Part shown: in pieces, positions 1 through 64,000 of the stretch | Layout of the letters: each line of letters opens with the position of its first letter | Numbering within the stretch: position 1 is the first letter of the stretch | From: a virus | Direction: 5' to 3' (one strand) | IMG/VR virus record: IMGVR_UViG_3300022752_000019 | Span: 100,604 to 164,603 of that record | DNA length: 64,000 nt | Position numbers and translations under genes: made by a program | The notes under the pieces: generated by a model | What the model was told of the DNA's origin: nothing | The model's input: only the letters and a program-made list of their open reading frames with translations | The model's database searches: none

Positions 1-492
1 TAGGAACACGCCGGTGCTTCTCTGCCAGTGGATGAATCCAAAAAGCACTCCTTGGAAGTTAGTATCGTCGAGGTACGCAGATGGCCCGGCGGCGGGTACG
101 GTAGGCACTGCGAAACGGATTTCGCACCCCACTGGGGCGCTGGCCGTAACCTCGCCGTGCAGAAACAAGGTGTTTGAGGACTTCGAAGTGGTCGGGCTCT
201 CGATGGCGAGCACAGGCTCTACGCTTGAAGTAGCCGTGAACTCCAGGTTCGCGCGCGCAGAGGTCGAGGTGACTGGCAGTGAGTCACTGAACACGTCGAA
301 CACGAACGGATACGCCAGCGGAAGTTCATCCGCCGTCGTTGCGTCGAACTCCAGACGGGAAAACGTCACGAATGCGTTGACCGTATCTGGATCGACCCGG
401 TGATCGTTGTCCCTGACCCCGAAGTAGATAGGAGATGAGGGTGAAAATAGAGAGTCACCCTCCGCTGGAGTCAGGTTCACGGTCTTAGGCAT
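1..492 (-). CDS. Partial virion protein, 3' end beyond the window
   Basis: The minus-strand frame opens at ATG (490-492) and stays open to base 1, giving 164 residues with the C-terminus missing. Its start overlaps the last 8 nt of the giant baseplate gene, so translation is probably coupled. The visible sequence is beta-rich, with Ser/Thr/Val/Pro-rich strands and no catalytic motif, like a baseplate-attached or fibre protein. No family was recognised. The role is inferred from position only. Confidence 0.75.
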   Translation of the reverse strand, partial: MPKTVNLTPAEGDSLFSPSSPIYFGVRDNDHRVDPDTVNAFVTFSRLEFDATTADELPLAYPFVFDVFSDSLPVTSTSARANLEFTATSSVEPVLAIESPTTSKSSNTLFLHGEVTASAPVGCEIRFAVPTVPAAGPSAYLDDTNFQGVLFGFIHWQRSTGVFL

Positions 493-3400
493 TGGCAGAC
501 CTCGCGCGGATCAAGATGCGCTCCTGTCCCGTGCCGGGCTCTACTGTGACGGGGGCGCCCGGAATGTAGAAGGTCGTCCTGTGCGTTCCGTTGAACGTCC
601 CCTCTTCCAGCCCGATTGCGTCAGTCGAGCGTGTCAGAACTCGGCGCCGATCGAGGTCGTGCGTGATGATCTGAAGGATGATGGGATGCCGATACGACGT
701 CACGTTGTTCGAGTGAAGGAACTTCTCGATCTTCGAGACATCCAACACCTCGTCTGGCTCGAGGCTGTTGATGTAGTTGGCAATCTCGGCTGCCATCTTC
801 GTCCGGTTGCCCCCACTCGCCTCAATGTCCAAGTAGACGAACGAGGGCAGGAAGTGCCGTGCCAGCGGATCGGCGCACAAGATTCGGTTCAGATTGGACG
901 TCAGCAACGCCTGGATCTGCCCAACCTCCGCTGAGTACTCGTGGCGAACAGTGAAGACCGCACCATTGAGGACGACTCTGTTCTCCGCGACGTCATTCAG
1001 ATCACTCGGGAGGAAGGATGCCGAGAAGTAGATCTTGCACTGTTCCGCTGCACTGTAGGTGTAGAAAGGATCGATGACCTCCATTCGGTAGCCATCGGAG
1101 TCGTAGGTGCCAAAGACCGGAGTAAGGTGGGCATCCTTCGGGATGTTGTAGACCGGCCTCCCGCCGAGGGAGTGTGCCCGGACATCCATGTAGAACAGCC
1201 CGCTTTCCGTGCCCTGTGTCCTCATGGTGGAGGAAGGCATGTGAACTGTGTGCGGGCGGACGATCTCGTACGGCTGCTTGACGCCACGCACGGGACCGTT
1301 GACCTCAAGCTCGCGCTGGCGCGCATACCCGACGTCAATGCTTCCGCCCTGGTAGATTGCGCGAACAGTTGAGGTCAGCCTGTCCGTCGACGGGTGAACA
1401 GTGGCGATTCTCCACACGGAAGGTACTCCGCTGTAGATTCGAACCGGCCGAACTCCAAGAAGCTCCGTCGTACCTCCGATGCCGGAGTTATCAAGGTCGT
1501 CTACTGGAGCCTTGACCACGCTCCAATGAACTCCGGTCTCATCGGACGCAAAGTTGTCTCGATCCAGCGTTACCGTGCTCCCATCGGGAGACACCGCGGT
1601 GATCTGATAGCTGCCGTCTACCTCCTCAAAGTTAGACAGGTAGATGGTCAAATACCGGCCTACGTCCTGAGAACTAAACGGGTTGTTTAGGTCTACGAGG
1701 CCCGGCGAGCCCGCCTCTACAGAGCCCTCGTTTCCACTCTTGTAGATTTGAGCGGTAGACGCCGGCATCGGGCGGTCGACATTGACGTAGTCGTCCCCCA
1801 CTTCCGTGATTCGGTAGCCTCCTGCGCCGTCTCCCTCCTCGATGAAGAGGTAATCACCCGGACGCACAACATCCTGGTCATTTTCCGAACTCGGAGAGAG
1901 GAACGTAAACTCGCGTGACCCGTAGTTTAGACGGGGAATCCGAAGCGTAGAAGAGTTGGCCTGTGTCGTGACTACTGCAACGCGGTCGGTTTCCTTTTCT
2001 CCACTCGAGCCTGTCAGAGTCAATAGAGTGCGCTGTTCATAGATGTGCAGGAAGTCCGAACCTGGCTGGACCCCGGCAGCCAGGAAGGACGACAAGAGCG
2101 CATCAGAGGGAGTCACGTCGAACGCGTCAACGCCCGCCGTGTGCTCACTCAGCGTAATGTCCCGAGGAAGCTCTGTCGGTGGCGTCCTTCCAGTGCGAGT
2201 TGCACCTGGGAAGACCTGTCTTGGCGGCTCAGTGCCCGCTGCGACGAACAACAGCTCCTCCGCTCCCGCAGGAACCGAGAACAGGGTCGGTGCATGCGGA
2301 TGGTACACGCCCCGCGTAAGCTCGTCGTTCTCAGTCCACTGGTAATCCACACACGAGCTTGGCCCGTAAACCGTAACAGAGGTTGGCTCGGTGAAGTAGA
2401 GACGGACAATCTGTTCGGCGGTCGGCCTTGCGACAACATAGTTGTCAAAGAAGCCATCGACAATTTTCTTGAGCACCGACCCCGGGTTCACGATGAACTC
2501 AGAGGGCATGTCGTAGCCAGCCGAGGCGAGAGTCTGGAACAGCCAGGTAAAGGACTCCTGCACCAGTTCCCACGGGTTGACTGCATCCCCTGCGCGCGGT
2601 CCAGTCGCAATCGAGGCCGTGACGTTGAAAGATGGCGGGTAGAGCGAGAGCGCGGGTGCCGTGCGGGGAACAAACCCGGACAGTCCCTCGTAGGGATTGA
2701 CTGGGAACTCGTTTTTGATCTTCACGATCGCAAACGTGTAGGCAAGGCGATCGTCGAGGTAGTCTTCGGAGCCACCGGAGACGATACACCCTCCGTGGTA
2801 CACCTTGTATGTGTAGACCTTGTCGATGACGTAAGAGCCGGCGTTGGCCCCCTCGTCAATCGTGAGAATGTCCCCAGGCTTGGCGCGAGACAGCGCGGCT
2901 GGCGTATTGGGGAGATTACCGTTGTTGTAGAGGCTCATCGCCTCCTCGAACGTCACCTCGTTTGAGAAGATCGCCTTCCAGTCGATTTCCGGGGCTGCGA
3001 TGAAGATGTTGTTGCAGCCATCGAACAGTGCCTTTGGAATCAGCACTTCGTACTGAGCAAGGATCGTCCATCCCGAGAAGTGATCATCGAGGTCCTTCAT
3101 GGTGAAGGGGGCAAACAAGTCAAAGAACGCGCGGAAGTCGTCCCCCAGCGAAAAGGAGGTCGTAAGCTCTACGAGCCATCCTCGAATGGTATCGAGGAAG
3201 CCCTGCACCGCACTGGGCAGCGCGATGCTTAGGTTGGTCTGCACGGAGTGACCAGTGGTCACGGCCGGGTCAGACAGGAGTGTCATTACCGCCACGTAGT
3301 CATCGTCCGTGGGCAGACACTCGTCGGTGTAGCAGGTGCCTGGCCTGCCCGAGTACTGAGTGATGGACACCAGGTCTGCTGCCTTGATGGTGCCATCCGG

Positions 3401-5833
3401 AGAGCGAGAGCCCGTCCCACTCTTTGCGCCGGTCACTGAGTCAACGTCGTATGCACGCAGCCGCACATGCTCTGTTGGTGCCCACTCGAACCCTGCGTCC
3501 GGGAACACGAAGCCATTCATCCCGCGCTGAGTCTCACGAGCCCCTGAGAAGCCGTCAACTGCGCGCGCGCCAACCGGAAGTGACGGAGGTACGGAATAGC
3601 CAGTGGACTGCCCCGAGGCGGTCTGGACAACCATTCCTCCGGGCGCGACTCGTACCAGCGGCCGACTGAGGCCTGTTCCTGCTGCGTAGACTCGGAAGGA
3701 GACATTCGAATCTGTCGCAGGCAGCGCCGTCTCTAAGACAGGGCCCCTGCCGCCGAGCGTAGAGTCAAAGCCAGCAATCCGATATTCTCCGACGTTAGGG
3801 CCATCGAGAATCTCAAGAACGCTACCGACGGACGCGCCGTAGCTAATGAGGTCCACATCTGTTCGAACTGTAGACGTGCCAATGACGGTCCGTAGATCCG
3901 AAGCAGTAGCACCAGCAAAAGGATAGATGGGAGCCTTTGGAGCAAACGCATCGAGCACGACCTCGTTGATGATGCGGAACCGATAGTCTCCCCCAAGCAC
4001 CGTCATCGCGGTGTCCAGGACAAGCTCGGGCCCTCGCACGTCCATGATCTTGTAGGAACCGACATCTGGACCGTTGACCACACTGAGGGTCATGCCCCGC
4101 TGGATGCCGTAGTCCTCCCAGCGTGTCTGCTCGACGCCTACAATAGTGGCAGTTGCTCCCGAAGTGAGCCCGATGACATACCCCGGGGCCGCCCACTCGT
4201 TGTCTGAGGTGAGGGCCACGAGGTCAATGTAGTTCTCCGTGCTGGAGATCTGAACTGCATACGAAAGACCGCCGGTGTCGAGCTCTGGCGTGCTTCCATC
4301 CGAAGAGAAGTGGATCACTTCTCCCAGCGCAAACAGCCCCACGACGCTTGCCAGCCGCAGCCGCAGTCGTGCGTGAACTTTGTTTGCGGAGGCTTGGTAG
4401 TCACGCAGCTCGCTTACGATTTCTGCATCTGAAACCGTGAAAAGGTCAGTGCCTTCATAGACGCTGACCTCTCCCGAGGCGGCCCCAAAGTTGGCGACCG
4501 CAATCGAGGTCCGCGAGGGGCGTACATACACGTCGTAATGGCCGCCAATGTGGACCTGATCGTCACGAAGGACGATCTCATCACCCTCATCGGGATTGGT
4601 GATCCCACCAGGGATGCCGGAGATACGAATCTCCGCACGATCGTAAGCAGCCGCAAAGACCCCAGGAAGTAACCCTGGGATCAGAGAGCCGGGAGGCGCT
4701 TCAACATCGGGGGACTGATTGAGTCGCAGCAAGTAGACCGTCGGGATGCCCTCGAGGTCCTCTGAGCTTTCGTAGAGGACCTCCTCCACGACAAACCGCT
4801 GGTTCTCCCGAACCGCGCCGTATAGGAACTTCCAGAAGTTCAGGTCGATCTGACCCCCTGCACGGATTCTTCTACGACCGTCCCTGCCCTTGTTCTCGAA
4901 CATCGAGAGGAGGATCATGTAGCGGCCGAGGATCAGGCTCATGCCAGAGCAGATGACATCTCCGCCTCCGGCACCCGTGATCTTGTCGCGCTGCATTTCG
5001 GCGTCGCCAAAACCCACGACCTCGAGGTTCCGAACGTTTGGGAACTCCGAGAAGATCCGGGCCCGAATACCCCTGCGCGTGTTTAGGCTGCGCTCGGTGA
5101 GTGCGGTCTGGGTACGTGCCAGCAGTTCGGTGGCCGACTCATCGTCACCGCCGCCTCCGAACTCGAACTGATTCGTGACGCGCACGGCCGCTTCGATGCC
5201 GGCAACTGTGTTGACGGCCCCGGCCGGCACGTTGTACGCAGCTCCGGGTGACTCGGCGATGACCGCGATGTCCACGTAGTACAGGTGACCGCTGCGCTGC
5301 GCTGCCACAATTTCCGGTCTGAAAAATTGAGGCACCGTAGGGAAGAAGCCAAGTCCTCCCGCGCTGAAACGGGTTCCTACCAGAACTGAAACAAAGGTCG
5401 GGTTGCCGAAGAAGATGCGGACCGTCCCTGTCGCCCGGGAACCAGCGTTACGGGACACGAAGAAGTTTGCGGCCAGGTCTTCGGCGTCTTGGATGCGCAT
5501 CTGAGATGCGTTTCTCGTGGACTGCCCAGTTCTGATGATCTGAATCTCGCGCTTGAACCCCTCCAGTAGAAGCTGAAGCGGGCGGATGACGATGTCGACA
5601 ATCGCGTCTCCGTCCTGCACCGACAGGGTCGGGAACTCCTGCTTTAGTCGCGTCTTGAGAAACTCCTCGATGTCCGTATCGAAGGGATCCACTGACAAGG
5701 CACGGAACACAGGCGCGACAACCTGCTCATACAGAGAACTTCCCTGTGCGAGGTCAAATGTCGGATCGAACGCCTCGAGCCTCTCGACAAGAAGATCTCG
5801 AATCTGAGCGGCCTGAGAGGTCGTGTTTGCCAT
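485..5833 (-). CDS. Giant baseplate wedge protein, baseplate J/gp6-like
   Basis: A 1782-residue protein. The first ~300 residues look like a baseplate J/gp47 (T4 gp6-like) protein: a helical N-terminus, a stretch with VRIFFG, then GAAYNVPAGAVNTV and a region ending in TRRGIRARI. In contractile-tail phages such proteins form the wedge ring around the hub. The remainder is far longer than the family norm and carries at least five copies of a short beta motif close to G-x-Y-x-I (e.g. VGSYKI, VGEYRI, AGSYVI, AGGYRI, DGSYQI), probably small beta domains decorating the baseplate. It follows the gp25-like gene, the usual gene order. SD-like AGGATC precedes ATG 5833. Confidence 0.8.
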   Translation of the reverse strand: MANTTSQAAQIRDLLVERLEAFDPTFDLAQGSSLYEQVVAPVFRALSVDPFDTDIEEFLKTRLKQEFPTLSVQDGDAIVDIVIRPLQLLLEGFKREIQIIRTGQSTRNASQMRIQDAEDLAANFFVSRNAGSRATGTVRIFFGNPTFVSVLVGTRFSAGGLGFFPTVPQFFRPEIVAAQRSGHLYYVDIAVIAESPGAAYNVPAGAVNTVAGIEAAVRVTNQFEFGGGGDDESATELLARTQTALTERSLNTRRGIRARIFSEFPNVRNLEVVGFGDAEMQRDKITGAGGGDVICSGMSLILGRYMILLSMFENKGRDGRRRIRAGGQIDLNFWKFLYGAVRENQRFVVEEVLYESSEDLEGIPTVYLLRLNQSPDVEAPPGSLIPGLLPGVFAAAYDRAEIRISGIPGGITNPDEGDEIVLRDDQVHIGGHYDVYVRPSRTSIAVANFGAASGEVSVYEGTDLFTVSDAEIVSELRDYQASANKVHARLRLRLASVVGLFALGEVIHFSSDGSTPELDTGGLSYAVQISSTENYIDLVALTSDNEWAAPGYVIGLTSGATATIVGVEQTRWEDYGIQRGMTLSVVNGPDVGSYKIMDVRGPELVLDTAMTVLGGDYRFRIINEVVLDAFAPKAPIYPFAGATASDLRTVIGTSTVRTDVDLISYGASVGSVLEILDGPNVGEYRIAGFDSTLGGRGPVLETALPATDSNVSFRVYAAGTGLSRPLVRVAPGGMVVQTASGQSTGYSVPPSLPVGARAVDGFSGARETQRGMNGFVFPDAGFEWAPTEHVRLRAYDVDSVTGAKSGTGSRSPDGTIKAADLVSITQYSGRPGTCYTDECLPTDDDYVAVMTLLSDPAVTTGHSVQTNLSIALPSAVQGFLDTIRGWLVELTTSFSLGDDFRAFFDLFAPFTMKDLDDHFSGWTILAQYEVLIPKALFDGCNNIFIAAPEIDWKAIFSNEVTFEEAMSLYNNGNLPNTPAALSRAKPGDILTIDEGANAGSYVIDKVYTYKVYHGGCIVSGGSEDYLDDRLAYTFAIVKIKNEFPVNPYEGLSGFVPRTAPALSLYPPSFNVTASIATGPRAGDAVNPWELVQESFTWLFQTLASAGYDMPSEFIVNPGSVLKKIVDGFFDNYVVARPTAEQIVRLYFTEPTSVTVYGPSSCVDYQWTENDELTRGVYHPHAPTLFSVPAGAEELLFVAAGTEPPRQVFPGATRTGRTPPTELPRDITLSEHTAGVDAFDVTPSDALLSSFLAAGVQPGSDFLHIYEQRTLLTLTGSSGEKETDRVAVVTTQANSSTLRIPRLNYGSREFTFLSPSSENDQDVVRPGDYLFIEEGDGAGGYRITEVGDDYVNVDRPMPASTAQIYKSGNEGSVEAGSPGLVDLNNPFSSQDVGRYLTIYLSNFEEVDGSYQITAVSPDGSTVTLDRDNFASDETGVHWSVVKAPVDDLDNSGIGGTTELLGVRPVRIYSGVPSVWRIATVHPSTDRLTSTVRAIYQGGSIDVGYARQRELEVNGPVRGVKQPYEIVRPHTVHMPSSTMRTQGTESGLFYMDVRAHSLGGRPVYNIPKDAHLTPVFGTYDSDGYRMEVIDPFYTYSAAEQCKIYFSASFLPSDLNDVAENRVVLNGAVFTVRHEYSAEVGQIQALLTSNLNRILCADPLARHFLPSFVYLDIEASGGNRTKMAAEIANYINSLEPDEVLDVSKIEKFLHSNNVTSYRHPIILQIITHDLDRRRVLTRSTDAIGLEEGTFNGTHRTTFYIPGAPVTVEPGTGQERILIRARSANA

Positions 5834-5842
5834 TTTTTGATC

Positions 5843-6478
5843 CTACAAGGATACGCCGGCTACGACGCTTGTTCCTTCGGCAGAGATAATCCGCAGTCTA
5901 ACATCTAACGAGGTATCGCTCGGCGTGTAGTTAACGGACAGAATCTCAACGCCTGAAAGTCTCTGAGAAGGAGGGGACGCGTCCCCAGGCTGAGCCATCA
6001 TTAGGTCTCTTACGCCGGCCTCGATTCGCAAGGAGACAAGCGCGTGAGCGGCCGACGGATCTACGGGGACAGGCCCAATCAGAGAAAGAAGCCCCCCTCC
6101 GGCGGTAGGCCGAAAGATATCAGACCCCGGCGTGGTTAGCAGCGCCTTCAGAACTCGCTGAACCAAGTAAGTAGCTTCAGTGACCTGCGGAGACGGGACA
6201 GCCGCCTCAAACGACACAACAGTGTTCTCACTGTTCTGGGTCGTAGAACGCAAGACGCTAACAGTCCTGATGGGTACACCGATCTGCGACGGAGGCACGT
6301 CGGCGAGGAGCCGGGTATCGCTCATCACGACGAAGGTCGGAGACCGATAGCCGTTGATGAGGATCGCGGAGGCCCCTGTGAAGTCCCGTCCCCTGATGTC
6401 CAGAGATCCTCCTCCTGAGAAGAGGGCGAGGTCGGAAACCTTGGCTACGTGCTGAAAGGCGAGGATTGGGAAGTCCAT
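5843..6478 (-). CDS. Baseplate wedge protein, IPT-like plus gp25-like domains
   Basis: A 211-aa protein. Residues ~10-90 resemble an IPT/TIG Ig-like fold (SLDIRGRDFTGASAILINGY). Residues ~95-205 fit the GPW/gp25 family, with the signature TTPGSDIFRPTAGGGLL followed by a repeated-helix segment. gp25-like proteins start the wedge and touch the sheath. The ATG at 6478 overlaps the upstream stop (TGATG) and is preferred over an in-frame GTG nine bases earlier. The IPT fusion is unusual; the wedge role is inferred from family and from its place next to the baseplate-J gene. Confidence 0.78.
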   Translation of the reverse strand: MDFPILAFQHVAKVSDLALFSGGGSLDIRGRDFTGASAILINGYRSPTFVVMSDTRLLADVPPSQIGVPIRTVSVLRSTTQNSENTVVSFEAAVPSPQVTEATYLVQRVLKALLTTPGSDIFRPTAGGGLLSLIGPVPVDPSAAHALVSLRIEAGVRDLMMAQPGDASPPSQRLSGVEILSVNYTPSDTSLDVRLRIISAEGTSVVAGVSL

Positions 6479-6858
6479 CAGTCCCACTCATTGAGCAAAG
6501 TTTTGAGAGCACTGACTGCACCTGGTTCGTCGATGGAGGCCCCATACAGCAGCCGCCGAAGTGCTCGGATCCTCTGGAGTTTACCCTCTGGGCGTCGAGT
6601 GGGCAGGACACCCGATGCAAAGACCTCTTCTTCTGCGACGCCGGGGACTTCGGTCGCCTCAACCAGCTCGTCAGGCTCCGAATCGATCTCAAAGATCGCA
6701 TCCTCAATGCTGGTCAGGAGAGTCTGCCCCTGAACGGTGTTCGCGCTCGAGCTTGTTGTCGCCTCGGTCATGGCGCGCACCAAGAGTCCGATGACCTCTC
6801 TCGAGAGCGCGCGGATCTGATTCCTTGAGGACAGCTCGGTTACGACGGACTGGCTCAT
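6478..6858 (-). CDS. Small baseplate-region protein, unknown
   Basis: A 126-aa acidic, mostly helical protein with no recognised domain. A Glu/Asp-rich middle (EIDSEPDELVEATEVPGVAEEE) lies between two helical ends. It overlaps its neighbours by a few bases on both sides, inside the baseplate gene block, so a structural or assembly role is likely but unproven. Confidence 0.75.
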   Translation of the reverse strand: MSQSVVTELSSRNQIRALSREVIGLLVRAMTEATTSSSANTVQGQTLLTSIEDAIFEIDSEPDELVEATEVPGVAEEEVFASGVLPTRRPEGKLQRIRALRRLLYGASIDEPGAVSALKTLLNEWD

Positions 6859-8195
6859 AGGGTTGACCTCAGCGCCTGAGAGAACTGCGCCAGCGATGAA
6901 TCAATAGACCCTACGCCGTCTGCCGCATCTCGCGGGTCTGCGCTGAATAGCGCGCCGTAGTCTCCGCGAAGCATGGAGTCCGCTGCACGAACAAAGCCCT
7001 CATCTCGCAAGGAGCGCAACATCGTCTCGGCGACATCAACTACATCAGCAGAGAACTCAAACTGGAGGGCACGGAGTTCCCCCAGACGATCCTGTGCCGG
7101 GGGCGCGTCTACTCCCAAAGAGGAGAGTGCAGCCGAGGCATCGCGCGTCAGAGCACTGATCTCTGCGGCCAGCGCAGCCAGTCTACGAGCAAGGTCAGCA
7201 ACCGATGGACGGTTCTGGAGATTGATCGCGCGCTCTATGGACTCGCCTCGTAGAAAGAGAAGCGGTGTAATCGCGGACTGGAACGACTCAAATTGTGCAT
7301 AAGTCGGACTATGAAGCGTGAGCGTGCCTGACGGCAGAGACGCGCTAAGCGTGAGCGTCTTCTGGGAGATGGACACGACCTCTGCGGAGGACTGGCCTAC
7401 GAAGACGGTGTCTCCTACTTGGATGTCCAGGAGAGATGGAGACACGGAAAGGGTGACGCTGGCTCCAGCGATGACTGACTTAAAGGGCACCGGACATGCG
7501 TTGGCCTCGGAAACCTTATACTTCAACAGACCTCTTCTACTCGACAAATTCAGCGCACCCAGCGATGAGACGCAGTCGATGACTCTCTGCGGGCCGGGCT
7601 CAGAGCCGAGGGCCTGGTGAAGCTTCTGAAGGACTGGCCGACGGGCCAGCTCTTGTACGCCCTCGTTGATGACCTCGGCAGACAAGACGTCCGAAACTCG
7701 CCGCTTTAGCGAGGTTAGCCTACGGGAAACCTCCGCCAGAAGCGCATTGATCCCTGAAAGAGAAGGTGCCTCGCGGAGTCGTTTGTTTACAACAGCTCCC
7801 TTGACTTCGGGTTGCAGCGCCGCCGTCACCTCTCGTAGAAGCGTCGGGATTGGAACAGGGTCTCCCTGTAGAGTGCGCTCGATCATCTCGCGCGCTGAGC
7901 TGGTATCGCCCGGGACAGGGCCGGGGACAAAATCAACCACCTCTTGCACGAGTTCGATGATCTTGCAGAGAATGGCGTGGAGCTGAGCCAGCTCCGAGAG
8001 AATTGGGTTTCTGTTTTTGCACTTAAAGTAGAGAAGGATCTGAGGTTCGGCAACCAGCGCCTGCGCGCACGCCGATCGCGCAAAGTCCCACTTACGCTTG
8101 CGCTCTTCAAACCCGACTACGGCCGCGCCAGGCTGGGTCTTCACCGCCAAGCGAGACTCGAAGTCCCTTGCTGATAGGACGACCCTACGAGACAT
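6855..8195 (-). CDS. Large helical baseplate-region protein, unknown
   Basis: A 446-aa protein. Long Ala/Leu/Glu-rich helices at both ends (e.g. DLARRLAALAAEISALTRD) flank a central beta segment (VTLSVSPSLLDIQVGDTVFVGQ) that looks like a small inserted beta-barrel. ATG 8195 overlaps the previous stop (TGATG); an in-frame GTG three bases upstream is less likely. Its place between the Ig-like proteins and the wedge proteins suggests a baseplate component. No family was recognised. Confidence 0.75.
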   Translation of the reverse strand: MSRRVVLSARDFESRLAVKTQPGAAVVGFEERKRKWDFARSACAQALVAEPQILLYFKCKNRNPILSELAQLHAILCKIIELVQEVVDFVPGPVPGDTSSAREMIERTLQGDPVPIPTLLREVTAALQPEVKGAVVNKRLREAPSLSGINALLAEVSRRLTSLKRRVSDVLSAEVINEGVQELARRPVLQKLHQALGSEPGPQRVIDCVSSLGALNLSSRRGLLKYKVSEANACPVPFKSVIAGASVTLSVSPSLLDIQVGDTVFVGQSSAEVVSISQKTLTLSASLPSGTLTLHSPTYAQFESFQSAITPLLFLRGESIERAINLQNRPSVADLARRLAALAAEISALTRDASAALSSLGVDAPPAQDRLGELRALQFEFSADVVDVAETMLRSLRDEGFVRAADSMLRGDYGALFSADPRDAADGVGSIDSSLAQFSQALRSTL

Positions 8196-9085
8196 CACAC
8201 CACCGTGATCAGAAGGGTATTCAGATCTGGAGGTGCAGGAAAGCGATTTGCATGGGCAAGCCTGCGCTGGAAGAGGATCTCACACTCCCCGACTCCCACC
8301 GCCGTAATCGTCAGCGTCGATCCCTCCTGATGGACTGTCGCCACGTCTGTGTCGGAAGACTTCGCGCTGATCAGCCAGTCCTTCGGAGATGTGTCATCCC
8401 CCGACATGTACGGCGCACGGCGGCCGCTCGACAAGACCGCTACTGCCGTAACTTCGGCATCTTCTCCGACCGGTATCGAGAGCGCGTTGGACGAGAGATC
8501 CACATACGCGACGTACGGCCAGATGAGGTCGGTGAACCCTGTTGAGGGCGCATCCGGCACATATACCGAGAACACCTGCTCCCCGTAGGTCTCTACGACG
8601 ACGTCGTAGCGCGCGTTTCGGAGCAGATCGAACTCAAAGTATCCGTCCGAGTCCGATACAACGAGCACCTTGTCATTCCCAGTTGCCGTGCCCGCGCTGA
8701 TCCGCAAGTAGTCCACCAGCATGAACTCGACCGTCACATCAGGCAGTCGCTGGCCCGCAGCTCCGATGACGAATCCACTCACGCGGCAGAGATTTGACTG
8801 TGTGGCCGGAGGCCGCTCATCAAGGTTCTGCCCTCCGACATCATAAGTGCCGTCCGTACTCACGACGACACTTAGCTTCTTGGGAAAGCTAAATCCCGCC
8901 TTGAAGAAGCGCACCCAGTAAGTTGCGGCAGGCAGCTCGAAAACAACTTCTCCGTTCTCGTCAGTGTCACCACTGTCAATGAAGGAGGATCCATCCGACG
9001 TGAACACGAATACCGTGGTGGCATCCAGCGCGGTAAGGCGAGTCTCGTCTTCCGAGTCATATGTGTAGAACGTCACCGATGCCAT
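8195..9085 (-). CDS. Ig-like virion protein with carboxypeptidase-regulatory and BIG2-like domains
   Basis: A 296-aa all-beta protein. Residues ~1-95 and ~100-190 read as prealbumin-like modules (GEVVFELPAATYWVRFFKAGF; CRVSGFVIGAAGQRLPDVTVEF). Residues ~195-296 resemble a BIG2 domain (LSIPVGEDAEVTAVAV... DVATVHQEGSTLTITAVGVG). Such domains occur on phage surfaces as weak carbohydrate-binding or spacer modules. SD GGAGG precedes the TGATG overlap start. It is one of three consecutive Ig-like genes, so surface decoration of the tail or baseplate is the likely role. Confidence 0.78.
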   Translation of the reverse strand: MASVTFYTYDSEDETRLTALDATTVFVFTSDGSSFIDSGDTDENGEVVFELPAATYWVRFFKAGFSFPKKLSVVVSTDGTYDVGGQNLDERPPATQSNLCRVSGFVIGAAGQRLPDVTVEFMLVDYLRISAGTATGNDKVLVVSDSDGYFEFDLLRNARYDVVVETYGEQVFSVYVPDAPSTGFTDLIWPYVAYVDLSSNALSIPVGEDAEVTAVAVLSSGRRAPYMSGDDTSPKDWLISAKSSDTDVATVHQEGSTLTITAVGVGECEILFQRRLAHANRFPAPPDLNTLLITVV

Positions 9086-9750
9086 CAGGACCTCCGCGGA
9101 AGAGGGACAAGTTCGAGTTCCTGTACCTCAAGAAGATCGGCCCCAGTTGCAGAAAGGTCGAAGAGGTCGACTGTTGCCGCGTCTGGGATCGTCACATTCC
9201 GAACAAGTGCGGTGCCCGAGATTGCAAGAAGCCCTTGGATCCCGCGCACTACATTGAATGAGACCTGGCCCGACACGTTGGATACCGCCGTCACGTCCTC
9301 GGCGACGAACCCAATCCCCATCTTGCGTGCTGACTCAATGCTTGGGCTAAAGCGGACGTAGACGCCCTTGAGGTAGTTCCCGCTTGCGTCAATGAACCTG
9401 CCGGTGACGAGGCAGGTGTTGTCTGTTCCGACATCCGGAGCATCTGGAACGTCGACGGACGACGCATGGTCGAATGCGAAGACGTTGTCGGTCGCAGTGT
9501 ACGAAACGCCGTTGACCTCAAACTCCCAGGTCAGCGAGTACTCGCCCGCATCCTCTGGAGTCCATGGGGCTTCGTATACACCCGTCGAGGTGTTTGTCGC
9601 AGACGTAATGGTGTCTACGACGCTCCCGCCAAACGAGATGACCAACGTGGGCGTACTGTCGGCGTTGACGCGGAAGGTAGAGCCCGCGCTTGAGGTGAAC
9701 TGAATCGTGAGGATCGAGGAGGTCTCGACGCCGACAGCCTTGAAGGTCAT
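9085..9750 (-). CDS. Ig-like virion protein
   Basis: A 221-aa protein. The N-terminal half is an Ig-like beta sandwich (GVYEAPWTPEDAGEYSLTWEF). The C-terminal half is a carboxypeptidase-regulatory-like module (CLVTGRFIDASGNYLKGVYV), close in style to the next gene. CGGAGTTGAG precedes ATG 9750 as SD, and the start lies on top of the upstream stop. No enzyme motif is seen. It is likely a surface protein of the tail. Confidence 0.76.
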   Translation of the reverse strand: MTFKAVGVETSSILTIQFTSSAGSTFRVNADSTPTLVISFGGSVVDTITSATNTSTGVYEAPWTPEDAGEYSLTWEFEVNGVSYTATDNVFAFDHASSVDVPDAPDVGTDNTCLVTGRFIDASGNYLKGVYVRFSPSIESARKMGIGFVAEDVTAVSNVSGQVSFNVVRGIQGLLAISGTALVRNVTIPDAATVDLFDLSATGADLLEVQELELVPLPRRS

Positions 9751-9751
9751 C

Positions 9752-10144
9752 TCAACTCCGAACGCTAAAGGTCAGAGTACCCGACAAGTCTCCGATGACA
9801 GCAGGAACATCAAGCTGCGACCCGTCAGGTAGTGGGCCAGCGGACACGGGCGGGTTCGTAAGCGCCGCAGTGCCCGTAACAGCCTCAAAACGAGTGACGT
9901 CTGTTTTGACGATCGTATCGCCGTCGCTTGCGGTGTAGTGGACAACGTGCCACCCAGGGGCAGTCGGCGTAAACGTCCCGAGGTACACCCGCGTCTGTGC
10001 GTTACTCAGAGGTGCGCTCTCGGTCATCGTCACAGCAGACGACGACCCCGTCTCGATCCGGATGACCGAAACCTCTACCGTGAGGCCCGAGGTCGGGTGG
10101 TAAAACGCAAGCGTATATGGAGTGCCGATGGTGGCAGTCGTCAC
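9752..10144 (-). CDS. Small Ig-like virion protein
   Basis: A 130-aa beta-rich protein with an Ig-like core (RVYLGTFTPTAPGWHVVHYT) similar in pattern to the larger Ig-like neighbours. It starts at GTG 10144, overlapping the previous stop as GTGA, with GGAGGGATGC as SD. The tail is Pro/Ser-rich. The function is inferred from context as a tail surface component. Confidence 0.74.
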   Translation of the reverse strand: MTTATIGTPYTLAFYHPTSGLTVEVSVIRIETGSSSAVTMTESAPLSNAQTRVYLGTFTPTAPGWHVVHYTASDGDTIVKTDVTRFEAVTGTAALTNPPVSAGPLPDGSQLDVPAVIGDLSGTLTFSVRS

Positions 10145-10647
10145 GCATCCCTCCTCAGAAGGTCAGAGAGCGACCCTCCGTAAGACCCGTAGATGCAGTT
10201 GATCTTGGTGAACTTCAAGCCGTCGAAGGCACCGCAGAAGCTCATCTTCTTAGTAGGGCTGTTGTAGAGGGCCATGAGATACCACGGGAAGTCTCCCTCC
10301 TCGATGATTTCCTGCGGCATTCCCAGAAGTTGCTCTCCCTTGGCGACGCCCGGAGAGCCCGACCACTTTGCTTTCGGGACGGGAAGTCCCGGCAGCACGA
10401 CGAGGTACGCGTAAGTCTTGGGGTCGCCGACAATCTTCAGTGCCGACTCTACGTCTTCTGGGATGAAGAGAAACGGCAGTGTAGGTAGCCCGGGGATGCC
10501 ATCATCCAACTCGAACGTGTAGATCTGCGCGAGCAGCGGGCGAGTTTGAGCTTCTCGCTGCTCGACAAGATCATCAATCAGAAACCGACTCCAGGCCAGC
10601 CCGATTTCATCAGGATGGATTAGGCCGTCCAGATTCGCCACCGCCAT
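10141..10647 (-). CDS. Tail/baseplate-region protein, unknown
   Basis: A 168-aa protein from ATG 10647, chosen because GGAG lies about 5 nt upstream. It overlaps the preceding gene by 38 nt in another frame. It is mixed alpha/beta with aromatic patches (PWYLMALYNSPTKKMSFCGAF). No family was recognised. Its position between the fibre-like gene and the Ig-like genes suggests a virion role. Confidence 0.72.
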   Translation of the reverse strand: MAVANLDGLIHPDEIGLAWSRFLIDDLVEQREAQTRPLLAQIYTFELDDGIPGLPTLPFLFIPEDVESALKIVGDPKTYAYLVVLPGLPVPKAKWSGSPGVAKGEQLLGMPQEIIEEGDFPWYLMALYNSPTKKMSFCGAFDGLKFTKINCIYGSYGGSLSDLLRRDA

Positions 10648-10978
10648 GCTTACTCCGCAACGTCTTGTAGATCTCGGCTGCCGTGACAACTGCATCCTTC
10701 GCCAGCGCCGGACTCAGCCTCGAGATCATAGCCGCTACAGTCTTGGTGGGAAAGGGCAAGGATGCTGCGCTGACGAGAGAACAGACCCCAAGGATCTCCT
10801 TGACGGCCGAGTACTCGGCAGGAGTCAGAATCGTGGTCCGCTCTCCGCTCAGCGAGTAGATGTCTCCCGTTTCGGTATCGAAGATGGCCTTCTCGCCCTC
10901 GAAACCCTCCATGACCGCCTTGACTGCGGCATCCAGCGTCTTCTTCGCGCGCTTCTTTCCACCGATGAACGCAAACAT
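10610..10978 (-). CDS. Small protein downstream of the fibre-like gene
   Basis: A 122-aa protein with strong SD GGAGGACTC before ATG 10978. The N-terminus is basic (GGKKRAKK); the middle reads DTETGDIYSLSGERTTILTPAEYSAVKEIL and the C-terminus is helical. No domain was recognised. The GC hairpin at 10997-11025 separates it from the fibre-like gene. Confidence 0.74.
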   Translation of the reverse strand: MFAFIGGKKRAKKTLDAAVKAVMEGFEGEKAIFDTETGDIYSLSGERTTILTPAEYSAVKEILGVCSLVSAASLPFPTKTVAAMISRLSPALAKDAVVTAAEIYKTLRSKHGGGESGRPNPS

Positions 10979-10996
10979 GAGTCCTCCGAATGCAAC

Positions 10997-11025
10997 GAGG
11001 CCCCGGCGGGTTGCGCCGGGGCCTC
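10997..11025 (-). terminator. GC-rich hairpin after the fibre-like gene
   Basis: GAGGCCCCGGCG pairs perfectly with CGCCGGGGCCTC around a 5-nt loop. No U-run follows on the minus strand, so it may be a partial terminator or an RNA-stability element isolating the abundant upstream message. Confidence 0.5.
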
Positions 11026-11044
11026 TACTACCTAACCGTTCAGA

Positions 11045-12772
11045 TCAGAACGCGCCGCCGCCGCCGGCCGAAGCCTGGATCGGAGAACGAACGACCATGA
11101 ACCGCTCGGAGGTGAAGGTCTGCTGCGCAGAGACAGGGTCGCTGTCGAAGCAGAGGAACTGCACCTGAACGCTCTTGTTGAAGTAGGCGGGGAGCTCGGC
11201 CCATGCCTCGAACCGACCGGCGCCCTGGCGGCTCATGTTGAACCACGAGGTGAACCCGGTCTGGTTGTTGTTGGACAGAGCCGAACCAGCCGACGCCGCG
11301 TTGTAGAGGGTCGGGTTGGAGCCGCCGCCGATCGTCTGAGCGAGGATGAGGGCCTGACCGTTGCCGAAGGTGTCCGGATCCTCGAGAGCGCCGGTCTCGC
11401 CATCGTTGATGGTGAGGCCGAAGCGAACGCGGAACGCGGCAGCCGCGGAGTAGACCTCGGAGGGCACCGAGGGGGTCAGACGGGCGTTGGTGGACACCTG
11501 GAGGGTGTCAACCACGGCCTTGATGGCCGCGATGTCAGCAGACATCGTCGCGCCCGCAGGAGCGCCGAGCTTGCTGTCGATCGCGGTCACGTCGCCAGCG
11601 ATGGCGGCCGTCTCCGTCTTGATGGCGTCCAGACCGTAGGTGGCGTTGGTCAGCTCCTCATGCGCCTCGCGCAGGAGGTAGCCGGCCGTGCCAGCCGTGG
11701 TGTAGGAAGCCAGGTCCTCAGCCCACACGTCGGTGCCAGCCAGGTTGTCGTAGATCTTCTTCAGACCCTCGGCAACGCTGACGGGGTTACCGGCGATGGC
11801 GCCGCCCGCGAACACCGCGCTCACGTCGCCGATCTCGGTCGCAAGACCGTCCACGACGCCGTCGATGGTGTCCACCTTGGTCTCGATCGAGTCGACAACC
11901 GAGTCAACGGTGTCGAGCTTGCTCTCGATGTTGCCCAGGTCGGTGTCAACGCTGTCGAGACGGGTCTCGAGGGCGCTGAGGCCGTAGGTGGCATCCTCGA
12001 CAGCCGCCTTGATCGCGTCCACGTTGCTGTCCACGGTGGCGAGGTCGCCGCTCAGAGCAGCGATCTTGCCGAACACGGTAGCAGCGGACGAGGTGTCAGC
12101 GGCGAGACCGATCAGGTCCTCAGCGGCCTCAGAAGCAGCCACGGTGCGGTCGAGCAGCGCGTCGAGACGGCCGCCGTCAGCCCAGTCACCCTGGAGCTCG
12201 TTGGTGTCGGCGAGGATCGAGGTGACGTCGCCCTGGAGCGAGCCAACCTCGGAGTCGATCGTGTCGATGAGGGACTTCAGCGCGCCGAGGCCGTCGGTGG
12301 CGTTGTCCAGGTCATCCTGAACACCGTCAACCTTGTTGAAGATCTCAGCGAGCGCAGCAGCGACAGTCGCCGGAGCAGAGATGCCCGAGAACGACTCACC
12401 ACTGACGTCGCCGATCTCAGCGGCGAGGTTGTCCACGACGGTGTCCACAGTCGCCACGTCCGTGAGGACCTGAGCGATGTGGTTGGCCGGAGCGTACGCC
12501 CACAGCGGGATACGAACCGACTCGGTGCCGGACGTAACCACCGCGTAGTACATGTTGTCCGCGGTCATGTTCGCCGAGAGGACCTTGAGCGCGTAGAGAC
12601 CGCCGCCCATGTCGTCAACGGACACGCCGGACGCGAGGGTGGAGTCGGCGCCGGAGGCGTCGTTGGCGACATAGACCGTGGCCGTCGGGTTGAGTGAGGC
12701 CGCGGACATCTGGAACGGCCAGTAGGCGTTCTTGCCAGAGGGAACGATGCGATCAAAAACCATGGTAGCCAT
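11045..12772 (-). CDS. Coiled-coil fibre-like virion protein with internal repeats
   Basis: A 575-aa protein. Residues ~1-100 are beta-rich. Residues ~100-400 form a long heptad-like region of short repeated helices (LDSVDTDLGNIESKLDTVDS, VDSIETKVDTIDGVVDGLAT), with recurring ATYGL/ATDGL blocks and two AEIGDVS-type blocks pointing to internal duplication. The C-terminal ~150 residues are a beta domain ending in GGGGAF. This is the architecture of trimeric tail fibres or long virion appendages. Codon choice is the most G/C-biased of the structural genes, consistent with strong expression. It is flanked by a hairpin downstream. Confidence 0.75.
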   Translation of the reverse strand: MATMVFDRIVPSGKNAYWPFQMSAASLNPTATVYVANDASGADSTLASGVSVDDMGGGLYALKVLSANMTADNMYYAVVTSGTESVRIPLWAYAPANHIAQVLTDVATVDTVVDNLAAEIGDVSGESFSGISAPATVAAALAEIFNKVDGVQDDLDNATDGLGALKSLIDTIDSEVGSLQGDVTSILADTNELQGDWADGGRLDALLDRTVAASEAAEDLIGLAADTSSAATVFGKIAALSGDLATVDSNVDAIKAAVEDATYGLSALETRLDSVDTDLGNIESKLDTVDSVVDSIETKVDTIDGVVDGLATEIGDVSAVFAGGAIAGNPVSVAEGLKKIYDNLAGTDVWAEDLASYTTAGTAGYLLREAHEELTNATYGLDAIKTETAAIAGDVTAIDSKLGAPAGATMSADIAAIKAVVDTLQVSTNARLTPSVPSEVYSAAAAFRVRFGLTINDGETGALEDPDTFGNGQALILAQTIGGGSNPTLYNAASAGSALSNNNQTGFTSWFNMSRQGAGRFEAWAELPAYFNKSVQVQFLCFDSDPVSAQQTFTSERFMVVRSPIQASAGGGGAF

Positions 12773-12830
12773 GGAGAACCTCTCGTCTTGGGGGTCGAAC
12801 GGAGGCGGACGCTAACTGCGTCGCTCTTGC

Positions 12831-13043
12831 TTACTGCTTACGGATCTGGTTCTTCAACGTCTGGTACGTGCTGAAGAACCTACACTCTTCAGTGGACGGC
12901 CACTTTGATTCGGCCTGGTCCAGTTCCTCTGGTGTGATGCTAAACACCCAGAACACGCGCCGACCTTCACGCTTCACAGACACGATGGAGTGCCCACGAG
13001 AGACGAGGTACGAGGCAAATGCCATGTCCTGGGTTTCAAACAT
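12831..13043 (-). CDS. DUF5659-like small protein
   Basis: A 70-aa protein. The pattern MAFASYLVSRGHSIVSVKRE followed by GRRVFWVF matches the small DUF5659-type domain found in phages, whose function is unknown. The start overlaps the preceding stop (TAATG). It closes the run of small genes after the sigma-factor gene. Confidence 0.7.
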   Translation of the reverse strand: MFETQDMAFASYLVSRGHSIVSVKREGRRVFWVFSITPEELDQAESKWPSTEECRFFSTYQTLKNQIRKQ

Positions 13044-13282
13044 TAGGAGAGGGCCGAGGAGAGAGTCGGAAAGAACTCGGAGATAAACTCTTCCGAGTGG
13101 AGACGAGACAACTCTACCGCACGGCGCCGTAGTTGTCTACTTCCCGTCCTGCCTTCGTACGCTATTAGTAGAAGTTCTTTTTCCTTTAAAAGTCTCTCCT
13201 CCTCAATGCGTAACAACTCTAACACATCACTGGCGATCGCATCAATCCGCAGAGAAAACTCCCCCGTCGTCTCGGTCGCCAT
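13043..13282 (-). CDS. Small helical protein, unknown
   Basis: A 79-aa protein, almost entirely helical with a charged central coiled coil (LLRIEEERLLKEKELLLIAYE). It overlaps the sigma-factor stop (TGATG) and the next start (TAATG), so it is translated with the sigma gene. No family was recognised. Confidence 0.72.
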   Translation of the reverse strand: MATETTGEFSLRIDAIASDVLELLRIEEERLLKEKELLLIAYEGRTGSRQLRRRAVELSRLHSEEFISEFFPTLSSALS

Positions 13283-14115
13283 CAGAAGTTTTCCTCATAC
13301 GCTTTGTACTTGTCCGCGATCTTCTTCTTGACCTGGGACACCTTAGAGTCACTCCACCCGAGGGAGCGTGCAATTTCGCCGGTCGAGGAGGTCTGCTTCT
13401 TACCGCTTAGTCCGAAGAGGTAGCTGAAGACCTGCTGCTCCTCCGTGGTCAGCTCGTACGGCAACATCTCGACAATCTCACGATGGACGGGAGACATTTC
13501 CGTAAACGGGTTGAGGTCCATCCCTCCTTCTTCGCCACCGGAGGGGATCACGAAGATGTCCGGGCGCATCTCGAGCTTGAGGCGCTCCACCTTCTTTACG
13601 CCGATCTTCATCCGGTCTGCAATCTCGAGGCTCGTCGGAGGACGCCCAAGCTCCTCGGTGAGTGAGTCCTGCGTCCGCTGAAGCTCTCCAATCTTGTGTG
13701 CCTGTGCCTCGACGATGCGCGTAAAGTTCTGATGCTTCTTCACGAAGCGGTTGAGCCCGCGCAAGTTTGTCGTCACATGGGTCGTGATCTGCGCCCCGCG
13801 CGACGGGTCGTACTTCTTAAGCGCCTTGACTGTCAGCGCGCGAGCCTCGGCTTCGATGGCAGGTCGATACATGCGCGGAGGCGCATGGCGGTTGACCTGC
13901 GCAGTGATCACCGGATTCAACGAGTTCAAGAGGGGCTGGAGCTTCTCTGGGTTCTCGTTGGAGACCTTCCACTGCCTCCAGAGGTCAAGCTCGGTCGCAG
14001 CCTTTCCGGTGTAAGGCACGGCCTTGCCGGAGGGATCTTTCTGCTCCCAGGTTTCCGGGAACTGAAAGGGATCCTTCTCTGCCAGCTTCTCAAGCCTTTC
14101 CCGGAGAGTTCTCAT
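13282..14115 (-). CDS. Phage-encoded sigma-70-family RNA polymerase sigma factor
   Basis: A 277-aa protein. Residues ~55-135 fit sigma region 2 (LTVKALKKYDPSRGAQITTH then VTTNLRGLNRFVKKH). Residues ~140-185 are region-3-like (EELGRPPTSLEIADRMKIGVKK). Residues ~220-272 form a region-4 helix-turn-helix (LTTEEQQVFSYLFGLSG... GEIARSLGWSDSKVSQVKKKI). It would direct host RNA polymerase to phage promoters. It sits inside the virion gene block with ATGA overlaps, as late sigma factors can. Its target promoters are unknown; the TAAA/GTCATAAT class seen elsewhere in this window is a candidate, by inference only. Confidence 0.85.
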   Translation of the reverse strand: MRTLRERLEKLAEKDPFQFPETWEQKDPSGKAVPYTGKAATELDLWRQWKVSNENPEKLQPLLNSLNPVITAQVNRHAPPRMYRPAIEAEARALTVKALKKYDPSRGAQITTHVTTNLRGLNRFVKKHQNFTRIVEAQAHKIGELQRTQDSLTEELGRPPTSLEIADRMKIGVKKVERLKLEMRPDIFVIPSGGEEGGMDLNPFTEMSPVHREIVEMLPYELTTEEQQVFSYLFGLSGKKQTSSTGEIARSLGWSDSKVSQVKKKIADKYKAYEENF

Positions 14116-14357
14116 CGAGACTCGACGGCCCTCTTTAGCAGCTTCGACGCTTGTTCGGCTGACACGCCAAGACGCACATTTCTGCCGTAGTGTTCCTTGT
14201 TCGTGAACAAAGAAGCAAGTTGACGGTACGCGCGTTCTGCCAGAACGTCGCGCGACTTAAACAGGTCGTCTAAGAGAAGATTGGTGTCGCGGAGGTTGAG
14301 GGTTTCCGCAGCAGACGAAAGTTGCGCCTCTGGTCTGCGCTGAAAGAGGTCACTCAT
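14112..14357 (-). CDS. Small helical protein, unknown
   Basis: An 81-aa charged helical protein (LNLRDTNLLLDDLFKSRDVL...). The start overlaps the upstream stop (TGATG) and the end overlaps the sigma-factor start (ATGA), with AGGATC as SD. No motif was recognised. Confidence 0.72.
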   Translation of the reverse strand: MSDLFQRRPEAQLSSAAETLNLRDTNLLLDDLFKSRDVLAERAYRQLASLFTNKEHYGRNVRLGVSAEQASKLLKRAVESR

Positions 14358-14590
14358 CAGTGGGATCCTTTCATGGCTGCGAGCTGGTGAGCGGTTTGCA
14401 GGTCTCGTAGCTGACGGCTATTCCTACCTTCTTTTAGATCTCGTAGCGAGCCTCCCGCATACATCCCTCCTCCGAGAAGACCGATAGAAGCAAGGCCGCC
14501 GAGAGCCTTTTGATCTGGAGTAAGAGACGCAATGGACGCCATCTTGTCAAGTTCTGCAAAAAAGCCTTGAAACACAGCCCGACTGATCAT
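14357..14590 (-). CDS. Small protein with one hydrophobic segment
   Basis: A 77-aa protein. A Gly/Leu/Ala-rich hydrophobic stretch at ~30-48 (LGGLASIGLLGGGMYAGGSL) may cross a membrane, and the tail is basic and Gln-rich. SD GAGAGGG lies upstream of ATG 14590. Its function is unknown. Confidence 0.7.
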   Translation of the reverse strand: MISRAVFQGFFAELDKMASIASLTPDQKALGGLASIGLLGGGMYAGGSLRDLKEGRNSRQLRDLQTAHQLAAMKGSH

Positions 14591-14592
14591 AG

Positions 14593-17500
14593 CTACCCTC
14601 TCTTACCGATTCCGGTGATTGAAGTTACCCCTAACGCGCTGTTTCCGTCAATGGCAGAGACGTAGTCTTTGACCCTTTTTGCGCGCTCAGCACGCGGGTC
14701 AAGTCTGGTAGCCTCCTGCTTGTCGATTGTAAACGGATCTTGGCCCCCGGAGTGCCCAGTGTGCCTAAGCCCGGCATCCAAGATGTCCAGGAACTCAAGT
14801 TCTGTCCCGTAGTCGCTACGGCCGAAGTTTACCGCGTTGGAGTGGAAGCCTCCATAGTACTTTGCATCCGCAGGCAACGGCGAGGGCGGCGGAGGCTCGA
14901 CGTTTACGACTGCTTTTTTTGTAGTGTCATACCTGACCCGTTTCGAGCCGAGGACCTCGGAGAACGTCGCAACATCTCTGCGCGTATACTCGTAGATCCA
15001 CTCAAGCGGATCGGGCGCGATCTCTCCAGAAGACCCAGAGTCCACGCGAGCTACCTGCTTTGCGTAGGTGATGCAGAGCTGATCTACGGCCTCTTCCACG
15101 CTGTTTACTGAGAACTTGGAGTTCTGCACGTCATCGACGATCGCGCGCGTACCGAAGAACGGGTCGTAGATCTCACTCGAAATCCGCTCGGCCCCGTACG
15201 CATCCGACATCCAAATCGGACGCAGTGACTCCTCGACTGGTAAAATCTTCTCTGGATCGACTTGGCCGCCAAGGTCCGCCTCGAACTGCGAACCGGGCAG
15301 GATTAGCGGCATGTAACTAATAACATATTGTCCACTGTTATAGAAAAACCGTGTAAGCACGATGTCCGTCTCAGAATCCAGCGGTCCGAGATCGAACTCA
15401 GTTGGAAGCGCCGTGCTGATCGAGATCTCAGTGTTGTCTGTGTCCTCTACGCCGTCACTGGTATCTTGCGCCTCGACTGCCGTTCGGACCCATACAAGCG
15501 TTGGAGTTCCCGTCCACGACCCGGACTTGACGTCCTTGCCTCGGTAACGAACACTCTTAAACGTGGTGACGCTTGTCTCAGCCTCATCGCTGCTTGCATC
15601 GTAGGAGGCTCCCACTGCGGGAAGGCTGGTTGGGTCAATGACCTGCTTTGGAGTAGCGCCATACTGGACCTCGAACAGCTGCGCGTCGTTCAGAAGATCC
15701 TCGATCTTAGACCGCTTAAATGAAGCAGCGATCGCCGCCCAACCGAAGTCGAAATCTTTCCCACTTTCGGCTACGGTCCTCTTTTGACCCATCGGAATGA
15801 AAATCCCTTCACCACCAAGCTGTTGATCCGCTCGAGACGGGTCTTGGATCTCAAGGGTTCCTTCACGGTTAATCAGCGTCGAGAACAGGTCGTCGGTCTT
15901 GTCTCCCGTGCGATGTGACCGAACATGTGTCAGTCGAACCTGGGTCTGCGACCCCGCCTGAGAGATAGAATGAGTGACGGCCTGAACCATTCCCAGCTTA
16001 AAGCTTCGGTTTAGACGAAAGTCAGGGTTGCCTGCCTCCTCGGAGGTAATTACCGCGTCGATGACTACTCCTGGAAAGCCGCAGATGATGTGAGGGCTAA
16101 ATGCAAGTGACACCGACGCCTGACGAGCCTGATACCGCTCATTCAGAAGATGGAAGTGCGCAATCTTGGGGGCGTAAAGGGCAAGCTCTCCAGTCTCGTC
16201 CGTCTCAGTCGTCGATGCTCCGGAGTCCTTGTTGATGTAGAACATCGTATCGAGCATGCGCTCAAACTTCGGCACGACTCCGCTGAACTTCTCGTGGTCG
16301 TAGATGATGATCTCGGCCGCACTGTTGAGGCCTTGGCTTTCGAGCGAAGCACGCCCGTTGATCTGCGGAGCGAAGATGGTGTTGCTGACTGCGGCGCTGT
16401 TCTCCGCAAACTCAAATCCGACGTTTAGAGACAGTCGCGAGGTTTCGCGCATCATCTCTCTTTGCGCTGTAAATGCTTGGATCATGTCGGGAAACATGAC
16501 ATTGCTGCGCGGAGGGGACACGAACCACACGTCAGGACGTAGAACAAACGAGTGCAGGCGCTCACGCGGACTCGTCGGACCAGAATCCAGCCTTACATCC
16601 TCAACGGTAGTCGGCGTAACCCCCGGGATGTCTGCGTACTGCACATGAACTGGATCGTTGCCGATTCCAAGGATGGAGTCGAAAAGGGGGTCAATTTTTT
16701 GACCACGGCCAATCTTAAGGAGCACATGAAGCAGAGGGGTCTTGGCCCCGCTTAAGATAGCACCGAATGTCCTCCAGTCCTCTGCAAGGATGAGATCCGA
16801 AGTCAGCAATTCTTGGCTGCTAGAGTAGATCGTGGCGTAGATATCCGGATAGGCAACAATCCGTGCACGGAGCTGTGCAACGTCGGTCACGGAGACGTCT
16901 CTCAGGCTCAGTCGATAAAGGGCGTTTCTGAGCCTCAGATACCAACTTCCTTGACCGTCAACACGCTCCAAGCCCTTCCCCGGTGCGTGCGTCTTATAAG
17001 GCATTCTCACGTTACCCAGCGCAGGAGCGTCTACCGGGCCCAGGATCTTTGCTTTCGTGACCTTGTCTTGGTCCAGGTATCTAAAGCGAATATCGATAGC
17101 AAGGCCTCGCTCGTGCGCCGTGAGTGTCTCGTCCCCAGGCGCGTTCTCTCTGTACGCAGACGTGATGTAGACCTCTGCCGGACCTCCCTTCAGAACTCCA
17201 CGTCGAAGAGTGTCATCTACTATCTTAAGGAACGGAGTTACCTCGTCTACGAACTTCTTTGAGAGGGACAACGTATTCGCGCGTCCTGACGCCGCAAATT
17301 CGCTGAAGGTTGCGTCCTGTGACGTCTCTGCCAGTGGGATCGAGAACTCGGGTACGTCCCGATTTGGGTACGTTGGCTTAGTAAGGCTGACTCCTGGGAC
17401 ATACTTTGCCACAGGGTTCGGCACCATCGCGTACATGATGTAGTTCAGGACAATGTCTACGACCCGCCTGAAGGAGATGACGCTTCCCTCAGAGCCAATC

Positions 17501-18222
17501 TTGTTCCTGAGCCAGTCGGAGAACTGCACTGCATCGAAGATCTTCGCGGCAGTTTCTCCGGAGTCAGCTACGAGCGTCTCCAGCAGGCGTACTTGCCGCT
17601 CATGGACAGTCGTCCACTGATTGACTCCGTAGGTGTGGCCCTGAACGCCCACCAGTCTTTCGATAATCGCAAGTAGACCTCCCAACACACTCGAGCTGAC
17701 GGGGCTGGCGGAACTTGTAGGTCCGAGCTGAGAAAGCTGCCGAATCATCTCGGAGGGCGAGTTGATGATGTTGTCAAACTCAGAGTCCAGCGTTGCAAGG
17801 AACCTCGAGCTGTTTGCTAAGATTGGATTATTTTGGTCATCGCTGGTAGTGAAATTCATGCTGTAGATGTAAGAGGTATCGAGGACGTTCGAGAAATCCA
17901 TGCAGTTGAGGGTTACGGACCGCGACCCCATTCCAACTTTGCTCTGAGAAATGCTGAATACTTCGCCGCAAAACAGCAACCTGTAGTCGCTGTTGTCTGG
18001 GCTACTCTTTCCGCTGTTCTTGAATTTGATGTGGTCAAGGTAGAAGAGGTGGACAATCGTTCTTGGGAGGATCAGGTCTACCGTGTCGTGTGGGACGATG
18101 TCGATGCTTGCGGTCGCGGCCGTACCTACCGCAGCACTGACCGAGGCTCCGATCACGGGAACTTGGATCCCTTCGAGGTAGAGCCGCAGGTCAAGGAGGT
18201 AGCCAGGCGCAGACTGCATCAT
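14593..18222 (-). CDS. Tail hub/baseplate protein with embedded M15-type peptidase motif
   Basis: A 1209-aa protein. Around residues 345-440 sits a peptidase-M15-like segment: YITSAYREN, then H370-x-x-G-x-A-x-D377 (TAHERGLAIDI), the Zn-binding pattern of D,D-carboxypeptidase/endopeptidase enzymes. This suggests a wall-cutting activity carried on the tail tip for DNA entry. The rest is beta-rich hub-like sequence with no recognised domain; the C-terminal ~250 residues are acidic and irregular. It follows the tape measure and tail-tube-like genes, where hub genes normally lie. The second metal histidine is not obvious, so activity is uncertain. Confidence 0.75.
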   Translation of the reverse strand: MMQSAPGYLLDLRLYLEGIQVPVIGASVSAAVGTAATASIDIVPHDTVDLILPRTIVHLFYLDHIKFKNSGKSSPDNSDYRLLFCGEVFSISQSKVGMGSRSVTLNCMDFSNVLDTSYIYSMNFTTSDDQNNPILANSSRFLATLDSEFDNIINSPSEMIRQLSQLGPTSSASPVSSSVLGGLLAIIERLVGVQGHTYGVNQWTTVHERQVRLLETLVADSGETAAKIFDAVQFSDWLRNKIGSEGSVISFRRVVDIVLNYIMYAMVPNPVAKYVPGVSLTKPTYPNRDVPEFSIPLAETSQDATFSEFAASGRANTLSLSKKFVDEVTPFLKIVDDTLRRGVLKGGPAEVYITSAYRENAPGDETLTAHERGLAIDIRFRYLDQDKVTKAKILGPVDAPALGNVRMPYKTHAPGKGLERVDGQGSWYLRLRNALYRLSLRDVSVTDVAQLRARIVAYPDIYATIYSSSQELLTSDLILAEDWRTFGAILSGAKTPLLHVLLKIGRGQKIDPLFDSILGIGNDPVHVQYADIPGVTPTTVEDVRLDSGPTSPRERLHSFVLRPDVWFVSPPRSNVMFPDMIQAFTAQREMMRETSRLSLNVGFEFAENSAAVSNTIFAPQINGRASLESQGLNSAAEIIIYDHEKFSGVVPKFERMLDTMFYINKDSGASTTETDETGELALYAPKIAHFHLLNERYQARQASVSLAFSPHIICGFPGVVIDAVITSEEAGNPDFRLNRSFKLGMVQAVTHSISQAGSQTQVRLTHVRSHRTGDKTDDLFSTLINREGTLEIQDPSRADQQLGGEGIFIPMGQKRTVAESGKDFDFGWAAIAASFKRSKIEDLLNDAQLFEVQYGATPKQVIDPTSLPAVGASYDASSDEAETSVTTFKSVRYRGKDVKSGSWTGTPTLVWVRTAVEAQDTSDGVEDTDNTEISISTALPTEFDLGPLDSETDIVLTRFFYNSGQYVISYMPLILPGSQFEADLGGQVDPEKILPVEESLRPIWMSDAYGAERISSEIYDPFFGTRAIVDDVQNSKFSVNSVEEAVDQLCITYAKQVARVDSGSSGEIAPDPLEWIYEYTRRDVATFSEVLGSKRVRYDTTKKAVVNVEPPPPSPLPADAKYYGGFHSNAVNFGRSDYGTELEFLDILDAGLRHTGHSGGQDPFTIDKQEATRLDPRAERAKRVKDYVSAIDGNSALGVTSITGIGKRG

Positions 18223-19880
18223 AGGATCACCGACATGATCGCCCCAATGGTCCCAGGATAGATAACCCCTGTCTCTCCACGAAGCCGTGCAGCCTTGCTC
18301 TCTTGGACGAGACGCTCTTGCTCCGCGTTCCTCTGTGAACGTGCCACCTTCTCCTGAAAGTCTGACCGCTGAGCTGCGCCGAGATTACCGGAGTTCGGAT
18401 TCGTAATGCTCTCTTGTAGCTTCTTGCGGCTATTAACCACACTCTTCCCAATAAAGAACGTCGCAACTCCAAACGCAGCTCTGCTGACGATTCGGAGCGT
18501 TTCGGACACTTTCTGGGCCTTATAGTTTGCCCAGTAGTACGATTCTGCCTGCTGCTCGAGAGAATCTGCGCCACGAACCACCGGGCCTGGGAACGGGGTG
18601 ACGTCGATGCCGAAGGCTGCAAACGCGGCCACTGACTGTGGGGCGTATAGAGCAGCCTGCCCAGCTTGCGCTAACTCCCTCTTACGAATCTCGAAGTCTA
18701 TCAATGCCTCTTGCACAAATGGAAAATTTACTGGGTAGTTTGTGTACTCATCGGTGTTCTGGTAATAGTAGCGTGAAGTGCGTTGGAGGGACTTTAGCAG
18801 GTCGTCCGAAATTTCTCCATCGGTGTTTGAGCGCAGAATGACCGTCTTGGCTGCTCCGGGCTCGTCGGAAAATGCCAAGATTTTTGATCCAAAGAAGTTT
18901 GTTAGTGCAAGACCTTGCAGGCTTTCTACCGCCGATCCCTCAGCAAAGAGCGAGTTCCTTGGAGGACCGGACGCAACGTAATTGATCGGAATTACCAAGT
19001 TCCGCCCAAACAAAAAGTTTCTTGCTTCTCGAACAGTGTTGTCAATTGCCGCATCAATCGCATTTAGAGCGGATGCAAACTTGGACATGCCGGAGGGCTC
19101 TGCCCGAAAAGGAGACAGCTTGATGTTGGTTCGGCGTACTGACGCTGTCGAACTCTCCTCAAGTCGGAGCTGATCCTCTGGACTCGAGAGGGCGCCGACG
19201 CCCAGTAGGTCTTGTTTCTCACCAATTCGCCGCGGAGCCTCGTAGTAGATCTGCGAACGGACAAGCCTTTCGACGAATATAGAGAAGCTTACCTGGATCG
19301 TGTAGGGATCCTGGGCAGTGATCATTGAGGTGCAGTTGGTGATGTATCCGCGGATAATGGTCGAGTCTCGGCCGTCGGCGTATGTCAGCTCCGCAATTGA
19401 GTTTGAGGAAGCCAAGCTCGTTCCACGTAGAGACTGGCTGTAGTTTTCCCACCACTCCTTGTGCCACTCAAAGTCGGCTGAGTTCGGGAGGATGGCAGTG
19501 CAGGAGATGATCCGAGGCTGTTCTCCGAAGAAGAACGCGTAAGTGGCGCCGAATGTCGTGATGAACTGAGACTTTTCGTTCCGAGTCTCGGTTACGTTCT
19601 GAAGTAGGAAGTTATGCGTTGTAACAACCGGACGCCCGGTAGCGGGGGAGCTGGTGTTGATGAGTTGCGATCTTCCCGCCTTATCGACGATGGTCAGCGA
19701 GGCATGCGTATCCTTTGGGACCACAATCCCGCGCATTGGCCTACGAATGAAATCTGGGTTGTCAGTCTCAGCACGCATACCCCAGAACGAGATTTTATCT
19801 TCACGCTCTCCGAGGTCCGCACTTAAAAATCTCCTGCTCATGTCAACTTCGGCTGCATTTTGGAATACAGTTACGCTCAT
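18219..19880 (-). CDS. Baseplate/tail-tube-initiation-like protein
   Basis: A 553-aa protein. The central section (ISCTAILPNSADFEWHKEWW..., LRGT, TIIRGYITNC, IQVSFSIFVERL) resembles tail-tube-junction proteins described in large myophages. It ends in a basic helical tail (DFQEKVARSQRNAEQERLVQ). It overlaps the hub start (ATGA) and the 82-aa gene upstream. The role is inferred from order (tape measure, small gene, this gene, hub). Confidence 0.65.
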   Translation of the reverse strand: MSVTVFQNAAEVDMSRRFLSADLGEREDKISFWGMRAETDNPDFIRRPMRGIVVPKDTHASLTIVDKAGRSQLINTSSPATGRPVVTTHNFLLQNVTETRNEKSQFITTFGATYAFFFGEQPRIISCTAILPNSADFEWHKEWWENYSQSLRGTSLASSNSIAELTYADGRDSTIIRGYITNCTSMITAQDPYTIQVSFSIFVERLVRSQIYYEAPRRIGEKQDLLGVGALSSPEDQLRLEESSTASVRRTNIKLSPFRAEPSGMSKFASALNAIDAAIDNTVREARNFLFGRNLVIPINYVASGPPRNSLFAEGSAVESLQGLALTNFFGSKILAFSDEPGAAKTVILRSNTDGEISDDLLKSLQRTSRYYYQNTDEYTNYPVNFPFVQEALIDFEIRKRELAQAGQAALYAPQSVAAFAAFGIDVTPFPGPVVRGADSLEQQAESYYWANYKAQKVSETLRIVSRAAFGVATFFIGKSVVNSRKKLQESITNPNSGNLGAAQRSDFQEKVARSQRNAEQERLVQESKAARLRGETGVIYPGTIGAIMSVIL

Positions 19881-20125
19881 CGACGCACCACTGGAACACG
19901 GGACTGGATTAGAGCACTGATTGCTGAGTATTCCATCACGGACACGTACGCCTCCCTGGAGACGCGCTCAGCAACCAAGTTCCGTACTGCCTGCCGCATG
20001 AAGTCATCCGCCGCAGGATACTCTACAATGGTGACCTCTCGCAGCAATCCTCTTTCATCGGTAATCTTGAACTGTCGCGCAGTACGAGAGTCCGAGATGG
20101 CATCGAGAATCTGAACTGTTGACAT
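19877..20125 (-). CDS. Small tail protein, unknown
   Basis: An 82-aa protein from ATG 20125, preferred because GGAGGAG sits 5-6 nt upstream; an in-frame GTG at 20131 would leave no spacing. Alpha/beta, no recognised family. Placed between the tape measure and the tail-tube-like gene and overlapping the latter, so probably a tail component. Confidence 0.72.
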   Translation of the reverse strand: MSTVQILDAISDSRTARQFKITDERGLLREVTIVEYPAADDFMRQAVRNLVAERVSREAYVSVMEYSAISALIQSRVPVVRR

Positions 20126-20127
20126 GG

Positions 20128-23100
20128 TCACTCCTCCGGATTTTCAATTTTGATGACATTGTCGGCTTTCAGCTTAGTGTACAGCGAGTCAACCATCTCA
20201 GCGGTCTTGTAGATAGACAGTGACTGTCGCTCCATTTCGCTCATGCCGCCGTTCAAGAACTGCTCGGCCTTCCCGGACATGCCGATGCCCTCTGTCACGA
20301 CGCCCGCAAGGGCGGAGCGTAACCCTGCCTGGTCGGTGGTCTTGATCTGCCCTCCCTCCGTCACCGCACCGGAAGACGCCAGTACCCGTGTCAGAGTTTC
20401 CTCGTCGAGTCCTGTCGCCTGCTTGGCCTCTGCAAGAGTGAGACCTCCCTTCTCTGCCTGCTCGAGCTGCTTGTAGACCTGGACACCAAACCCAAGAACA
20501 CGCTCTCCCTCGGAAGCAGTAGACCCGGCGCTAAAGTCCTGCTTGGCAAGCTGTTCAATAGCTGACCGGATGCCTTGCTGGTTGCCCTCAACCGTTAGAC
20601 CCTGCGCTGCTGCGGCAGTCACAAGGCCCTGGAGCTTCTCCTGCCTCTTGGCAGTAGACACCTTCGAGTCAATGGCTCCAGCAGCCTTGGAGATGGCCTC
20701 TGTAATCTCTTTCGATACCCCAGTCGCAGCACGATCGGCAGCACCCTTTCCGGTACGGCCCTTCAGCATTGTGTTCATATCCTTCAGGTCTCTTCCAGAG
20801 ACGTTTAGGCCATACTTTGAATTTATCCTCTTAGCCGCAGCCTCAAACTCGTCGTCAGTGACAAGTCCAGAAAGCTCCTTGTCGATATCCTTTTGATTGT
20901 CCGAGTACAGCTTCAGCAGTCCGGATGCCTCTCCTCCCTCTGCCAGTCGAGAGACTGCCTCCTCGTTATCGGTATCGAAGGCCAGCAGGCTTACTCCTCC
21001 CAGGAAGGCATTCCTGGCGCCAAACATGTCTGCGTCGGTGAACCCCGCAAACAAAGAGTCTCCGTACATTGCGCGCTTGGCATCAAGTTGGAGCTGCTTA
21101 ATGTCCTTCGCAGAACCCTCCGCGCCCTCTGTCCTTCCTACATTTGCTTCGGTGACAAGCTTGAGCCCGGCCTCTCCTCCCTGCTCTGCGATAAGCGCAA
21201 AGAGTTGGTCCTTATCGTAGGTGCGATACGTCTCCCCTTGTCGAAAACGGCCAAGTTTTAGGTCGTTAGCAAGGCGATCCATTTCCCGCTCAGTAAGAGC
21301 ACCGCCACCCTCCCTTAGCCGCGCGACTCGATTTGCAATGTCTACTCCGGAAGCGGCCGCACGCGCACGCGTCTCATCAGTCATGGAGGGCAGAGCGTTG
21401 CGCAGCGCCCCGAAGTCTCCCGATACCGCGGATAGCCGAGCTGCATCTCCCACGCCGAGCTTCACGTTGAGCGTATCTGCTCCGCGAAGTCCGCTGATGA
21501 TGGCATCTTGCATCGCCTTACTGCTGGCTCCGGCGATTACATCGTTGCCGCCACCAAGCATAACCCGCTCGACGTCCTGGAGACCCCCTACAATATCTCG
21601 GTAGCCTTCTGAGAACGGTTTTGTAAGCGTCTTTTTCGCATCCTCGAGGGTTCCAGTAATCTTTGTATAGGTCCCGCCTAACGTGCGCTGCTCTTTAAGT
21701 TCGGCCGCCCTGTCGTTAACACGCATCTCTTGAACCAACGCATCCATACGCTGCTTTCTCGTGTCCCTGAGTTTCTGGAGGTTGCGGACAGTTCTTCGAT
21801 CCATGTTCAGCTGAGTTTCAGCGACCAGCTGGAAGAGATCTTCGTTTTCTCCCGCTCCAGCACCATGCTGTTGTTCTGTCAGCGACTTGATCATGCCGAG
21901 AAGCGCATCCTGCCCCTCGCCAGTCTCCAGCATCGAGGACATGATGTCCTGTCTACGGGCTACGAACGATGCCTGCCCCTCTCTCGTATTCCGCTTACCT
22001 CCCGCAATACGGGACATCTGATCCCGCGTCATCACGCCGGCAGACATCGACTCGAGGATTCCGCGGTCAACATCGCCCGTAAATCGCCCAGACTCGTCTA
22101 CCTGGCCTGCGGCAAGAAGCATGGCGGTTCCAAGACCGCCGGAGAGGCCTTGCATTGTGCCCGAAAGCGTCTGCTGCGCGAGCATCTGCGCTGCTTCGAG
22201 CGGAGTGCCTGCGCCCGTAATGTCGATCATCTGCTCTGGACTCATCGCGCCCGACTTGATCGCGCCCATAAACTGCTCAGTCATCGCAGTCATCGTGCGC
22301 GCACCGCCGAGACCGGACATCTGCGCACTACGAGTCATTCCAGCCCCAGCGCGCTGCATGGCCGCAAACTGGTCCGAGGACATGCCAAAGCCGCGCATCA
22401 GGGTCATGCTGGCAGTGTTGCCCATGACATCTTGAGCAGTGTAGAAGCCCGATCCCCGCATGTCGCGGAAGATGTTTCCTGCCTCCTCCATGCTGGTCCC
22501 GAGCTTACGGGCCATCTCGTGCATGGTCTTTCCAAGCTGAGTCACACGCTTGGCAAGCTTTTCTGCATCCTGGATGCCTTGGTGCATCCCCATTTCGGTA
22601 AAGCGTTCCGTCGCACGGAGTGCATCAGACATCGACACAAACGGGTTATTTGCTCCAATCGCAGAGATTCCCCTTTGAAGGGTCATTAGGTCGCGCTGAC
22701 TGAATCCTCTGCCGGTTCGCGGATCTCCAGACGCATTTGCGAACTGCATGTTTCCAAACATTGCCCCAACTTGATTGGCTTGTTGCACTCCCGACGCAGC
22801 GAGGCCCGCTACTGCGGAGGCGCCCATGAGCCCAAGCCCCGCGTATCCTCCTACCATACCCATCATGAGGCCGCTATCCGCGGCAGTTCCAATCCAGCCG
22901 GACGTCAAAATGGGAGCTCCCAGCAACCGAGACCCAAGGTTGATTAGCCCTGCGCCCATGACGCCTGCCTGTCCGGCTTCTGCCATCCCATGTACTGCGC
23001 CAATTCCTCCTGAGACTAAGGAGTTACCCATGTAAGCCCCCCCTCGATGCTGCGCATGAGGAGTGTCTTGGGCGTAGCTAAACGAGGGGGGGTAGTGAGA

Positions 23101-23148
23101 TGAGCCCAAGGTGGGCTGCATCTGCTGCATTCCCGGGTTGGTGTACAT
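20128..23148 (-). CDS. Tail tape measure protein
   Basis: A 1006-aa protein. The N-terminal ~120 residues are Gly/Ala/Met-rich and hydrophobic, with several membrane-like stretches (GLMMGMVGGYAGLGLMGASA). Then come long Met/Gln/Ala-rich helices to the C-terminus. This composition and length, directly upstream of tail-tube and hub genes, fit a tape measure that sets tail length and helps DNA cross the inner membrane. No lytic domain is visible. AGGGG lies 7 nt before ATG 23148. A divergent plus-strand promoter starts just beyond its start codon. Confidence 0.82.
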   Translation of the reverse strand: MYTNPGMQQMQPTLGSSHYPPSFSYAQDTPHAQHRGGAYMGNSLVSGGIGAVHGMAEAGQAGVMGAGLINLGSRLLGAPILTSGWIGTAADSGLMMGMVGGYAGLGLMGASAVAGLAASGVQQANQVGAMFGNMQFANASGDPRTGRGFSQRDLMTLQRGISAIGANNPFVSMSDALRATERFTEMGMHQGIQDAEKLAKRVTQLGKTMHEMARKLGTSMEEAGNIFRDMRGSGFYTAQDVMGNTASMTLMRGFGMSSDQFAAMQRAGAGMTRSAQMSGLGGARTMTAMTEQFMGAIKSGAMSPEQMIDITGAGTPLEAAQMLAQQTLSGTMQGLSGGLGTAMLLAAGQVDESGRFTGDVDRGILESMSAGVMTRDQMSRIAGGKRNTREGQASFVARRQDIMSSMLETGEGQDALLGMIKSLTEQQHGAGAGENEDLFQLVAETQLNMDRRTVRNLQKLRDTRKQRMDALVQEMRVNDRAAELKEQRTLGGTYTKITGTLEDAKKTLTKPFSEGYRDIVGGLQDVERVMLGGGNDVIAGASSKAMQDAIISGLRGADTLNVKLGVGDAARLSAVSGDFGALRNALPSMTDETRARAAASGVDIANRVARLREGGGALTEREMDRLANDLKLGRFRQGETYRTYDKDQLFALIAEQGGEAGLKLVTEANVGRTEGAEGSAKDIKQLQLDAKRAMYGDSLFAGFTDADMFGARNAFLGGVSLLAFDTDNEEAVSRLAEGGEASGLLKLYSDNQKDIDKELSGLVTDDEFEAAAKRINSKYGLNVSGRDLKDMNTMLKGRTGKGAADRAATGVSKEITEAISKAAGAIDSKVSTAKRQEKLQGLVTAAAAQGLTVEGNQQGIRSAIEQLAKQDFSAGSTASEGERVLGFGVQVYKQLEQAEKGGLTLAEAKQATGLDEETLTRVLASSGAVTEGGQIKTTDQAGLRSALAGVVTEGIGMSGKAEQFLNGGMSEMERQSLSIYKTAEMVDSLYTKLKADNVIKIENPEE

Positions 23149-23175
23149 AAAAAACCCCTGGTTTTAGGTCATAAT
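23147..23175 (+). promoter_or_regulatory. Promoter of the TAAA/GTCATAAT class
   Basis: CATAAT at 23170-23175 preceded by AGGT, with an A-rich ATAAAA block about 17 nt upstream. The predicted start lies only about 12 nt before ATG 23194, so the leader is little more than the SD AAGGAGGTG. Confidence 0.6.
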
Positions 23176-23193
23176 ATAGGTAAGGAGGTGCCT

Positions 23194-23538
23194 ATGTTTT
23201 TGGCTCTTATTGCGTTCGCAGTGGCAAACGTTACCGCAACCACCGCCGCCAAAGTCCGCGAGGACGAGGCGGAGAAGAACGAGCGGCGGGCCTTTGCCGC
23301 CGCCTTGAAGGAGGCGACTGTCCTCCTTCAGGGGGAGAAGGTCAGCCCCTGGGCGGAAAGGGGCTACGAAGACAACGGTGCTCGATCGGTCGTTCTCCAC
23401 GGGGTGGAGTTTTTCTTCACGCCCGCGGAGGTCTCGTGGCTGGAAACGGCCACGAGCGGGGGCACTGATTTCAGTGCTCCCGAAGTTGCCCATCTGTTGG
23501 GCAAAGGCCTGCTGCGGGCCCACGCAAAGCCGCAGTAG
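23194..23538 (+). CDS. Small secreted or membrane-anchored protein, unknown
   Basis: A 114-aa protein with a hydrophobic N-terminus (MFLALIAFAVANVTATTAA) that looks like a signal peptide, then a charged helix and VVLHGVEFFFTPAEVSWLE. ATG 23194 follows AAGGAGG at good spacing; an in-frame GTG lies in the SD itself. It is a self-contained cassette with its own promoter and UUCG hairpin, on the opposite strand to the virion genes. Unknown function. Confidence 0.75.
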   Translation: MFLALIAFAVANVTATTAAKVREDEAEKNERRAFAAALKEATVLLQGEKVSPWAERGYEDNGARSVVLHGVEFFFTPAEVSWLETATSGGTDFSAPEVAHLLGKGLLRAHAKPQ

Positions 23539-23542
23539 TAGA

Positions 23543-23564
23543 GCGGGGCCCTTCGGGGCCCCGC
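23543..23564 (+). terminator. UUCG-loop hairpin
   Basis: GCGGGGCCC-TTCG-GGGCCCCGC, a perfect 9-bp stem directly after the stop. No U-run follows. The same design recurs after most plus-strand cassettes. Confidence 0.65.
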
Positions 23565-23576
23565 CTCTCAGCGCGG

Positions 23577-23771
23577 TCACGTTAGCTGACATGGACCGCG
23601 CTCTTTCTCATTCGAGAGCGTGAACTTACCCGTCTCTTTAGCTACCAGAAAAGACTTGATGATAGATCGCTCAAACCGCGCCAGCGGCTCAGCTCCCTGA
23701 GACTGAAACCACTTGTCGAACGCCTCGATTTCTCGATCCGTACGATCTAAAAGTTCTTTCTTTGTGGTCAT
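23577..23771 (-). CDS. Small charged protein, unknown
   Basis: A 64-aa protein from ATG 23771 with SD GGAGAAGTT. Sequence like KKELLDRTDREIEAFDKWFQ and FERSIIKSFLVAKETGKF is typical of small phage helical proteins of unknown role. Divergent from the ligase gene with only 18 nt between the starts. Confidence 0.72.
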   Translation of the reverse strand: MTTKKELLDRTDREIEAFDKWFQSQGAEPLARFERSIIKSFLVAKETGKFTLSNEKERGPCQLT

Positions 23772-23789
23772 AACTTCTCCGGAGGTCAC

Positions 23790-25064
23790 ATGGAGTATAT
23801 CACCCTGTACAATCATGCGCGAAACGGCGGACTGCGGATCTGGCAGGTTGCCGTCGTTGGGAACGAGGTCCACACGCGGTTTGGTCAGCTTAACGGCAAG
23901 CTCCAGACCGTCGTGGACTACGGCATGGAGAAGAATGTTGGCAAGACCAACTACATTTCGGCCGAGCAGGATGCTCAGAACATGATGTCTCGGATGATCC
24001 GCGATCAGAAGCGGCAGGGCTACTCCGAGGACGCCCCGGCGGGAGATGTGGGGTTTGCTCCGTTTGCGGAGCTTCCCGACAATCTGGCCTTCTACAAGCC
24101 GCAGAACACGCTCAGTCCGGCTCTGCGGAAGAAGCTGGACGAAGGCATGGCGTGGGCTCTGCGGAAGTACGACGGCGAGATGATGGTCATCCAGCGTCGT
24201 CTGGACGGTTCGGTGGTTATGTACTCGCGGCGCATGCTGAAGTCGCACCACAACGAGGACATTCCCTGGGCAGAGCGGTTTCCGTTCATCGCCGAGGAGG
24301 CGCGTCGCCTGCCGGTCGGCACGATTCTGCTTGGCGAGGTCACGGGGCCGCACGATCACGATGATCGCTGGCTCGTGGCGCAGGTGATGAAGTCCCTCAC
24401 CCCGCGCTCCCTCGAGCTTCAGCAGGAGCACGGGTTCTTGCGCTACCGTGCGTGGGATGTGGCATGGTACAAATACATACAGCTTCTCGGAGAGATACAG
24501 TATCGCTACAGGTACGACGTGCTCGAAGAGATCGCCGGCACTCACATCCTGGCAGCAGAGGCATTCATCGACTCCGACGTGGAGAGTGCGGATCAACTGC
24601 AAGAGATGGCCGCCAGGAACAAGTGGGAGGGCTTCGTCATCGTCGATCCCACGTCAACGTACGGAGATCGCGGCTTCAACCTGCGGGGAAAGGCCGAGCG
24701 GCCGTCAACCTGCGGCAAGCTGAAGCCCTTCTTCGAGGACGACTTCATCGCACGCTGGAACCCCGCGCAAGGAGTGGGAAGTCACGGGAGCGGCAAGTAC
24801 TCGGGAATGCTCGGCGCAGTCGAGCTCTACCAGTACGACGCCGCAGGAGAGCTGCGATACATCTGCGAATGTGGCAACGGGTTCACGGCCGACTTCATCG
24901 CCAGGAACTCAGACCCCTCATGCTGGCCCAAGGTCATTCAGGTGCGCTACGAGTCTCGCACCTACATGAGCGAGGGCGATAAGTCCAACGCCCTTCAGTT
25001 CCCGCGCTTCATCGCAGAGCGCGGAGACAAGGACGCGGAGGAGTGCATCAACCCCCTGCTGTAG
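23790..25064 (+). CDS. ATP-dependent DNA ligase with N-terminal WGR domain
   Basis: A 424-aa protein. Residues 1-75 form a WGR-like domain (ITLYNHARNGGLRIWQVAVV... TRFGQLNG... GKTNY), a nucleic-acid-binding module known from PARPs and some ligases. The nucleotidyltransferase core follows: motif I K126-Y-D-G, motif III GEVTG (182-186), motif IV EGFVI (280-284), motif V KLKP (310-313). The C-terminal ~100 residues are the OB-fold region. It would seal nicks using ATP, in phage replication or repair. SD GGAGG precedes ATG 23790 and a strong terminator follows, so it is a monocistronic plus-strand gene among minus-strand virion genes. Confidence 0.9.
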   Translation: MEYITLYNHARNGGLRIWQVAVVGNEVHTRFGQLNGKLQTVVDYGMEKNVGKTNYISAEQDAQNMMSRMIRDQKRQGYSEDAPAGDVGFAPFAELPDNLAFYKPQNTLSPALRKKLDEGMAWALRKYDGEMMVIQRRLDGSVVMYSRRMLKSHHNEDIPWAERFPFIAEEARRLPVGTILLGEVTGPHDHDDRWLVAQVMKSLTPRSLELQQEHGFLRYRAWDVAWYKYIQLLGEIQYRYRYDVLEEIAGTHILAAEAFIDSDVESADQLQEMAARNKWEGFVIVDPTSTYGDRGFNLRGKAERPSTCGKLKPFFEDDFIARWNPAQGVGSHGSGKYSGMLGAVELYQYDAAGELRYICECGNGFTADFIARNSDPSCWPKVIQVRYESRTYMSEGDKSNALQFPRFIAERGDKDAEECINPLL

Positions 25065-25072
25065 TACAAGGT

Positions 25073-25100
25073 CCCCGCAGATAACTGCGGGGCCTTTTTT
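25073..25100 (+). terminator. Intrinsic terminator of the ligase gene
   Basis: CCCCGCAG-ATAA-CTGCGGGG followed by CC and six T. The T-run overlaps the stop codon of the convergent minus-strand gene. Confidence 0.88.
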
Positions 25101-25464
25101 AGCCTCCGAAGATGAATGCTTCCTTCGGATGTCCGGCTTGCTCTTTGGCAGCCTCCTCTGCCCTGCGGGATACCTCGGCCATCTCTTGTTGCTGCCTGCG
25201 ATGCGCCTCGGCTCGCCTGCGAATCTGGTGAATCTCTTTGAGCTTCTCTTCCACTGCATCTTCCGAGAAGATGCGCTGCTCGATCAGCAGTGCCTTCATC
25301 GAGGCAAGGAGGTCATCGTGCGTGGTGGCCGCCTCTCCCAGCACCGCGTCATTGGCAAAGAGAGCCTGAACTTCACGAATGAGGCGATCAATCCCATCCG
25401 CCTGAACCTTCTCGAGAGTGGCAACTCGCTTCTCGAGCGCGATAATGCGTTCTTCCTGGGTCAT
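25099..25464 (-). CDS. Coiled-coil protein, unknown
   Basis: A 121-aa protein of heptad-rich helices at both ends (EERIIALEKRVATLEKVQAD; HRRQQQEMAEVSRRAEEAAKE) ending AFIFGG. The start overlaps the previous stop as ATGA. No enzyme motif. Perhaps an assembly or scaffolding factor; not provable here. Confidence 0.74.
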   Translation of the reverse strand: MTQEERIIALEKRVATLEKVQADGIDRLIREVQALFANDAVLGEAATTHDDLLASMKALLIEQRIFSEDAVEEKLKEIHQIRRRAEAHRRQQQEMAEVSRRAEEAAKEQAGHPKEAFIFGG

Positions 25465-25727
25465 GTCAGCTCCGCTCCAAGGATGACTTTGACTTCCTTC
25501 TCCATCTCAGTGACCCCCTCCTCCAGCTCCTCCACGAACTCCTCAATGAGATCGGTGGAGACGGGGGCTCCCTCACAGGAGATCTGAGCCAGAGGCTCAG
25601 GTACTCCATCACGCGGCAAATAACGCGTGCGAAGAATTTGGGCCAGTGTAGATTGGACCGCGGCGCGCTGTTTGAGTTCTCGAACCTGTGTCAGGACAAG
25701 GCCAACCGTCTTTGTTGCAGCAGGCAT
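25461..25727 (-). CDS. Small acidic protein, unknown
   Basis: An 88-aa protein from ATG 25727, supported by GGAGGA about 8 nt upstream. Helical, with an acidic C-terminal segment (LIEEFVEELEEGVTEMEKEV). Coupled to the coiled-coil gene. Unknown function. Confidence 0.74.
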   Translation of the reverse strand: MPAATKTVGLVLTQVRELKQRAAVQSTLAQILRTRYLPRDGVPEPLAQISCEGAPVSTDLIEEFVEELEEGVTEMEKEVKVILGAELT

Positions 25728-25853
25728 AAAAAAGTCCTCCAAATCAGGTATAACATACTTGTGAAGAAACTGAGAAGTCTCCGGAGAAATCGACGAAGTA
25801 CTCACCGCACCCAGGGCGTACCGGACTGTTCGGGAAAGCTGGGTGTGATTTTT

Positions 25854-27449
25854 TTAGGAGGACTTCTCTTTCTTGCGCTTATCCCTGAAGTGCTTAATCG
25901 CAGGCACTCCGAGCACACCAAGACCTCCGAGCTCTACTGCATGCTCGAGGGAGTGGTTCTTGTGTAGGTAGTCTGACAGCGGCTTTGCGGCGCTGCGCAC
26001 CCCGGGGATCTTGGCCCCCAGATGGGCCGCGGCCGGGGCAGCTAAGATGCCAAGACCGGCGAGTTCCATTCCGTGGCCGAGGTCTTCGTCCGAAGACGCT
26101 ATCTTAAATGAGGCTTCTTTCAGAGTCGAGTTGCCGCGCTTGGCCGATTTTAGCGCGTTTCTGGCGTCGGACAGAGTTCCATAGAAGTGAATGCCCTCAG
26201 AACCTTTAGCACCGTGAAGGTGACTCTCTGTTCTGCCAAAAGGGCGCCCGTAGTCGCCGCGAGCGTCTGCTACTGACTCTCCGAGCGCAACTGCTTCCTC
26301 TCTCTGCTTCTTTAGCCACGTTTTACTGGCAGGGTTTCCTTTCTTGTTCAGATACCACCAACGGGGATCGGTGACTTGCCCTCTGTACTGTAGAATCGGC
26401 CTTCCTGCCTTCTTCTCAAGTTGTTTTCCGGAAGTCCTATTTTTAGCTGACCCGTCTGCCGGCTCGTTCTTCGGCCAAAGCTCGCGCCGAGCCCAGTAGT
26501 TTGCGCTGAACTTGTCGTTCGCGGTCAGACTTCCGTCCTTTCCGCGGATACCGGCAGAGCGCGTCAGGTAGTTCTTCTTGGCGGCATCTGAGTAGTTGTG
26601 CTTGTAGCCCTTCTGTCCAAAGTGGATCAGCTTGACTTTGTCCCCCTTCTTGGCGAGGACCATCTTCTTCTTCTCAGGCCGGTCGGAGTCGACAGGCTGA
26701 TTGTATCCAGGGAACTTCTTGCCTCGGTACTCGACCTCGGCCTCTTTACCCATCGCGTTTGCGATGCGGGCCTTCTTGCCGGCGCTGTACTCCGGGTGCT
26801 CCCGCTTGAGGGCACGGTAGATCTCTTTGACCTTTTCGGGTCGATCTTGGCTTAGAAATGGGGGCATGTCTGCTGCTGTCTTTGCTACAGGTCTCTCTGG
26901 ATTAGTGAGCTTTTTTGCTAAGTTGTACTCTGCTACGTTGTAGAGCCCTTTACCAAGGGCTCCTAAGCCAAACCCAATTGCTCCCGCTCCGACTCCTGCC
27001 TTTAGTCGCCTATTTACAATATCTGTAACTTCTGGGTTAAGAGAAACATTCTTGTTCAGTAGCGAATCTATAACAGACCTTGTTCCTGCGTTTTGCAAAA
27101 TGGCGTAGTCTTTTACCGCCTGGGCGATAGCCTTTGATCGCGGCTCTGACCGAAGCAACGTACTAGTTACAAAGGGACTTCCAACGGCGGCCCCTGCCGC
27201 TGCGCCTCCGGCAACTCCGGCAGCGCCTGTTGCCAAGACATTATGAGAGTACGCCAGCCCTTTCTGCTCGGGATCCCCTCTGCCTGCGCCAATCCCGTAA
27301 GATCTTGCCGAGTCTTTGAGCCCGATTCCCATCGCCACTTGTGACCCATCTGCGGGATGAGGGACGCCCCCTCCTGTCTTCAAAATTGCAGGAAAATCGC
27401 CTGTTGCGAGTTTTTGGGAAACGAAGCCCCGAAATTCTTTGTAGGTCAC
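25854..27449 (-). CDS. Large multidomain virion-associated protein with hydrophobic segments
   Basis: A 531-aa protein. Gly/Ala-rich hydrophobic stretches occur at ~70-90, ~150-170 and near the C-terminus. The middle (~215-330) has a basic domain with KKMVLAKKGDKVKLIHFGQ, KGYKHNYSDAAKKNYLTRSA and ANYWARRELWP, a pattern also found in proteins of large viruses but of unknown function. The C-terminus repeats an ELAGLGILAAP/ELGGLGVLGVP motif in two membrane-like segments. It may be an ejected or internal virion protein; this is inference. Confidence 0.68.
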   Translation of the reverse strand: MTYKEFRGFVSQKLATGDFPAILKTGGGVPHPADGSQVAMGIGLKDSARSYGIGAGRGDPEQKGLAYSHNVLATGAAGVAGGAAAGAAVGSPFVTSTLLRSEPRSKAIAQAVKDYAILQNAGTRSVIDSLLNKNVSLNPEVTDIVNRRLKAGVGAGAIGFGLGALGKGLYNVAEYNLAKKLTNPERPVAKTAADMPPFLSQDRPEKVKEIYRALKREHPEYSAGKKARIANAMGKEAEVEYRGKKFPGYNQPVDSDRPEKKKMVLAKKGDKVKLIHFGQKGYKHNYSDAAKKNYLTRSAGIRGKDGSLTANDKFSANYWARRELWPKNEPADGSAKNRTSGKQLEKKAGRPILQYRGQVTDPRWWYLNKKGNPASKTWLKKQREEAVALGESVADARGDYGRPFGRTESHLHGAKGSEGIHFYGTLSDARNALKSAKRGNSTLKEASFKIASSDEDLGHGMELAGLGILAAPAAAHLGAKIPGVRSAAKPLSDYLHKNHSLEHAVELGGLGVLGVPAIKHFRDKRKKEKSS

Positions 27450-27467
27450 GAAAGTCCTCGATTAGAC

Positions 27468-29606
27468 TTAGAGCGATGAAGCTTGCTCGTAGAAGGCATC
27501 ATTTTCACGTCTTTCTTTAGCCTCCTGCCGGAATTTTCTCAAGTTACTGAAAAGTGTCCCCTCAACAGGTCGATCATTGTAAAACATATGTTTGAGATTT
27601 CGTAGGCCCGCCACGTAATCTCCGGAGTAATGCTTCTTGCCCGCGTAGGCACCCAAAGCTGGGAGTGCAATTGCAGCCGGGTAATCTACAAGACCCGCCA
27701 AATAGGGTCGATCTCTTATGGCAGTGTCAACTTTTGAGCCCTTGAGCGGCATAGCTAGGATATTCATGTCTGAGATATCTTTGCCAACTCGACTCTGCTC
27801 GGACCGGCCCATTGCTGTAGGAACTGCTATGCCACCAGCCAAGGCTGTAAGCATCCCGCCAGTGTAATCTTTAGTCGTGGCTTTTCCAGAGAGAAGACGT
27901 ACTGCGCGGTTTGGGTTTGCGAGCGCAGTAGATACTGCCGCACCCCCGAGTATGGCAGGATAGGCGACAAGGTTCAAAACGACGTTTCTTGCCGCAGCAC
28001 TGGCAAGACTGTCGGCAGTACGTGGATCCTTGCCCTGAGAAATAAGTTTCTTTCTTTCTTTCTCCTTAAAAGCGACCATTTCTGGAGTTCTTAGCTTTTT
28101 TTCGATGAAATCAGAAGCCTTGCCGTATCCATAAGCTGCCCCCACTGACGTAGCTCCAATTGCGGCCGTTGGCACGGCCATGAGCTTGAGAGCTGAGCCC
28201 GCCTCACGTAGGCCCTCGAGCGTAGACGGGCTAAAGGCAGCTTTTTTCTCTTGCGGAGAAGTATACAAGGATCGAATCTTGTTTACCCCGGCCTTTATAC
28301 CGCGCCCTGTCAGGGTTCCTTTTTGAAAAATGGCATCTTGTGCAAGATCTGCGCCTAAGAGCCCAACTCCCGCATATGGCGAGGCTCTTTTTAGCGCACG
28401 CAGACGTTCTCCCATTGAAATAGGGTCAGACTTATTTGGTAGGTCAAGTCTTAGAAACGGCGTGCCAGTCCGGTTGTCAAGAAGGTCTACGCTACGAAAA
28501 TCCTTAAGAGGAATTGACTCTGGAACTGACAGGTCATTTACTGGATCGAAAGTTGGCAGGAAACCTGCCAACTCGTGCTTAATCCCAGGGTTAACGGATA
28601 GAAGTCCGCTGACCATGGGAAAGTCGCTAAGCGACTTAAGGTTGTCGCGCTTTGCCCTTACGCCGAACGTAACTCCGAGATCTCCTGCGAACATTTTGTT
28701 CGTAATATCGGAGATGGTTTTATCCGTAAGGGATGGGTTAAGGCGACGCAGCTCTTGGCGGACAGTATTCGGATCTTGGTCACGAATAGCCTGCATAAGG
28801 AGCTTAACATCGTCGGTAGATTGCGCCTTAGACGTTAGGCCCTTAACATCTCGCTCATACTTCATCTTATCAAGAGTTTGCGTTACCTCTGGTACTACAC
28901 CGCCAGTAAACACATTTAGCATAGTAGTGAGGTTTTTCTTTGCTGCCGCTACCGGATCTGTAGCCATCTCATCAAGACGGCCCTGTATCATTTCCAGTTC
29001 ACTTTTTGGCGTTCCGTACATAGCAGTGACGCGAGGCGTCTGCGCCATGTAAATCCTCTTTCCCGCCTCCTGCATGGCAGGGCGTGCCTTTTGCATCAAC
29101 TGCTCGATTTTATCGGGAGCGATGCCCTCGCCCATTAGCACCTTAGTTGCTCCGCGCTCTATTGCGGCAATTGAGTCGAACCCTTGAATTCCTCTACTAC
29201 GTGCGAGGTCCATCTCCTCACGCGCGGCAGTGGTCATTCTCTCCAACAAGTCGTCTGACGGCTGAAGTCCCGCGTCCATGAGATGCCGGTTAAACGCATT
29301 TGCAAGCATCTTTGAGTTTAAGCGATCAGCAAAGCCAGAAAAGCGTGTATCAAGGCCAGTTACCGAAGGGTCAGGCCCCCCTCCCATAATTGCAGCTGCC
29401 GACGACGGAGATGTTCCGTGATACAAAACTGCATCAGGCGAGCCCATGGTCTTAGCAGTGCGAAGGTTAGCAGTGGCTATGCCAGTTCCGGCCAGCCCCT
29501 GGGCAATCCTTCCCAAAAGTGGCTTATCTGCGGACTGGTTTTGCTGTTCCGTCGTAGAGGGTGCCCCTGAAATCTTAACGAGGCTTTTTTCAAATCCGTA
29601 GCGCAT
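27468..29606 (-). CDS. Large virion-type protein with an ADP-ribosyltransferase-like motif
   Basis: A 712-aa protein. Residues 59-75 read AVLYHGTSPSSAAAIMG, the HGT signature of ART/PARP-like folds, and RIYMAQTPRVTAMYGTP (~185-200) could supply the conserved aromatic strand, with Glu in KSELEM as a possible third catalytic residue. The spacing between them is longer than usual. The C-terminal half carries hydrophobic Ala/Gly stretches (~475-500, ~545-565, ~590-610, ~650-665), suggesting membrane insertion after ejection. The start ATG 29606 overlaps the J-domain gene stop. The transferase assignment is tentative. Confidence 0.6.
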   Translation of the reverse strand: MRYGFEKSLVKISGAPSTTEQQNQSADKPLLGRIAQGLAGTGIATANLRTAKTMGSPDAVLYHGTSPSSAAAIMGGGPDPSVTGLDTRFSGFADRLNSKMLANAFNRHLMDAGLQPSDDLLERMTTAAREEMDLARSRGIQGFDSIAAIERGATKVLMGEGIAPDKIEQLMQKARPAMQEAGKRIYMAQTPRVTAMYGTPKSELEMIQGRLDEMATDPVAAAKKNLTTMLNVFTGGVVPEVTQTLDKMKYERDVKGLTSKAQSTDDVKLLMQAIRDQDPNTVRQELRRLNPSLTDKTISDITNKMFAGDLGVTFGVRAKRDNLKSLSDFPMVSGLLSVNPGIKHELAGFLPTFDPVNDLSVPESIPLKDFRSVDLLDNRTGTPFLRLDLPNKSDPISMGERLRALKRASPYAGVGLLGADLAQDAIFQKGTLTGRGIKAGVNKIRSLYTSPQEKKAAFSPSTLEGLREAGSALKLMAVPTAAIGATSVGAAYGYGKASDFIEKKLRTPEMVAFKEKERKKLISQGKDPRTADSLASAAARNVVLNLVAYPAILGGAAVSTALANPNRAVRLLSGKATTKDYTGGMLTALAGGIAVPTAMGRSEQSRVGKDISDMNILAMPLKGSKVDTAIRDRPYLAGLVDYPAAIALPALGAYAGKKHYSGDYVAGLRNLKHMFYNDRPVEGTLFSNLRKFRQEAKERRENDAFYEQASSL

Positions 29607-30700
29607 CACTTCTTCCTCAAGCTTGTGTTGGCGGCCAGTCCGTGAGAGCTGTACTGCTCTCCCTTGCGTGTGGCTTCGCGCTTCTTACGGGCAGCGGCGG
29701 CAAGTTGGTCTTTGCCTTCCTCCGTCTTACGTAGTCTATCTGCTTTTTGCTTCGGCAGATAGACTCCACGTCCGCCCTGTCCGGGCTTATCGCCGCCAGT
29801 CCAGTTCCAGTCCTGCTTCGTCCACTTCTTGAGCGAGTTGGTCGAGGACGTGGGCTTTGAGCCGGAGTAGCCGCCGCCCTTCTTCTTGTAGATCTGAGTC
29901 GCAAGTTGCATCGCGCGTGCGGAATGCTTGCCCCCCATCTTGGCCTTGGCCTCTGCCTTGGCTGCTTCCCACTTCTGAGGATCAGTCTTTGTTGCAACTG
30001 ATGAAAGCTTGCTCAGCCCCATCCTGAGAGATGGGAAGCTTGCCAACTTTGAGAACCACTCCGACTTCTCAGCGTCCTCCCATGCCTTGGCAGCGGTCCG
30101 GAATTTGTCCGCCGCGCTTGGATCTGGATTTCTATCGGGATGATACTTCATCGCCGCTGCTCTATACGCCGTCTTGAACTCTGCTTTTGTCTTCGGAGGC
30201 TCCCCGACGCCACCAAGATCTTTCCAAATATCGCTTGCGTTGCGCTGCGTGCGGCCGGCAAAAGATCCTTCTCCTCTGTACTGGTTTTTGTGCCTGTACT
30301 GGTTTTTGTACCTGCTCCACCAGTCTTCGGTTTTTTGCTCGTAATTTTTCCAATATTTTGACTGTTCTTCCCGCCACCGATCATTCGCCGCCTGTCTAGC
30401 TCCAATACGGTCAAACTGATGGCCTAAAAGTCCATAAAAGATCCCGCTGCTGATACCTCTTATCAGCATGGCCCTGCGGCGCCGCTCTTCTACAGATTTG
30501 CGACGTTCTTCTGGGGTCTTAGCATCTTTGGCAGGCCTGATTCGAGGATCAAACTTAGCAAAAAGAGCGCCCCCGCTGGCACCTATTCCCAGGCCAATAA
30601 GCAATCCCTTGTGAAGACTAAGCGCCTGCCCAATGTCCGTTTTTACAGAAGAACCAGAAGAAGTTTTGATGAGCGTGTGTGCATCGCTGTACTTGGACAT
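29606..30700 (-). CDS. Membrane-associated J-domain (DnaJ-like) protein
   Basis: A 364-aa protein from ATG 30700. Two hydrophobic segments lie at ~31-47 and ~78-95. A J domain spans ~155-220 with helix II FKTAYRAAAMKYHPDRN, including the HPD motif at 187-189. The C-terminus has KHSARAMQLATQIYKKKGGG and SLKKWTKQDWNWTGG blocks that resemble DUF5872-like segments of viral proteins. A J protein would recruit host Hsp70 (DnaK) for assembly or membrane work. A short duplication gives KNQYRHKNQYR just before the J domain. An upstream in-frame extension overlapping the previous gene is less likely. Confidence 0.78.
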   Translation of the reverse strand: MSKYSDAHTLIKTSSGSSVKTDIGQALSLHKGLLIGLGIGASGGALFAKFDPRIRPAKDAKTPEERRKSVEERRRRAMLIRGISSGIFYGLLGHQFDRIGARQAANDRWREEQSKYWKNYEQKTEDWWSRYKNQYRHKNQYRGEGSFAGRTQRNASDIWKDLGGVGEPPKTKAEFKTAYRAAAMKYHPDRNPDPSAADKFRTAAKAWEDAEKSEWFSKLASFPSLRMGLSKLSSVATKTDPQKWEAAKAEAKAKMGGKHSARAMQLATQIYKKKGGGYSGSKPTSSTNSLKKWTKQDWNWTGGDKPGQGGRGVYLPKQKADRLRKTEEGKDQLAAAARKKREATRKGEQYSSHGLAANTSLRKK

Positions 30701-30707
30701 GGAGATT

Positions 30708-31214
30708 TCACTTCTGCCAGTCGAGAGATGCTTCGTCAGTTGAGATGGGACCGCCGGAAGCCCAAGTGTAGCAAGTTCTTGCCGAGTGGCACTTGAACGA
30801 GTGCATGTGGCAGTATCCGAGGTAGCCGTCTTCTTGCACCATGCCTGGCATGCAGTCTTGCATTCTTGGCGAAATGTCAAAGGCAACGCAGTTGGCGCAC
30901 TTCGACCTCTTGGCGACAGCGGGAGTGGTCTTCCAGTGCTTTGCCAGCCGCTCCCAGTAGCTTTCGTCGGAAAGGTTCAGCGGTCCGTACTGAATGTGCT
31001 CGGCCTGAATTGCCTTGTTGCGGTTCTGCGTATTGATCTTGAGATCCTCAGTCGCCGTTGGGCAGGCAGCAGCCTGCTTCGATCCACCAAGCGGGTATCC
31101 GCAGTTAGAGCACCTCTCGGCACCAGCGTGATTCATGTGTCCGCACTTGGGGCACTTGATCTGTGCGGCAGAGAGTTTGACCAGCTCGAGCATGAAGCCA
31201 GTGAGTAGTCTCAT
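30708..31214 (-). CDS. Zinc-ribbon, cysteine-rich phage protein
   Basis: A 168-aa protein. The N-terminal zinc ribbon is CPKCGHMNHAGAERCSNCG (~20-39). The C-terminal cysteine-rich domain has CANCVAFD, C...GYCHMHSFKCHSARTC, TWASGGPI, a conserved phage arrangement that may bind metal or an Fe-S cluster. Unknown role. ATGA overlap with the upstream gene. Confidence 0.72.
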   Translation of the reverse strand: MRLLTGFMLELVKLSAAQIKCPKCGHMNHAGAERCSNCGYPLGGSKQAAACPTATEDLKINTQNRNKAIQAEHIQYGPLNLSDESYWERLAKHWKTTPAVAKRSKCANCVAFDISPRMQDCMPGMVQEDGYLGYCHMHSFKCHSARTCYTWASGGPISTDEASLDWQK

Positions 31215-32482
31215 GATGGATCCGTAAACTTGGTGCGGTTGGTCTTGCGGCTAACTGCGCGCAAGTTGGAGTGCCCGTTTCCGCCTCCCTTGGAAAGAGG
31301 CGTCTTGTGATCGACTTCGCGAGGATCACCCTTCTTTAGCCCAAGCTTTCGGCGCGCTTGGTTTCGAAGACTTCGGTTCTCCACCTGCTCAGGCTTGGCA
31401 TGGTACTGCTCGTACTCGCGCTTGTAGTCGCGTGGAGCCCGCGCGAGCTTTAGCCGCTCCCCGGGAGGGCGCATGTTTGGGCCGAGCACGGTCTTGACCG
31501 CGTGCTTGTCGCCGACGTCTCCGATTACGGCGTAGCCTCTCCCACGAGAAAGAGGGACGTGGTAGGTCTGTCCCTTGCGCAGTTGCATCTGTCGAAGCTT
31601 GGCACGGAGAGTGTTGACCTCTGCCTCCGCTCCCGGCGCACGCTCTGCGATGCGGTCCTCTACGTGTCCGCTCTCTTTCTTCATCGCGTCACTTGTGTAG
31701 ACGACGCCGATGTCTTTGTAGAAGGAGTCTTTCGGGAGCGTCTTCTTCAACTGCCGAAGTTTGCGCTTTCCAAAGCGATCTGTGGCCTGCTGGTAACTGG
31801 CGTCGATCTTGTCGTACGCGTACCTCGGGAGCGCCACAATTGTCGAAGGGCGGCCATCAATGGTCTCCGAATCACGCCAGTATACGCCAGGGACATCGGC
31901 GTACTCCTGGAAGCCCGAGAGATCTTTGACCTCCTCGAGCGGAACCATGTAGTCGATGTCGCTTGTCTTCTTGGGGATCGACAGGCGCCCACTTCCAACG
32001 ATGGTCCACGTTCCGCTATGCGGCTTGCCGTCGATGACTGGATTGGGGAGTGTGTCCTTGAACGACGCTGCTGCCGTCTTGCTCATCTGCCGGTACTGCT
32101 TGATGTGCTTGCAGTCCTGCTCTTCCCCTGGCTGCGCTACTGACCTCTTGTACCGCCAGTCGTTGCAGGTACAGCCCAGCCGCTCCGACCCGCGCAGCTT
32201 TGTGATCTCGTACGACTTGCCGGCCTCGCCTGGAACCGTACCGACCTTCGTGCCTGTCTTTAGCCGATTCATGTTGTCGGCGTACTGAAGCAGCTTGGGG
32301 TCCGTCATCGGATCCTTACCAAGCTGCTGCACAAACGACTTGCGGGCTGTATTGGCTGTAAACGAGTCCCAGTCCTTCTTCTCCGAGGACTGGAACCGCT
32401 GAACGCGCCGCTCGGCCTTGGCCTTCTCCCGGCTTTGCGCTCCCGCTTCTTTGCTGAAGTCAACATAGAACGGGAGCGGCAT
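31211..32482 (-). CDS. SWIM zinc finger, nucleotidyltransferase-like and HNH fusion
   Basis: A 423-aa protein with three modules. A SWIM-type zinc finger at ~92-130 (C104-T-C106...C124-K-H126). A Pol-beta-type nucleotidyltransferase signature at 163-177 (G-S then S-D-I-D). A C-terminal HNH-like segment in the last 40 residues (REVDHKTPLSKGGGNGHSNL). The combination suggests nucleic-acid binding plus nucleotidyl transfer and cleavage, perhaps in DNA or RNA processing. Each motif is visible, but catalytic competence is not established. It lies in the virion/assembly block. Confidence 0.7.
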   Translation of the reverse strand: MPLPFYVDFSKEAGAQSREKAKAERRVQRFQSSEKKDWDSFTANTARKSFVQQLGKDPMTDPKLLQYADNMNRLKTGTKVGTVPGEAGKSYEITKLRGSERLGCTCNDWRYKRSVAQPGEEQDCKHIKQYRQMSKTAAASFKDTLPNPVIDGKPHSGTWTIVGSGRLSIPKKTSDIDYMVPLEEVKDLSGFQEYADVPGVYWRDSETIDGRPSTIVALPRYAYDKIDASYQQATDRFGKRKLRQLKKTLPKDSFYKDIGVVYTSDAMKKESGHVEDRIAERAPGAEAEVNTLRAKLRQMQLRKGQTYHVPLSRGRGYAVIGDVGDKHAVKTVLGPNMRPPGERLKLARAPRDYKREYEQYHAKPEQVENRSLRNQARRKLGLKKGDPREVDHKTPLSKGGGNGHSNLRAVSRKTNRTKFTDPS

Positions 32483-32490
32483 TGATCTCT

Positions 32491-33132
32491 CTACGCGGTG
32501 ATGAACGCTCGGAACCGTGACTCGAGAGAAGATCCTGAAAGAATGTCCTTCAGGATGTTCTGAAGAGGGTAGATGGTGAGGCCCTTCTTCTCTCGCGCAG
32601 TTCGAGCGTCGTAGTTCCTGCTCATCATAACCGTACGAGGGTCGGTCGGGCTATACTTCGCGTAGATGTCTGCGTTGCTTCCGATCTTGCGCCACCACCA
32701 GGCGAGCGTCTCAGCAGCCTGATCGATGGTACTGCGGTAGAAGATCGAGTCTCCGATCTGATCCAGGCGATGCGCGACGCCGCAGTGCGGGCAGACGACG
32801 ATTCCGGTGTCTTGGGCGAGGTCTCCTGGGATGAGGCCGTCACACCCACGCTCGCTTGCCGAAGGAGCCAGCGTCCGCTCAAACGGGCTGAGCTTCTTTT
32901 CCGAGGCATGGCGCCGACAGATGAACAACATCTCGTCGCCTCCGCCGTGAAGACGCTTGCCCGACTCCCAGAAGGACAGCGAGTACGCGACCGGCTTCGT
33001 CAAGGAGCGGTCAGACCTGAACCACATCTGGATCTTGAACTTGGACTTCTTTGCTGCCTCCTCGGCTGCCTTGATGTTCTCCGATTCAATCTTTGCCGCG
33101 ATTTCGGTGCTGATCTTTTGCAGATTCATCAT
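32491..33132 (-). CDS. Conserved phage protein with zinc-binding motifs
   Basis: A 213-aa protein. CRRHA, C97 and CPHCGVAH suggest a metal site. The N-terminus is a charged helix, then FKIQMWFRSDRSLTKPVAYS. The end is basic and helical. GGAG lies 8 nt before ATG 33132, which overlaps the previous stop as ATGA. No family name can be given. Confidence 0.74.
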   Translation of the reverse strand: MMNLQKISTEIAAKIESENIKAAEEAAKKSKFKIQMWFRSDRSLTKPVAYSLSFWESGKRLHGGGDEMLFICRRHASEKKLSPFERTLAPSASERGCDGLIPGDLAQDTGIVVCPHCGVAHRLDQIGDSIFYRSTIDQAAETLAWWWRKIGSNADIYAKYSPTDPRTVMMSRNYDARTAREKKGLTIYPLQNILKDILSGSSLESRFRAFITA

Positions 33133-33671
33133 AGGGACGCTCCACTTGCAATGCTGACGTAGACCCCGAGACCCTTATCTCCAGGCTTCTTGGTTACCTC
33201 CTGCCCCGGCATGTCGCGCGCTCCGCGCAAAAAGGGCAGCCGGACCCTCTTCACAATGCGAAGGCCGTCCTCGGTCTGCACCGTGCGCTCGGACAGGATT
33301 GGAGAATCGGGCAGTCTCTCCTGGATGACCGAGATCTTCGGCGTCGTGGGAGCACTGGGCAGCGGAGCAGGGGACGGCCGCTTGTTGGGGTCACAGAGCA
33401 TCGGCCCGATGTCCTCTGCGATAGTCTCCAGCGGTCCGGTAAAGATCATTGTCCAGACGAACGCGGGCTGGCCTTCTCGTAGGAAGTACTCCTTCCTTAC
33501 GGAGACCACATACTCCTCATCTTCGACGAAGCGAAGAATGTCGACGAGGGCACTGCCCCATGCGACGTTGTCCGTGACACGAAAGTAGGCCTTGTACTGG
33601 GAGTTGACGTCGTCTCTCTGTTCAGAGACCAGCTCGATATAGCTCGAGCGTTTGAAGTACGACTTCAGCAT
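33129..33671 (-). CDS. Assembly-region protein, unknown
   Basis: A 180-aa protein. The N-terminal half is alpha/beta (EYVVSVRKEYFLREGQPAFVW) and the middle has a Pro-rich linker (NKRPSPAPLPSAPTTP). No domain was recognised. It sits between a Zn-site protein and a YkgJ-like protein, with 1-4 nt junctions. Confidence 0.72.
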   Translation of the reverse strand: MLKSYFKRSSYIELVSEQRDDVNSQYKAYFRVTDNVAWGSALVDILRFVEDEEYVVSVRKEYFLREGQPAFVWTMIFTGPLETIAEDIGPMLCDPNKRPSPAPLPSAPTTPKISVIQERLPDSPILSERTVQTEDGLRIVKRVRLPFLRGARDMPGQEVTKKPGDKGLGVYVSIASGASL

Positions 33672-33672
33672 C

Positions 33673-34020
33673 TCACCATCCTGTTAGTGCGCCATTGATC
33701 AGCTTGTAAAGGTCGTCCAGAACGGAGCGGCCCTCATCGTCGTTGGCAGTCTTTTCGGCAGGGACTTCCTGCCACACCAGGTGCTTGCACGGCTCGCCGC
33801 CGGCAAGCTCGTCCATAGACAGGCCTTCCGGCTCCCCGCCTTCACGCGGGTAGGCGCAGCAGATGTTCTCCTGACAGATCTGCGGCTGACACGACCCGTG
33901 TCGCTCGGCGCCGATGAAGTGGTACGTGCAGCCCGGCGGGATGAAGTCGTGCACCCTTGGGTAGTCTTGGCAGAACTGGGGGCGAGTCGAGTAGATTCCG
34001 CAGCGTCCGATGCAGGCCAT
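33673..34020 (-). CDS. YkgJ-like cysteine-cluster protein
   Basis: A 115-aa protein from ATG 34020. The pattern C-x3-C-x8-C-x2-Y-P (CIGRCGIYSTRPQFCQDYP) and later C-x4-C-C resemble the YkgJ family of Zn or Fe-S cluster-binding proteins of unknown function. The start is 1 nt past the upstream stop. An in-frame N-terminal extension would overlap that gene and lacks an SD. Confidence 0.7.
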   Translation of the reverse strand: MACIGRCGIYSTRPQFCQDYPRVHDFIPPGCTYHFIGAERHGSCQPQICQENICCAYPREGGEPEGLSMDELAGGEPCKHLVWQEVPAEKTANDDEGRSVLDDLYKLINGALTGW

Positions 34021-34021
34021 G

Positions 34022-34549
34022 TCAGGTCTCCTTGATTTGGAAGGCGATTGCCCTCTCAAAGTCTCGGATCATTGTACTTCTTGAGCTGCTGCACAGGAAC
34101 ACAACGTCTCGAGGAGTCTCTGGATCGACATACACAGGTACGCCGAAGGCAGCGCCTACGTTGACACGCGGAACCCACTCTTCAAGGAGGTCAGGTGTCG
34201 AGGTGACTACGCCCGACACAAGAAATCCCCCAGCCCGCGCAGACTCCATCATTCGACAGAGGGTGACAACGCCCTCATCGCGGCCATCAAGGATGTCCAA
34301 CTCGCAGTGCTGTCGAATGACCTGGTAGGGCGTAAGGAGGCCGCTGTCGAGATCAACGGCATCGTCACTTTCCGCGACAAGTCGAGGAGTCTCTACCAGC
34401 AGGTCTTCGCCCTTCTGGTAGAGAATGCGGGTCGGCTTGTCTTTTGCAGCGAAAAGAGTCTCGATTGTGCTGAGAAGCACTTGTACTGTTGGGCGAGGAA
34501 GCGGGACCGCTTCGCTGGTGATCACCTTACGCCGAGGCTTGAGTTCCAC
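34022..34549 (-). CDS. Unknown protein, alpha/beta
   Basis: A 175-aa protein with GTG start 34549 and SD GGGAGG. Rossmann-like pattern (GGFLVSGVVTSTPDLLEEWV, VVFLCSSSRSTMI) without a clear catalytic motif. Overlaps the RHH gene upstream by 23 nt and may be its partner, but no toxin signature is seen. Confidence 0.72.
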   Translation of the reverse strand: MELKPRRKVITSEAVPLPRPTVQVLLSTIETLFAAKDKPTRILYQKGEDLLVETPRLVAESDDAVDLDSGLLTPYQVIRQHCELDILDGRDEGVVTLCRMMESARAGGFLVSGVVTSTPDLLEEWVPRVNVGAAFGVPVYVDPETPRDVVFLCSSSRSTMIRDFERAIAFQIKET

Positions 34550-34697
34550 TTTGGGCCTCCCTCTTCTTCAGCCACTCGATGAAGTCGCGCACCATTTGAC
34601 TGATCGAGAGGTCATGGACCTCGGCGTAGGTGCGAAGAAACGCGAGCTGCTCGTCAGTTACCCGGACTTGCAGCCTTTTTTCCTTGGAGACGGGCAT
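34527..34697 (-). CDS. Ribbon-helix-helix DNA-binding protein
   Basis: A 56-aa protein from ATG 34697. The strand KRLQVRVTDEQLAFLRTYAE then SISQMVRDFIEWL gives the RHH (Arc/CopG-like) strand-helix-helix pattern. Probably a dimeric repressor or an antitoxin-like regulator. It lies between the GroES-like gene (downstream) and the 175-aa gene (overlapped), with ATGCC 2 nt from the GroES-like stop. Its operator is unknown. Confidence 0.78.
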   Translation of the reverse strand: MPVSKEKRLQVRVTDEQLAFLRTYAEVHDLSISQMVRDFIEWLKKREAQSGTQASA

Positions 34698-34699
34698 GC

Positions 34700-35041
34700 C
34701 TACACCCGGTATTCGCCGTTGATACCGATGACGCCGGAACCTTCGACGACTGCGAGCACATCCTTCAGGTTCAGAAGGAAAAACTCGCAGTCTCGATCGC
34801 TGCCAAGCAGATGACCGACCTGATTCGCAAAGCGCAGGAAGCCTCGGTAGATGACCTTGTCACCGACCTCGACGCCAGACGGACCGACGTGTGGGGCGGT
34901 GAATGCCACGATCTCTGCCACACCTTCAGACTTGACGTTCTTGTCAATGTCCGTCGGCAAGTAGATTCCGGAGATGGTCGTCGTCGAATGAGGCGCCGTC
35001 TTACACAACGCCCAGCCTGGCATGGGAATCAGCGTCGTCAT
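34700..35041 (-). CDS. GroES-like (Cpn10) co-chaperonin
   Basis: A 113-aa protein. The order IPMPGWALCK, SGIYLP, GVAEIVAF, VEVGDKVIYRGF, DVLAVVEG follows the chaperonin-10 fold, with a mobile-loop-like segment TAPHSTTTISGI. Phage co-chaperonins (T4 gp31 type) replace host GroES for folding of large virion proteins. ATG 35041 overlaps the upstream region; the longer in-frame opening has no SD. Together with the J-domain protein it points to active recruitment of host chaperones. Confidence 0.82.
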   Translation of the reverse strand: MTTLIPMPGWALCKTAPHSTTTISGIYLPTDIDKNVKSEGVAEIVAFTAPHVGPSGVEVGDKVIYRGFLRFANQVGHLLGSDRDCEFFLLNLKDVLAVVEGSGVIGINGEYRV

Positions 35042-35042
35042 C

Positions 35043-35426
35043 TCACACCTGCGCAAACTGAGGAACGTCCGCGTCGGCACTCGGAACGTGAGAAGGGGTA
35101 GCCTTGGCGACGGCATTACCTCCTTCAGGAGGGGCCGTTACCCCCTTCGGTCGCCCGTTGCTGTCGAACTGCTTGTCCGCGGGAACTGCCGCAAGCTGCT
35201 CAAGGAGCCACTCGGGGGCACGCTTACGACGTGCATTGTCGAACAGGCCGTCCATCGTGTCGGCCCAGTAGACATCGGGCCCACACTTCCAGACGACGAT
35301 CGCGCGGACCTCGCCCGACTTGTCCACGACCTGCGCCTGCATCATGCTGACGTCAGCGGTCGCGATCACCTGACGGCGGACTGTCGGGTGATACTGCGTC
35401 TTCTTGATTCCGTTTGGCGTGCTCAT
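35043..35426 (-). CDS. Assembly-region protein, unknown
   Basis: A 127-aa protein from ATG 35426 (SD GAGGAAC). The N-terminal half is beta-rich (ATADVSMMQAQVVDKSGEVR, CGPDVYWADTMDGLF); the tail is Pro/Ala-rich and probably disordered. It overlaps the previous gene by 74 nt in another frame. Confidence 0.72.
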   Translation of the reverse strand: MSTPNGIKKTQYHPTVRRQVIATADVSMMQAQVVDKSGEVRAIVVWKCGPDVYWADTMDGLFDNARRKRAPEWLLEQLAAVPADKQFDSNGRPKGVTAPPEGGNAVAKATPSHVPSADADVPQFAQV

Positions 35427-35679
35427 TTGTGTTCCTCGAAGGTACGAGTTTGGAGATTCCGGGAACGATGACTGCCGGCAGCCGGCAGCCGCAAGTGTAG
35501 ACAGGGGTCTCGGTCTCAAAGTCGATGACGATACGAATTTGCTGCGTACAAACCGGACAGATGTCTCGGTCGATACCGCGCAGCTCAGGCAGGTCCAAGA
35601 TCATCACGCCGCTCTTCTTTAGAGCGTTCATGATGCAGTCGAGCTTGAACTCGATTCGAACCAGCGAGTCTTTACTCAT
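35353..35679 (-). CDS. Small zinc-ribbon protein
   Basis: A 108-aa protein with CPVC...CGC (Cys pairs ~18 residues apart), typical of a zinc ribbon. The C-terminus is hydrophilic and extends into the next gene. Its start overlaps the upstream stop (ATGA). Unknown role. Confidence 0.7.
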   Translation of the reverse strand: MSKDSLVRIEFKLDCIMNALKKSGVMILDLPELRGIDRDICPVCTQQIRIVIDFETETPVYTCGCRLPAVIVPGISKLVPSRNTNEHAKRNQEDAVSPDSPPSGDRDR

Positions 35680-36029
35680 AGGTCATCGTCGTCGAGATCG
35701 ATGGCGGAGGGGGAGCCCAACTTGAAAGGGTTCTTGATCCGGACGACGTCATCCTCGTCGTCCTTTTGAGGCCCACTCTGCTTCTGGCCTTCGTACATTG
35801 CTCGGAGGCTAACTGCGCGCGCAGGCGTCAGCGTCGCAGGATCGACGTCCTCCTCTTCTTCTTTCGAAGGCTCCTCGTCTCCCTCTCCCAGTTGCTCAAG
35901 GAGAATGGCGGCCTGCTCTTCCGTGACCGGAAAGCGGAACTCGCCTTTCGGGCCGTGCGCAAGGACAAACAGCCCTCTCTGCTCTCCCGAGAAGGGATGG
36001 ATGTCCATCAAACCAAGTAGTGCGATCAT
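35676..36029 (-). CDS. Acidic small protein, unknown
   Basis: A 117-aa protein from ATG 36029, which overlaps the chaperone-extension stop as ATGA. N-terminus alpha/beta (MIALLGLMDIHPFSGEQRG), C-terminus strongly acidic (KEEEEDVDPA, DLDDDDL). Unknown function. Confidence 0.72.
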   Translation of the reverse strand: MIALLGLMDIHPFSGEQRGLFVLAHGPKGEFRFPVTEEQAAILLEQLGEGDEEPSKEEEEDVDPATLTPARAVSLRAMYEGQKQSGPQKDDEDDVVRIKNPFKLGSPSAIDLDDDDL

Positions 36030-36391
36030 TGCTTTCTCCGTGCGGTCTTGAGCTTCGGCCCCTTGCCAGTGCCGATGCCCTTCTCTGCTGGTTTGAACTT
36101 GACGTGCTGCATCTGCTTGAGACTCTCCAGCCGCTCGTGCATGGACTTCTTCTCTCGATCCACGGTCGCCTTGTTGACAAGGTTTTGGTATTCCTTGAAG
36201 GCTTCCGTTGCCGATTCCCCGCCGAGGGCTGCTTGGGCAACTGCTCGGGTCTCTGCGACTCGCATGGAGGTTCGAGACTTCCAAACGATTAGGTGCATGG
36301 CCTCGTGAAGAGTCCCGAACTTGGGCATCGGACCCTTGTCATAGATGACATTGGCGCGTGCCCAGCCGACGGGAGAGTTCAGCCATTTCCC
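36026..36391 (-). CDS. Frameshift extension of the tail assembly chaperone (T-like)
   Basis: This frame has no convincing start codon but runs through the stop of the preceding gene and continues for ~120 codons to 36026. It is entered if ribosomes slip -1 on the heptamer G-GGA-AAT at 36391-36385, changing GGA-AAT-GGC-stop into GGG-AAA-TGG-CTG. The fusion product would be about 366 aa from ATG 37125. This copies the lambda G/GT arrangement, where the site is GGGAAAG. The extension is basic and helical at its C-terminus. An internal ATG at 36328 (SD AAGGG) could alternatively give a 100-aa free protein. Confidence 0.72.
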   Translation of the reverse strand, partial: GKWLNSPVGWARANVIYDKGPMPKFGTLHEAMHLIVWKSRTSMRVAETRAVAQAALGGESATEAFKEYQNLVNKATVDREKKSMHERLESLKQMQHVKFKPAEKGIGTGKGPKLKTARRKQ

Positions 36392-37125
36392 AGCACCTCC
36401 ATTGTGAGGCCCTTGGTCACGCGCTCGAGGAACCACACGAGATTCTGGGTGACCAGCTGGAAGATGGGAGAGGACAGCTTGCGCACATGGCCCAGTCGCT
36501 TGTCGAGCGCCGCCTCGTTGATGTCCCCGTTCACAATCGTTGCGGGCCAGCGATGTCCATTGACCGCAACGATGTGGAACGCGAGTGCCCACTCGTTTGA
36601 AGTCCGCAGGAACACGCGCGCCGTCGTCTCCTTGTTCTTGGAGAGCTGTGCATCCACAAACGCCTCTTCCTGGTCCGTGACGGACCGGAAGGTGACCTCG
36701 AGCTTGCCCGGAATGATCGGCACCGTCTGAGAGACCTCGCCGTTCACGAGGTACTGGCCAATGTCGATCGGTTCACGGATGCGCGCCTCGACCGCGCGAC
36801 GAATCTTCTCGGCCTCGTCCACCGGACCCGCATCTTTCTCAGGAGATGCGGCAACCACCTCTTCCTCATCTTCCTGACTCGGAGAGGGAGGAGGAGGCGC
36901 GTGCGCGATGGCTGCCAGTCCGGCAGTGGTCTGCGACGAAAGCTGAGTCTTCTGGGGCTTCTTGCTTTCCCAGGACCGCTGGGTGTCCTCAAAGCTCGGA
37001 GTGTTGGTCAGATCTCCGGGGCGATCCGGCACCTGCGATGCCTTTGCCCGCGCGATGACCTCGGCGTACTTGGACTCCTTGCCAGGAGGAGCATCGTGAA
37101 AAGAGACGGAACCCTTGTTTGTCAT
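36379..37125 (-). CDS. Tail assembly chaperone (G-like)
   Basis: A 248-aa protein. Residues 1-115 are Pro/Ala/Glu-rich and probably disordered. Residues ~120-248 form a compact domain (IGQYLVNGEVSQ, LEVTFRSVTDQEEAFVDAQL, ALAFHIVAVNGHRWP). Its last codons contain a textbook -1 slippery heptamer and the next frame continues, the hallmark of phage tail assembly chaperones. Such proteins coat the tape measure during tail building. It lies about 13 kb upstream of the tape measure on the same strand, farther than usual. ATGA overlap with the zinc-ribbon gene. Confidence 0.72.
   Translation of the reverse strand: MTNKGSVSFHDAPPGKESKYAEVIARAKASQVPDRPGDLTNTPSFEDTQRSWESKKPQKTQLSSQTTAGLAAIAHAPPPPSPSQEDEEEVVAASPEKDAGPVDEAEKIRRAVEARIREPIDIGQYLVNGEVSQTVPIIPGKLEVTFRSVTDQEEAFVDAQLSKNKETTARVFLRTSNEWALAFHIVAVNGHRWPATIVNGDINEAALDKRLGHVRKLSSPIFQLVTQNLVWFLERVTKGLTMEVLGNG
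36385..36391 (-). promoter_or_regulatory. Programmed -1 frameshift heptamer GGGAAAT
   Basis: Read on the minus strand in the zero frame as G GGA AAT, it fits X-XXY-YYZ exactly. It lies two codons before the zero-frame stop, and the -1 frame is open for ~120 codons. Confidence 0.72.
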
Positions 37126-37556
37126 TTGTTTTCCTCTTCCAGTAGTGCCGCATAGCTGCGGCTTTTTGCTCTTGATTTTGGCGAGTGCGTCTCTACGTCA
37201 GTCGGAGCTACGTCGGGGCCGCGGTAGTAAGAACCACCACTTCCTTGCGCGTGCTGGGTGGCGTCTCCCTGCATCCACACAGGAGAGCGAGCGACCCCGT
37301 AGGACCGAGTGCCGCACTTCACGCATTGATGGATCTTCTCGCCGCTGAGCGGAGTCCGCACAGTGAACTCGGTGCTGCCGCACTTGCAGACACGCTGAGT
37401 CTTCCGGCGTGGCTTGACGCCGCCGATCGCCTCAATGATCTCGTCTGCCGCAGAGCGCATGCTCTGGGCAACCGGCTTGGCGGTCTGCTCTTCTTTGTGG
37501 AAGTCTTCGAGGCGCTCCTTCTTCAGGAACTCCTCAAACGGGTCGTCTTCTTGCAT
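37122..37556 (-). CDS. Zinc-ribbon assembly-region protein
   Basis: A 144-aa protein. CKCGSTEFTV then CVKCG (~58-82) forms a zinc ribbon. The N-terminus is acidic and helical (DPFEEFLKKERLEDFHKEEQ), the C-terminus hydrophilic. ATGA overlap with the chaperone gene suggests coupling. Confidence 0.72.
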   Translation of the reverse strand: MQEDDPFEEFLKKERLEDFHKEEQTAKPVAQSMRSAADEIIEAIGGVKPRRKTQRVCKCGSTEFTVRTPLSGEKIHQCVKCGTRSYGVARSPVWMQGDATQHAQGSGGSYYRGPDVAPTDVETHSPKSRAKSRSYAALLEEENK

Positions 37557-37563
37557 GACCCGT

Positions 37564-37587
37564 TTGTACTCACAGTTGTACTCACAG
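37564..37587. repeat. Two tandem copies of TTGTACTCACAG
   Basis: A perfect 12-bp direct repeat filling the 31-nt gap between two virion-block genes. Either slippage-derived or a small regulatory site. Confidence 0.8.
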
Positions 37588-38259
37588 TCAAGGAAGTTTT
37601 AGCACAACAGTCTCATTCATCTGAGCAAAGGCCGCAGGAAGTCCGCTTCCAGAGAGGATTTCTCTGCTCTCCTCTGTTCCGAAAATGTGTAGAACGACTT
37701 CCTTGATGTTGGCGGCGGTTCTTAGGATGCGGATCTCGATAAGGTTCGGACCGTCGGTGTTGGTGTAGTCAACCGTTACATCTTTGGTCAGGCTAACTGC
37801 GGTCGGGGTCAGGTTGATCCCCGCTCCTCGCGGCGTCTCAATGTCAGAGTAGCAGAGCTCTGCCCTGATGATGACTTCCAAGGAAGCGGACGATCCGAGG
37901 ACTGACTGTGCCCACGTACGCCCTTGGGGCGCGCTTCGGCCCTTCGACGTTGCGCGCACAAACTCATCCTCTCTCTCGTAGTACGGCCAGAATGTGATCT
38001 TCCGCCTGCCGCGCGCAGTTCGGTACATCGTCTTGAACGGATTGGTAGAAGCACTCTTCCACCAGTCCGTGACCTTTCGCACCCCGTCCAACAGCGCGAC
38101 CATCTCTGTCACTGCACCGCTCTGTTCCGGTGCCGGCTTTCCGAGTCGCGCCTCTCGCGTCACCTTGGCCTTTACAGCCAAAACTTCCGGCACGCCGTTG
38201 AAGGTTGACTCTACGACCTGTGCGACTTCTTGTCCGGGCTCAACGAGGATGCTGCTCAC
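37588..38259 (-). CDS. Virion/assembly protein, unknown
   Basis: A 223-aa protein, mixed alpha/beta, with a basic middle (MYRTARGRRKITFWPYYERE) and a beta-rich C-terminal half (SLEVIIRAELCYSDIETPRG, LIEIRILRTAANIKEVVLHI). No family was recognised. The start overlaps the preceding gene as ATGA. Confidence 0.73.
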   Translation of the reverse strand: MSSILVEPGQEVAQVVESTFNGVPEVLAVKAKVTREARLGKPAPEQSGAVTEMVALLDGVRKVTDWWKSASTNPFKTMYRTARGRRKITFWPYYEREDEFVRATSKGRSAPQGRTWAQSVLGSSASLEVIIRAELCYSDIETPRGAGINLTPTAVSLTKDVTVDYTNTDGPNLIEIRILRTAANIKEVVLHIFGTEESREILSGSGLPAAFAQMNETVVLKLP

Positions 38260-38498
38260 TTCTGTCTCCTGACAAACGAGCGGAGTAGTTCGACAAGTCC
38301 CAGAGGGTCGTCGGCAAAGTCAGCCGGCTGCACCGCACGAACAATCTCGTTTGGGCCTATCCTATAGTCCATTCCGACCTTCTTCCACCCGTTCGGGCCC
38401 CTGATCTCGGCTCCTCTCCTTGCAAAAGTGTCTACTTTGCCGAGCCTACGCGCATAGGCGGCGACAGTCTCTCCCGGAATCGCTACTTTTTTCACCAT
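38256..38498 (-). CDS. Small basic protein, first gene of the minus-strand block
   Basis: An 80-aa protein from ATG 38498. Motifs PGETVAAYARRLGKVDTFAR and IGPNEIVRAVQ resemble small LysM-like or phage tail-attachment folds, but no firm family can be given. It is divergent from the plus-strand 106-aa gene. The longer in-frame opening upstream runs through the promoter region and is rejected. Confidence 0.7.
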   Translation of the reverse strand: MVKKVAIPGETVAAYARRLGKVDTFARRGAEIRGPNGWKKVGMDYRIGPNEIVRAVQPADFADDPLGLVELLRSFVRRQK

Positions 38499-38504
38499 GC
38501 CTAC

Positions 38505-38532
38505 TTGCACCTTCGAGAAACCTTCATATACT
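38505..38532 (+). promoter_or_regulatory. Sigma-70-like promoter
   Basis: TTGCAC, 16-nt spacer, TATACT, about 40 nt before ATG 38575. This differs from the TAAA/GTCATAAT class and resembles an ordinary host-type promoter. Confidence 0.6.
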
Positions 38533-38574
38533 GTTTTTGCCCGCCAAGTAGCGTGCGCACAAAAGGAGAATAAC

Positions 38575-38895
38575 ATGGCCCGTGGACGCGTTGGCTCACT
38601 GAGCCTCAAGACCTACTTCCCCGACACCGGGGACCAGATGGAAGACCCCAAGGGGGGCGTGGTGTGGAGCTGCGTTCGCAGCAACACCTTCACCGACTCC
38701 TCCGGCGAGAAGATCCTCTACGGCCTTCTGATGGGCAAGACCAGCGATGATGAGGTCGTGTACGAGCCGATCTCGTCTCTCGACAAGAAGTGGCTGCACG
38801 GCGTTCAGACCATTCGCCGCGAGATCGTCGAGGGGGCGTGGCGCGTCTACAACTGGTCCGATGAGACCGGCACCTGGCGTCAGGTGCGCGAGTAA
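38575..38895 (+). CDS. Small phage protein, unknown
   Basis: A 106-aa protein with a strong SD (AAAAGGAGAATAAC). Beta-rich with several Trp (VVWSCVRSNTF, KKWLHGVQTIRREIVEGAWR, YNWSDETGTWRQV). High G/C at third positions suggests good expression. First gene of the plus-strand half, possibly expressed early from a host-type promoter. Confidence 0.78.
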   Translation: MARGRVGSLSLKTYFPDTGDQMEDPKGGVVWSCVRSNTFTDSSGEKILYGLLMGKTSDDEVVYEPISSLDKKWLHGVQTIRREIVEGAWRVYNWSDETGTWRQVRE

Positions 38896-38930
38896 CTCTC
38901 TTGGGTGAGATCCCGTGCCTGCTCCTCAAA

Positions 38931-38960
38931 CAACGAATGCAATGAGCGTTCGGTCATAAG
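38931..38960 (+). promoter_or_regulatory. Promoter of the GTCATAA class
   Basis: GGTCATAAG with the -10-like hexamer at 38955-38960, A-rich CAAACA about 20 nt upstream. Precedes the small-gene cluster at 39009-39680. Confidence 0.45.
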
Positions 38961-39008
38961 AGGGAATAGGCAGCAGCCGTAGCCATCGTCCTATCACTGG
39001 AGAGGACC

Positions 39009-39179
39009 ATGTGGGATCTCACCACACTCGAGAGACTCAACGATGAACGAGTTCAGTACCTCAAAAATGTCCGAGAAACTCGGCATAAGAATACTGCCGA
39101 AGGTCTTAGTCGCAGAACCGAACTACGTACTGATCGCGCTGAAGTGGCAACATCAGCACGACATGACCGGAAGCAATGA
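39009..39179 (+). CDS. Small charged protein, unknown
   Basis: A 56-aa protein with a good SD (GGAGAGGACC). Sequence MWDLTTLERLNDERVQYLKN then Arg/Lys/Thr-rich. Third-position G/C falls in its second half, where the overlapping downstream frame looks better coded, so a truncated or frameshifted version is possible. Confidence 0.55.
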   Translation: MWDLTTLERLNDERVQYLKNVRETRHKNTAEGLSRRTELRTDRAEVATSARHDRKQ

Positions 39180-39267
39180 AGCCTTGCTCGCTGCAAGGCA
39201 CTTCGCGAAAGTAGCAACCGAGTTGGGCCAGGCCGAACTACTGGATGACCCAACTCTTGAACTCTGA
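39043..39267 (+). CDS. Small helical protein overlapping the previous gene
   Basis: Up to 74 aa. The part from about residue 20 (AEPNYVLIALKWQHQHDMTG, NEALLAARHFAKVATELGQA) has better third-position G/C than the overlapping frame and reads as a natural helix pair. The start is unclear: no SD at 39043, and an internal ATG at 39163 also lacks one. It may be expressed by coupling or frameshifting. Confidence 0.5.
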   Translation: MNEFSTSKMSEKLGIRILPKVLVAEPNYVLIALKWQHQHDMTGSNEALLAARHFAKVATELGQAELLDDPTLEL

Positions 39268-39277
39268 TGGAGAACTC

Positions 39278-39475
39278 ATGGACACGACACTCAAGGCAGT
39301 CGAAGATGTCATCGCGCGGCTGACGGCCGAGTTTGGCCTCGTCAGGTCAGGTGAGCGCGGCTACAAGGCCGCGCACAAGCGGATGCGGAAGGCGAGCAAC
39401 GAGCTGACGCACCTGCTCGTCGCGCTTCGAAAGGAGAGCCTTACAATCTCAGCGGGCGAGGTGGCCGATGAGTAA
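39278..39475 (+). CDS. Small helical protein, unknown
   Basis: A 65-aa protein from ATG 39278 (SD GGAGAACTC). Basic and helical (VEDVIARLTAEFGLVRSGER, ELTHLLVALRKESL). Overlaps the next gene by 8 nt. Unknown. Confidence 0.7.
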   Translation: MDTTLKAVEDVIARLTAEFGLVRSGERGYKAAHKRMRKASNELTHLLVALRKESLTISAGEVADE

Positions 39476-39680
39476 TCAGCTCGAGATCCGCCTCTACTCC
39501 AAGGAAGACAAGAACGGGGACGAGTACTTCATTGGAAGTACGGACATCCCTGCGATGGTCAACCTCGCCGACGTCACCTTCGTCTTCTTCCTCCCTCCCG
39601 AGGGAGAGACGAAAGGTGTTCTGAAGATCCGGTCTCGTCAGCCTCGCCCTGTGCAGTCTGACGACGGCCATCAGAGCTAA
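39468..39680 (+). CDS. Small beta-rich protein, unknown
   Basis: A 70-aa protein (QLEIRLYSKEDKNGDEYFIG, LADVTFVFFLPPEGE). Start overlaps the previous stop region. Followed by a short GC hairpin and the RNA cluster. Confidence 0.7.
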   Translation: MSNQLEIRLYSKEDKNGDEYFIGSTDIPAMVNLADVTFVFFLPPEGETKGVLKIRSRQPRPVQSDDGHQS

Positions 39681-39685
39681 GTACC

Positions 39686-39700
39686 GGGCGCGTAGCGCCC
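39686..39700 (+). terminator. Short GC hairpin before the tRNA cluster
   Basis: GGGCGC-GTA-GCGCCC, then CTTGTT. A weak terminator or processing hairpin. Confidence 0.45.
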
Positions 39701-39704
39701 CTTG

Positions 39705-39779
39705 TTGGGGCGTCGACTAACGGCAAGTCACCGTGCTTTGAACTCGGCCATCAAGGTTCGAATCCTTGCGCCCCAACCA
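39705..39779 (+). tRNA. tRNA-Gln(UUG)
   Basis: Acceptor TTGGGGC/GCCCCAA plus encoded CCA. Anticodon loop CTTTGAA reads TTG. The anticodon stem has one T-T mismatch. T arm GGTTCGAATCC is normal. Confidence 0.9.
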
Positions 39780-39786
39780 CTGTTCT

Positions 39787-39815
39787 TTGAAATTTAAGTA
39801 AAAACCTGACATAAG
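39787..39815 (+). promoter_or_regulatory. Promoter within the tRNA cluster
   Basis: TTGAAA, about 17-nt spacer, CATAAG at 39810-39815. The predicted start falls a few bases before tRNA-Arg. Confidence 0.5.
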
Positions 39816-39826
39816 AACTACGGTGG

Positions 39827-39903
39827 CTCCTCGTAGCTCAGCTGGATAGAGCATCGGATTCCTAATCCGAAGGTCACAGGTTCGAATCCTGTCGAGGAGG
39901 CCA
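39827..39903 (+). tRNA. tRNA-Arg(CCU)
   Basis: Acceptor CTCCTCG/CGAGGAG, discriminator G, encoded CCA. Anticodon loop TTCCTAA reads CCT. Reads AGG, rare in many GC-rich hosts. Confidence 0.93.
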
Positions 39904-39908
39904 TTTTT

Positions 39909-39984
39909 TCCGGCATAGCTCAGTTGGTAGAGCAACGGACTGTTAATCCGTGGGTCACTGGTTCGAGTCCAGTTGCCGGAGCCA
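39909..39984 (+). tRNA. tRNA-Asn(GUU)
   Basis: Acceptor TCCGGCA/TGCCGGA, discriminator G, encoded CCA. Anticodon loop CTGTTAA reads GTT. Confidence 0.95.
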
Positions 39985-40250
39985 TTCATGACGTTCCCCG
40001 CAGAGGGCCGGTCGTCCTCCCGCCGCTGATGCGGACTGTTAGCCGTCCCTGTAGACGCTAAATGGCAGCGGAAGACCCAATCCGACAACAACGAAGTCCG
40101 AATCGCCTTTCCTCGGTCACGGAGAGGCTACTTGTTGCACCGTGAGTACACAAAAAACGGCGCCGCCCCCAGCGAACTGATGCAAGGGCCCTTGCATCTA
40201 TGGGAGGGCTGACCACCCTGGCCGCCTGGAAACGGCTAAACGGTCATCAT
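39985..40250 (+). other. Structured spacer with a 20-bp perfect palindrome
   Basis: No gene or complete tRNA is seen in these 266 nt. They hold several short inverted repeats and, at 40179-40198, the perfect palindrome GATGCAAGGGCCCTTGCATC. Possibly a transcribed processing spacer or an unrecognised RNA. Confidence 0.6.
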
Positions 40251-40326
40251 GGGGACATAGCTCAGTTGGGAGAGCACCTGCTTTGCACGCAGGGGGTCAC
40301 GGGTTCGAGTCCCGTTGTCTCCACCA
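40251..40326 (+). tRNA. tRNA-Ala(UGC)
   Basis: Acceptor GGGGACA/TGTCTCC contains the G3-U70 pair that specifies alanine. Discriminator A, encoded CCA. Anticodon loop TTTGCAC reads TGC. Confidence 0.96.
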
Positions 40327-40476
40327 CGCCTTCCCGCAAGGGAAGTGGTGGAGGGTGAACAGGAAACTGTTCGCCCCTGGGTCAACCTGGACCCCCGTAC
40401 AGAGATGTATGGAAACAGGTCGTTCTGCTGCCTACGCCCGCCGGGCAGTACGAACGTAGAATCGGCGGGCACCCTT
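40327..40476 (+). other. Hairpin-rich spacer before the tmRNA
   Basis: Consecutive hairpins: CTTCCC/GGGAAG, GGGTGAACAG/CTGTTCGCCC with GAAA loop, and GGGTC/GGACCC. No gene is seen. Probably processing structures between tRNA-Ala and tmRNA. Confidence 0.55.
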
Positions 40477-40898
40477 GGGGCCGACAGGTTTCGACGGGGT
40501 ATTGGATAGGGATTCGGCGTCGCGGCGTGGCTACCGGCTTGACGGTGGCGCAGAGACAACTGCGAACAACACCAACGCTTTCGCCCCGGTCGCTCTCGCG
40601 GCCTGAGTGAAAGTCTGGGGACTACGTGAGCCCCAGCGTCAGGAGTGAGAGCTGACTCAGCTCATTCTTGGCGTATCCTCTGAGTCCTGGGAGTGTGGGG
40701 GAAGTCATAGCGCCTCCTCATTCAGCATTGAGCAACCAATGCAGCCAGCCGGAGTACAAGCCATCCGGGGCAAAAGAACGTGCGACACCTCGGAAAGACG
40801 GAGGACACCCGGCCCGCTGGGTTAAGCACGGGCAGGCGACGTAACTGATGAACTCAAAGATGCTTCGGACGTGGGTTCGATTCCCACCGGCTCCACCA
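40477..40898 (+). ncRNA. ssrA: tmRNA (transfer-messenger RNA)
   Basis: A 422-nt RNA. The 5' end GGGGCCGACAGGTTTCGACG and 3' end GGTTCGATTCCCACCGGCTC plus CACCA form the tRNA-like domain, with acceptor GGGGCCG/CGGCTCC containing G3-U70 for alanylation. The tag frame begins at GCG 40562 and reads ANNTNAFAPVALAA before TGA 40604-40606. A C-terminal ALAA is the usual degradation signal. tmRNA with SmpB rescues stalled ribosomes and tags the peptide. Phage-borne copies are uncommon; this one sits among phage tRNAs. Confidence 0.95.
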
Positions 40899-40929
40899 TC
40901 TTGTACAATGACTTGCGGAGATGAATACG

Positions 40930-41361
40930 ATGAATTCGGACCGTAAGAAGACTGAGAAGCAGATCCGTGCGGCGGTGAAGGACTTCTCCCGTGCCCACGG
41001 GATTGACCCGAAGAAGTCCGTGCTCATCGGCGGTGCCGCCATGTATGTACACGGACTGCGCGATGACATCAACGACGTGGACTTCCTCAACCCCGACCTG
41101 CCCGACTTCACGAAGTCGGTTCATCGAGGATTCGAGCTGGACGCGGGCCCCGGTTCGCACATGCCGGGAAGGGCCGGAGAGAGCGTCAAGATCCGCGGGA
41201 TGCAGGTTCAGTCGCTGCCCGGCCTTCTGGACTTCTACCAGAGCCTGAATCGGCCGAAGGATCAGCCGCGGATTGCGCGGTTGAAGGAGGTACTCAAGCA
41301 GGCGTCCGTCCTCGATTCGGACATGCTGCACTTCTTCGGAGATGAGCTTTTGGGACGGTAG
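40930..41361 (+). CDS. Minimal nucleotidyltransferase (AbiEii/MNT-like) in the tRNA cluster
   Basis: A 143-aa protein. Motif IGGAAMYVHGLRDDINDVDF gives G-G and N-D-V-D of the Pol-beta-type nucleotidyltransferase fold as in AbiEii and similar enzymes. ATG 40930 is preferred because GGAG lies 9 nt upstream; an ATG at 40921 touches that SD. The stop TAG at 41359-41361 lies inside tRNA-Met. Relatives include toxins that add nucleotides to tRNA 3' ends, so an action on tRNA is plausible but inferred. No partner antitoxin is adjacent. Confidence 0.72.
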   Translation: MNSDRKKTEKQIRAAVKDFSRAHGIDPKKSVLIGGAAMYVHGLRDDINDVDFLNPDLPDFTKSVHRGFELDAGPGSHMPGRAGESVKIRGMQVQSLPGLLDFYQSLNRPKDQPRIARLKEVLKQASVLDSDMLHFFGDELLGR

Positions 41362-41425
41362 CTCAGTTGGTCAGAGCACCTGGCTCATAACCAGAGGGCC
41401 GTGGGTTCAAGTCCCGCCCGTCCTA
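41352..41425 (+). tRNA. tRNA-Met(CAU), elongator-type or Ile2
   Basis: Acceptor GGGACGG/CCGTCCT with a G1-U72 pair, discriminator A, CCA not encoded (CTT follows). Anticodon loop CTCATAA reads CAT. Lacks the initiator features. Ile2 cannot be excluded. Overlaps the nucleotidyltransferase stop by 10 nt. Confidence 0.88.
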
Positions 41426-41428
41426 CTT

Positions 41429-41511
41429 GCGAGCGTGGCGGAACTGGCAGACGCGCCGGACTTAGGATCCGGTGGGTAACCGTGAGGGTTCGACTCCCTC
41501 CGCTCGCACCA
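41429..41511 (+). tRNA. tRNA-Leu(UAG)
   Basis: Class II, 83 nt. Acceptor GCGAGCG/CGCTCGC, discriminator A, encoded CCA. Anticodon loop CTTAGGA reads TAG. Begins 3 nt after tRNA-Met. Confidence 0.94.
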
Positions 41512-41604
41512 TTTCCCATCCAAGTGACTTGGTTGGGACCGCGACACCTGCGGGGCAAGTGGCCATAGCCAGTGGTGTGACCGCACGGAGAGAACGTGCT
41601 CTAC

Positions 41605-41680
41605 GCTGGAGTAGCTCAGTTGGCAGAGCAACGGTTTTGTAAACCGTAGGCCGTGGGTTCAAGTCCCACCTCCAGCACCA
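41605..41680 (+). tRNA. tRNA-Thr(UGU)
   Basis: Acceptor GCTGGAG/CTCCAGC, discriminator A, encoded CCA. Anticodon loop TTTGTAA reads TGT. Confidence 0.95.
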
Positions 41681-41697
41681 CCTCTACGGGAAAATCC

Positions 41698-42255
41698 ATG
41701 ACCAAACTTGACCTTCTTCCTCCGCCCAATCTTGGGCGTCTCCTCTCGAGAATGCGGCCTTCGACCCTCCTCTTGGCTTTCTGTGACTTTGCAGAAGGTT
41801 TCTTGCAAGAAGAAACCCCAGGCAGGCTCCCTCGGAGGTGGAACGGGCCGCGTTCGAGAGTCGGAGCTGGCCTGTGGGTTCGGCTGCGCGTGGGGCTGAC
41901 GTTCTACGGCGGGCTCAAAAACACTCCGAAGGAGCAAGACACCCCTGACCGCTACCCGAAGGGCGTCAAAGCCCTCGTAGAGCAAGAACGCGCGCGCGTT
42001 CTCCACACGATTGACCTCATTCGAGGAGAAAAGTGGGCCACCTACATCGAGGAGGAGTACGAGGCAGCGTTTGACCGTTGCGCGAAGTTGTGCGCGGCGG
42101 TTCGGCTTGGGCATTGGCCGGGGCCGAACAACCCGATTGTCTTCTCCCGAGAGGACGTCGAGAAGACGATGCTCCACTCGAAGGAGGGAGAGGTTGGAGT
42201 CGTTGACTTCGGCCACATTTACCGAGTGCTGCTCAGCCAGGCTGAGCCCGAGTAG
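41698..42255 (+). CDS. Protein in the tRNA cluster, unknown
   Basis: A 185-aa protein from ATG 41698, just after tRNA-Thr. Basic N-terminus, then helical (GVKALVEQERARVLHTIDLI, YIEEEYEAAFDRCAKLCAAV). SD is weak (ACGGGA). No motif was recognised. Confidence 0.68.
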   Translation: MTKLDLLPPPNLGRLLSRMRPSTLLLAFCDFAEGFLQEETPGRLPRRWNGPRSRVGAGLWVRLRVGLTFYGGLKNTPKEQDTPDRYPKGVKALVEQERARVLHTIDLIRGEKWATYIEEEYEAAFDRCAKLCAAVRLGHWPGPNNPIVFSREDVEKTMLHSKEGEVGVVDFGHIYRVLLSQAEPE

Positions 42256-42441
42256 ACGCTTTGGGCGCGCGCCCGGAGACCGAATAAACAAGCCTACAGA
42301 TTCCTGTGGGAGCGGAACCTTCTTAGGTTCCTGCGGGGGACAGTCGCAGAGCCCATATGGAACAACCCCCCAAATGTGACGGCGTTGGGCAGGCTTGACC
42401 GGCCTCATTCCAGGGGAAGTTCCTGGAAGAAAAGGTCACAT
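42256..42441 (+). other. Hairpin-rich spacer
   Basis: No gene or tRNA is seen. Several short inverted repeats (e.g. GGAACCTT/AGGTTCC, CCAGGGGAAGTTCCTGG). Probably a transcribed spacer. Confidence 0.5.
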
Positions 42442-42518
42442 CGGAGAGTAGCGCAGTCTGGTAGCGCACCTGCCTTGGGCGCAGGGGGTCGCAGGTTCGA
42501 ATCCTGTCTCTCCGACCA
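42442..42518 (+). tRNA. tRNA-Pro(UGG)
   Basis: Acceptor CGGAGAG/CTCTCCG (C1-G72), discriminator A, encoded CCA. Anticodon loop CTTGGGC reads TGG. Confidence 0.95.
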
Positions 42519-42519
42519 T

Positions 42520-42595
42520 CTCTCGATAGCTCAGTGGATAGAGCGCCGGTTTTCTAAACCGATGGTCGCAGGTTCGAGTCCTGCTCGAGAGACCA
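42520..42595 (+). tRNA. tRNA-Arg(UCU)
   Basis: Acceptor CTCTCGA/TCGAGAG, discriminator A, encoded CCA. Anticodon loop TTTCTAA reads TCT. One base separates it from tRNA-Pro. Confidence 0.94.
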
Positions 42596-42764
42596 CTTTA
42601 AAGGGGGAGGCACCTCCAGGGCGATTTTCCAAACCTTCGGCTAACCCGAAAAGAGCTTACTCTCCTCCCCGCCGCCATCGGTATACATGGGGTAAGCATC
42701 AAGGAACGTGTCCGTCACCGCGCGAAAGAAACCACAGAAACGGTGGGATCAGGTGACATCTTTC

Positions 42765-42840
42765 GGGTCGCTAACTCAGTTGGTAGAGTACCGGCCTTTT
42801 AAGCCGAGGGTCGTGGGTTCGAGTCCCACGCGACCCACCA
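42765..42840 (+). tRNA. tRNA-Lys(UUU)
   Basis: Acceptor GGGTCGC/GCGACCC, discriminator A, encoded CCA. Anticodon loop CTTTTAA reads TTT. Confidence 0.95.
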
Positions 42841-42841
42841 C

Positions 42842-42927
42842 TCCTGGATGGTGGAACGGTAGACACAGGGACCTTAAAAGTCCCTTCCCGATTGGGAGTG
42901 CCGGTTCGAGTCCGGTTCCAGGAACCA
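42842..42927 (+). tRNA. tRNA-Leu(UAA)
   Basis: Class II, 86 nt. Acceptor TCCTGGA/TCCAGGA, discriminator A, encoded CCA. Anticodon loop CTTAAAA reads TAA. Confidence 0.94.
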
Positions 42928-42951
42928 AAAATGAGTAGAAAGCGTCATAAG
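42923..42951 (+). promoter_or_regulatory. Promoter of the GTCATAA class
   Basis: CCAAAA, about 17-nt spacer, GTCATAAG at 42944-42951, before the 75-aa gene at 42972. Confidence 0.48.
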
Positions 42952-42971
42952 GCAAGTGGAGGGACTCATAG

Positions 42972-43199
42972 ATGAAGATGCTTCAGGTTCATGTCATCGC
43001 GAAGTTGGATGACGGGGATTTCGGATACTATCCGGTCGTCCTGCCGCCCAACCTCATCGACACGGCGAAGACCTCGGCCAGCATGGACGGGGGAACGACC
43101 CTCGTCCTGGTCAACGGGAACACCCTCTGGGTCGACGAGCCCTGGTCGGACATCATGGAGGACTGCGGACTCGATCCGTACGCCATCATGGAAGAGTAG
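42972..43199 (+). CDS. Small acidic protein, unknown
   Basis: A 75-aa protein with SD GGAGGGACTC. Beta-rich then acidic (TTLVLVNGNTLWVDEPWSDI, CGLDPYAIMEE). Lies between tRNA-Leu and tRNA-Ser. Unknown. Confidence 0.7.
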   Translation: MKMLQVHVIAKLDDGDFGYYPVVLPPNLIDTAKTSASMDGGTTLVLVNGNTLWVDEPWSDIMEDCGLDPYAIMEE

Positions 43200-43214
43200 T
43201 AGAAGTAGATACAG

Positions 43215-43304
43215 GGAAGTGTGGCCGAGCGGCTTAAGGCTCCGGTCTTGAAAACCGGCGTCCCCGAAAGGGGACCGTGGGTTCGAATCCCACCGCTTCC
43301 TCCA
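43215..43304 (+). tRNA. tRNA-Ser(UGA)
   Basis: Class II, 90 nt with a long variable arm (TCCCC GAAA GGGGA). Acceptor GGAAGTG/CGCTTCC, encoded CCA, but discriminator U where G is usual for serine. Anticodon loop CTTGAAA reads TGA. Confidence 0.92.
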
Positions 43305-43321
43305 CCTCTTAGGAGAGAAAG

Positions 43322-43612
43322 ATGAAGGACAGCACCAAGGGCCGCGAGGCCCGCAAGAACCAGCAGCTGCGTCGCGCCCGCAAGGCGTTGCGTCACGCCG
43401 AGAAGCGCAAGGCCAGCCGTGTCGTCGTGGGTCGGATCAAGGACCACATCGCCGCCGTCGAGGCGGGCAAGGCCCCGGGCCCCAACTTCGATCGCAAGGG
43501 TCGCCGGGACGCAGCCCTCGCTGCGGCTGAGAAGTCCAAGGAGGCGCGGCGTGCCGCGCAGGCTCCCATCGTCGTCCAGGCAGCGGATGGCAAGATCTCG
43601 GAAGTGAAGTGA
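43322..43612 (+). CDS. Small highly basic protein, unknown
   Basis: A 96-aa Lys/Arg/Ala-rich helical protein (EARKNQQLRRARKALRHAEK) with SD AGGAGAG. Composition suggests nucleic-acid or ribosome binding. It lies between two tRNAs, so an RNA-related role is possible but unproven. Confidence 0.7.
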   Translation: MKDSTKGREARKNQQLRRARKALRHAEKRKASRVVVGRIKDHIAAVEAGKAPGPNFDRKGRRDAALAAAEKSKEARRAAQAPIVVQAADGKISEVK

Positions 43613-43618
43613 TTCTAT

Positions 43619-43693
43619 AGCCGCATAGCTCAGCGGGAGAGCGGCGCCTTTACACGGCGCGGGTCGGGGGTTCGAATCCCTCTGCGGCTACCA
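43619..43693 (+). tRNA. tRNA-Val(UAC)
   Basis: Acceptor AGCCGCA/TGCGGCT, discriminator A, encoded CCA. Anticodon loop TTTACAC reads TAC. Confidence 0.94.
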
Positions 43694-43783
43694 TTACCTT
43701 CCGGGGTGTCAGGAGAACCGGGCCTGGGGATGAGCAGTGACGCGAGAGTCCTCTCAAGTGGGGTGGCTGAAGCCCCACACTTT

Positions 43784-43859
<76 letters not shown>

Positions 43860-43917
43860 TCTTGTACGCGAAGGTGCCCATGATCTTTCTTTTCGCTGCG
43901 TTTAACCGGAGGTAATC

Positions 43918-44451
43918 ATGCAGGTTGCTGATTATAAGTGTACGATGGATGCTATTCAAAGCACCAGGAGAGCACTGGAAGATCTGGAAGGGCGTCTCTC
44001 CCGAGTCAAGGCATACCTCGACGACAAGGGCGACATTGTCGCGGTGGTCGACGGCCCCTCAGTCACCTTCCGAGACACGGAGGTCTCGTTCGACCTCCTA
44101 CGCCGCGTCTACCACGGAATGCTGCCGGAGGACACGTCCGAGGCGCGGACGGAGAAACCTCCCGCAAAGACCGAGAAGGTCGCGGAGTCCTTCATCAACG
44201 ACCCGATCTCAGATCTGCTGTTCGCACGGGAGTGGGCCGCCAAGTGGGTCCAGCCCGACCGCAAACTGCGATTCAGCGATCCCTCCGGGGATCCCGCACA
44301 GCAGTACACCATCCCGATCACATCTGGATGGATGGAGCGGCAAAAGGTCAGCCGCTTGTCTGCGAACCAAAAGGTGACGCAGGTGGCCGTGCTCAGTCCG
44401 TACGGTGTCGTACTCGCGTCCGCCAAGTTCGGCGGCAAAAAGAAGGCGTGA
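43918..44451 (+). CDS. Protein downstream of the tRNA cluster, unknown
   Basis: A 177-aa protein with strong SD (CCGGAGGTAATC). N-terminal coiled-coil (STRRALEDLEGRLSRVKAYL), central linker rich in Lys/Glu/Pro, C-terminal beta domain ending in GGKKKA. Terminated by a strong hairpin. No family was recognised. Confidence 0.74.
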   Translation: MQVADYKCTMDAIQSTRRALEDLEGRLSRVKAYLDDKGDIVAVVDGPSVTFRDTEVSFDLLRRVYHGMLPEDTSEARTEKPPAKTEKVAESFINDPISDLLFAREWAAKWVQPDRKLRFSDPSGDPAQQYTIPITSGWMERQKVSRLSANQKVTQVAVLSPYGVVLASAKFGGKKKA

Positions 44452-44456
44452 ATAAG

Positions 44457-44491
44457 GTGGCAGATTCCGATCCGGGATCTGTCACTTTTTT
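44457..44491 (+). terminator. Intrinsic terminator
   Basis: A 13-bp stem (GTGGCAGATTCCG with CGGGATCTGTCAC, two G-U pairs) followed by six T. Confidence 0.9.
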
Positions 44492-44501
44492 AGCACATAG
44501 A

Positions 44502-44732
44502 TCACGCCTCGATTCGAATGGGCGGGACCATGAACTGGGGGATGTCTTCTTCCTCGCCGCGTGATGCGGTGTAGTTCATCAGCACCATGATGACTTCCAA
44601 AAGCGCCTCGTCATGTACGACGATAACGGCGGATTCTCCTGACTTGCCAACGTAGAAGACCGCGTCGTCCTCCTCGTGGTAGTCCAGCAACATGCTTACT
44701 GCATCCAAGGTCTTCTTAGTCGGGCGTGCCAT
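44502..44732 (-). CDS. Small acidic protein, unknown
   Basis: A 76-aa protein from ATG 44732 (SD AGGGTGAAC). Pattern TLDAVSMLLDYHEEDDAVFY then VIVVHDEALLEVIMVLMNY. Overlaps the previous gene by 17 nt. Unknown. Confidence 0.7.
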   Translation of the reverse strand: MARPTKKTLDAVSMLLDYHEEDDAVFYVGKSGESAVIVVHDEALLEVIMVLMNYTASRGEEEDIPQFMVPPIRIEA

Positions 44733-45015
44733 GTTCACCCTTCGAAACAGTCAGATGGATTGCAAGGTCCAGCTCGTCGAGGATCTTCTGCTCGACGGAT
44801 AGATGTCTAAGCGCAGACCTCGCCGCCATCGCGCGCGCGACCATCTGGACTTTCCTTTCGTAGTCAGTCTCTTGTTTCGCAAGAAGCATGAAGCTCACAT
44901 ACCGCTTTGCCCACCTCTGCACAGCGCGCGACTCGTAAACTTCAGGATCGCGCGCAAGTAACGGGGCTAAGATGGCGGCAGTCACTTGAACAATCGGGCG
45001 AAGCAATCCTATCAC
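44716..45015 (-). CDS. Small helical protein, unknown
   Basis: A 99-aa protein with GTG start 45015 and GGAG 7 nt upstream. Helical, with a mildly hydrophobic N-terminus (IGLLRPIVQVTAAILAPLLA) and a basic middle. The start sits inside a TGATAGGA motif. Unknown. Confidence 0.68.
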   Translation of the reverse strand: MIGLLRPIVQVTAAILAPLLARDPEVYESRAVQRWAKRYVSFMLLAKQETDYERKVQMVARAMAARSALRHLSVEQKILDELDLAIHLTVSKGEHGTPD

Positions 45016-45035
45016 GGAGTTCTCCAGCTAAAAGA

Positions 45036-45071
45036 AAGGGCGCCCTTCGGCAGAAGAGCGCCCTTCTTTTT
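45036..45071 (-). terminator. Bidirectional intrinsic terminator
   Basis: AAGGGCGC pairs with GCGCCCTT around a 14-nt loop; T-rich tracts follow on both strands. Terminates the minus-strand 170-aa gene. Confidence 0.75.
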
Positions 45072-45582
45072 AGCACACAATGTAGGGCAGGGTTCGGTAC
45101 TCGTGGAACCACTGCGGAACACAATCTTTCGGGTAGCGGATGTTGGGCTTGGACGCATAGTACCTGCGGTAGCTATCTACGATCGTTCTGCCCTTGTATT
45201 CCTCCGGCATGCAAAGCGGTAGAGGTGTGCTGGCACTCAGGTCAAATCGACTCGGGTCGAAGATGTCTGCGCAGCGATCCAAGACCGACTGACACTTGTG
45301 CGGGCGACGAAACCTGCGCGAGAACTCCGCAATCATCTCTTCGCAGTGCGTAGCAAGTGCCGCCCAGTTGTCGGAACTTGCGCTGGCCCAAAGCGTCGAC
45401 GGATGTTTGTGGTGGCAGCTTTTGAACGGCGCCACCTGAAAGCCGTGCTGAGCGTTGAGCACGGTACACAACATCTGGCATGACTCGAGGATCATCTTGT
45501 TGACACGAAGATTGTCCTGGCTCCGTGCCGATGCCTCCCAATCAATCTCGTTTCCAACTCCCTCAATGGCAAAGATATTCAT
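45070..45582 (-). CDS. Conserved phage protein (KMILES / HPSTLW / YRRYY type)
   Basis: A 170-aa protein from ATG 45582 (SD GGAGGGACT). VNKMILESCQMLCTVLNAQH, HHKHPSTLWASASSDNWAAL and IVDSYRRYYASKPNIRY are conserved landmarks of a widespread phage family that I recall only as uncharacterised. Several His/Cys could bind metal. Tentative DNA-related roles have been suggested for such proteins, but I cannot support one here. Confidence 0.72.
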   Translation of the reverse strand: MNIFAIEGVGNEIDWEASARSQDNLRVNKMILESCQMLCTVLNAQHGFQVAPFKSCHHKHPSTLWASASSDNWAALATHCEEMIAEFSRRFRRPHKCQSVLDRCADIFDPSRFDLSASTPLPLCMPEEYKGRTIVDSYRRYYASKPNIRYPKDCVPQWFHEYRTLPYIVC

Positions 45583-45598
45583 AGTCCCTCCGAGGGAC

Positions 45599-45886
45599 TT
45601 ATGACGCCTTCTCGCGCTCCTCTGCACGAAGGAGCTGAGACTCAATCAGCGCCAGTCGCTTATCGAGAGAGCCGAGTGCGCGCGCAATCGACTTGGCTTC
45701 CTCTTGCTGATTCTGGATCAACATGTCAATTTGGGCAAGGTGGCGGTCGCCGAATCGCTCGATTAGCGGTACGACGTGGTTGACAACGATCCACCCCGAC
45801 CCGAGAACGACGATGAGAAGAACCAGGACTGCCGCACCCGGGCCCGCCAAATAGGGGGCAAGGATGGAAACGGTTTCGCTGCTCAT
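45599..45886 (-). CDS. Single-TM coiled-coil protein, holin-like candidate
   Basis: A 95-aa protein. One membrane segment at ~15-38 (GAAVLVLLIVVLGSGWIVVN) and a C-terminal coiled coil (SIARALGSLDKRLALIESQL). Small TM proteins near an endolysin often act in lysis, but topology alone cannot separate holin, spanin or unrelated membrane proteins. Confidence 0.62.
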   Translation of the reverse strand: MSSETVSILAPYLAGPGAAVLVLLIVVLGSGWIVVNHVVPLIERFGDRHLAQIDMLIQNQQEEAKSIARALGSLDKRLALIESQLLRAEEREKAS

Positions 45887-46007
45887 CTGGACGCCCTCGT
45901 AAGTAGTACACTGAGCCTGTTATAGTAGAGAACCTCGATCCTGTCCACCTCCGCAACAAGTCCGTACCGCTGGGAATAGGGCTCCAACAACGCTGGTGAA
46001 TGCTGAA

Positions 46008-46223
46008 ATGGAATGTCCGCAGTGCCTCGGCAAAACTCGCGTGCTTGAGACTCGTAAGGGCGAGACATACAGCGCGTGGGTCAATCGGTTTCGAGAAGAT
46101 TGGCCTGATCTCGTCTACCGTCGTCGCCAGTGCTTCAAGTGCGACTTCAAGTTTGGCACGGTAGAACTGCCGATTGAGGACGTAAAAGAGATCGCAAAAG
46201 GGCCGTCCACGGACGGGAGCTAA
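46008..46223 (+). CDS. NrdR-like zinc-ribbon protein
   Basis: A 71-aa protein. MECPQCLGKTRVLETR... VYRRRQCFKCDFKFGTVEL follows the CPxC / RRRxCxxC layout of the NrdR zinc ribbon, without the ATP-cone domain. It may bind DNA as a small regulator. ATG 46008 or an in-frame GTG 45996 could start it; neither SD is strong. Confidence 0.68.
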   Translation: MECPQCLGKTRVLETRKGETYSAWVNRFREDWPDLVYRRRQCFKCDFKFGTVELPIEDVKEIAKGPSTDGS

Positions 46224-46236
46224 GAAGGGCCGTAGC

Positions 46237-46268
46237 CCAGAAGCCCCGCCTATTGGCGGGGCTTCTGG
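46237..46268. terminator. Hairpin between convergent genes
   Basis: CCAGAAGCCCCGCC-TATT-GGCGGGGCTTCTGG, a perfect 14-bp stem. It also encodes the last codons and stop of the minus-strand membrane gene. Confidence 0.75.
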
Positions 46269-46408
46269 AACCACGGGCCGATGGAGGCGATCATCGCCCC
46301 CATCGCGGCTCCTCCAAGGGGACCGACGTTGCACCAAGGTGCGACGTCGCTGAACATGGCGGCAAAGCCGCCGAGGGCAATAAGCCCTCCCAGAATGTAG
46401 AACATCAT
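46250..46408 (-). CDS. Small membrane protein
   Basis: A 52-aa protein from ATG 46408 (SD CTGGAGGGAAC). Two hydrophobic segments (FYILGGLIALGGFAAMF; GGAAMGAMIASIGPW). Expressed from the minus-strand promoter at 46460-46490. Unknown; a lysis or superinfection role is possible. Confidence 0.7.
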   Translation of the reverse strand: MMFYILGGLIALGGFAAMFSDVAPWCNVGPLGGAAMGAMIASIGPWFQKPRQ

Positions 46409-46459
46409 GTTCCCTCCAGGAACAAGAAGAAACACCGGGATTGGCTTTCCTCTAACTCT

Positions 46460-46490
46460 ATTATGACCCGAACTGTGTTCTTTTTCACAA
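46460..46490 (-). promoter_or_regulatory. Minus-strand promoter of the TAAA/GTCATAAT class
   Basis: On the minus strand: TGAAAA, about 17-nt spacer, GGTCATAAT (hexamer at 46465-46460). AGGAA/TTCCT can pair just downstream at the RNA 5' end. Confidence 0.6.
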
Positions 46491-46513
46491 GTTAATTTTT
46501 TAGTCACGACCAC

Positions 46514-46539
46514 GGGGAGGGGCCCGAAGGCCCCTCCCC
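46514..46539 (-). terminator. UUCG-loop hairpin (minus strand)
   Basis: GGGGAGGGGCC-TTCG-GGCCCCTCCCC read on the minus strand, an 11-bp stem after the 27-aa mini-gene. Confidence 0.65.
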
Positions 46540-46560
46540 CAAGCGCAGTCGGTCTCCAGA

Positions 46561-46644
46561 TCAGTCGATCGAGAGGTCGATCCAGCAGCCGAGGTCGAAG
46601 AGGACATCGTCCCCCTCATCGACTCTACTGGTAGCGGCCGCCAT
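46561..46644 (-). CDS. 27-aa mini-gene
   Basis: ATG 46644 to TGA 46561, sequence MAAATSRVDEGDDVLFDLGC then WIDLSID. GGAG lies about 9 nt upstream. It is framed by its own GTCATAAT promoter, a leader hairpin (CCAGG/CCTGG) and a UUCG hairpin, so it is likely to be expressed despite its size. Acidic; function unknown. Confidence 0.6.
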   Translation of the reverse strand: MAAATSRVDEGDDVLFDLGCWIDLSID

Positions 46645-46710
46645 TTTGAACACTCCAACACCAGGCTGCCGCACGGGTGTGCAGCACAGTTATTTTCCTG
46701 GCTTATGTAT

Positions 46711-46738
46711 ATTATGACGTTTTTTACTGGATTTTTAC
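46711..46738 (-). promoter_or_regulatory. Minus-strand promoter of the TAAA/GTCATAAT class
   Basis: GTAAAA, about 17-nt spacer, CGTCATAAT on the minus strand (hexamer 46716-46711). Drives the 27-aa mini-gene. Confidence 0.6.
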
Positions 46739-46741
46739 GAC

Positions 46742-47023
46742 CTACGCCAATCGCAGATCGTAGTCATTCGCCATCGCAAACGCGAGGCCGTATGTGTCCA
46801 CCATCGGATCGGTGCCGGCGACAGTGGTGCGAAGCACTACCGCGCGCAAGATCCGCTCGCGCTCAGTTTCGGGAGCGCGGCGCCAGTACTCCTGCGCATA
46901 CTCAGGGAACCCCTGGAACGCGACGTAGCCGTAAAGAACCTCGGGCGGAGCCTGAAGCAGGCCCCCACTTTCGATCTTCTCCCACATGGAGTTGGGCAAC
47001 TCCATTTCAATCGTGATCAGCAT
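46742..47023 (-). CDS. Small protein, unknown
   Basis: A 93-aa protein with SD GGGAGGTAGC. Acidic, alpha/beta (LITIEMELPNSMWEKIESGG, EYAQEYWRRAPETERERILR). Its promoter-like GGTCACAATATAC lies at 47040-47052 on the minus strand. Unknown. Confidence 0.72.
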   Translation of the reverse strand: MLITIEMELPNSMWEKIESGGLLQAPPEVLYGYVAFQGFPEYAQEYWRRAPETERERILRAVVLRTTVAGTDPMVDTYGLAFAMANDYDLRLA

Positions 47024-47043
47024 GCTACCTCCCGTTCAAGTAT

Positions 47044-47072
47044 ATTGTGACCTCGTTCGTCCCATAATTTCG
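47044..47072 (-). promoter_or_regulatory. Minus-strand promoter, variant
   Basis: GGTCACAAT on the minus strand (hexamer 47049-47044), with CGAAAT about 17 nt upstream. Weaker match to the class. Confidence 0.4.
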
Positions 47073-47098
47073 TGATAGGATGGAGGTCAGGAGATTCC

Positions 47099-47158
47099 AT
47101 GATCGAAGAAGTCCTTCGCGCGTTCGATGAGTTACTCAGGGCACAGAAGCGTAGATAG
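47099..47158 (+). CDS. 19-aa mini-gene
   Basis: ATG 47099 to TAG 47158, MIEEVLRAFDELLRAQKRR, an amphipathic helix with SD AGGAG. Lies just upstream of the endolysin gene (18 nt), so it may be a leader peptide coupling its translation. CATAAT at 47063-47068 could be its promoter. Confidence 0.5.
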   Translation: MIEEVLRAFDELLRAQKRR

Positions 47159-47175
47159 CACTTGATGGAGGTCCC

Positions 47176-47964
47176 GTGATCCCGCTCGTTTCCGTCCACG
47201 ACTCAGTCTTGTCTTCCTATGACACCGCTGGGAAGACAGGCGGCCCTCGCGCAAATCTGCGCCCGCTGTCGAAGCTGGGGAAGATTGGCGTCGCGCACCC
47301 CGGCGCGGCTTTGCAACTGAAAGTTCTCCACGATGCAGTGCTTGCTGCGGGAGGAGACTTTCGTGTGACCGAGTGCCATCGAGACTTCGCCACTCAGAAG
47401 GCAGCAAGGGACAAGTACGATGCCTGGGTGCGCGCAGGGAAGCCGAAGCCTGGATCTGCGCAGTTTGATGCGCGCACGATGAAGGCTGCCTTTGTCGCGG
47501 CACCCGGCCGATCGATGCACAACGCCGGTCGTGCGATCGACATCCATGTCGGCATGCTGAACTTCCCGGCAATCGCAAAAGACAAGCAGCTGGACAAGAT
47601 GTGGGAGATTGCCCGTCCGCTTGGCTGGGAGCCGGTCATTCGCTCAGCCGACGAGGGCGCATCTGAGGCGTGGCACTTTGATTGGTGGGGAGACCTCTCC
47701 GGTGTTCTTCGTCGTCTCGGCTACGAACAGGCGGCGCTGTGCGGTGCAATCCTCGTCGGTCATGGCGACCTGTCGAACTACGATGCCAAGGTTCAGGCGC
47801 TTCTCTCTCGCGCAGGCTACGACATCGGCAAGATCGATGGGGTTGCCGGCAGACAGACCCAAAACGCTCTCCAGCTTGCGCTGGGACGTTCGGACGTAGA
47901 CCGCGTTCTTCAGTCCAGAGATGAGGGTGTTCTGACCACGCTACTTGGTCTGAACGCAGGCTGA
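47176..47964 (+). CDS. Endolysin: M15-type peptidase with C-terminal peptidoglycan-binding domain
   Basis: A 262-aa protein with GTG start and SD GGAGG. The catalytic domain (~40-175) has S113-M-H115-x-x-G-x-A-x-D122 and H167 in EAWHFDW, the Zn site of VanY/L-Ala-D-Glu-type peptidases. Residues ~200-240 (AKVQALLSRAGYDIGKIDGV) fit a PG_binding_1 repeat. It would cleave peptide cross-links at lysis. No signal peptide, so it needs a holin. The spanin-like pair is convergent just downstream. Confidence 0.88.
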   Translation: MIPLVSVHDSVLSSYDTAGKTGGPRANLRPLSKLGKIGVAHPGAALQLKVLHDAVLAAGGDFRVTECHRDFATQKAARDKYDAWVRAGKPKPGSAQFDARTMKAAFVAAPGRSMHNAGRAIDIHVGMLNFPAIAKDKQLDKMWEIARPLGWEPVIRSADEGASEAWHFDWWGDLSGVLRRLGYEQAALCGAILVGHGDLSNYDAKVQALLSRAGYDIGKIDGVAGRQTQNALQLALGRSDVDRVLQSRDEGVLTTLLGLNAG

Positions 47965-48174
47965 GTGTTCTTTCCTGAGAGTCTCCAACTCCTTCTCTAA
48001 GTAGGCGTTGCGGGCTCTCAGGATCTCTATCTCTGCCTGAAAAACCTCGATGATGGCGTCGTGATAATCCGCATGCGGCGCGGGACGTAAAGTCTCATAC
48101 TTATCGATGAGCGTCTTGACGGTCTCGACCTTACTCTCTTTTGCAAACGCGGCGACAAGCAGTAGCGCGATCAT
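47941..48174 (-). CDS. Small exported coiled-coil protein, spanin-like candidate
   Basis: A 77-aa protein from ATG 48174 (SD AAGGAGAC). A hydrophobic N-terminus (MIALLLVAAFA) resembles a signal peptide, then a coiled coil (IEILRARNAYLEKELETLRK). No lipobox Cys, so it is not a typical outer-membrane spanin. ATGA overlap with the TM coiled-coil gene. Its 3' end overlaps the endolysin end. Confidence 0.65.
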   Translation of the reverse strand: MIALLLVAAFAKESKVETVKTLIDKYETLRPAPHADYHDAIIEVFQAEIEILRARNAYLEKELETLRKEHSACVQTK

Positions 48175-48440
48175 CGGGTCTCCTTGCACTGGCTCAGTAC
48201 TTCCCGGCAGCCATCAGAGATCTGCTCCAATAGAATAACGCGATCGCTCAACACCTGAAGACGTGATTCCAGGTTGGTTGTGCGCTCCTTGAGCATGGCG
48301 TTTTCTACACGAAGCTGTGTCATCTCTTTGGGTTCGATTGTGAACCCCAATAACGTGCCAGTGCCCATCGCTCCCAGAAGGATCGTCAGCGAGGGGATTA
48401 GCATTTTCGGGTCTTTCAACGTTTTCGGATCCACGTACAT
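48171..48440 (-). CDS. TM coiled-coil protein, inner-membrane spanin-like candidate
   Basis: An 89-aa protein. A TM segment at ~13-35 (MLIPSLTILLGAMGTGTLLG) followed by a coiled coil (VENAMLKERTTNLESRLQVL), the layout of i-spanins. Coupled to the exported coiled-coil gene. The start is uncertain (ATG 48440, TTG 48446 or ATG 48404). Role inferred from topology and the lysis neighbourhood. Confidence 0.62.
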   Translation of the reverse strand: MYVDPKTLKDPKMLIPSLTILLGAMGTGTLLGFTIEPKEMTQLRVENAMLKERTTNLESRLQVLSDRVILLEQISDGCREVLSQCKETR

Positions 48441-48469
48441 CTCCAATTTGGACGGTTTTGCGTCATAAG
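48440..48469 (+). promoter_or_regulatory. Promoter of the GTCATAA class
   Basis: GCGTCATAAG with hexamer at 48464-48469, about 17 nt after CTCCAA. Drives the transglycosylase gene with a very short leader. Confidence 0.48.
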
Positions 48470-48485
48470 AACTGTGGAGGTGAGA

Positions 48486-48944
48486 ATGCGGTTGCTCTCG
48501 TTTGTAGTCTCGTTTAGCGGGACGATGGGGTACATTGTATCCCAGGCACCCCGTCCGGAGGCGCCGATTGTGGTGGGCATCGAGGGGGAAGTTCCCCCTC
48601 TGTGCAGCCTGGCTGCACTCCGCGAACTCGGACTGTCCCAGCCCGAGGTCGTTCTGGTCACCGTCCGGCGGGAAAGCCGGTGTGACCCCAACGCGCTGGG
48701 CGCGATGGGAGAAATCGGCCTCGGCCAGATCCGCTACGAGATCTGGGGCCGCGAACTGAAGGATGCCGGCATCATCAGCCGCAAGTCCGATCTGTGGGAT
48801 CCGCAGGTCAACCTGCGCGCGACAGACTGGATCTTCAGTCAGCTGACCGGAGGGACTCAGGAAAGGTTCCGCCGCTACAACGGGGCGGGGCCGAAGGCCC
48901 GCCAGTACGCGCGGGAACAGCAGCGCGCACTCGAGAGGCTGTGA
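48486..48944 (+). CDS. Lytic transglycosylase (SLT-type)
   Basis: A 152-aa protein from ATG 48486 (SD GGAGGTGAG). A hydrophobic N-terminus (LLSFVVSFSGTMGYIV) is a likely signal or anchor. E63-S64 in RRESRCDPNALGAMG, GLGQI (78-82) and YNGAGPKARQYA are the SLT-fold signatures; E63 is the catalytic acid. It cleaves the glycan backbone of peptidoglycan. It may act in lysis or be exported for local wall opening. Confidence 0.82.
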   Translation: MRLLSFVVSFSGTMGYIVSQAPRPEAPIVVGIEGEVPPLCSLAALRELGLSQPEVVLVTVRRESRCDPNALGAMGEIGLGQIRYEIWGRELKDAGIISRKSDLWDPQVNLRATDWIFSQLTGGTQERFRRYNGAGPKARQYAREQQRALERL

Positions 48945-48949
48945 GCCTG

Positions 48950-48973
48950 GGCCCAGGAGACTGGGCCTTTTTT
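48950..48973 (+). terminator. Intrinsic terminator
   Basis: GGCCCAG-GAGA-CTGGGCC followed by six T. Confidence 0.9.
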
Positions 48974-48977
48974 AGTT

Positions 48978-49006
48978 TGTAAAAACATCTGCATCTCGGG
49001 CATAAC
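48978..49006 (+). promoter_or_regulatory. Promoter, variant of the class
   Basis: GTAAAA, 17-nt spacer, CATAAC at 49001-49006, about 35 nt before the AAA+ ATPase start. Confidence 0.45.
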
Positions 49007-49041
49007 ACCTGTGGGCGATGCTTACGCCCCCGTGAGGACTC

Positions 49042-50361
49042 ATGAAACTAAATGGATTGATCCGGCGCCACCCGAATGGGTGGCTCACGTACCACGAAGG
49101 AGAGACCTATGAGGTCGCCCGCCTGGAAGGTGGAAAGGTCTACTCCTTCCGGATTGACTCGGACTTCGGCCCCTATCTGGAGGAGAACGTCGCCCACAGC
49201 TTCGACCTTCCGAAGAAGCTGTACGGCAATCTGGCCCAGCGCGCGAACCGCGTGCTCGCGTCCTACCGGAAGCAGGGATCCGGCCGGATGGCCGTCGCCG
49301 CCATTGGCCAGAAGGGTTCTGGCAAGACTCTCCTCGCCAAGAAGATTGCAGTCGATTCTGGACTGCCCATCATTGTGGTGGCGTTCGCGGCGCCGCCGAC
49401 CCTGGTCGATTCCTTCTTGGAGTCGGTGGGTCCGCACGTCCTGTTCTTGGACGAGTTCGAGAAGGTGTTCGAGAAGGAAGATCTGCAAAATCAGTTCCTG
49501 TCGGTCCTCGACGGAACATCGGGATCTTCCCGGCTGACCATCATCACCGCCAACGACAAGAGGAAGTTGGCCGATTATTTCCTGATGCGGCCCGGCCGCA
49601 TTCGGTTCCTCTACACTTACGAGGGACTGGAGCGGCAGTTCATCCTGGAGTACCTCGATGATGTGCTCCGGGCTCCGGAGGAGTACCGCACTGAGATTCT
49701 GGAGCGGTGCGAATTGTTGAGGCAAGACCTCAACTTCGACATCCTCCGGGTCTTGGTCGAGGAGGCCAACGACTGGCACGCAGAGCTGTCTGTGAAGGAC
49801 ATCTTCACGGGCATCAACTGCATGCCGGCCGATGCGGCAACCGAGTGGGTTGCCGAGTTCTCATTCAATCGAGACGTCGGCGTCGACATCGCGGCCTACC
49901 GGCCGTATTCGAACCTGCTGGAAGATCTGGGAGAGGGAATGTCCATCTCGGATCTCTACGTCAACATGGCGGTTCGGAAGGTCGTGCCCTCTGCGCGGGG
50001 CGTGCCGCGCGTTCAGCTTGGAGCGGCCGCCTCGGACGAGGGGTCGAGCACGGATGCACTCGCCGTAAAATTGAGCGAGATCTTTCCCCAGAAAGCGGCG
50101 ACGAACGACGACGGCGTTCGGTACGAATCCTCCTGCATCACGATTGATGCGTCGTACCTCAACGCGGTAAACCCGAGATCCGTGGTGTTCGAGGTTCCTC
50201 TGGTCGTCAACGGCACTGCGCTGGCGACTCCGCTGCGAGACCTTGGCCTAACCAACAGGATCAATCGGAAACCCGAAGACTACGGCACGGATGACCTCAT
50301 CCTCACCGCGGTGTTCCGGAAGCAGAAAAAACAGGCAGCGTTCCGTTGGTACTCGTTCTAA
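49042..50361 (+). CDS. AAA+ ATPase
   Basis: A 439-aa protein. Walker A GQKGSGKT (89-96), Walker B VLFLDEFE (133-139), sensor-1 N171 in TIITAND, and RPGRIRF (183-189) with a likely arginine finger. The ~80-residue N-terminal and ~150-residue C-terminal regions match no family I know. Similar single-domain AAA+ proteins of large phages are linked to replication, recombination or protein remodelling; which applies here is unknown. SD GAGGACTC. It is followed by a small zinc-ribbon gene. Confidence 0.82.
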   Translation: MKLNGLIRRHPNGWLTYHEGETYEVARLEGGKVYSFRIDSDFGPYLEENVAHSFDLPKKLYGNLAQRANRVLASYRKQGSGRMAVAAIGQKGSGKTLLAKKIAVDSGLPIIVVAFAAPPTLVDSFLESVGPHVLFLDEFEKVFEKEDLQNQFLSVLDGTSGSSRLTIITANDKRKLADYFLMRPGRIRFLYTYEGLERQFILEYLDDVLRAPEEYRTEILERCELLRQDLNFDILRVLVEEANDWHAELSVKDIFTGINCMPADAATEWVAEFSFNRDVGVDIAAYRPYSNLLEDLGEGMSISDLYVNMAVRKVVPSARGVPRVQLGAAASDEGSSTDALAVKLSEIFPQKAATNDDGVRYESSCITIDASYLNAVNPRSVVFEVPLVVNGTALATPLRDLGLTNRINRKPEDYGTDDLILTAVFRKQKKQAAFRWYSF

Positions 50362-50374
50362 CAAGGGAGGTCGC

Positions 50375-50515
50375 ATGAAAGAAAAAATCATTGACTCATG
50401 CTGGCGTTGTGGGGGGAAGATGATCGAGCGTGAAAGTGCCACGATCATCACCGTCTCGTGCTCCCGCAAGTGCGGGAGCTTCTACACGCGCAAGAAGACC
50501 GGGAGCCCTCCGTAG
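50375..50515 (+). CDS. 46-aa zinc-ribbon protein
   Basis: ATG 50375 with strong SD GGGAGGTCGC. CWRCGG...CSRKCG (two Cys pairs) gives a compact zinc ribbon. Co-transcribed with the AAA+ gene. Unknown role. Confidence 0.72.
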   Translation: MKEKIIDSCWRCGGKMIERESATIITVSCSRKCGSFYTRKKTGSPP

Positions 50516-50526
50516 AGGCATCCGGC

Positions 50527-50562
50527 AGTGGATCGCCGCACGATGCGTCGGTCCACTCTTTT
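50527..50562 (+). terminator. Intrinsic terminator
   Basis: AGTGGA and TCCACT pair around an inner CG/CG stem, followed by CTTTT. Confidence 0.75.
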
Positions 50563-50571
50563 AACTTGTGT

Positions 50572-50600
50572 TAGAAAAATTAACAAAAATACGTCATAAT
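50572..50600 (+). promoter_or_regulatory. Cassette promoter, TAAA/GTCATAAT class
   Basis: AGAAAA, about 17-nt spacer, CGTCATAAT (hexamer 50595-50600). The RNA would begin near 50607 and fold GCAGGG/CCCTGC (50608-50613 with 50630-50635). Confidence 0.68.
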
Positions 50601-50646
50601 AGTAGTAGCAGGGAAACCTAACTCTTTCCCCCTGCTCGGAGCTCAC

Positions 50647-51120
50647 ATGAGCAAGTTCCACTCCTTCAAGTCCACCTCCGCCTCCACCCCCTCTTCCGTC
50701 TCCATCAGCGCCGAGGCGGCGCTGCTCGCGGCCATGACCGCCAACACCACCGCGTTGCTGAGCACCATCACCTCCACCCACGCCGCCGAGACGGCGGCGC
50801 TCAAGGAGCTGGGGTTGGCGGCGATCTCCGCCGACCCCGCCAACGGCGGGGCGATCGTGGCGGCCTACGTGGAGGTCCGCCGACTCCACCTGGAGGCGGA
50901 GGCGGCGGCGGCCACCACCGCCGCCACCTTCCTGTCCGACCTGCTGGATAAGGTGGTCCCCATCGCCGCGGCGGTCGCGGAGGCCGAGGGCCTGAAGGCC
51001 CGCGCCGCCCTCGCCACGGCAGAGGCGCGGCAGCAGGAGGCCGCCAACCGCTCCGCCTTCGCGGAGATCGAGAAGATCAAGGCGGAGGCGGCGAAGGCCG
51101 CCGCCCGCCGCGAGCACTGA
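50647..51120 (+). CDS. Alanine-rich helical protein
   Basis: A 157-aa protein with SD GGAGCTCAC. Very Ala-rich long helices (TTALLSTITSTHAAETAALK, AIAEAEGLKARAALATAEAR-like pattern), probably a coiled coil. Strong G/C third positions. First gene of the cassette array. Unknown function. Confidence 0.74.
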   Translation: MSKFHSFKSTSASTPSSVSISAEAALLAAMTANTTALLSTITSTHAAETAALKELGLAAISADPANGGAIVAAYVEVRRLHLEAEAAAATTAATFLSDLLDKVVPIAAAVAEAEGLKARAALATAEARQQEAANRSAFAEIEKIKAEAAKAAARREH

Positions 51121-51128
51121 TCTGAAAA

Positions 51129-51154
51129 GCCCCGCCCCCGCAAGGGGGCGGGGC
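51129..51154 (+). terminator. GC hairpin with GCAA loop
   Basis: GCCCCGCCCCC-GCAA-GGGGGCGGGGC, an 11-bp stem without a U-run. Confidence 0.6.
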
Positions 51155-51194
51155 GCTGTCCCCAAATCACTTTATCTATTAGAGGGTGTGTTAA

Positions 51195-51425
51195 ATGATT
51201 ATCGATACCTGTGGAAACAAGTACTACATGTTTATCTTGTTTGGGTGGGAGATTAGGGTGGGAGAGGGAGACTACAACTACTTCGTCTCCCTCCACAAAC
51301 AGGGTAGCTGGAGGGATGCCTCCGTCCCCTGGTGCCTGTGGCGTCTGTCCGTGACGAGGTTCCGGGACGTTCGTACGAACGACTTCTGCGAACTTGGGAT
51401 CGAGTGGGTCAAAGGTGGCGTGTGA
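51195..51425 (+). CDS. Small aromatic-rich protein, unknown
   Basis: A 76-aa protein (KYYMFILFGWEIRVGEGDYN, WCLWRLSVTRFRDVR) with SD GAGGGTGTG. Beta-rich with many Trp/Tyr. Its 3' end overlaps the convergent 146-aa gene. Moderate coding support. Confidence 0.55.
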   Translation: MIIDTCGNKYYMFILFGWEIRVGEGDYNYFVSLHKQGSWRDASVPWCLWRLSVTRFRDVRTNDFCELGIEWVKGGV

Positions 51426-51849
51426 GAATCTCTCCGGCCTTCCTGACGAACTGCCTGCTTACGTCACGCGGAAGTTTGGTGTTCCCGGCAGTGAATTCTT
51501 CCACTCCCTTCATACCCATCTCCGGGCCCAGGATCGTGGTCACCTTATGGCCTCGGTGCGCTTTGTCGTAGTTGAGGATCAGGTTTGCGCGAACTGTCCC
51601 GGTCTTATCCTTAATCGGGACAAAAAAGTTCTTCTCCGGCAATTCGTGGTTCATCCCTCCAGCCTCCTGGGCGGCAGTTCGGAGGTCCTTCATCGCCAGA
51701 GGAAGCTGTTGGTCAGAGATTCTCAGACCCCTGTCTCCTTGCTGGGCTCGCAGTGCCGCATGGGCGGTTGGGTCGATGATGACCCTCGCTTCCTTCTCCC
51801 AAAGGGGGTGATCGGAAAGAAGCATTTGGTAGGCTGCGATCTTGTCCAT
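51409..51849 (-). CDS. Protein of unknown function
   Basis: A 146-aa protein from ATG 51849 (SD GGGAG). Pattern KIAAYQMLLSDHPLWEKEAR, RANLILNYDKAHRGHKVTTI; the C-terminus (RQFVRKAGEILTRHL) is basic. The only minus-strand gene within the cassette array. A GC hairpin (51881-51907) and TGATAGGA lie upstream. Unknown. Confidence 0.68.
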   Translation of the reverse strand: MDKIAAYQMLLSDHPLWEKEARVIIDPTAHAALRAQQGDRGLRISDQQLPLAMKDLRTAAQEAGGMNHELPEKNFFVPIKDKTGTVRANLILNYDKAHRGHKVTTILGPEMGMKGVEEFTAGNTKLPRDVSRQFVRKAGEILTRHL

Positions 51850-51944
51850 AGATACTCCCGTTGGCTGAATATACTCAACCGCCCCGCCCTCCACAAGGGG
51901 GCGGGGCGCTGTTCTCTCTTCTCTTAGGACCCCTTCCTATCATT

Positions 51945-51973
51945 CTAAATAGAGTTTGAGTTTAGGTCATAAT
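51945..51973 (+). promoter_or_regulatory. Cassette promoter, TAAA/GTCATAAT class
   Basis: TAAATA, 17-nt spacer, GGTCATAAT (hexamer 51968-51973). Predicted 5' hairpin GCAGAGG/CCTCTGC (51982-51988 with 52006-52012). Confidence 0.68.
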
Positions 51974-52025
51974 AATAGTAAGCAGAGGAAAAAACCACTC
52001 ATTCCCCTCTGCGATGGAGGCTGCC

Positions 52026-52436
52026 ATGAAGGCGGTCTACGTCGGCGTCATCCTCGACGCCGCCGCCACCGAAGCGTTGCTTCGGTGGTGGGAGGCTGTG
52101 GTGGGCGAGCTGCTTCAGAAGCACATCGCCCACCACTGCACCCTCCGCTTCCGCCCCACGGAAGCGGAGCTGGCCGAGTACGAGCTCGGCCAGGCGACGA
52201 CCCTGCGGGTCGTGGGCTTCGCCCACGACGCCGGCATCCAGGCCGTCGTGGTGGAACTCGCGGGTGACATGCGGTCGGCGAACGCCGTCCCCCATGTCAC
52301 CCTCGCCACGGACGGGGTAACGCCCCCGGTCCGGGCGAACGACCTCCTGTCGGCGGGGTTCACCCCCGTCGACGGGCCCGTGCTCACGGGGCGCGTGGGC
52401 GCCTTCGACGGCAAGACCGACGTCTTCAGCCGTTGA
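52026..52436 (+). CDS. 2H phosphoesterase (cyclic phosphodiesterase-like)
   Basis: A 136-aa protein from ATG 52026 (SD GGAGGCTGCC). Two HxT motifs, H37-C-T39-L and H90-V-T92-L (PHVTLAT), about 51 residues apart, define the 2H phosphoesterase fold; the C-terminal pattern PVRANDLLSAGFTPVDGPVL resembles the cyclic-phosphodiesterase branch linked to tRNA ligases. It may open 2',3'-cyclic phosphates on cleaved RNA, or degrade cyclic nucleotide signals as anti-CBASS Acb1 does. Lies two cassettes from a PNK-like kinase. The substrate is unproven. Confidence 0.8.
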   Translation: MKAVYVGVILDAAATEALLRWWEAVVGELLQKHIAHHCTLRFRPTEAELAEYELGQATTLRVVGFAHDAGIQAVVVELAGDMRSANAVPHVTLATDGVTPPVRANDLLSAGFTPVDGPVLTGRVGAFDGKTDVFSR

Positions 52437-52443
52437 AGGTAGA

Positions 52444-52469
52444 GGGGGCGGGCCTTCGGGCCCGCCCCC
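52444..52469 (+). terminator. UUCG-loop hairpin
   Basis: GGGGGCGGGCC-TTCG-GGCCCGCCCCC, an 11-bp perfect stem. Confidence 0.68.
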
Positions 52470-52476
52470 GTGTGTG

Positions 52477-52505
52477 CTAAAAATTAGATTGTTTTAGGTC
52501 ATAAT
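52477..52505 (+). promoter_or_regulatory. Cassette promoter, TAAA/GTCATAAT class
   Basis: CTAAAA, 17-nt spacer, GGTCATAAT (hexamer 52500-52505). The leader starts with GCAGAGGGAAA, which can pair with TTTCCTTTCTG downstream. Confidence 0.68.
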
Positions 52506-52614
52506 AATACTAAGCAGAGGGAAATCTAAACTCTTTCCTTTCTGTTCTCATCGGCATCGCAGGTGTGCGCCCACCTGTGTTGGACCATCCACTTCTCAGG
52601 CGCAGGGAGTTCAC

Positions 52615-52944
52615 ATGTCTACCGATACCGCCCCGACCGCCACCTGGTTCTACCTCCGGCAGAACAGCAGCGGCGGGTTCTACCACGTAGACGAGGAAAA
52701 AGGCATCGGATACGTGGTCGCCATCGAGGCCGCGTCGGATCAGGAGATGGAGGAAAAGGCCGAGAAGATCGGCCTCCTCGACCTCGACTACTGCGAGTGC
52801 TGCGGGCCTCGCTTCGCGACCTGGTGGAGCAACGGGGCCTGTCTCCGCCCCGGGGAGATCATGTTCCACCACCATCGGAGCGGAGAGATCCGCCGCGAGG
52901 TGGCGGTCGAGGAGATCTACCTCGGGGACTGGGGGAAGGAGTAG
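52615..52944 (+). CDS. Small phage protein with a CxCC motif
   Basis: A 109-aa protein with SD GGGAG. WFYLRQNSSGGFYHVDEEKG, YCECCGPRFATWW and C-terminal beta strands resemble a widespread small phage family (DUF7296-like), function unknown. The ~100-nt leader is unusually long for this array and may be regulatory. Confidence 0.72.
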   Translation: MSTDTAPTATWFYLRQNSSGGFYHVDEEKGIGYVVAIEAASDQEMEEKAEKIGLLDLDYCECCGPRFATWWSNGACLRPGEIMFHHHRSGEIRREVAVEEIYLGDWGKE

Positions 52945-52952
52945 CGGGATGA

Positions 52953-52978
52953 GGGGGTGGGCCTTCGGGCCCGCCCCC
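52953..52978 (+). terminator. UUCG-loop hairpin
   Basis: GGGGGTGGGCC-TTCG-GGCCCGCCCCC, an 11-bp stem with one G-U-type pair. Confidence 0.67.
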
Positions 52979-52984
52979 TGCTGT

Positions 52985-53014
52985 GTTTAAAATTAGCTTG
53001 TTTTAGGTCATAAT
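52985..53014 (+). promoter_or_regulatory. Promoter of the first structured-RNA cassette
   Basis: TTTAAA, about 17-nt spacer, GGTCATAAT (hexamer 53009-53014), nearly identical to the previous cassette promoter. Confidence 0.68.
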
Positions 53015-53019
53015 AATTA

Positions 53020-53273
53020 TAGAGGAGGGCGCGACGTAAGAGCAAGACGACTAAAACGGACTTGCAACACTGCGGCGCGTCTGGACCGGATCGAGGGATG
53101 ACCTTGATCGTAGGAGCCTCGATTCCCCAGTGCAGAGGACAAACTGCATGGGGTGTACGAACTCGCCGCTGGGGGGCGGGAACAAAGGATGATGCGAAGG
53201 CATCATGTTTTGTAAGTTCGTACAAGGAAAAGCAAGACGTGGGCCCATCCAGTGTGGAAGGGCCCATTTCTTT
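53020..53273 (+). ncRNA. Candidate structured non-coding RNA, ~250 nt
   Basis: The segment between a cassette promoter and a terminator holds no well-coded frame. Helices seen: GCAAG/CTTGC; ATCGAGG/CCTCGAT; TGCAG/CTGCA; a 10-bp long-range stem TGTACGAACT (53154-53163) with AGTTCGTACA (53215-53224) enclosing ATGATGC/GCATCAT; and the terminator TGGGCCC/GGGCCCA (53240-53266) with TTTCTTT. A 64-codon frame from 53098 exists but has poor G/C third positions and its SD touches the ATG. RNA function unknown. Confidence 0.58.
53240..53273 (+). terminator. Terminator of the first structured-RNA cassette
   Basis: TGGGCCC pairs with GGGCCCA, then TTTCTTT. Confidence 0.72.
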
Positions 53274-53297
53274 ACCTGGTACGTTTCTTTAGCTGTT

Positions 53298-53326
53298 TCT
53301 AAAAAATACAGAATTTCTGTCATAAG
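53298..53326 (+). promoter_or_regulatory. Promoter of the second structured-RNA cassette
   Basis: CTAAAA, about 17-nt spacer, CTGTCATAAG (hexamer 53321-53326). Confidence 0.58.
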
Positions 53327-53330
53327 GAGA

Positions 53331-53530
53331 ATGGAGGAACCCCGCATATCTCCTCCCCACGCGCGGCCTTCGAGAGGGCTGTTCCCGCGCGTGGTAATCA
53401 GCTTCGCCCTTCCTCGCCTGCGGTTCCAACCTGGTCCCCGCCGCAGGGATTCAACGAGATGGGGACACTAAAATCAATCGGAAGTCAGGTAAAGTTTGAA
53501 TTGAGGGAATGATCACCCCTCAATTCTTTT
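53331..53530 (+). ncRNA. Candidate structured RNA, ~200 nt, with possible 17-codon frame
   Basis: Consecutive perfect hairpins: GGAGGA/TCCTCC at the 5' end; CCACGCGCGG/CCGCGCGTGG (53357-53366 with 53385-53394); CCTGCGG/CCGCAGG (53417-53423 with 53441-53447); and the terminator. A 17-aa frame MGTLKSIGSQVKFELRE runs 53459-53512 with AGGGA about 10 nt upstream and its stop inside the terminator. Either a small RNA or a structured leader for a micropeptide. Confidence 0.55.
53498..53530 (+). terminator. Intrinsic terminator
   Basis: GAATTGAGGG pairs with CCCTCAATTC, followed by TTTT. Confidence 0.82.
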
Positions 53531-53550
53531 AGCTGGCGTACTGTCCTATC

Positions 53551-53580
53551 ATGAAAATAACGACTGAATGAGGTCATATT
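53551..53580 (+). promoter_or_regulatory. Cassette promoter
   Basis: TGAAAA, about 17-nt spacer, AGGTCATATT (hexamer 53575-53580). 5' hairpin GAGAGGACAA (53588-53597) with TTGTCTCTC (53618-53626). Confidence 0.65.
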
Positions 53581-53637
53581 AATTACAGAGAGGACAATAC
53601 CCCGCAATCCCGCGGAGTTGTCTCTCTTGGAGGCCCG

Positions 53638-54090
53638 ATGGGCACTCTTCTCATCATCCGCGGCCTGCCCGGCAGCGGGAAGTCCACGCTCGCGGCGCAG
53701 ATCGCTGCCGAGCGCGGCTTCCCGCCGCCTCGGGCGGCGGATGACTACTTTACCGACCCGGAGGGTCGGTACACCTTCAACCCTGCCCTCCTGGGCGCCG
53801 CGCACGCGGCGTGCCAGCAGGGCACTGCCGACGACCTCCGCGCCCACGGGGCGGCGGTGGTCGCCAACACGTTCACGCAGGGCTGGGAGATCCGGCCCTA
53901 CGTGAACATCGCCCGCGAGGCCGCCGTTGAGATTGAGGTCATCGACCTCTTCGACGGCGGCCTCTCCGACTCCGCCCTCGAGCGCCGCAATGTCCACGGC
54001 GTTCCGGCCAGCACCATCGCCGCCATGCGCGCGCGGTGGGAGTCGGACTGGCGGGCGGGTGATCCCCGTCCGCCGTGGGCGCGGAAGTAG
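53638..54090 (+). CDS. Polynucleotide-kinase-like P-loop kinase
   Basis: A 150-aa protein from ATG 53638, about 7 nt after GGAGG. Walker A GLPGSGKS (9-16), ADDYF (34-38), ANTFTQGWEIRPYV (76-89) and ERRNVHGVP (115-123) follow the PNK/N4BP2-type kinase pattern, where Arg residues in the lid bind ATP. It would phosphorylate 5'-OH ends of RNA or DNA. Compact: no phosphatase domain. The nearby 2H phosphoesterase could heal the matching 3' end. Confidence 0.82.
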   Translation: MGTLLIIRGLPGSGKSTLAAQIAAERGFPPPRAADDYFTDPEGRYTFNPALLGAAHAACQQGTADDLRAHGAAVVANTFTQGWEIRPYVNIAREAAVEIEVIDLFDGGLSDSALERRNVHGVPASTIAAMRARWESDWRAGDPRPPWARK

Positions 54091-54099
54091 CGGAATGAG

Positions 54100-54123
54100 G
54101 GGGTGGGCCTTCGGGCCCCGCTC
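54100..54123 (+). terminator. UUCG-loop hairpin
   Basis: GGGGTGGGCC-TTCG-GGCCCCGCTCC, near-perfect stem after the kinase gene. Boundaries approximate. Confidence 0.6.
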
Positions 54124-54132
54124 CCATTGTGT

Positions 54133-54161
54133 TTCAAATTAACTACTCTTTAGGTCATAAT
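54133..54161 (+). promoter_or_regulatory. Cassette promoter, TAAA/GTCATAAT class
   Basis: TTCAAA, 17-nt spacer, AGGTCATAAT (hexamer 54156-54161). Confidence 0.66.
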
Positions 54162-54228
54162 AGTAGTGGAGAAGGGAATGGCGTAATGGGGCGTCATCTC
54201 TCTTGAAACTTCCAGTGAGGAGGTGCCG

Positions 54229-54651
54229 ATGATCACCATCGGTTCTCTGAAGCGGGAAGTCTTCGCAGCCCCCTTCACCAGGCAGTACTGCCTTGGCGAG
54301 CTTCAAGAGCTCGTTGAGGCGGTCCGCGAGGGTGACATCGGCCACATCCGCGAGGAGTGGTCCGACGTCTGCCTCGTCAGCCTGGCGTGGGCGTCTGAGA
54401 CTTTGCCCTTGGACTGGGTCCCGGTGTTGCCGGGGTTCGGCCTCTTCGCGGCGCGCAAGTTCACTGCGCGGCGTGAGGTGTGGCAGAAGATCTTCGACGT
54501 CCACGGGGTGGAGTTCCACAACCGCTTCCTCCGAAATGGTGGGAACTTTCGCAAGCGGTCCAAGGTCATCAAGGCCTTGGCCCTCGCGGGGTTCACCCGT
54601 GGGGTGGAGTGGTCCGTGGTCTCCGCTCTGACGGGCGGGTTCGAGGACTGA
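54229..54651 (+). CDS. MazG-like NTP pyrophosphohydrolase-type protein
   Basis: A 140-aa protein from ATG 54229 (SD GAGGAGG). LGELQELVEAVREGDIGHIR then EEWSDVCLV shows E24-x2-E27...E43-x2-D46, the metal-binding pattern of all-alpha NTP pyrophosphatases. The C-terminal half (HNRFLRNGGNFRKRSKVIKA) is basic and atypical. Phage MazG-like enzymes can remodel nucleotide or alarmone pools. Activity inferred from motif. Confidence 0.7.
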   Translation: MITIGSLKREVFAAPFTRQYCLGELQELVEAVREGDIGHIREEWSDVCLVSLAWASETLPLDWVPVLPGFGLFAARKFTARREVWQKIFDVHGVEFHNRFLRNGGNFRKRSKVIKALALAGFTRGVEWSVVSALTGGFED

Positions 54652-54664
54652 CCCCTGAGAAGTG

Positions 54665-54680
54665 CCGCCCTGCGGGGCGG
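54665..54680 (+). terminator. Short GC hairpin
   Basis: CCGCCC and GGGCGG around TGCG, directly after the MazG-like gene. Confidence 0.5.
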
Positions 54681-54733
54681 TAGAGGTAGCAGGTAAAAGC
54701 TGCGCTTCCTCTTCTTTAGCTTGTCTTGCTACT

Positions 54734-54762
54734 TTAAAAAATAGCCTAAATTACGTCATATT
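54734..54762 (+). promoter_or_regulatory. Cassette promoter
   Basis: TTTAAAA, about 17-nt spacer, ACGTCATATT (hexamer 54757-54762). 5' hairpin GAGAGG/CCTCTC (54770-54775 with 54787-54792). Confidence 0.65.
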
Positions 54763-54816
54763 ATATGTAGAGAGGCGAGTAATAGTCCTCTCCCTTCGGA
54801 TTCTCCGGAGGATCAC

Positions 54817-55656
54817 TTGCTACTGGAAACCGACATGAAGTTCGAGAACGAGATTGTCTTCAACTACGGCGCCACCTCCACGATCGAGGAGATGGAGCCC
54901 AACTCCATCTACCTCGACGGGGCCTGCCGCGGCCCCGCCATCGACAACGAGAAGCGCAGCTACTCGTTCGATCACCACGCCGGGTGCTCCCGGTTCGCCA
55001 CCCTGTCCACCTGTGAACAGGTGCTCCTCGCGTTGGATATGGGCTTGGATCCGCGGGGCCTCCGCGTGGTCGTCAACGACCTCGACGCCGACACCTCCGT
55101 CGCGATCTGGTTGCTGTTCAACAGCAACCGCATCGACGACCGGGTGCGCGAACAGGTCCACAAGATCGGGCGAGTGGACTCGCACGGCCCCCTGTGGGCG
55201 CCGACGCGGCTCCACAAGGCGCTGACGCGCAGACCGGGCGCTGTGCAAACTTTCGAAGACCTCCTGGCGGACCAGGCGAAGATCAACGCCTGGGCGGAAG
55301 GCGGCGATCGGGCGCTGCCCGAGCCGTTCGCCATGCCCCCGTGCCCGATGCACGGCCTCAACGTCCACGGGGACGTGGTCGAGGTGATGGGGGACTTCGC
55401 CGCGGCCTACGCCGCCGGCGCCATCGTCGCCCTGGCCAAGGTGCCCGGCCCCGCCGGCACCATCGGCTGGACAATCGGGAAGAAGAGCGATTTTGCCAGG
55501 GGCGATATCCCCGGCTTCTTGGCGGAGATGAACTCGGTCGAGCCCGGATGGGGCGGCGGGTCCACGATCGGGGGCGCTCCGCGCAACCCCGACGGGACGC
55601 GGTCCCGTCTCAGCTTCACCGAGGTCTGGCCCATCTTCCTGAAGCACGCGCGGTAG
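54817..55656 (+). CDS. DHH-like phosphoesterase-type protein
   Basis: A 279-aa protein. A rare TTG start at 54817 is chosen because GGAGG lies 5 nt upstream; the first ATG (54835) has no SD. SFDHHAG (50-56), VNDLDADTSVA (86-96) and VDSHGP (120-125) resemble the metal-binding DHH/DHD motifs of the DHH phosphoesterase superfamily, which includes nanoRNases and cyclic-dinucleotide phosphodiesterases. Cleavage of small nucleotides, perhaps defence signals, is possible but unproven. Followed by a strong UUCG terminator. Confidence 0.66.
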   Translation: MLLETDMKFENEIVFNYGATSTIEEMEPNSIYLDGACRGPAIDNEKRSYSFDHHAGCSRFATLSTCEQVLLALDMGLDPRGLRVVVNDLDADTSVAIWLLFNSNRIDDRVREQVHKIGRVDSHGPLWAPTRLHKALTRRPGAVQTFEDLLADQAKINAWAEGGDRALPEPFAMPPCPMHGLNVHGDVVEVMGDFAAAYAAGAIVALAKVPGPAGTIGWTIGKKSDFARGDIPGFLAEMNSVEPGWGGGSTIGGAPRNPDGTRSRLSFTEVWPIFLKHAR

Positions 55657-55680
55657 AGGCGCGGTTCGGGTCTGCGGTGA

Positions 55681-55718
55681 GAGGTGGGGCCTTCGGGCCC
55701 CACCTCGTGGTGGTTTTT
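55681..55718 (+). terminator. UUCG-loop terminator with T-run
   Basis: GAGGTGGGGCC-TTCG-GGCCCCACCTC, then GTGGTGGTTTTTT. Confidence 0.78.
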
Positions 55719-55733
55719 TCTTAGGAGAGGTCA

Positions 55734-56141
55734 ATGGAGAAGCCGATGTTGACTGGCTGCATGTTCATCGTTCCCAACGGGATCGTTTCGCAGACCTCTG
55801 CGTTCGTGGCGCAGAGCACGCGGGAGGACTGGGTTCGCCGGCTCACCTGGGCGGGCATCGAGGTCCGTCCCGAGGACCTGCTGGTCCAGGTCTGGTGGAC
55901 CAACGAAAACTGCGACAACTGGAGGTGCCACTTGTCCCGCGAGTGGCCGGCGCTGTTCGGCAACATCCCCGACCGCTTGCCGGCGCGGTTGTTCGACGGC
56001 AAGAAGGAGGGGGACAAGATCTCCTTCCGTCTCGGCGGAGACATCGATGCGGAGGTTGAGCTTCGGCAGCTCGGCTTCCGCTACGAATGGGCCGGTCCGT
56101 TCGAGCAGGCGTTGGCGCGCTTGCTGAAGGTCGCGGAGTAG
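55734..56141 (+). CDS. Small protein, unknown
   Basis: A 135-aa protein with SD AGGAGAGG. N-terminus with QTSAFVAQSTREDWVRRLTW, Trp/Cys-rich middle (VQVWWTNENCDNWRC), alpha/beta C-terminus. No own promoter is visible in the 16 nt after the previous terminator, so it probably depends on readthrough. Confidence 0.72.
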   Translation: MEKPMLTGCMFIVPNGIVSQTSAFVAQSTREDWVRRLTWAGIEVRPEDLLVQVWWTNENCDNWRCHLSREWPALFGNIPDRLPARLFDGKKEGDKISFRLGGDIDAEVELRQLGFRYEWAGPFEQALARLLKVAE

Positions 56142-56146
56142 TCAAA

Positions 56147-56172
56147 GGACCGGGGCCTTCGGGCCCCGGTCC
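56147..56172 (+). terminator. UUCG-loop hairpin
   Basis: GGACCGGGGCC-TTCG-GGCCCCGGTCC, an 11-bp perfect stem. The 3' arm runs into a CCTATCA motif. Confidence 0.67.
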
Positions 56173-56201
56173 TATCACCCTGAATCAACTTGGAGGAAAG
56201 A

Positions 56202-56486
56202 ATGATGACTCCTGTCAGCGAGATTTTGGCCTATGTCGAGGCCAAAGATGCCAACGCCGTTAAAGATCTCCTTTCCGGACCGGAGGAGCTTCGGCTCCTG
56301 GTCCAGAAGTGCTACGCCTACCGGGATGACCCCAATCCTCCCGACTTCGTCTACGACGAAGTGCGGGCCTTGCGCCCGCTTACCCGAAAGCTGATGGCGC
56401 GGATCTTCGAGCAGCACGGATTGCCGCTCCAAGACAATGAGCACACCCGCTCCCTGGGGTTCTTCGGGGAATGGGAGGCCAAGTGA
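56202..56486 (+). CDS. Small protein, unknown
   Basis: A 94-aa protein from ATG 56202 (SD GGAGGAAAGA). Helical N-terminus, then YAYRDDPNPPDFVYDEVRAL. The stop overlaps the next start as GTGA. Unknown. Confidence 0.72.
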   Translation: MMTPVSEILAYVEAKDANAVKDLLSGPEELRLLVQKCYAYRDDPNPPDFVYDEVRALRPLTRKLMARIFEQHGLPLQDNEHTRSLGFFGEWEAK

Positions 56487-56881
56487 AGTCACTACAGAAC
56501 ATCTTCGACGAGGTGATCACTCACCTCGTCCGCCAGGGCAAACGCGCCACGGCGGGAGGCCACTGTCGCTACCATGCGGAAGACGGATTGAAGTGCGCCA
56601 TCGGCGTCCTCATCCCGGACGAGGAATATGACCTCGCGTGGGAAAGCTGTCCGGTTGAGGAAATCCACTGGATGCTGGGCCGCCCTGAGTCTCTCTGGGG
56701 TGTTCACGTCAGTCACCTCCGCTTCTTGACGGATCTGCAAGATCTCCATGATCGTCCGCACCACTGGAAGGAAGGGGGCCTGAGCGTTGCCGGTAAGCGG
56801 AAGGTCCAGCGGATTGCGGAGATCTGGGGGTTGAAGGTTCCTACGTCTCTGGAGCACCAGGACAAGCCCTCTCCCCAGTAG
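56483..56881 (+). CDS. Small phage protein (KCAIGVLIPDE type), unknown
   Basis: A 132-aa protein with GTG start 56483 overlapping the previous stop; SD GGGAGG. CRYHAEDGLKCAIGVLIPDE and EYDLAWE are landmarks of a common uncharacterised phage family. Coupled to the 94-aa gene. Unknown. Confidence 0.74.
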   Translation: MKSLQNIFDEVITHLVRQGKRATAGGHCRYHAEDGLKCAIGVLIPDEEYDLAWESCPVEEIHWMLGRPESLWGVHVSHLRFLTDLQDLHDRPHHWKEGGLSVAGKRKVQRIAEIWGLKVPTSLEHQDKPSPQ

Positions 56882-56886
56882 AGTCG

Positions 56887-56916
56887 TAAGGAGGGGCCCT
56901 TCGGGGCCCCTCCTTA
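56887..56916 (+). terminator. UUCG-loop hairpin
   Basis: TAAGGAGGGGCCC-TTCG-GGGCCCCTCCTTA, a 13-bp perfect stem. Confidence 0.7.
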
Positions 56917-56921
56917 TCTGT

Positions 56922-56950
56922 GTGAAAATTAGCCCAAACTCGGTCATAAT
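56922..56950 (+). promoter_or_regulatory. Cassette promoter, TAAA/GTCATAAT class
   Basis: TGAAAA, about 17-nt spacer, CGGTCATAAT (hexamer 56945-56950). 5' hairpin GGAGAG/CTCTCC (56960-56965 with 57007-57012) enclosing GCGCGCAATGTCGCGTG. Confidence 0.67.
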
Positions 56951-57027
56951 ATAGTAGATGGAGAGAACGTAGCCGCGCGCAATGTCGCGTGTGGCCACGC
57001 AACCAACTCTCCTGTCCCGGAGGTCAC

Positions 57028-57264
57028 ATGTCCAAGAATAAGGCCCACGAGGCCGAAATCGAGGCTGCCGTGGCTGCGTGGATCGACCACGGAGGAGTGA
57101 TCCTCCGCGTGCCTCCGCCGGCGCCCGTGCCGGCGCGACCGACCCGCCCCTACAAGCTCCACCCCCTCCACATCCCCGGGGGCCGCTCCCCGGTCTACCA
57201 CGGGGGCACCCCGTGGGCAGAGGAATGGGACGACCCCTCGGAGTGCCAGCCGGACTGGTACTGA
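57028..57264 (+). CDS. Small Pro/Gly-rich protein
   Basis: A 78-aa protein from ATG 57028 (SD CCCGGAGGTCAC). N-terminal helix (KNKAHEAEIEAAVAAWIDHG), then a Pro-rich linker and beta strands ending CQPDWY. Unknown. Confidence 0.7.
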   Translation: MSKNKAHEAEIEAAVAAWIDHGGVILRVPPPAPVPARPTRPYKLHPLHIPGGRSPVYHGGTPWAEEWDDPSECQPDWY

Positions 57265-57271
57265 GAGGATA

Positions 57272-57299
57272 GCGGCGGGGCCCTTCGGGGCCTCGCCGC
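57272..57299 (+). terminator. UUCG-loop hairpin
   Basis: GCGGCGGGGCCC-TTCG-GGGCCTCGCCGC, 12 bp with one G-U pair. Confidence 0.68.
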
Positions 57300-57340
57300 C
57301 GGTCGGTGCGGATCACTTCTTAGCTTGTCCTATCATACAT

Positions 57341-57369
57341 CTTAAAAAACACAAGAAATCTGTCATAAT
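57341..57369 (+). promoter_or_regulatory. Promoter of the large structured RNA
   Basis: CTTAAA, 17-nt spacer, CTGTCATAAT (hexamer 57364-57369), followed by ATAGGTA. Strong match to the cassette promoter class. Confidence 0.68.
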
Positions 57370-57375
57370 ATAGGT

Positions 57376-57883
57376 AGTGAAGAGTTGATACTAAAACCTC
57401 CCTCACTCCGCGAGGGCCACCACTGCGGAGGGTTTGGGGTCTCTTCACTAACCACAAGTCAGATCATCTCGCCCTGGAAAGCGAGACCTGATTTGCAGGG
57501 CCTGAGTGTTTGGTACGTCGGCCGGCGTATTGGGCATTCAGCTCCTGGGTGGGTTGTGCAGCTGCTTCTCGACGTGCGCACCAAGAGAGGCAGCTGCATC
57601 ACACCGAAAAGCCCTGGTGGCACCGCCGGGCTCGAGGAGTACCAGAACTCCTCCTTCTTCACGCAAAGCGTGGAGAGTCTCAGCGCCATAGGGCCAGCCA
57701 GCTTCGAGCTGGCTGCTGGCAAGGGCTGAGCGGACTGGAAAGGGGGCACTGGGGCTCCCTGGACGCAGCGTAAATGCGTCCCCGAAAGTGGTACACTCCT
57801 GTCACTAAGAAGGGGTGAGGTCTACACACAAACCCAGATTTCGACAACAGAGCGATCCTCCCAGGGGCGCTCTGTTGTCTTTT
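57376..57883 (+). ncRNA. Candidate large structured non-coding RNA, ~505 nt
   Basis: No well-coded frame crosses this region. By eye it folds into about ten helices: P1 GTGAAGAG/CTCTTCAC (57377-57384 with 57441-57448) enclosing CTCCGC/GCGGAG; CAAGTCAG + TCTCGC with GCGAGA + CTGATTTG (57455-57495); CAGG/CCTG, CTGAGTG/CATTCAG and TACG/CGTA nested at 57496-57547; TGCAGCTGC/GCAGCTGCA (57557-57598); AGCCC/GGGCT; GAGGAGT/ACTCCTC; CACGC/GCGTG; CTCAGC/GCTGAG with CAGCCAGCT/AGCTGGCTG (57695-57715); GGACGCA/TGCGTCC; then the terminator. It has its own promoter. Resembles in size and style ornate large phage RNAs (ROOL/GOLLD type), with no sequence identity claimed. Confidence 0.72.
57844..57883 (+). 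terminator. Terminator of the large structured RNA
   Basis: ACAACAGAGCG pairs with CGCTCTGTTGT (11 bp) followed by CTTTT. Confidence 0.88.
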
Positions 57884-57928
57884 AGCTTGTCCTATCACCG
57901 GCTGACAGCTTGATACTTAGTCCTAAGT

Positions 57929-58777
57929 TCAGAAGAACGATGTCAGTGGCGTCGTGTCGGCAACCAGTGGTCGCGTGGATTCCGCGGAGCTTGCCGCTGC
58001 TTGTCCACCTCCCATCGGAGTACGAGAGGGCAGAGGCTTGCGGCCAAACGACCTGCGAATCCTGTCCACCTCCTCGGGTGTGAGCGTTAGCCGGTCACGC
58101 CCCGAGTTCGGGTAGACCGGCCCCGTCTGTTCATCCACGATGAAGTCCACGACCTTCCTTCGGCCATCTGAAGTAAGGACCGTGTTGCCCCGGTTCGCCA
58201 CCATCGGGTTTCCTGCCACTCCTCCTTCGGGCGTCACGATGTCGCGCACACGAAGATTGACACTCTCTGCGGCCTGATTCGCGGCTTGCTGCGCTTGCTG
58301 CGCAAAGGCGTTGTTTGCCGCTGAACGATCAATCTTTGTTCCCGGTACGTATTCTTTTAGCATGTAAGAGAACTGGTTGTTGTTCTGTCGGGCCTTGCCT
58401 CGTGTGTACATCTCCGCGAAGTCAGGGTTGCCTCTCAGAAGACCTCCCACTCGAACCTTCCTGTCCTCCTGCCCCGGAGAGTAGATCGGAGCCTCGGGGC
58501 TATACGTCTTGCGCACTGCAATCCGTCCCGGCTGATCTGTCGCACCCACCACAGTCTCTGCCAGCCCCTCCGCTCCAGACCCAAGCCCGCGTACCAACGA
58601 ACCCTGGTCCGTCACCTTCAATGCACCCGCATCCTGAAGCCTTCGCGTCAGCGCGTTCGCCTCATCCACCTTCCCCGCATCAAACAGCTTGCGCACCTCC
58701 CGAAGCTGACGCGGAGCCGCAAGCTTGGTCGTCTCCACGGCAAACGCCCGCCACACTTCCGCACTGATGAAAGACAT
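57929..58777 (-). CDS. Protein with a kinase-like catalytic-loop pattern
   Basis: A 282-aa protein from ATG 58777 (SD TGAGGGG). N-terminus SFISAEVWRAFAVETTKLAA, then LREVRKLFDAGKVDEANALT, as in some virion proteins. NRGNTVLTSDGRRKVVDFIV resembles a protein-kinase N-x4-dG-x-KVVDF loop, with FSYMLKEYVPG earlier as a possible hinge; the HRD aspartate is unclear, so it may be a pseudokinase-like fold or coincidence. TGATAGGA lies about 20 nt before the start. The only long minus-strand gene in this part. Confidence 0.62.
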   Translation of the reverse strand: MSFISAEVWRAFAVETTKLAAPRQLREVRKLFDAGKVDEANALTRRLQDAGALKVTDQGSLVRGLGSGAEGLAETVVGATDQPGRIAVRKTYSPEAPIYSPGQEDRKVRVGGLLRGNPDFAEMYTRGKARQNNNQFSYMLKEYVPGTKIDRSAANNAFAQQAQQAANQAAESVNLRVRDIVTPEGGVAGNPMVANRGNTVLTSDGRRKVVDFIVDEQTGPVYPNSGRDRLTLTPEEVDRIRRSFGRKPLPSRTPMGGGQAAASSAESTRPLVADTTPLTSFF

Positions 58778-58845
58778 GAACCCCTCACACCCCAATCCTA
58801 TCACCCCATGCTCGGGAGACACCTACTGATTTCTTTACTTCATTG

Positions 58846-58872
58846 ATTTGTACCCTAAGTAAATTTGTACCC
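58846..58872. repeat. Two copies of ATTTGTACCC
   Basis: Perfect 10-bp direct repeat at 58846-58855 and 58863-58872, each followed by CTAA within a few bases. Confidence 0.8.
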
Positions 58873-58903
58873 CCCTAAATAGTGGACCCTCAGTTTTCAC
58901 TTC

Positions 58904-59001
58904 CTCTTTTTTTGAGTTAGTCAAAAGTTCACCCACAGAACATTGTTCACGGGGCCTGTGATACTTGTCTCTTTTTTTGAGGTTACTCAAAAGTTTACCC
59001 A
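58904..59001. repeat. Two ~32-bp direct repeats containing TTTGAG/CTCAAA-type inverted repeats
   Basis: Copies at 58904-58935 and 58969-59001, starting CTCTTTTTTTGAG, then a TCAAAAG segment and ending ACCCA, with two or three differences. Spacing between starts is 65 bp. Confidence 0.8.
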
Positions 59002-59078
59002 TATAGTAGGAAGCACTGTGACCCACCTAAGTGTCCAGGAACCCCTTTTCATCTCCCTAACGCTATACGCCGCGTAGG

Positions 59079-59107
59079 CTAAAAAACAAGGCAAAAGCTG
59101 GCATAAT
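59079..59107 (+). promoter_or_regulatory. Cassette promoter
   Basis: GCTAAAA, 16-17-nt spacer, TGGCATAAT (hexamer 59102-59107). 5' hairpin TCGGGA/TCCCGA (59115-59120 with 59161-59166). Confidence 0.66.
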
Positions 59108-59179
59108 ATAGGTATCGGGAAAGAATACCTGCGCGCGGTGCGCAAGGGTTCTACAACAAGTCCCGAAAAAAGGTGACAT

Positions 59180-59473
59180 ATGTTCGCTAAGACGTTCTCC
59201 ATGCTCAATCGTCACGGTGGTGCCATGGCCGTCGGTGGCGTTGTCGGTGCCGGTGTCGGCGCCGGCGCCTCCCACCTCGGACTGGTCAACACCGGGATCC
59301 CCACCGCCGCAGCGGTCGGCGCGGCGGCGGGCGCAATCGCGTTCTTCACGGGGTCCATCATCTGCGAAGACGATCAGCTCGCGCAGCTCTCCGAAGACGC
59401 CGAGAAGGCGGCGGTCAAGGCGGCGGAAGCGAAGGCCAAGGCCGAGGCCGAGAAGAAGAAGAAGAGCGCGTGA
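59180..59473 (+). CDS. Small membrane protein with charged tail
   Basis: A 97-aa protein (SD AAAGGTGACAT). Two Gly/Ala-rich hydrophobic segments (~15-35 and ~42-62) resemble glycine-zipper membrane hairpins, then an Ala/Lys/Glu helix ending KKKKSA. Such proteins can insert into the inner membrane; holin-like or superinfection-exclusion roles are possible. Own promoter and terminator. Confidence 0.75.
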   Translation: MFAKTFSMLNRHGGAMAVGGVVGAGVGAGASHLGLVNTGIPTAAAVGAAAGAIAFFTGSIICEDDQLAQLSEDAEKAAVKAAEAKAKAEAEKKKKSA

Positions 59474-59479
59474 GACACA

Positions 59480-59507
59480 AAGGCCCGCCCCTTCGGGGGC
59501 GGGCCTT
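59480..59507 (+). terminator. UUCG-loop hairpin
   Basis: AAGGCCCGCCCC-TTCG-GGGGCGGGCCTT, a 12-bp perfect stem. Confidence 0.7.
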
Positions 59508-59521
59508 GTGAGCGGTCGCTT

Positions 59522-59547
59522 GTTAGCTAAGGTGCTCCTTAGCTAAC
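59522..59547. other. Strong AT-type inverted repeat
   Basis: GTTAGCTAAGG-TGCT-CCTTAGCTAAC, an 11-bp perfect stem just after a UUCG hairpin. It may be an operator or a second terminator for the opposite direction. The next ~170 nt (59548-59717) show no gene. Confidence 0.65.
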
Positions 59548-59717
59548 CAGCTAAAGCTCACTGGTCCAACTACATGCAGTGGAATCGGCGATGCGCAAGG
59601 TTCTCGCTAAGTGGCCTGGAATCGGGGATAAGCGGCCTGATTTCTTTAGCCCCCAATAATGGTATCAAAGTAAAAAATGAACCTCAAGGGGTGGGAGCAC
59701 TGTCCATAAGAGGCTCT

Positions 59718-59789
59718 ATGAAAAGTCTATACGAGGGTTTCTACAAGACAAACAAACAGGCTGGAAAGGGAAGTGACAGGCGTGCATGA
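59718..59789 (+). CDS. 23-aa mini-gene, first of a coupled chain
   Basis: ATG 59718 to TGA 59789, MKSLYEGFYKTNKQAGKGSD then RRA. SD AAGAGG. CATAAG at 59705-59710 is a weak promoter candidate. Its stop overlaps the next start (ATGA). Confidence 0.5.
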   Translation: MKSLYEGFYKTNKQAGKGSDRRA

Positions 59790-59950
59790 GGGATGGCGAT
59801 ACATCTGAACCATACGCATACGGCTTGACCAGAGGGAGAATGGATGAATGGCGGGCCATACGAGCGAAGTCATGCACCAGTCATGTACCAGTCATGCGAG
59901 ACCTGTACTTCAGTGGAGGTACGAGAGGTGGGATGTATGTTCATGAGTGA
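59786..59950 (+). CDS. 54-aa small gene in a coupled chain
   Basis: Starts at ATGA overlap 59786, ends TGA 59950. Contains the tandem 11-bp repeats, giving SCTSHVPVMRD. No recognised family; coding status inferred from coupling. Confidence 0.42.
   Translation: MRDGDTSEPYAYGLTRGRMDEWRAIRAKSCTSHVPVMRDLYFSGGTRGGMYVHE
59868..59900. repeat. Three tandem 11-bp units starting AGTCATG
   Basis: AGTCATGCACC, AGTCATGTACC, AGTCATGCGAG in direct succession. Iteron-like, or slippage inside a small gene. Confidence 0.8.
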
Positions 59951-60035
59951 TGTGAGATGGGTGTTCATGTGTGGGGAAATGGGCTGTTTCTTGGTACTCG
60001 CCCATTGCGAAATTTGCGCAGAGAGTGAGACATAA
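59943..60035 (+). CDS. 30-aa small gene in a coupled chain
   Basis: ATG 59943 overlaps the end of the previous frame by 8 nt; ends TAA 60035. Cys-rich (MCGEMGCFLVLAHCEICAES). Possible CATAAG promoter for the next gene lies in its last codons. Confidence 0.4.
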   Translation: MSDVRWVFMCGEMGCFLVLAHCEICAESET

Positions 60036-60097
60036 GAGCTGTGCGCTGCTTGGGTGGAATAGCTGCCCATGCGCGAATTGCGAATGACGGAGCAACG

Positions 60098-60457
60098 ATG
60101 AGACGCGCATGCAAGACCTGCCCGTGGTGGAAGATGACTGCCACTCCGTGCCCCTACTGCAAAGGTAGGTGCTGCCGAGATTATCTCGGCTACAAGCCCA
60201 CACACATGAACGACGAGTTCTACAGGCACGTCTGCGACCACTGTGAGGACGGCACTCACGGAACCCCGAGTCCCTACGACCCCAAAACCGACCCCTACGT
60301 GCGGGATGCCTGTGTGGCACTGGGCGTGTATGTGAACACCCTCCTCCCCGGCTACGACCCCCTGACGGTCGCGGCCCAGGTGGAACGCCGGGCGATGGAG
60401 ATCGCCGAACGCGCCGTGCGCGCGGCGCTGAAGACGCATGACATCAAGGAGGATTGA
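60098..60457 (+). CDS. Cys-rich protein starting MRRACKTCPW
   Basis: A 119-aa protein from ATG 60098 (SD GGAG). CKTCPWWK, CPYCKGRCC and CDHCEDG are likely Zn sites; helical C-terminus (AAQVERRAMEIAERAVRAAL). Its first ~30 nt recur almost exactly inside the gene at 61598-61990. Unknown function. Confidence 0.72.
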   Translation: MRRACKTCPWWKMTATPCPYCKGRCCRDYLGYKPTHMNDEFYRHVCDHCEDGTHGTPSPYDPKTDPYVRDACVALGVYVNTLLPGYDPLTVAAQVERRAMEIAERAVRAALKTHDIKED

Positions 60458-60460
60458 GCC

Positions 60461-60787
60461 ATGTGCTGTACCTGTGACGCAAACCGATTGATTGACGCTC
60501 ACCGCAAAGGGCAAACTGTGATCTTCGCTTGGAAGGACGCGCCCGGGGTTTACCTTGAAGCGGAGGCCGAAGGCGACAAGCCCGAAGGAGCCCCGGCTAA
60601 GATTCGCCTGCGTAAGCAAGACGGGGAGTGGTCGCCCTGGTTCGACACCGCCGACCTTGCGAACACGATGCTGCGGCTCGGAACCGATGTGAAGTGGAAA
60701 CGGGTGAACAAGGATATGCGCGCATGGCTCACTTCGCCGTGCGCTTTCCCTCACTTCGCCGTGCGCGAGCGGGGGACCACCCCGTGA
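60461..60787 (+). CDS. Small protein, unknown
   Basis: A 108-aa protein (MCCTCDANRLIDAHRKGQTV, DAPGVYLEAEAEGDKPEGAP, SPWFDTADLANTMLRLGTDV). SD GGAGGATTG. Stop overlaps the next start as GTGA. Unknown. Confidence 0.72.
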   Translation: MCCTCDANRLIDAHRKGQTVIFAWKDAPGVYLEAEAEGDKPEGAPAKIRLRKQDGEWSPWFDTADLANTMLRLGTDVKWKRVNKDMRAWLTSPCAFPHFAVRERGTTP

Positions 60788-61038
60788 TCCCCTCTTTTCT
60801 CGACAAGATCAAGGCACGCCTCGCTGCCGCGACTCCCGGCCCGTGGGTGCTCGCCCCAGACCGGGAGAGCATCACGCAGACGAGCCACCTTACCCGGGAT
60901 GTTTGGACCATCCCGCGGACGCATGAAGACATGGAACTGATCGCCCACGCGCCGTCCGACCTCGCAGCCCTCATTGCAGAGGTCGAGCGGCTCCGCCAGC
61001 ACGCCGACCTCCTGGCCGCGCTGGAGGTGGCGCCGTGA
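60784..61038 (+). CDS. Ea22-like small phage protein
   Basis: An 84-aa protein with GTG start in GTGA overlap. IKARLAAATPGPWVLAPDRE at the N-terminus is the LeaAtpGpW-type motif of Ead/Ea22-like proteins; helical C-terminus. The same IKARLAAATPGPW begins the gene at 61598. Function unknown. Confidence 0.74.
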   Translation: MIPSFLDKIKARLAAATPGPWVLAPDRESITQTSHLTRDVWTIPRTHEDMELIAHAPSDLAALIAEVERLRQHADLLAALEVAP

Positions 61039-61601
61039 CCGAGCCCCGCCTCACCCTCTCCATCCGCGACCTTCGCGATGCCAGGCCCCGGGGCAGTGAC
61101 CACCTCGCTGCCTACATCCCCGACATCCGATCCGCCCTGCCCGACGTGGCAGACGAGGATCCCATCGACGTGGCGGCCTGGTGGTGCTTGCCATCCATGA
61201 CCCTGCCAGACGCGATTCTGACCCTGTGCGCGGCGCACCCCCCGGAGCGCGCAGCCCAGGTGGCGGTGCTCGTCGCGCGGTGCGCGGCGACGCGCGCGGA
61301 CATCGCAGCATCTTCGGCCCATTCCAACTACATGGTCGAAAGCTGCGCCGCCGAGGCCGCAGAATGGGCCGACGATGCCACCGACGCCGTCGCCTGTGCC
61401 ACCTCTGCCACATCTGACGTCGATTGGGCAGAGATCGCCGAAGCCACCTCTATTTACGCAACCAACGTCGCCGCCTGTGCCACCGTCGCCGCCGCTGGCG
61501 ACGAAGGCGTAGCTGGCGACTGGACCTACAACGTCAGAGCCGCCGCCGAGCGCGCCGCGCAGATGGCGGACCTGCTGGCGGCGCTGGAGGCCGCGTCGTG
61601 A
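61035..61601 (+). CDS. Alanine-rich repeat protein
   Basis: A 188-aa protein with GTG start in GTGA overlap. The middle is a degenerate Ala-rich repeat (AAEWADDATDAVACATSATS, ATNVAACATVAAAG), perhaps a solenoid. It ends MADLLAALEAAS, like the preceding protein's end (ADLLAALEVAP), another sign of shared modules. Unknown. Confidence 0.7.
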   Translation: MTEPRLTLSIRDLRDARPRGSDHLAAYIPDIRSALPDVADEDPIDVAAWWCLPSMTLPDAILTLCAAHPPERAAQVAVLVARCAATRADIAASSAHSNYMVESCAAEAAEWADDATDAVACATSATSDVDWAEIAEATSIYATNVAACATVAAAGDEGVAGDWTYNVRAAAERAAQMADLLAALEAAS

Positions 61602-61990
61602 CCCCCGCCGACCTCGACCCCATCAAAGCGCGTCTCGCCGCTGCGACCCCTGGACCCTGGGGGATGAGACGCGCATGCAAGACCTGCCCGTGGAGGAAGA
61701 GCGTGGAGCCCGGAGGGTTTCCGGGAGGATGCGTGAATGAGAGCGAACTTCGCCGCATGGCGTCAGGCGAGCCATACATGAAGGTGATGCAGTGCCACAG
61801 CACACCGGATGGAGAGCAGGCGAAGGTGTGCGTTGGCTTTGCGCTTCGCGTTGGAGACGCGAGCGTTGGCTATCGACTTTGCCGCATTGCGCGCATGCTT
61901 GATGAAGTTGAGGACGACGGCGACCTCCTCAACTCCGTGGATGAGGTCATTGAGCGGCACAACACGAGCCGCGGGCTGGTGTGCAAATGA
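61598..61990 (+). CDS. Fusion of an Ea22-like leader with a DUF6283-like Cys protein
   Basis: A 130-aa protein, GTG start in GTGA overlap. Residues ~8-21 repeat IKARLAAATPGPW of the 60784 gene, then MRRACKTCPWRK begins a CPWRK-type domain as in DUF6283 proteins, with CVNESELRRMASGEPYMKVM, C and C further on. The join follows TGG-GGG-ATG exactly at the old start codon, so recombination placed one module before another. ATG 61664 could still start the short form. Confidence 0.68.
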   Translation: MTPADLDPIKARLAAATPGPWGMRRACKTCPWRKSVEPGGFPGGCVNESELRRMASGEPYMKVMQCHSTPDGEQAKVCVGFALRVGDASVGYRLCRIARMLDEVEDDGDLLNSVDEVIERHNTSRGLVCK

Positions 61991-62085
61991 CACCTACCAG
62001 GAACATTCCCGCAAGCGTGATTTGCGCGTCCTTCAACGCGGGCTGAGCACGACGAGAGATTACTGTTCAGAACAGCGGAGTGATC

Positions 62086-62559
62086 ATGAACGTACAAGAA
62101 GATCTCATCTGCCCGCGCTGCGGGAAGACATTGTCCTGGTCCTGCCACAAGGAGACCGGGACCGCATTCTGTGAGGCGTACTCCTCTTGGGTGTACCCAG
62201 TAGTCTTCGAGCGCGAGCGCGATGAGGCCAGAGCAGAACGCGACAAGCTGTCTGCGGAACTGGCCGCGGAGCGCGCGGAGGTCGAACGTCTCCGCGCGGA
62301 GGTCGAACGTCTCCGCGCCGAGGTGGAACGGCGCCGGGATGTCTACGACCTCGTGGGGGCTGTGGAGCACTCTGCTGGCCAACTCGCGGCCCATGAAGAC
62401 AGAGGCGCGTGGGAGGAGCGCGCCGCCGTGGTGGCGTACCTGCACGCGGAGGCCTGGCGCATGTACGAAGCGGGTCAAGACAGCCCCGCGTGGTTCGTGC
62501 TCTGTAACAGAGCAGAAGCCATCGAGAACAGCGAGCACCGCCGCGAGGAGAAGCCGTGA
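62086..62559 (+). CDS. Zinc-ribbon coiled-coil protein
   Basis: A 157-aa protein from ATG 62086 (SD GCGGAG). CPRCGKTLSWSCHKETGTAFC forms an N-terminal zinc site. A coiled coil follows, with tandem AEVERLR repeats encoded by 21-bp DNA repeats (about 62275-62316). C-terminal AAVVAYLHAEAWRMYEAGQD. Unknown. Confidence 0.72.
   Translation: MNVQEDLICPRCGKTLSWSCHKETGTAFCEAYSSWVYPVVFERERDEARAERDKLSAELAAERAEVERLRAEVERLRAEVERRRDVYDLVGAVEHSAGQLAAHEDRGAWEERAAVVAYLHAEAWRMYEAGQDSPAWFVLCNRAEAIENSEHRREEKP
62275..62316. repeat. Tandem 21-bp repeat within the coiled coil
   Basis: Two near-identical units reading GCGGAGGTCGAACGTCTCC and the next bases, with a third diverged unit after them. Encodes AEVERLR each time. 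Confidence 0.75.
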
Positions 62560-62996
62560 CCGAAGCAGAACTCACAGCGGAGCGGCTGGCTGCGCTTTTG
62601 GACGCGGAACGTGAGAACACCGCGCTCCGAACGCAGATTGCCGAACTCTACAAGACCGCTGACGCGGCTTATCGCGGCGGCTACCGGGAACTCGGCGCCC
62701 GTGCGGCGGCCGCGGAGAACGAGGCCGACCGTCTCCGCGCCCGACTGCGCGAGGTGGCGCAGATCCTCATCGAGCACACGGGCGAAAGCGGCCCGATGGA
62801 CGCCGAGGACGCTGCCCGCAAGGTCGTCGGCGAACTCGCGAAGCAGATTGCCGTCAACACTGAGCTGGCCGCCTGCCTCAAGTGGTATGTCGAAGAAGAT
62901 GACGCCCAGGAGGGCGGATATTGGGAAGAGTGGAACGCTCCCTGGCTTGAGGGAAAGCGCCGAGCAATGCGGGCACTCAAGATGGAGGAAGAATGA
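62556..62996 (+). CDS. Coiled-coil protein, unknown
   Basis: A 146-aa protein with GTG start in GTGA overlap. Ala/Glu-rich helices (LTAERLAALLDAERENTALR, AAAAENEADRLRARLREVAQ), C-terminal YVEEDDAQEGGYWEEW. Unknown. Confidence 0.72.
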   Translation: MTEAELTAERLAALLDAERENTALRTQIAELYKTADAAYRGGYRELGARAAAAENEADRLRARLREVAQILIEHTGESGPMDAEDAARKVVGELAKQIAVNTELAACLKWYVEEDDAQEGGYWEEWNAPWLEGKRRAMRALKMEEE

Positions 62997-63316
62997 AGAT
63001 GGACATCACACTAAGCCGCGAAGATCTCAAGGGCCTCCAGTGGCTCCAGGTAGCCATTGAGCACGTACTCGAGGAAGAGACCAAGCGCCGAGCGCAGGCA
63101 GCGGGCCGCCTTCCTCCGAATAGCACCATGTGGCGTGTCTCAGTCACCACGGACGAGTCATACGCACCCACAGTCATTGAGGTGTCCTACCAGGTGTCAC
63201 AGCCTTGGCCTCCCGCCGGCAATGGGAAAAACTCCTCCTACACGGAGGAATACACGCTGGCAGAGGCCCTTGCTCTCGCCCTTGGTCAGGCCCCTCTCAG
63301 CCCCTCTAAGGAGTAA
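62993..63316 (+). CDS. Small protein, unknown
   Basis: A 107-aa protein starting at ATGA overlap. N-terminal helix (LKGLQWLQVAIEHVLEEETK), then beta strands (WRVSVTTDESYAPTVIEVSY). Unknown. Confidence 0.7.
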   Translation: MKMDITLSREDLKGLQWLQVAIEHVLEEETKRRAQAAGRLPPNSTMWRVSVTTDESYAPTVIEVSYQVSQPWPPAGNGKNSSYTEEYTLAEALALALGQAPLSPSKE

Positions 63317-63318
63317 CC

Positions 63319-63393
63319 ATGTCCTCATTTGACAATGAGACCCTCGAATTCCGCCGTGGCTATCGTGCGGCCCTTAAGAACGGCGATACATAG
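63319..63393 (+). CDS. 24-aa mini-gene
   Basis: ATG 63319 to TAG 63393, MSSFDNETLEFRRGYRAALK then NGDT, with strong SD AAGGAGTAACC. Reads like the start of a larger helical protein, so it could be a truncated remnant. Confidence 0.55.
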   Translation: MSSFDNETLEFRRGYRAALKNGDT

Positions 63394-63395
63394 AC

Positions 63396-63425
63396 GTTTC
63401 AAAAGAGAGTAATACGCGTCATAAA
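63396..63425 (+). promoter_or_regulatory. Cassette promoter, variant
   Basis: TTCAAAA, about 17-nt spacer, GCGTCATAAA (hexamer 63420-63425). 5' hairpin GTGGG/CCCAC (63432-63436 with 63459-63463). Confidence 0.55.
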
Positions 63426-63477
63426 CGTCTTGTGGGCCAAGCCCATACGTGCTCGAAACCCACCAATGAAGGCAAAC

Positions 63478-64000
63478 ATGAGCAAGATCACCCACATCAC
63501 CGATGAGCAGCGGGCGAAGATGCCGGAGTACGTCCGGAAGTGGACGGAAATTGGGCGCAGCACGAAGCCCATGGACTTTGAGCGGGCGGCCCAGCTCGTC
63601 ATGGAGTCCGTGGACAAGGTCGCGCGGAACAAGGGCTGGGTTCTCAGTTCACCGATCATCCCGCGTGATCGCATCGTCCCGGCGGTCTCGCCGATCATCG
63701 CCCAGCAGGCCGGTCGAAAGATCGCCGAGAAGATGGGCTTCAAGAGCGACTCGCTGGACGGGTACTGGCCCGCCCAGATCTACGGATCCAGCTCCGCCCG
63801 GTTCGGATTCCTCATCGATGTGATGGGAGTGAGGGAGCGCCTCACTCCCGATCAGGCGGAAGCCTGGCGCATCCTAGAGGAGTTCACACAAGTCTGTGGC
63901 GGTGTGTACTACGGCCCGAACTTCGCGTTCATCGCCGACCGGCCCTCGCGCCTGCACCTCCTCGACGCGGGCACTTCCCACGTCCTCCACAACCCGGACG
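63478..64000 (+). CDS. DUF6745-like protein, partial at the window end
   Basis: At least 174 residues from ATG 63478, running off the end. WTEIGRSTKPMDFERAAQLV, IYGSSSARFGFLIDVMG and ADRPSRLHLLDAGTSHVLHN fit the DUF6745 pattern (start with sT-P-x-D/E-R-A, later RP...LH..D). Function unknown. AAGG lies 5 nt upstream; an ATG at 63466 is also in frame. Confidence 0.7.
   Translation, partial: MSKITHITDEQRAKMPEYVRKWTEIGRSTKPMDFERAAQLVMESVDKVARNKGWVLSSPIIPRDRIVPAVSPIIAQQAGRKIAEKMGFKSDSLDGYWPAQIYGSSSARFGFLIDVMGVRERLTPDQAEAWRILEEFTQVCGGVYYGPNFAFIADRPSRLHLLDAGTSHVLHNPD

Follow-up and report, generated by a model that had tools for sequence, protein, structure and literature searches.

A predicted ORF-less structured RNA among the hairpin-rich accessory cassettes of a tmRNA-carrying phage

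The ROOL RNA is characterized by a multibranched fold with pseudoknots, by conserved loop-loop contacts and by its occurrence as a homo-octamer. Its size, its phage context and its association with a tRNA island have been described (PMC12286853) and are similar to what is found for the unit analyzed here. On a smaller scale, papers cited in PMC3997798 report that 5′-terminal stem-loops protect E. coli mRNAs from 5′-end-dependent decay. The unit under study, a stretch of about half a kilobase, is located in a 64,000-nt window (bases 100604-164603 of a 164,603-base virus record; all coordinates below are those of the window unless stated otherwise). In the initial annotation it was compared to the large structured RNAs ROOL and GOLLD, which often occur in tRNA-carrying phages. 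The phage indeed belongs to this group, as 39.7-43.9 kb of the window, 13.5 kb away from the unit, harbors a tmRNA gene together with 14 tRNA genes. The phage tmRNA itself (40477-40898, +; tag ANNTNAFAPVALAA) lies among the 14 tRNAs and is overlapped by a borderline match to the permuted-tmRNA model.

The proposed likeness to ROOL and GOLLD found no further support. The comparison with Rfam models, suggested as a check in the initial annotation, was run over all families and yielded no phage or bacterial RNA of the unit's size, even at E-values of up to 10; the listing up to this value contained seven partial matches, which were far under the cut-offs and mostly belonged to eukaryotic microRNA models. 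GOLLD did not match the unit in this all-family search, and the ROOL covariance model (RF03087) gave no match anywhere in the record at E-values of up to 10 (control genomes gave none either). In addition, the predicted base pairs of the unit are predominantly local, as described below.

Boundaries, coding potential and predicted fold of the unit

The unit is predicted to give rise to an ORF-less structured transcript of ~505 nt (57376-57883, +), with both its start and its end being predictions. It is preceded by a sigma-70-like promoter of a phage-specific class (57342-57377, +), consisting of TTAAAA, a spacer of 16 nt, CATAAT and then ATAGGTAG, with the extended -10 copy at 57362. Membership in this class was defined as a match to the -10 pattern GTCATAATA(N0-4)TAG, which occurs in 8 copies in the window and in none of the shuffled sequences; genome-wide, 13 copies are found outside of genes. 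The assignment of a phage promoter of the cassette class to the unit was thereby confirmed. The intrinsic terminator was found as well (57843-57883, +; P 1.00), although its stem, GACAACAGAGCG/CGCTCTGTTGTC followed by TTTT, comprises 12 bp and not the 11 bp initially given. Beyond the terminator ends a convergent protein gene (57929-58777, -) without a family match in PHROG or Pfam, and due to this orientation the unit is not the leader of the next gene. A distant relative of this convergent gene (31% identity) occurs among the structural genes of the related record G002 (91.5-92.1 kb).

On either side of the unit lies one copy of an 18-nt direct repeat. The left copy TCTTAGCTTGTCCTATCA (57318-57335, +) is located upstream of the promoter and differs by one mismatch from the right copy TTTTAGCTTGTCCTATCA (57880-57897, +). 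At up to three mismatches the repeat has two matches, compared to 0.12 expected (two matches were obtained in 1 of 100 shuffles). The motif TCCTATCA alone occurs at 10 places in the window vs. 0.9 expected (e.g., 53544, 57328, and 57890), and several of these copies sit directly after terminators and before promoters. The TCCTATCA copies perhaps mark a cassette boundary. Two further stretches of 38 nt (60097-60134 and 61663-61700), which are 97% identical, were noticed 1566 nt apart from each other.

Genes were called with a simple codon model, whose log-odds were derived from long genes of the phage itself. The resulting codon log-odds were negative in all six frames of the unit, and its sense strand (506 nt) contains one ATG compared to 3.7 expected (P 0.07). 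Starts that have an RBS-like site give rise to frames of at most 32 codons. Searches of the longest frame against PHROG and Pfam yielded no family match, and the frames of the unit, read through stops, matched none of the proteins of relatives, so that a pseudogene of such a protein was discarded as a candidate. All these observations agree with the earlier description of half a kilobase that does not contain a credible gene.

Folds were predicted at 37°C with pseudoknots left out. For 57376-57885 (+), the predicted fold has an energy of -250.5 kcal/mol and a z-score of -7.70 relative to dinucleotide shuffles (0 of 100 as good), whereas the reverse strand reaches -217.5 kcal/mol and a z-score of -4.97; correspondingly, the share of G-U pairs is 0.129 for the sense and 0.059 for the antisense strand. 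The fold comprises ~20 predicted helices, most of them with an ensemble probability above 0.9, and hairpins cover 0.283 of the unit compared to 0.061 in shuffles (highest of 200 shuffles, 0.227). Almost all pairs (97%) span at most 80 nt, in contrast to 66% in the phage's own tmRNA, and no stem encloses the whole RNA in the predicted fold.

At the 5′ end, a stem-loop extends over 57376-57449 (+), in which 9 bp beginning with the predicted first base are followed by 5 and 7 bp (P 0.98, 0.80, and 0.93, respectively). The 9-bp stem (shuffle p 0.03) pairs 57376-57384 with 57441-57449; it was previously described as a closing stem, and while it is present, it encloses no more than the first 74 nt rather than the RNA as a whole. 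It is followed on the same strand by a hairpin of 7+6 bp at 57460-57495 (P 0.99 for the inner 6 bp and 0.46 for the outer 7 bp) and by one of 5+18 bp at 57496-57547 (18 bp P 0.98), which contains several G-U pairs and therefore favors an RNA of the + strand. The next hairpin (57548-57605, +; 4+15 bp, 15 bp P 0.98) carries the 8-nt palindrome GTGCGCAC in its terminal loop. Further local hairpins follow one another at 57610-57732 (+; P 0.93-0.99), with stems of 5+4 bp, 7 bp, 10 bp, and 6 bp around an inner 8 bp. At 57741-57842 (+; P 0.99 to 0.43), two hairpins of 7 bp each are predicted and then helices of 6 and 7 bp, where the fold is least certain. With 18-bp, 15-bp, 10-bp, and 7+6-bp helices, the earlier notion of a region packed with perfect helices is well justified.

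Hairpin-rich protein-coding genes of the same promoter class

In a sliding fold scan of the window, the strongest folds fell on protein-coding genes located behind promoters of the same class, and the unit was accordingly rejected as the best-folded stretch. A protein gene at 52014-52436 (+), whose codons are tiled with hairpins, folds with -279 kcal/mol over 423 nt (z about -11, small shuffle set), and a P-loop kinase-like gene with hairpin-packed codons at 53638-54090 (+) with -302 kcal/mol over 453 nt (z about -19, 16 shuffles). For comparison, the fold z-score of the same phage's tmRNA is only -2; several of the z-scores rest on 12 to 16 shuffles and are therefore rough. When synonymous codons were shuffled while keeping the protein, the fold became much weaker in both genes (codon-shuffle z -8.9 and -4.7, respectively) and also in a third gene tiled with near-perfect hairpins (23194-23538; codon-shuffle z -9.3). 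The hairpins of these coding genes are near-perfect and run in rows through the codons, and both strands of the coding cassettes of the class fold almost equally well. Not all class genes behave in this way, since those at 59180 and 57028 are not hairpin-rich.

Across 14 related phage records, the excess hairpin cover of 19 class genes was 0.104 vs. 0.019 for 1748 other genes (p 4e-6). Omitting the window's phage gave a p-value of 0.007, and this is the cleaner test because the promoter class was first noticed in this window. In lambda and Salmonella phage Arash, of which stretches of 50 kb were examined, none of 90 genes had a hairpin-cover excess above 0.15, and compared to these stretches the tiling of genes with hairpins at synonymous positions looks unusual. 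The leaders of the class share a further trait, as 12 of 16 coding leaders contain a stem of at least 6 bp starting within the first 12 nt (3.8 expected; reached in 0 of 300 shuffle sets). The genes themselves usually begin 14-105 nt from the promoter.

The unit at 57376-57883 combines all three traits of the hairpin-armored cassette class proposed here, namely the promoter, the 5′-terminal stem, and excess hairpins in its body. Hairpin density and a 5′ stem are thus marks of a mostly protein-coding transcript class in this phage. A dense fold on its own is no mark of a non-coding RNA here, because real genes fold as densely at synonymous positions.

The same promoter class also precedes a second ORF-poor unit with its own terminator (53007-53536, +; z -4.8), of which the reverse strand is about equally structured and which has no match in Rfam. 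Its 5′ end is able to pair with a stretch ~390 nt downstream. This unit was considered as a possible relative of the one at 57376-57883 and was dismissed for lack of sequence similarity.

Search for relatives and alternative explanations

Using a portal-like protein as query, 298 loci were obtained in viral contigs, and 13 related records were taken for comparison. Searches with blastn for the unit in phages and plasmids, in 50 related records and, at word size 7, in the 13 relatives returned chance matches only. Scanning of viral and genome contigs with DNA patterns found only stretches of 16-22 nt with unrelated flanks, and single-stretch covariance models (R1 and R2) run over 1.7 Mb retrieved only the query itself, in both orientations. 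Membership in a conserved new class of RNA was not supported by searches by blastn, by DNA patterns or by covariance models built from a single sequence. Three neighboring proteins were additionally used as bait; one gave no match, one a single relative, and one five loci, of which one was new. The gene upstream of the unit (54835-55656) was found in only one related record, G008, where the gene order differs. Since few close relatives cover the region, the absence of homologs is no proof of uniqueness.

Several ORF-less stretches were observed in G008. Three of them (20652-21019, 22729-23100, and 25161-25561, -; ~360-390 nt) each separate a class promoter from the gene that follows it. An ORF-less stretch at L116:7184-7735 (-) of the same record is strongly folded, carries a tRNA-like T arm (GGGGGTTCGAGTCCCCC) as well as GGTGAG toward its 5′ side and CTCACC toward its 3′ side, and is separate from that phage's tmRNA (L116:9058-9460). 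Kinship of the unit with the three ORF-less stretches of G008 and with stretches of G010 and G020 was rejected, as there was no sequence similarity.

The unit is very probably a non-coding RNA, since it is free-standing, has no coding frame and shows a sense-strand fold preference based on G-U pairs. That it encodes a protein, either from a start other than ATG or in a very short ORF, is highly improbable: a frame of 114 codons that begins with TTG (57385-57729) and a GTG-started sub-frame with a weak score do exist, but neither of these starts has a ribosome-binding site, and the negative codon log-odds across the unit and the missing family match speak against translation. Alternatively, the unit might be a relic cassette in which loss or scrambling of the gene left the promoter, the 5′ stem, the terminator and some hairpins behind. 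This would fit the short distance at which class promoters normally have a gene, the hairpin tiling of the coding sequences of the class, and the fact that no homolog of the RNA was found, as a relic predicts. However, no frame keeps a codon bias or matches proteins of relatives, and the strand-biased helices of 15 and 18 bp would decay without selection, which for the pairs of the unit is deduced from one sequence. Taken together, we consider a relic unlikely.

The strand bias also bears on the proposal that the hairpins act in DNA, e.g., as quasi-palindromes that arose through template switching or as sites where cassettes recombine. In favor of this, both strands of the coding cassettes fold almost equally and an 18-nt direct repeat flanks the unit, but the sense strand of the unit folds much better than its reverse and contains more G-U pairs, which renders a function at the DNA level quite improbable. 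A new large ornate phage RNA similar to ROOL or GOLLD, with a defined tertiary structure and perhaps forming multimers via loop-loop contacts, would be in line with the size, the phage context and the tRNA island, as in ROOL (PMC12286853), and with the fold z-score of -7.7, and the palindrome GTGCGCAC in the loop of the 15-bp hairpin could in principle pair two copies. Given the missing matches to Rfam and ROOL, the local nature of the pairs, the lack of a stem spanning the whole RNA, and the presence of packed hairpins and a 5′ stem in mRNAs of the same class, we regard such an RNA, and with it a ROOL-like assembly of the unit's transcript, as distinctly unlikely.

Proposed role and comparison with known systems

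Since the protein-coding neighbors fold as densely, the unit is probably part of a set of heavily folded transcripts rather than a giant-RNA machine. With about even confidence, we interpret it as a free-standing non-coding member of the phage's hairpin-armored accessory-cassette transcripts. RNA polymerase would produce the RNA from the strong promoter, probably early in infection. Its 5′ stem would deny decay enzymes a free 5′ end, its hairpins would leave few single-stranded sites for cleavage and the terminator stem would block 3′ exonucleases, so that the RNA as a whole might be long-lived. The mRNAs of the neighboring cassettes would carry the same armor, for which stability toward nucleases appears to be the likeliest purpose. 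Without an encoded protein, the functional product of the unit would be its transcript. We speculate that it presents many short helices to an RNA-binding protein or nuclease of host or phage and thereby titrates that protein, a function that is plausible but unproven.

In a broader and more tentative view, which we regard as possible though doubtful, this large-phage lineage armors whole accessory transcripts, coding and non-coding ones alike, by a 5′ stem and by end-to-end hairpins placed in synonymous codons, against decay or RNA-targeting immunity, with the unit being a purely non-coding product and possibly a nuclease decoy. If stable, an RNA that lacks an ORF and has a promoter of its own would be noteworthy in itself in a phage that carries a tmRNA, and it raises the question of whether phages armor their transcripts against RNA decay or RNA-guided defense.

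Among described systems, ROOL (RF03087) resembles the unit in being phage-borne, ORF-less, 500-660 nt long, rich in helices and located near tRNA islands, whereas the unit is a string of local hairpins that has neither a closing stem for the whole RNA nor a family of homologs. GOLLD is likewise a large structured phage RNA with a tRNA context, but the unit is smaller, contains no tRNA and does not match Rfam. The 5′ stem-loops of the ompA/papA type, which stabilize mRNAs, share with the unit a stem-loop located at the very start of the transcript or close to it; unlike these, the predicted stem of the unit belongs to a phage promoter class and heads a gene-less RNA. Finally, unclassified structured RNAs of phages are similar in having their own promoter and terminator, no ORF and an orphan sequence, while the hairpin density and the leader of the unit are common to protein-coding cassettes of the same phage.
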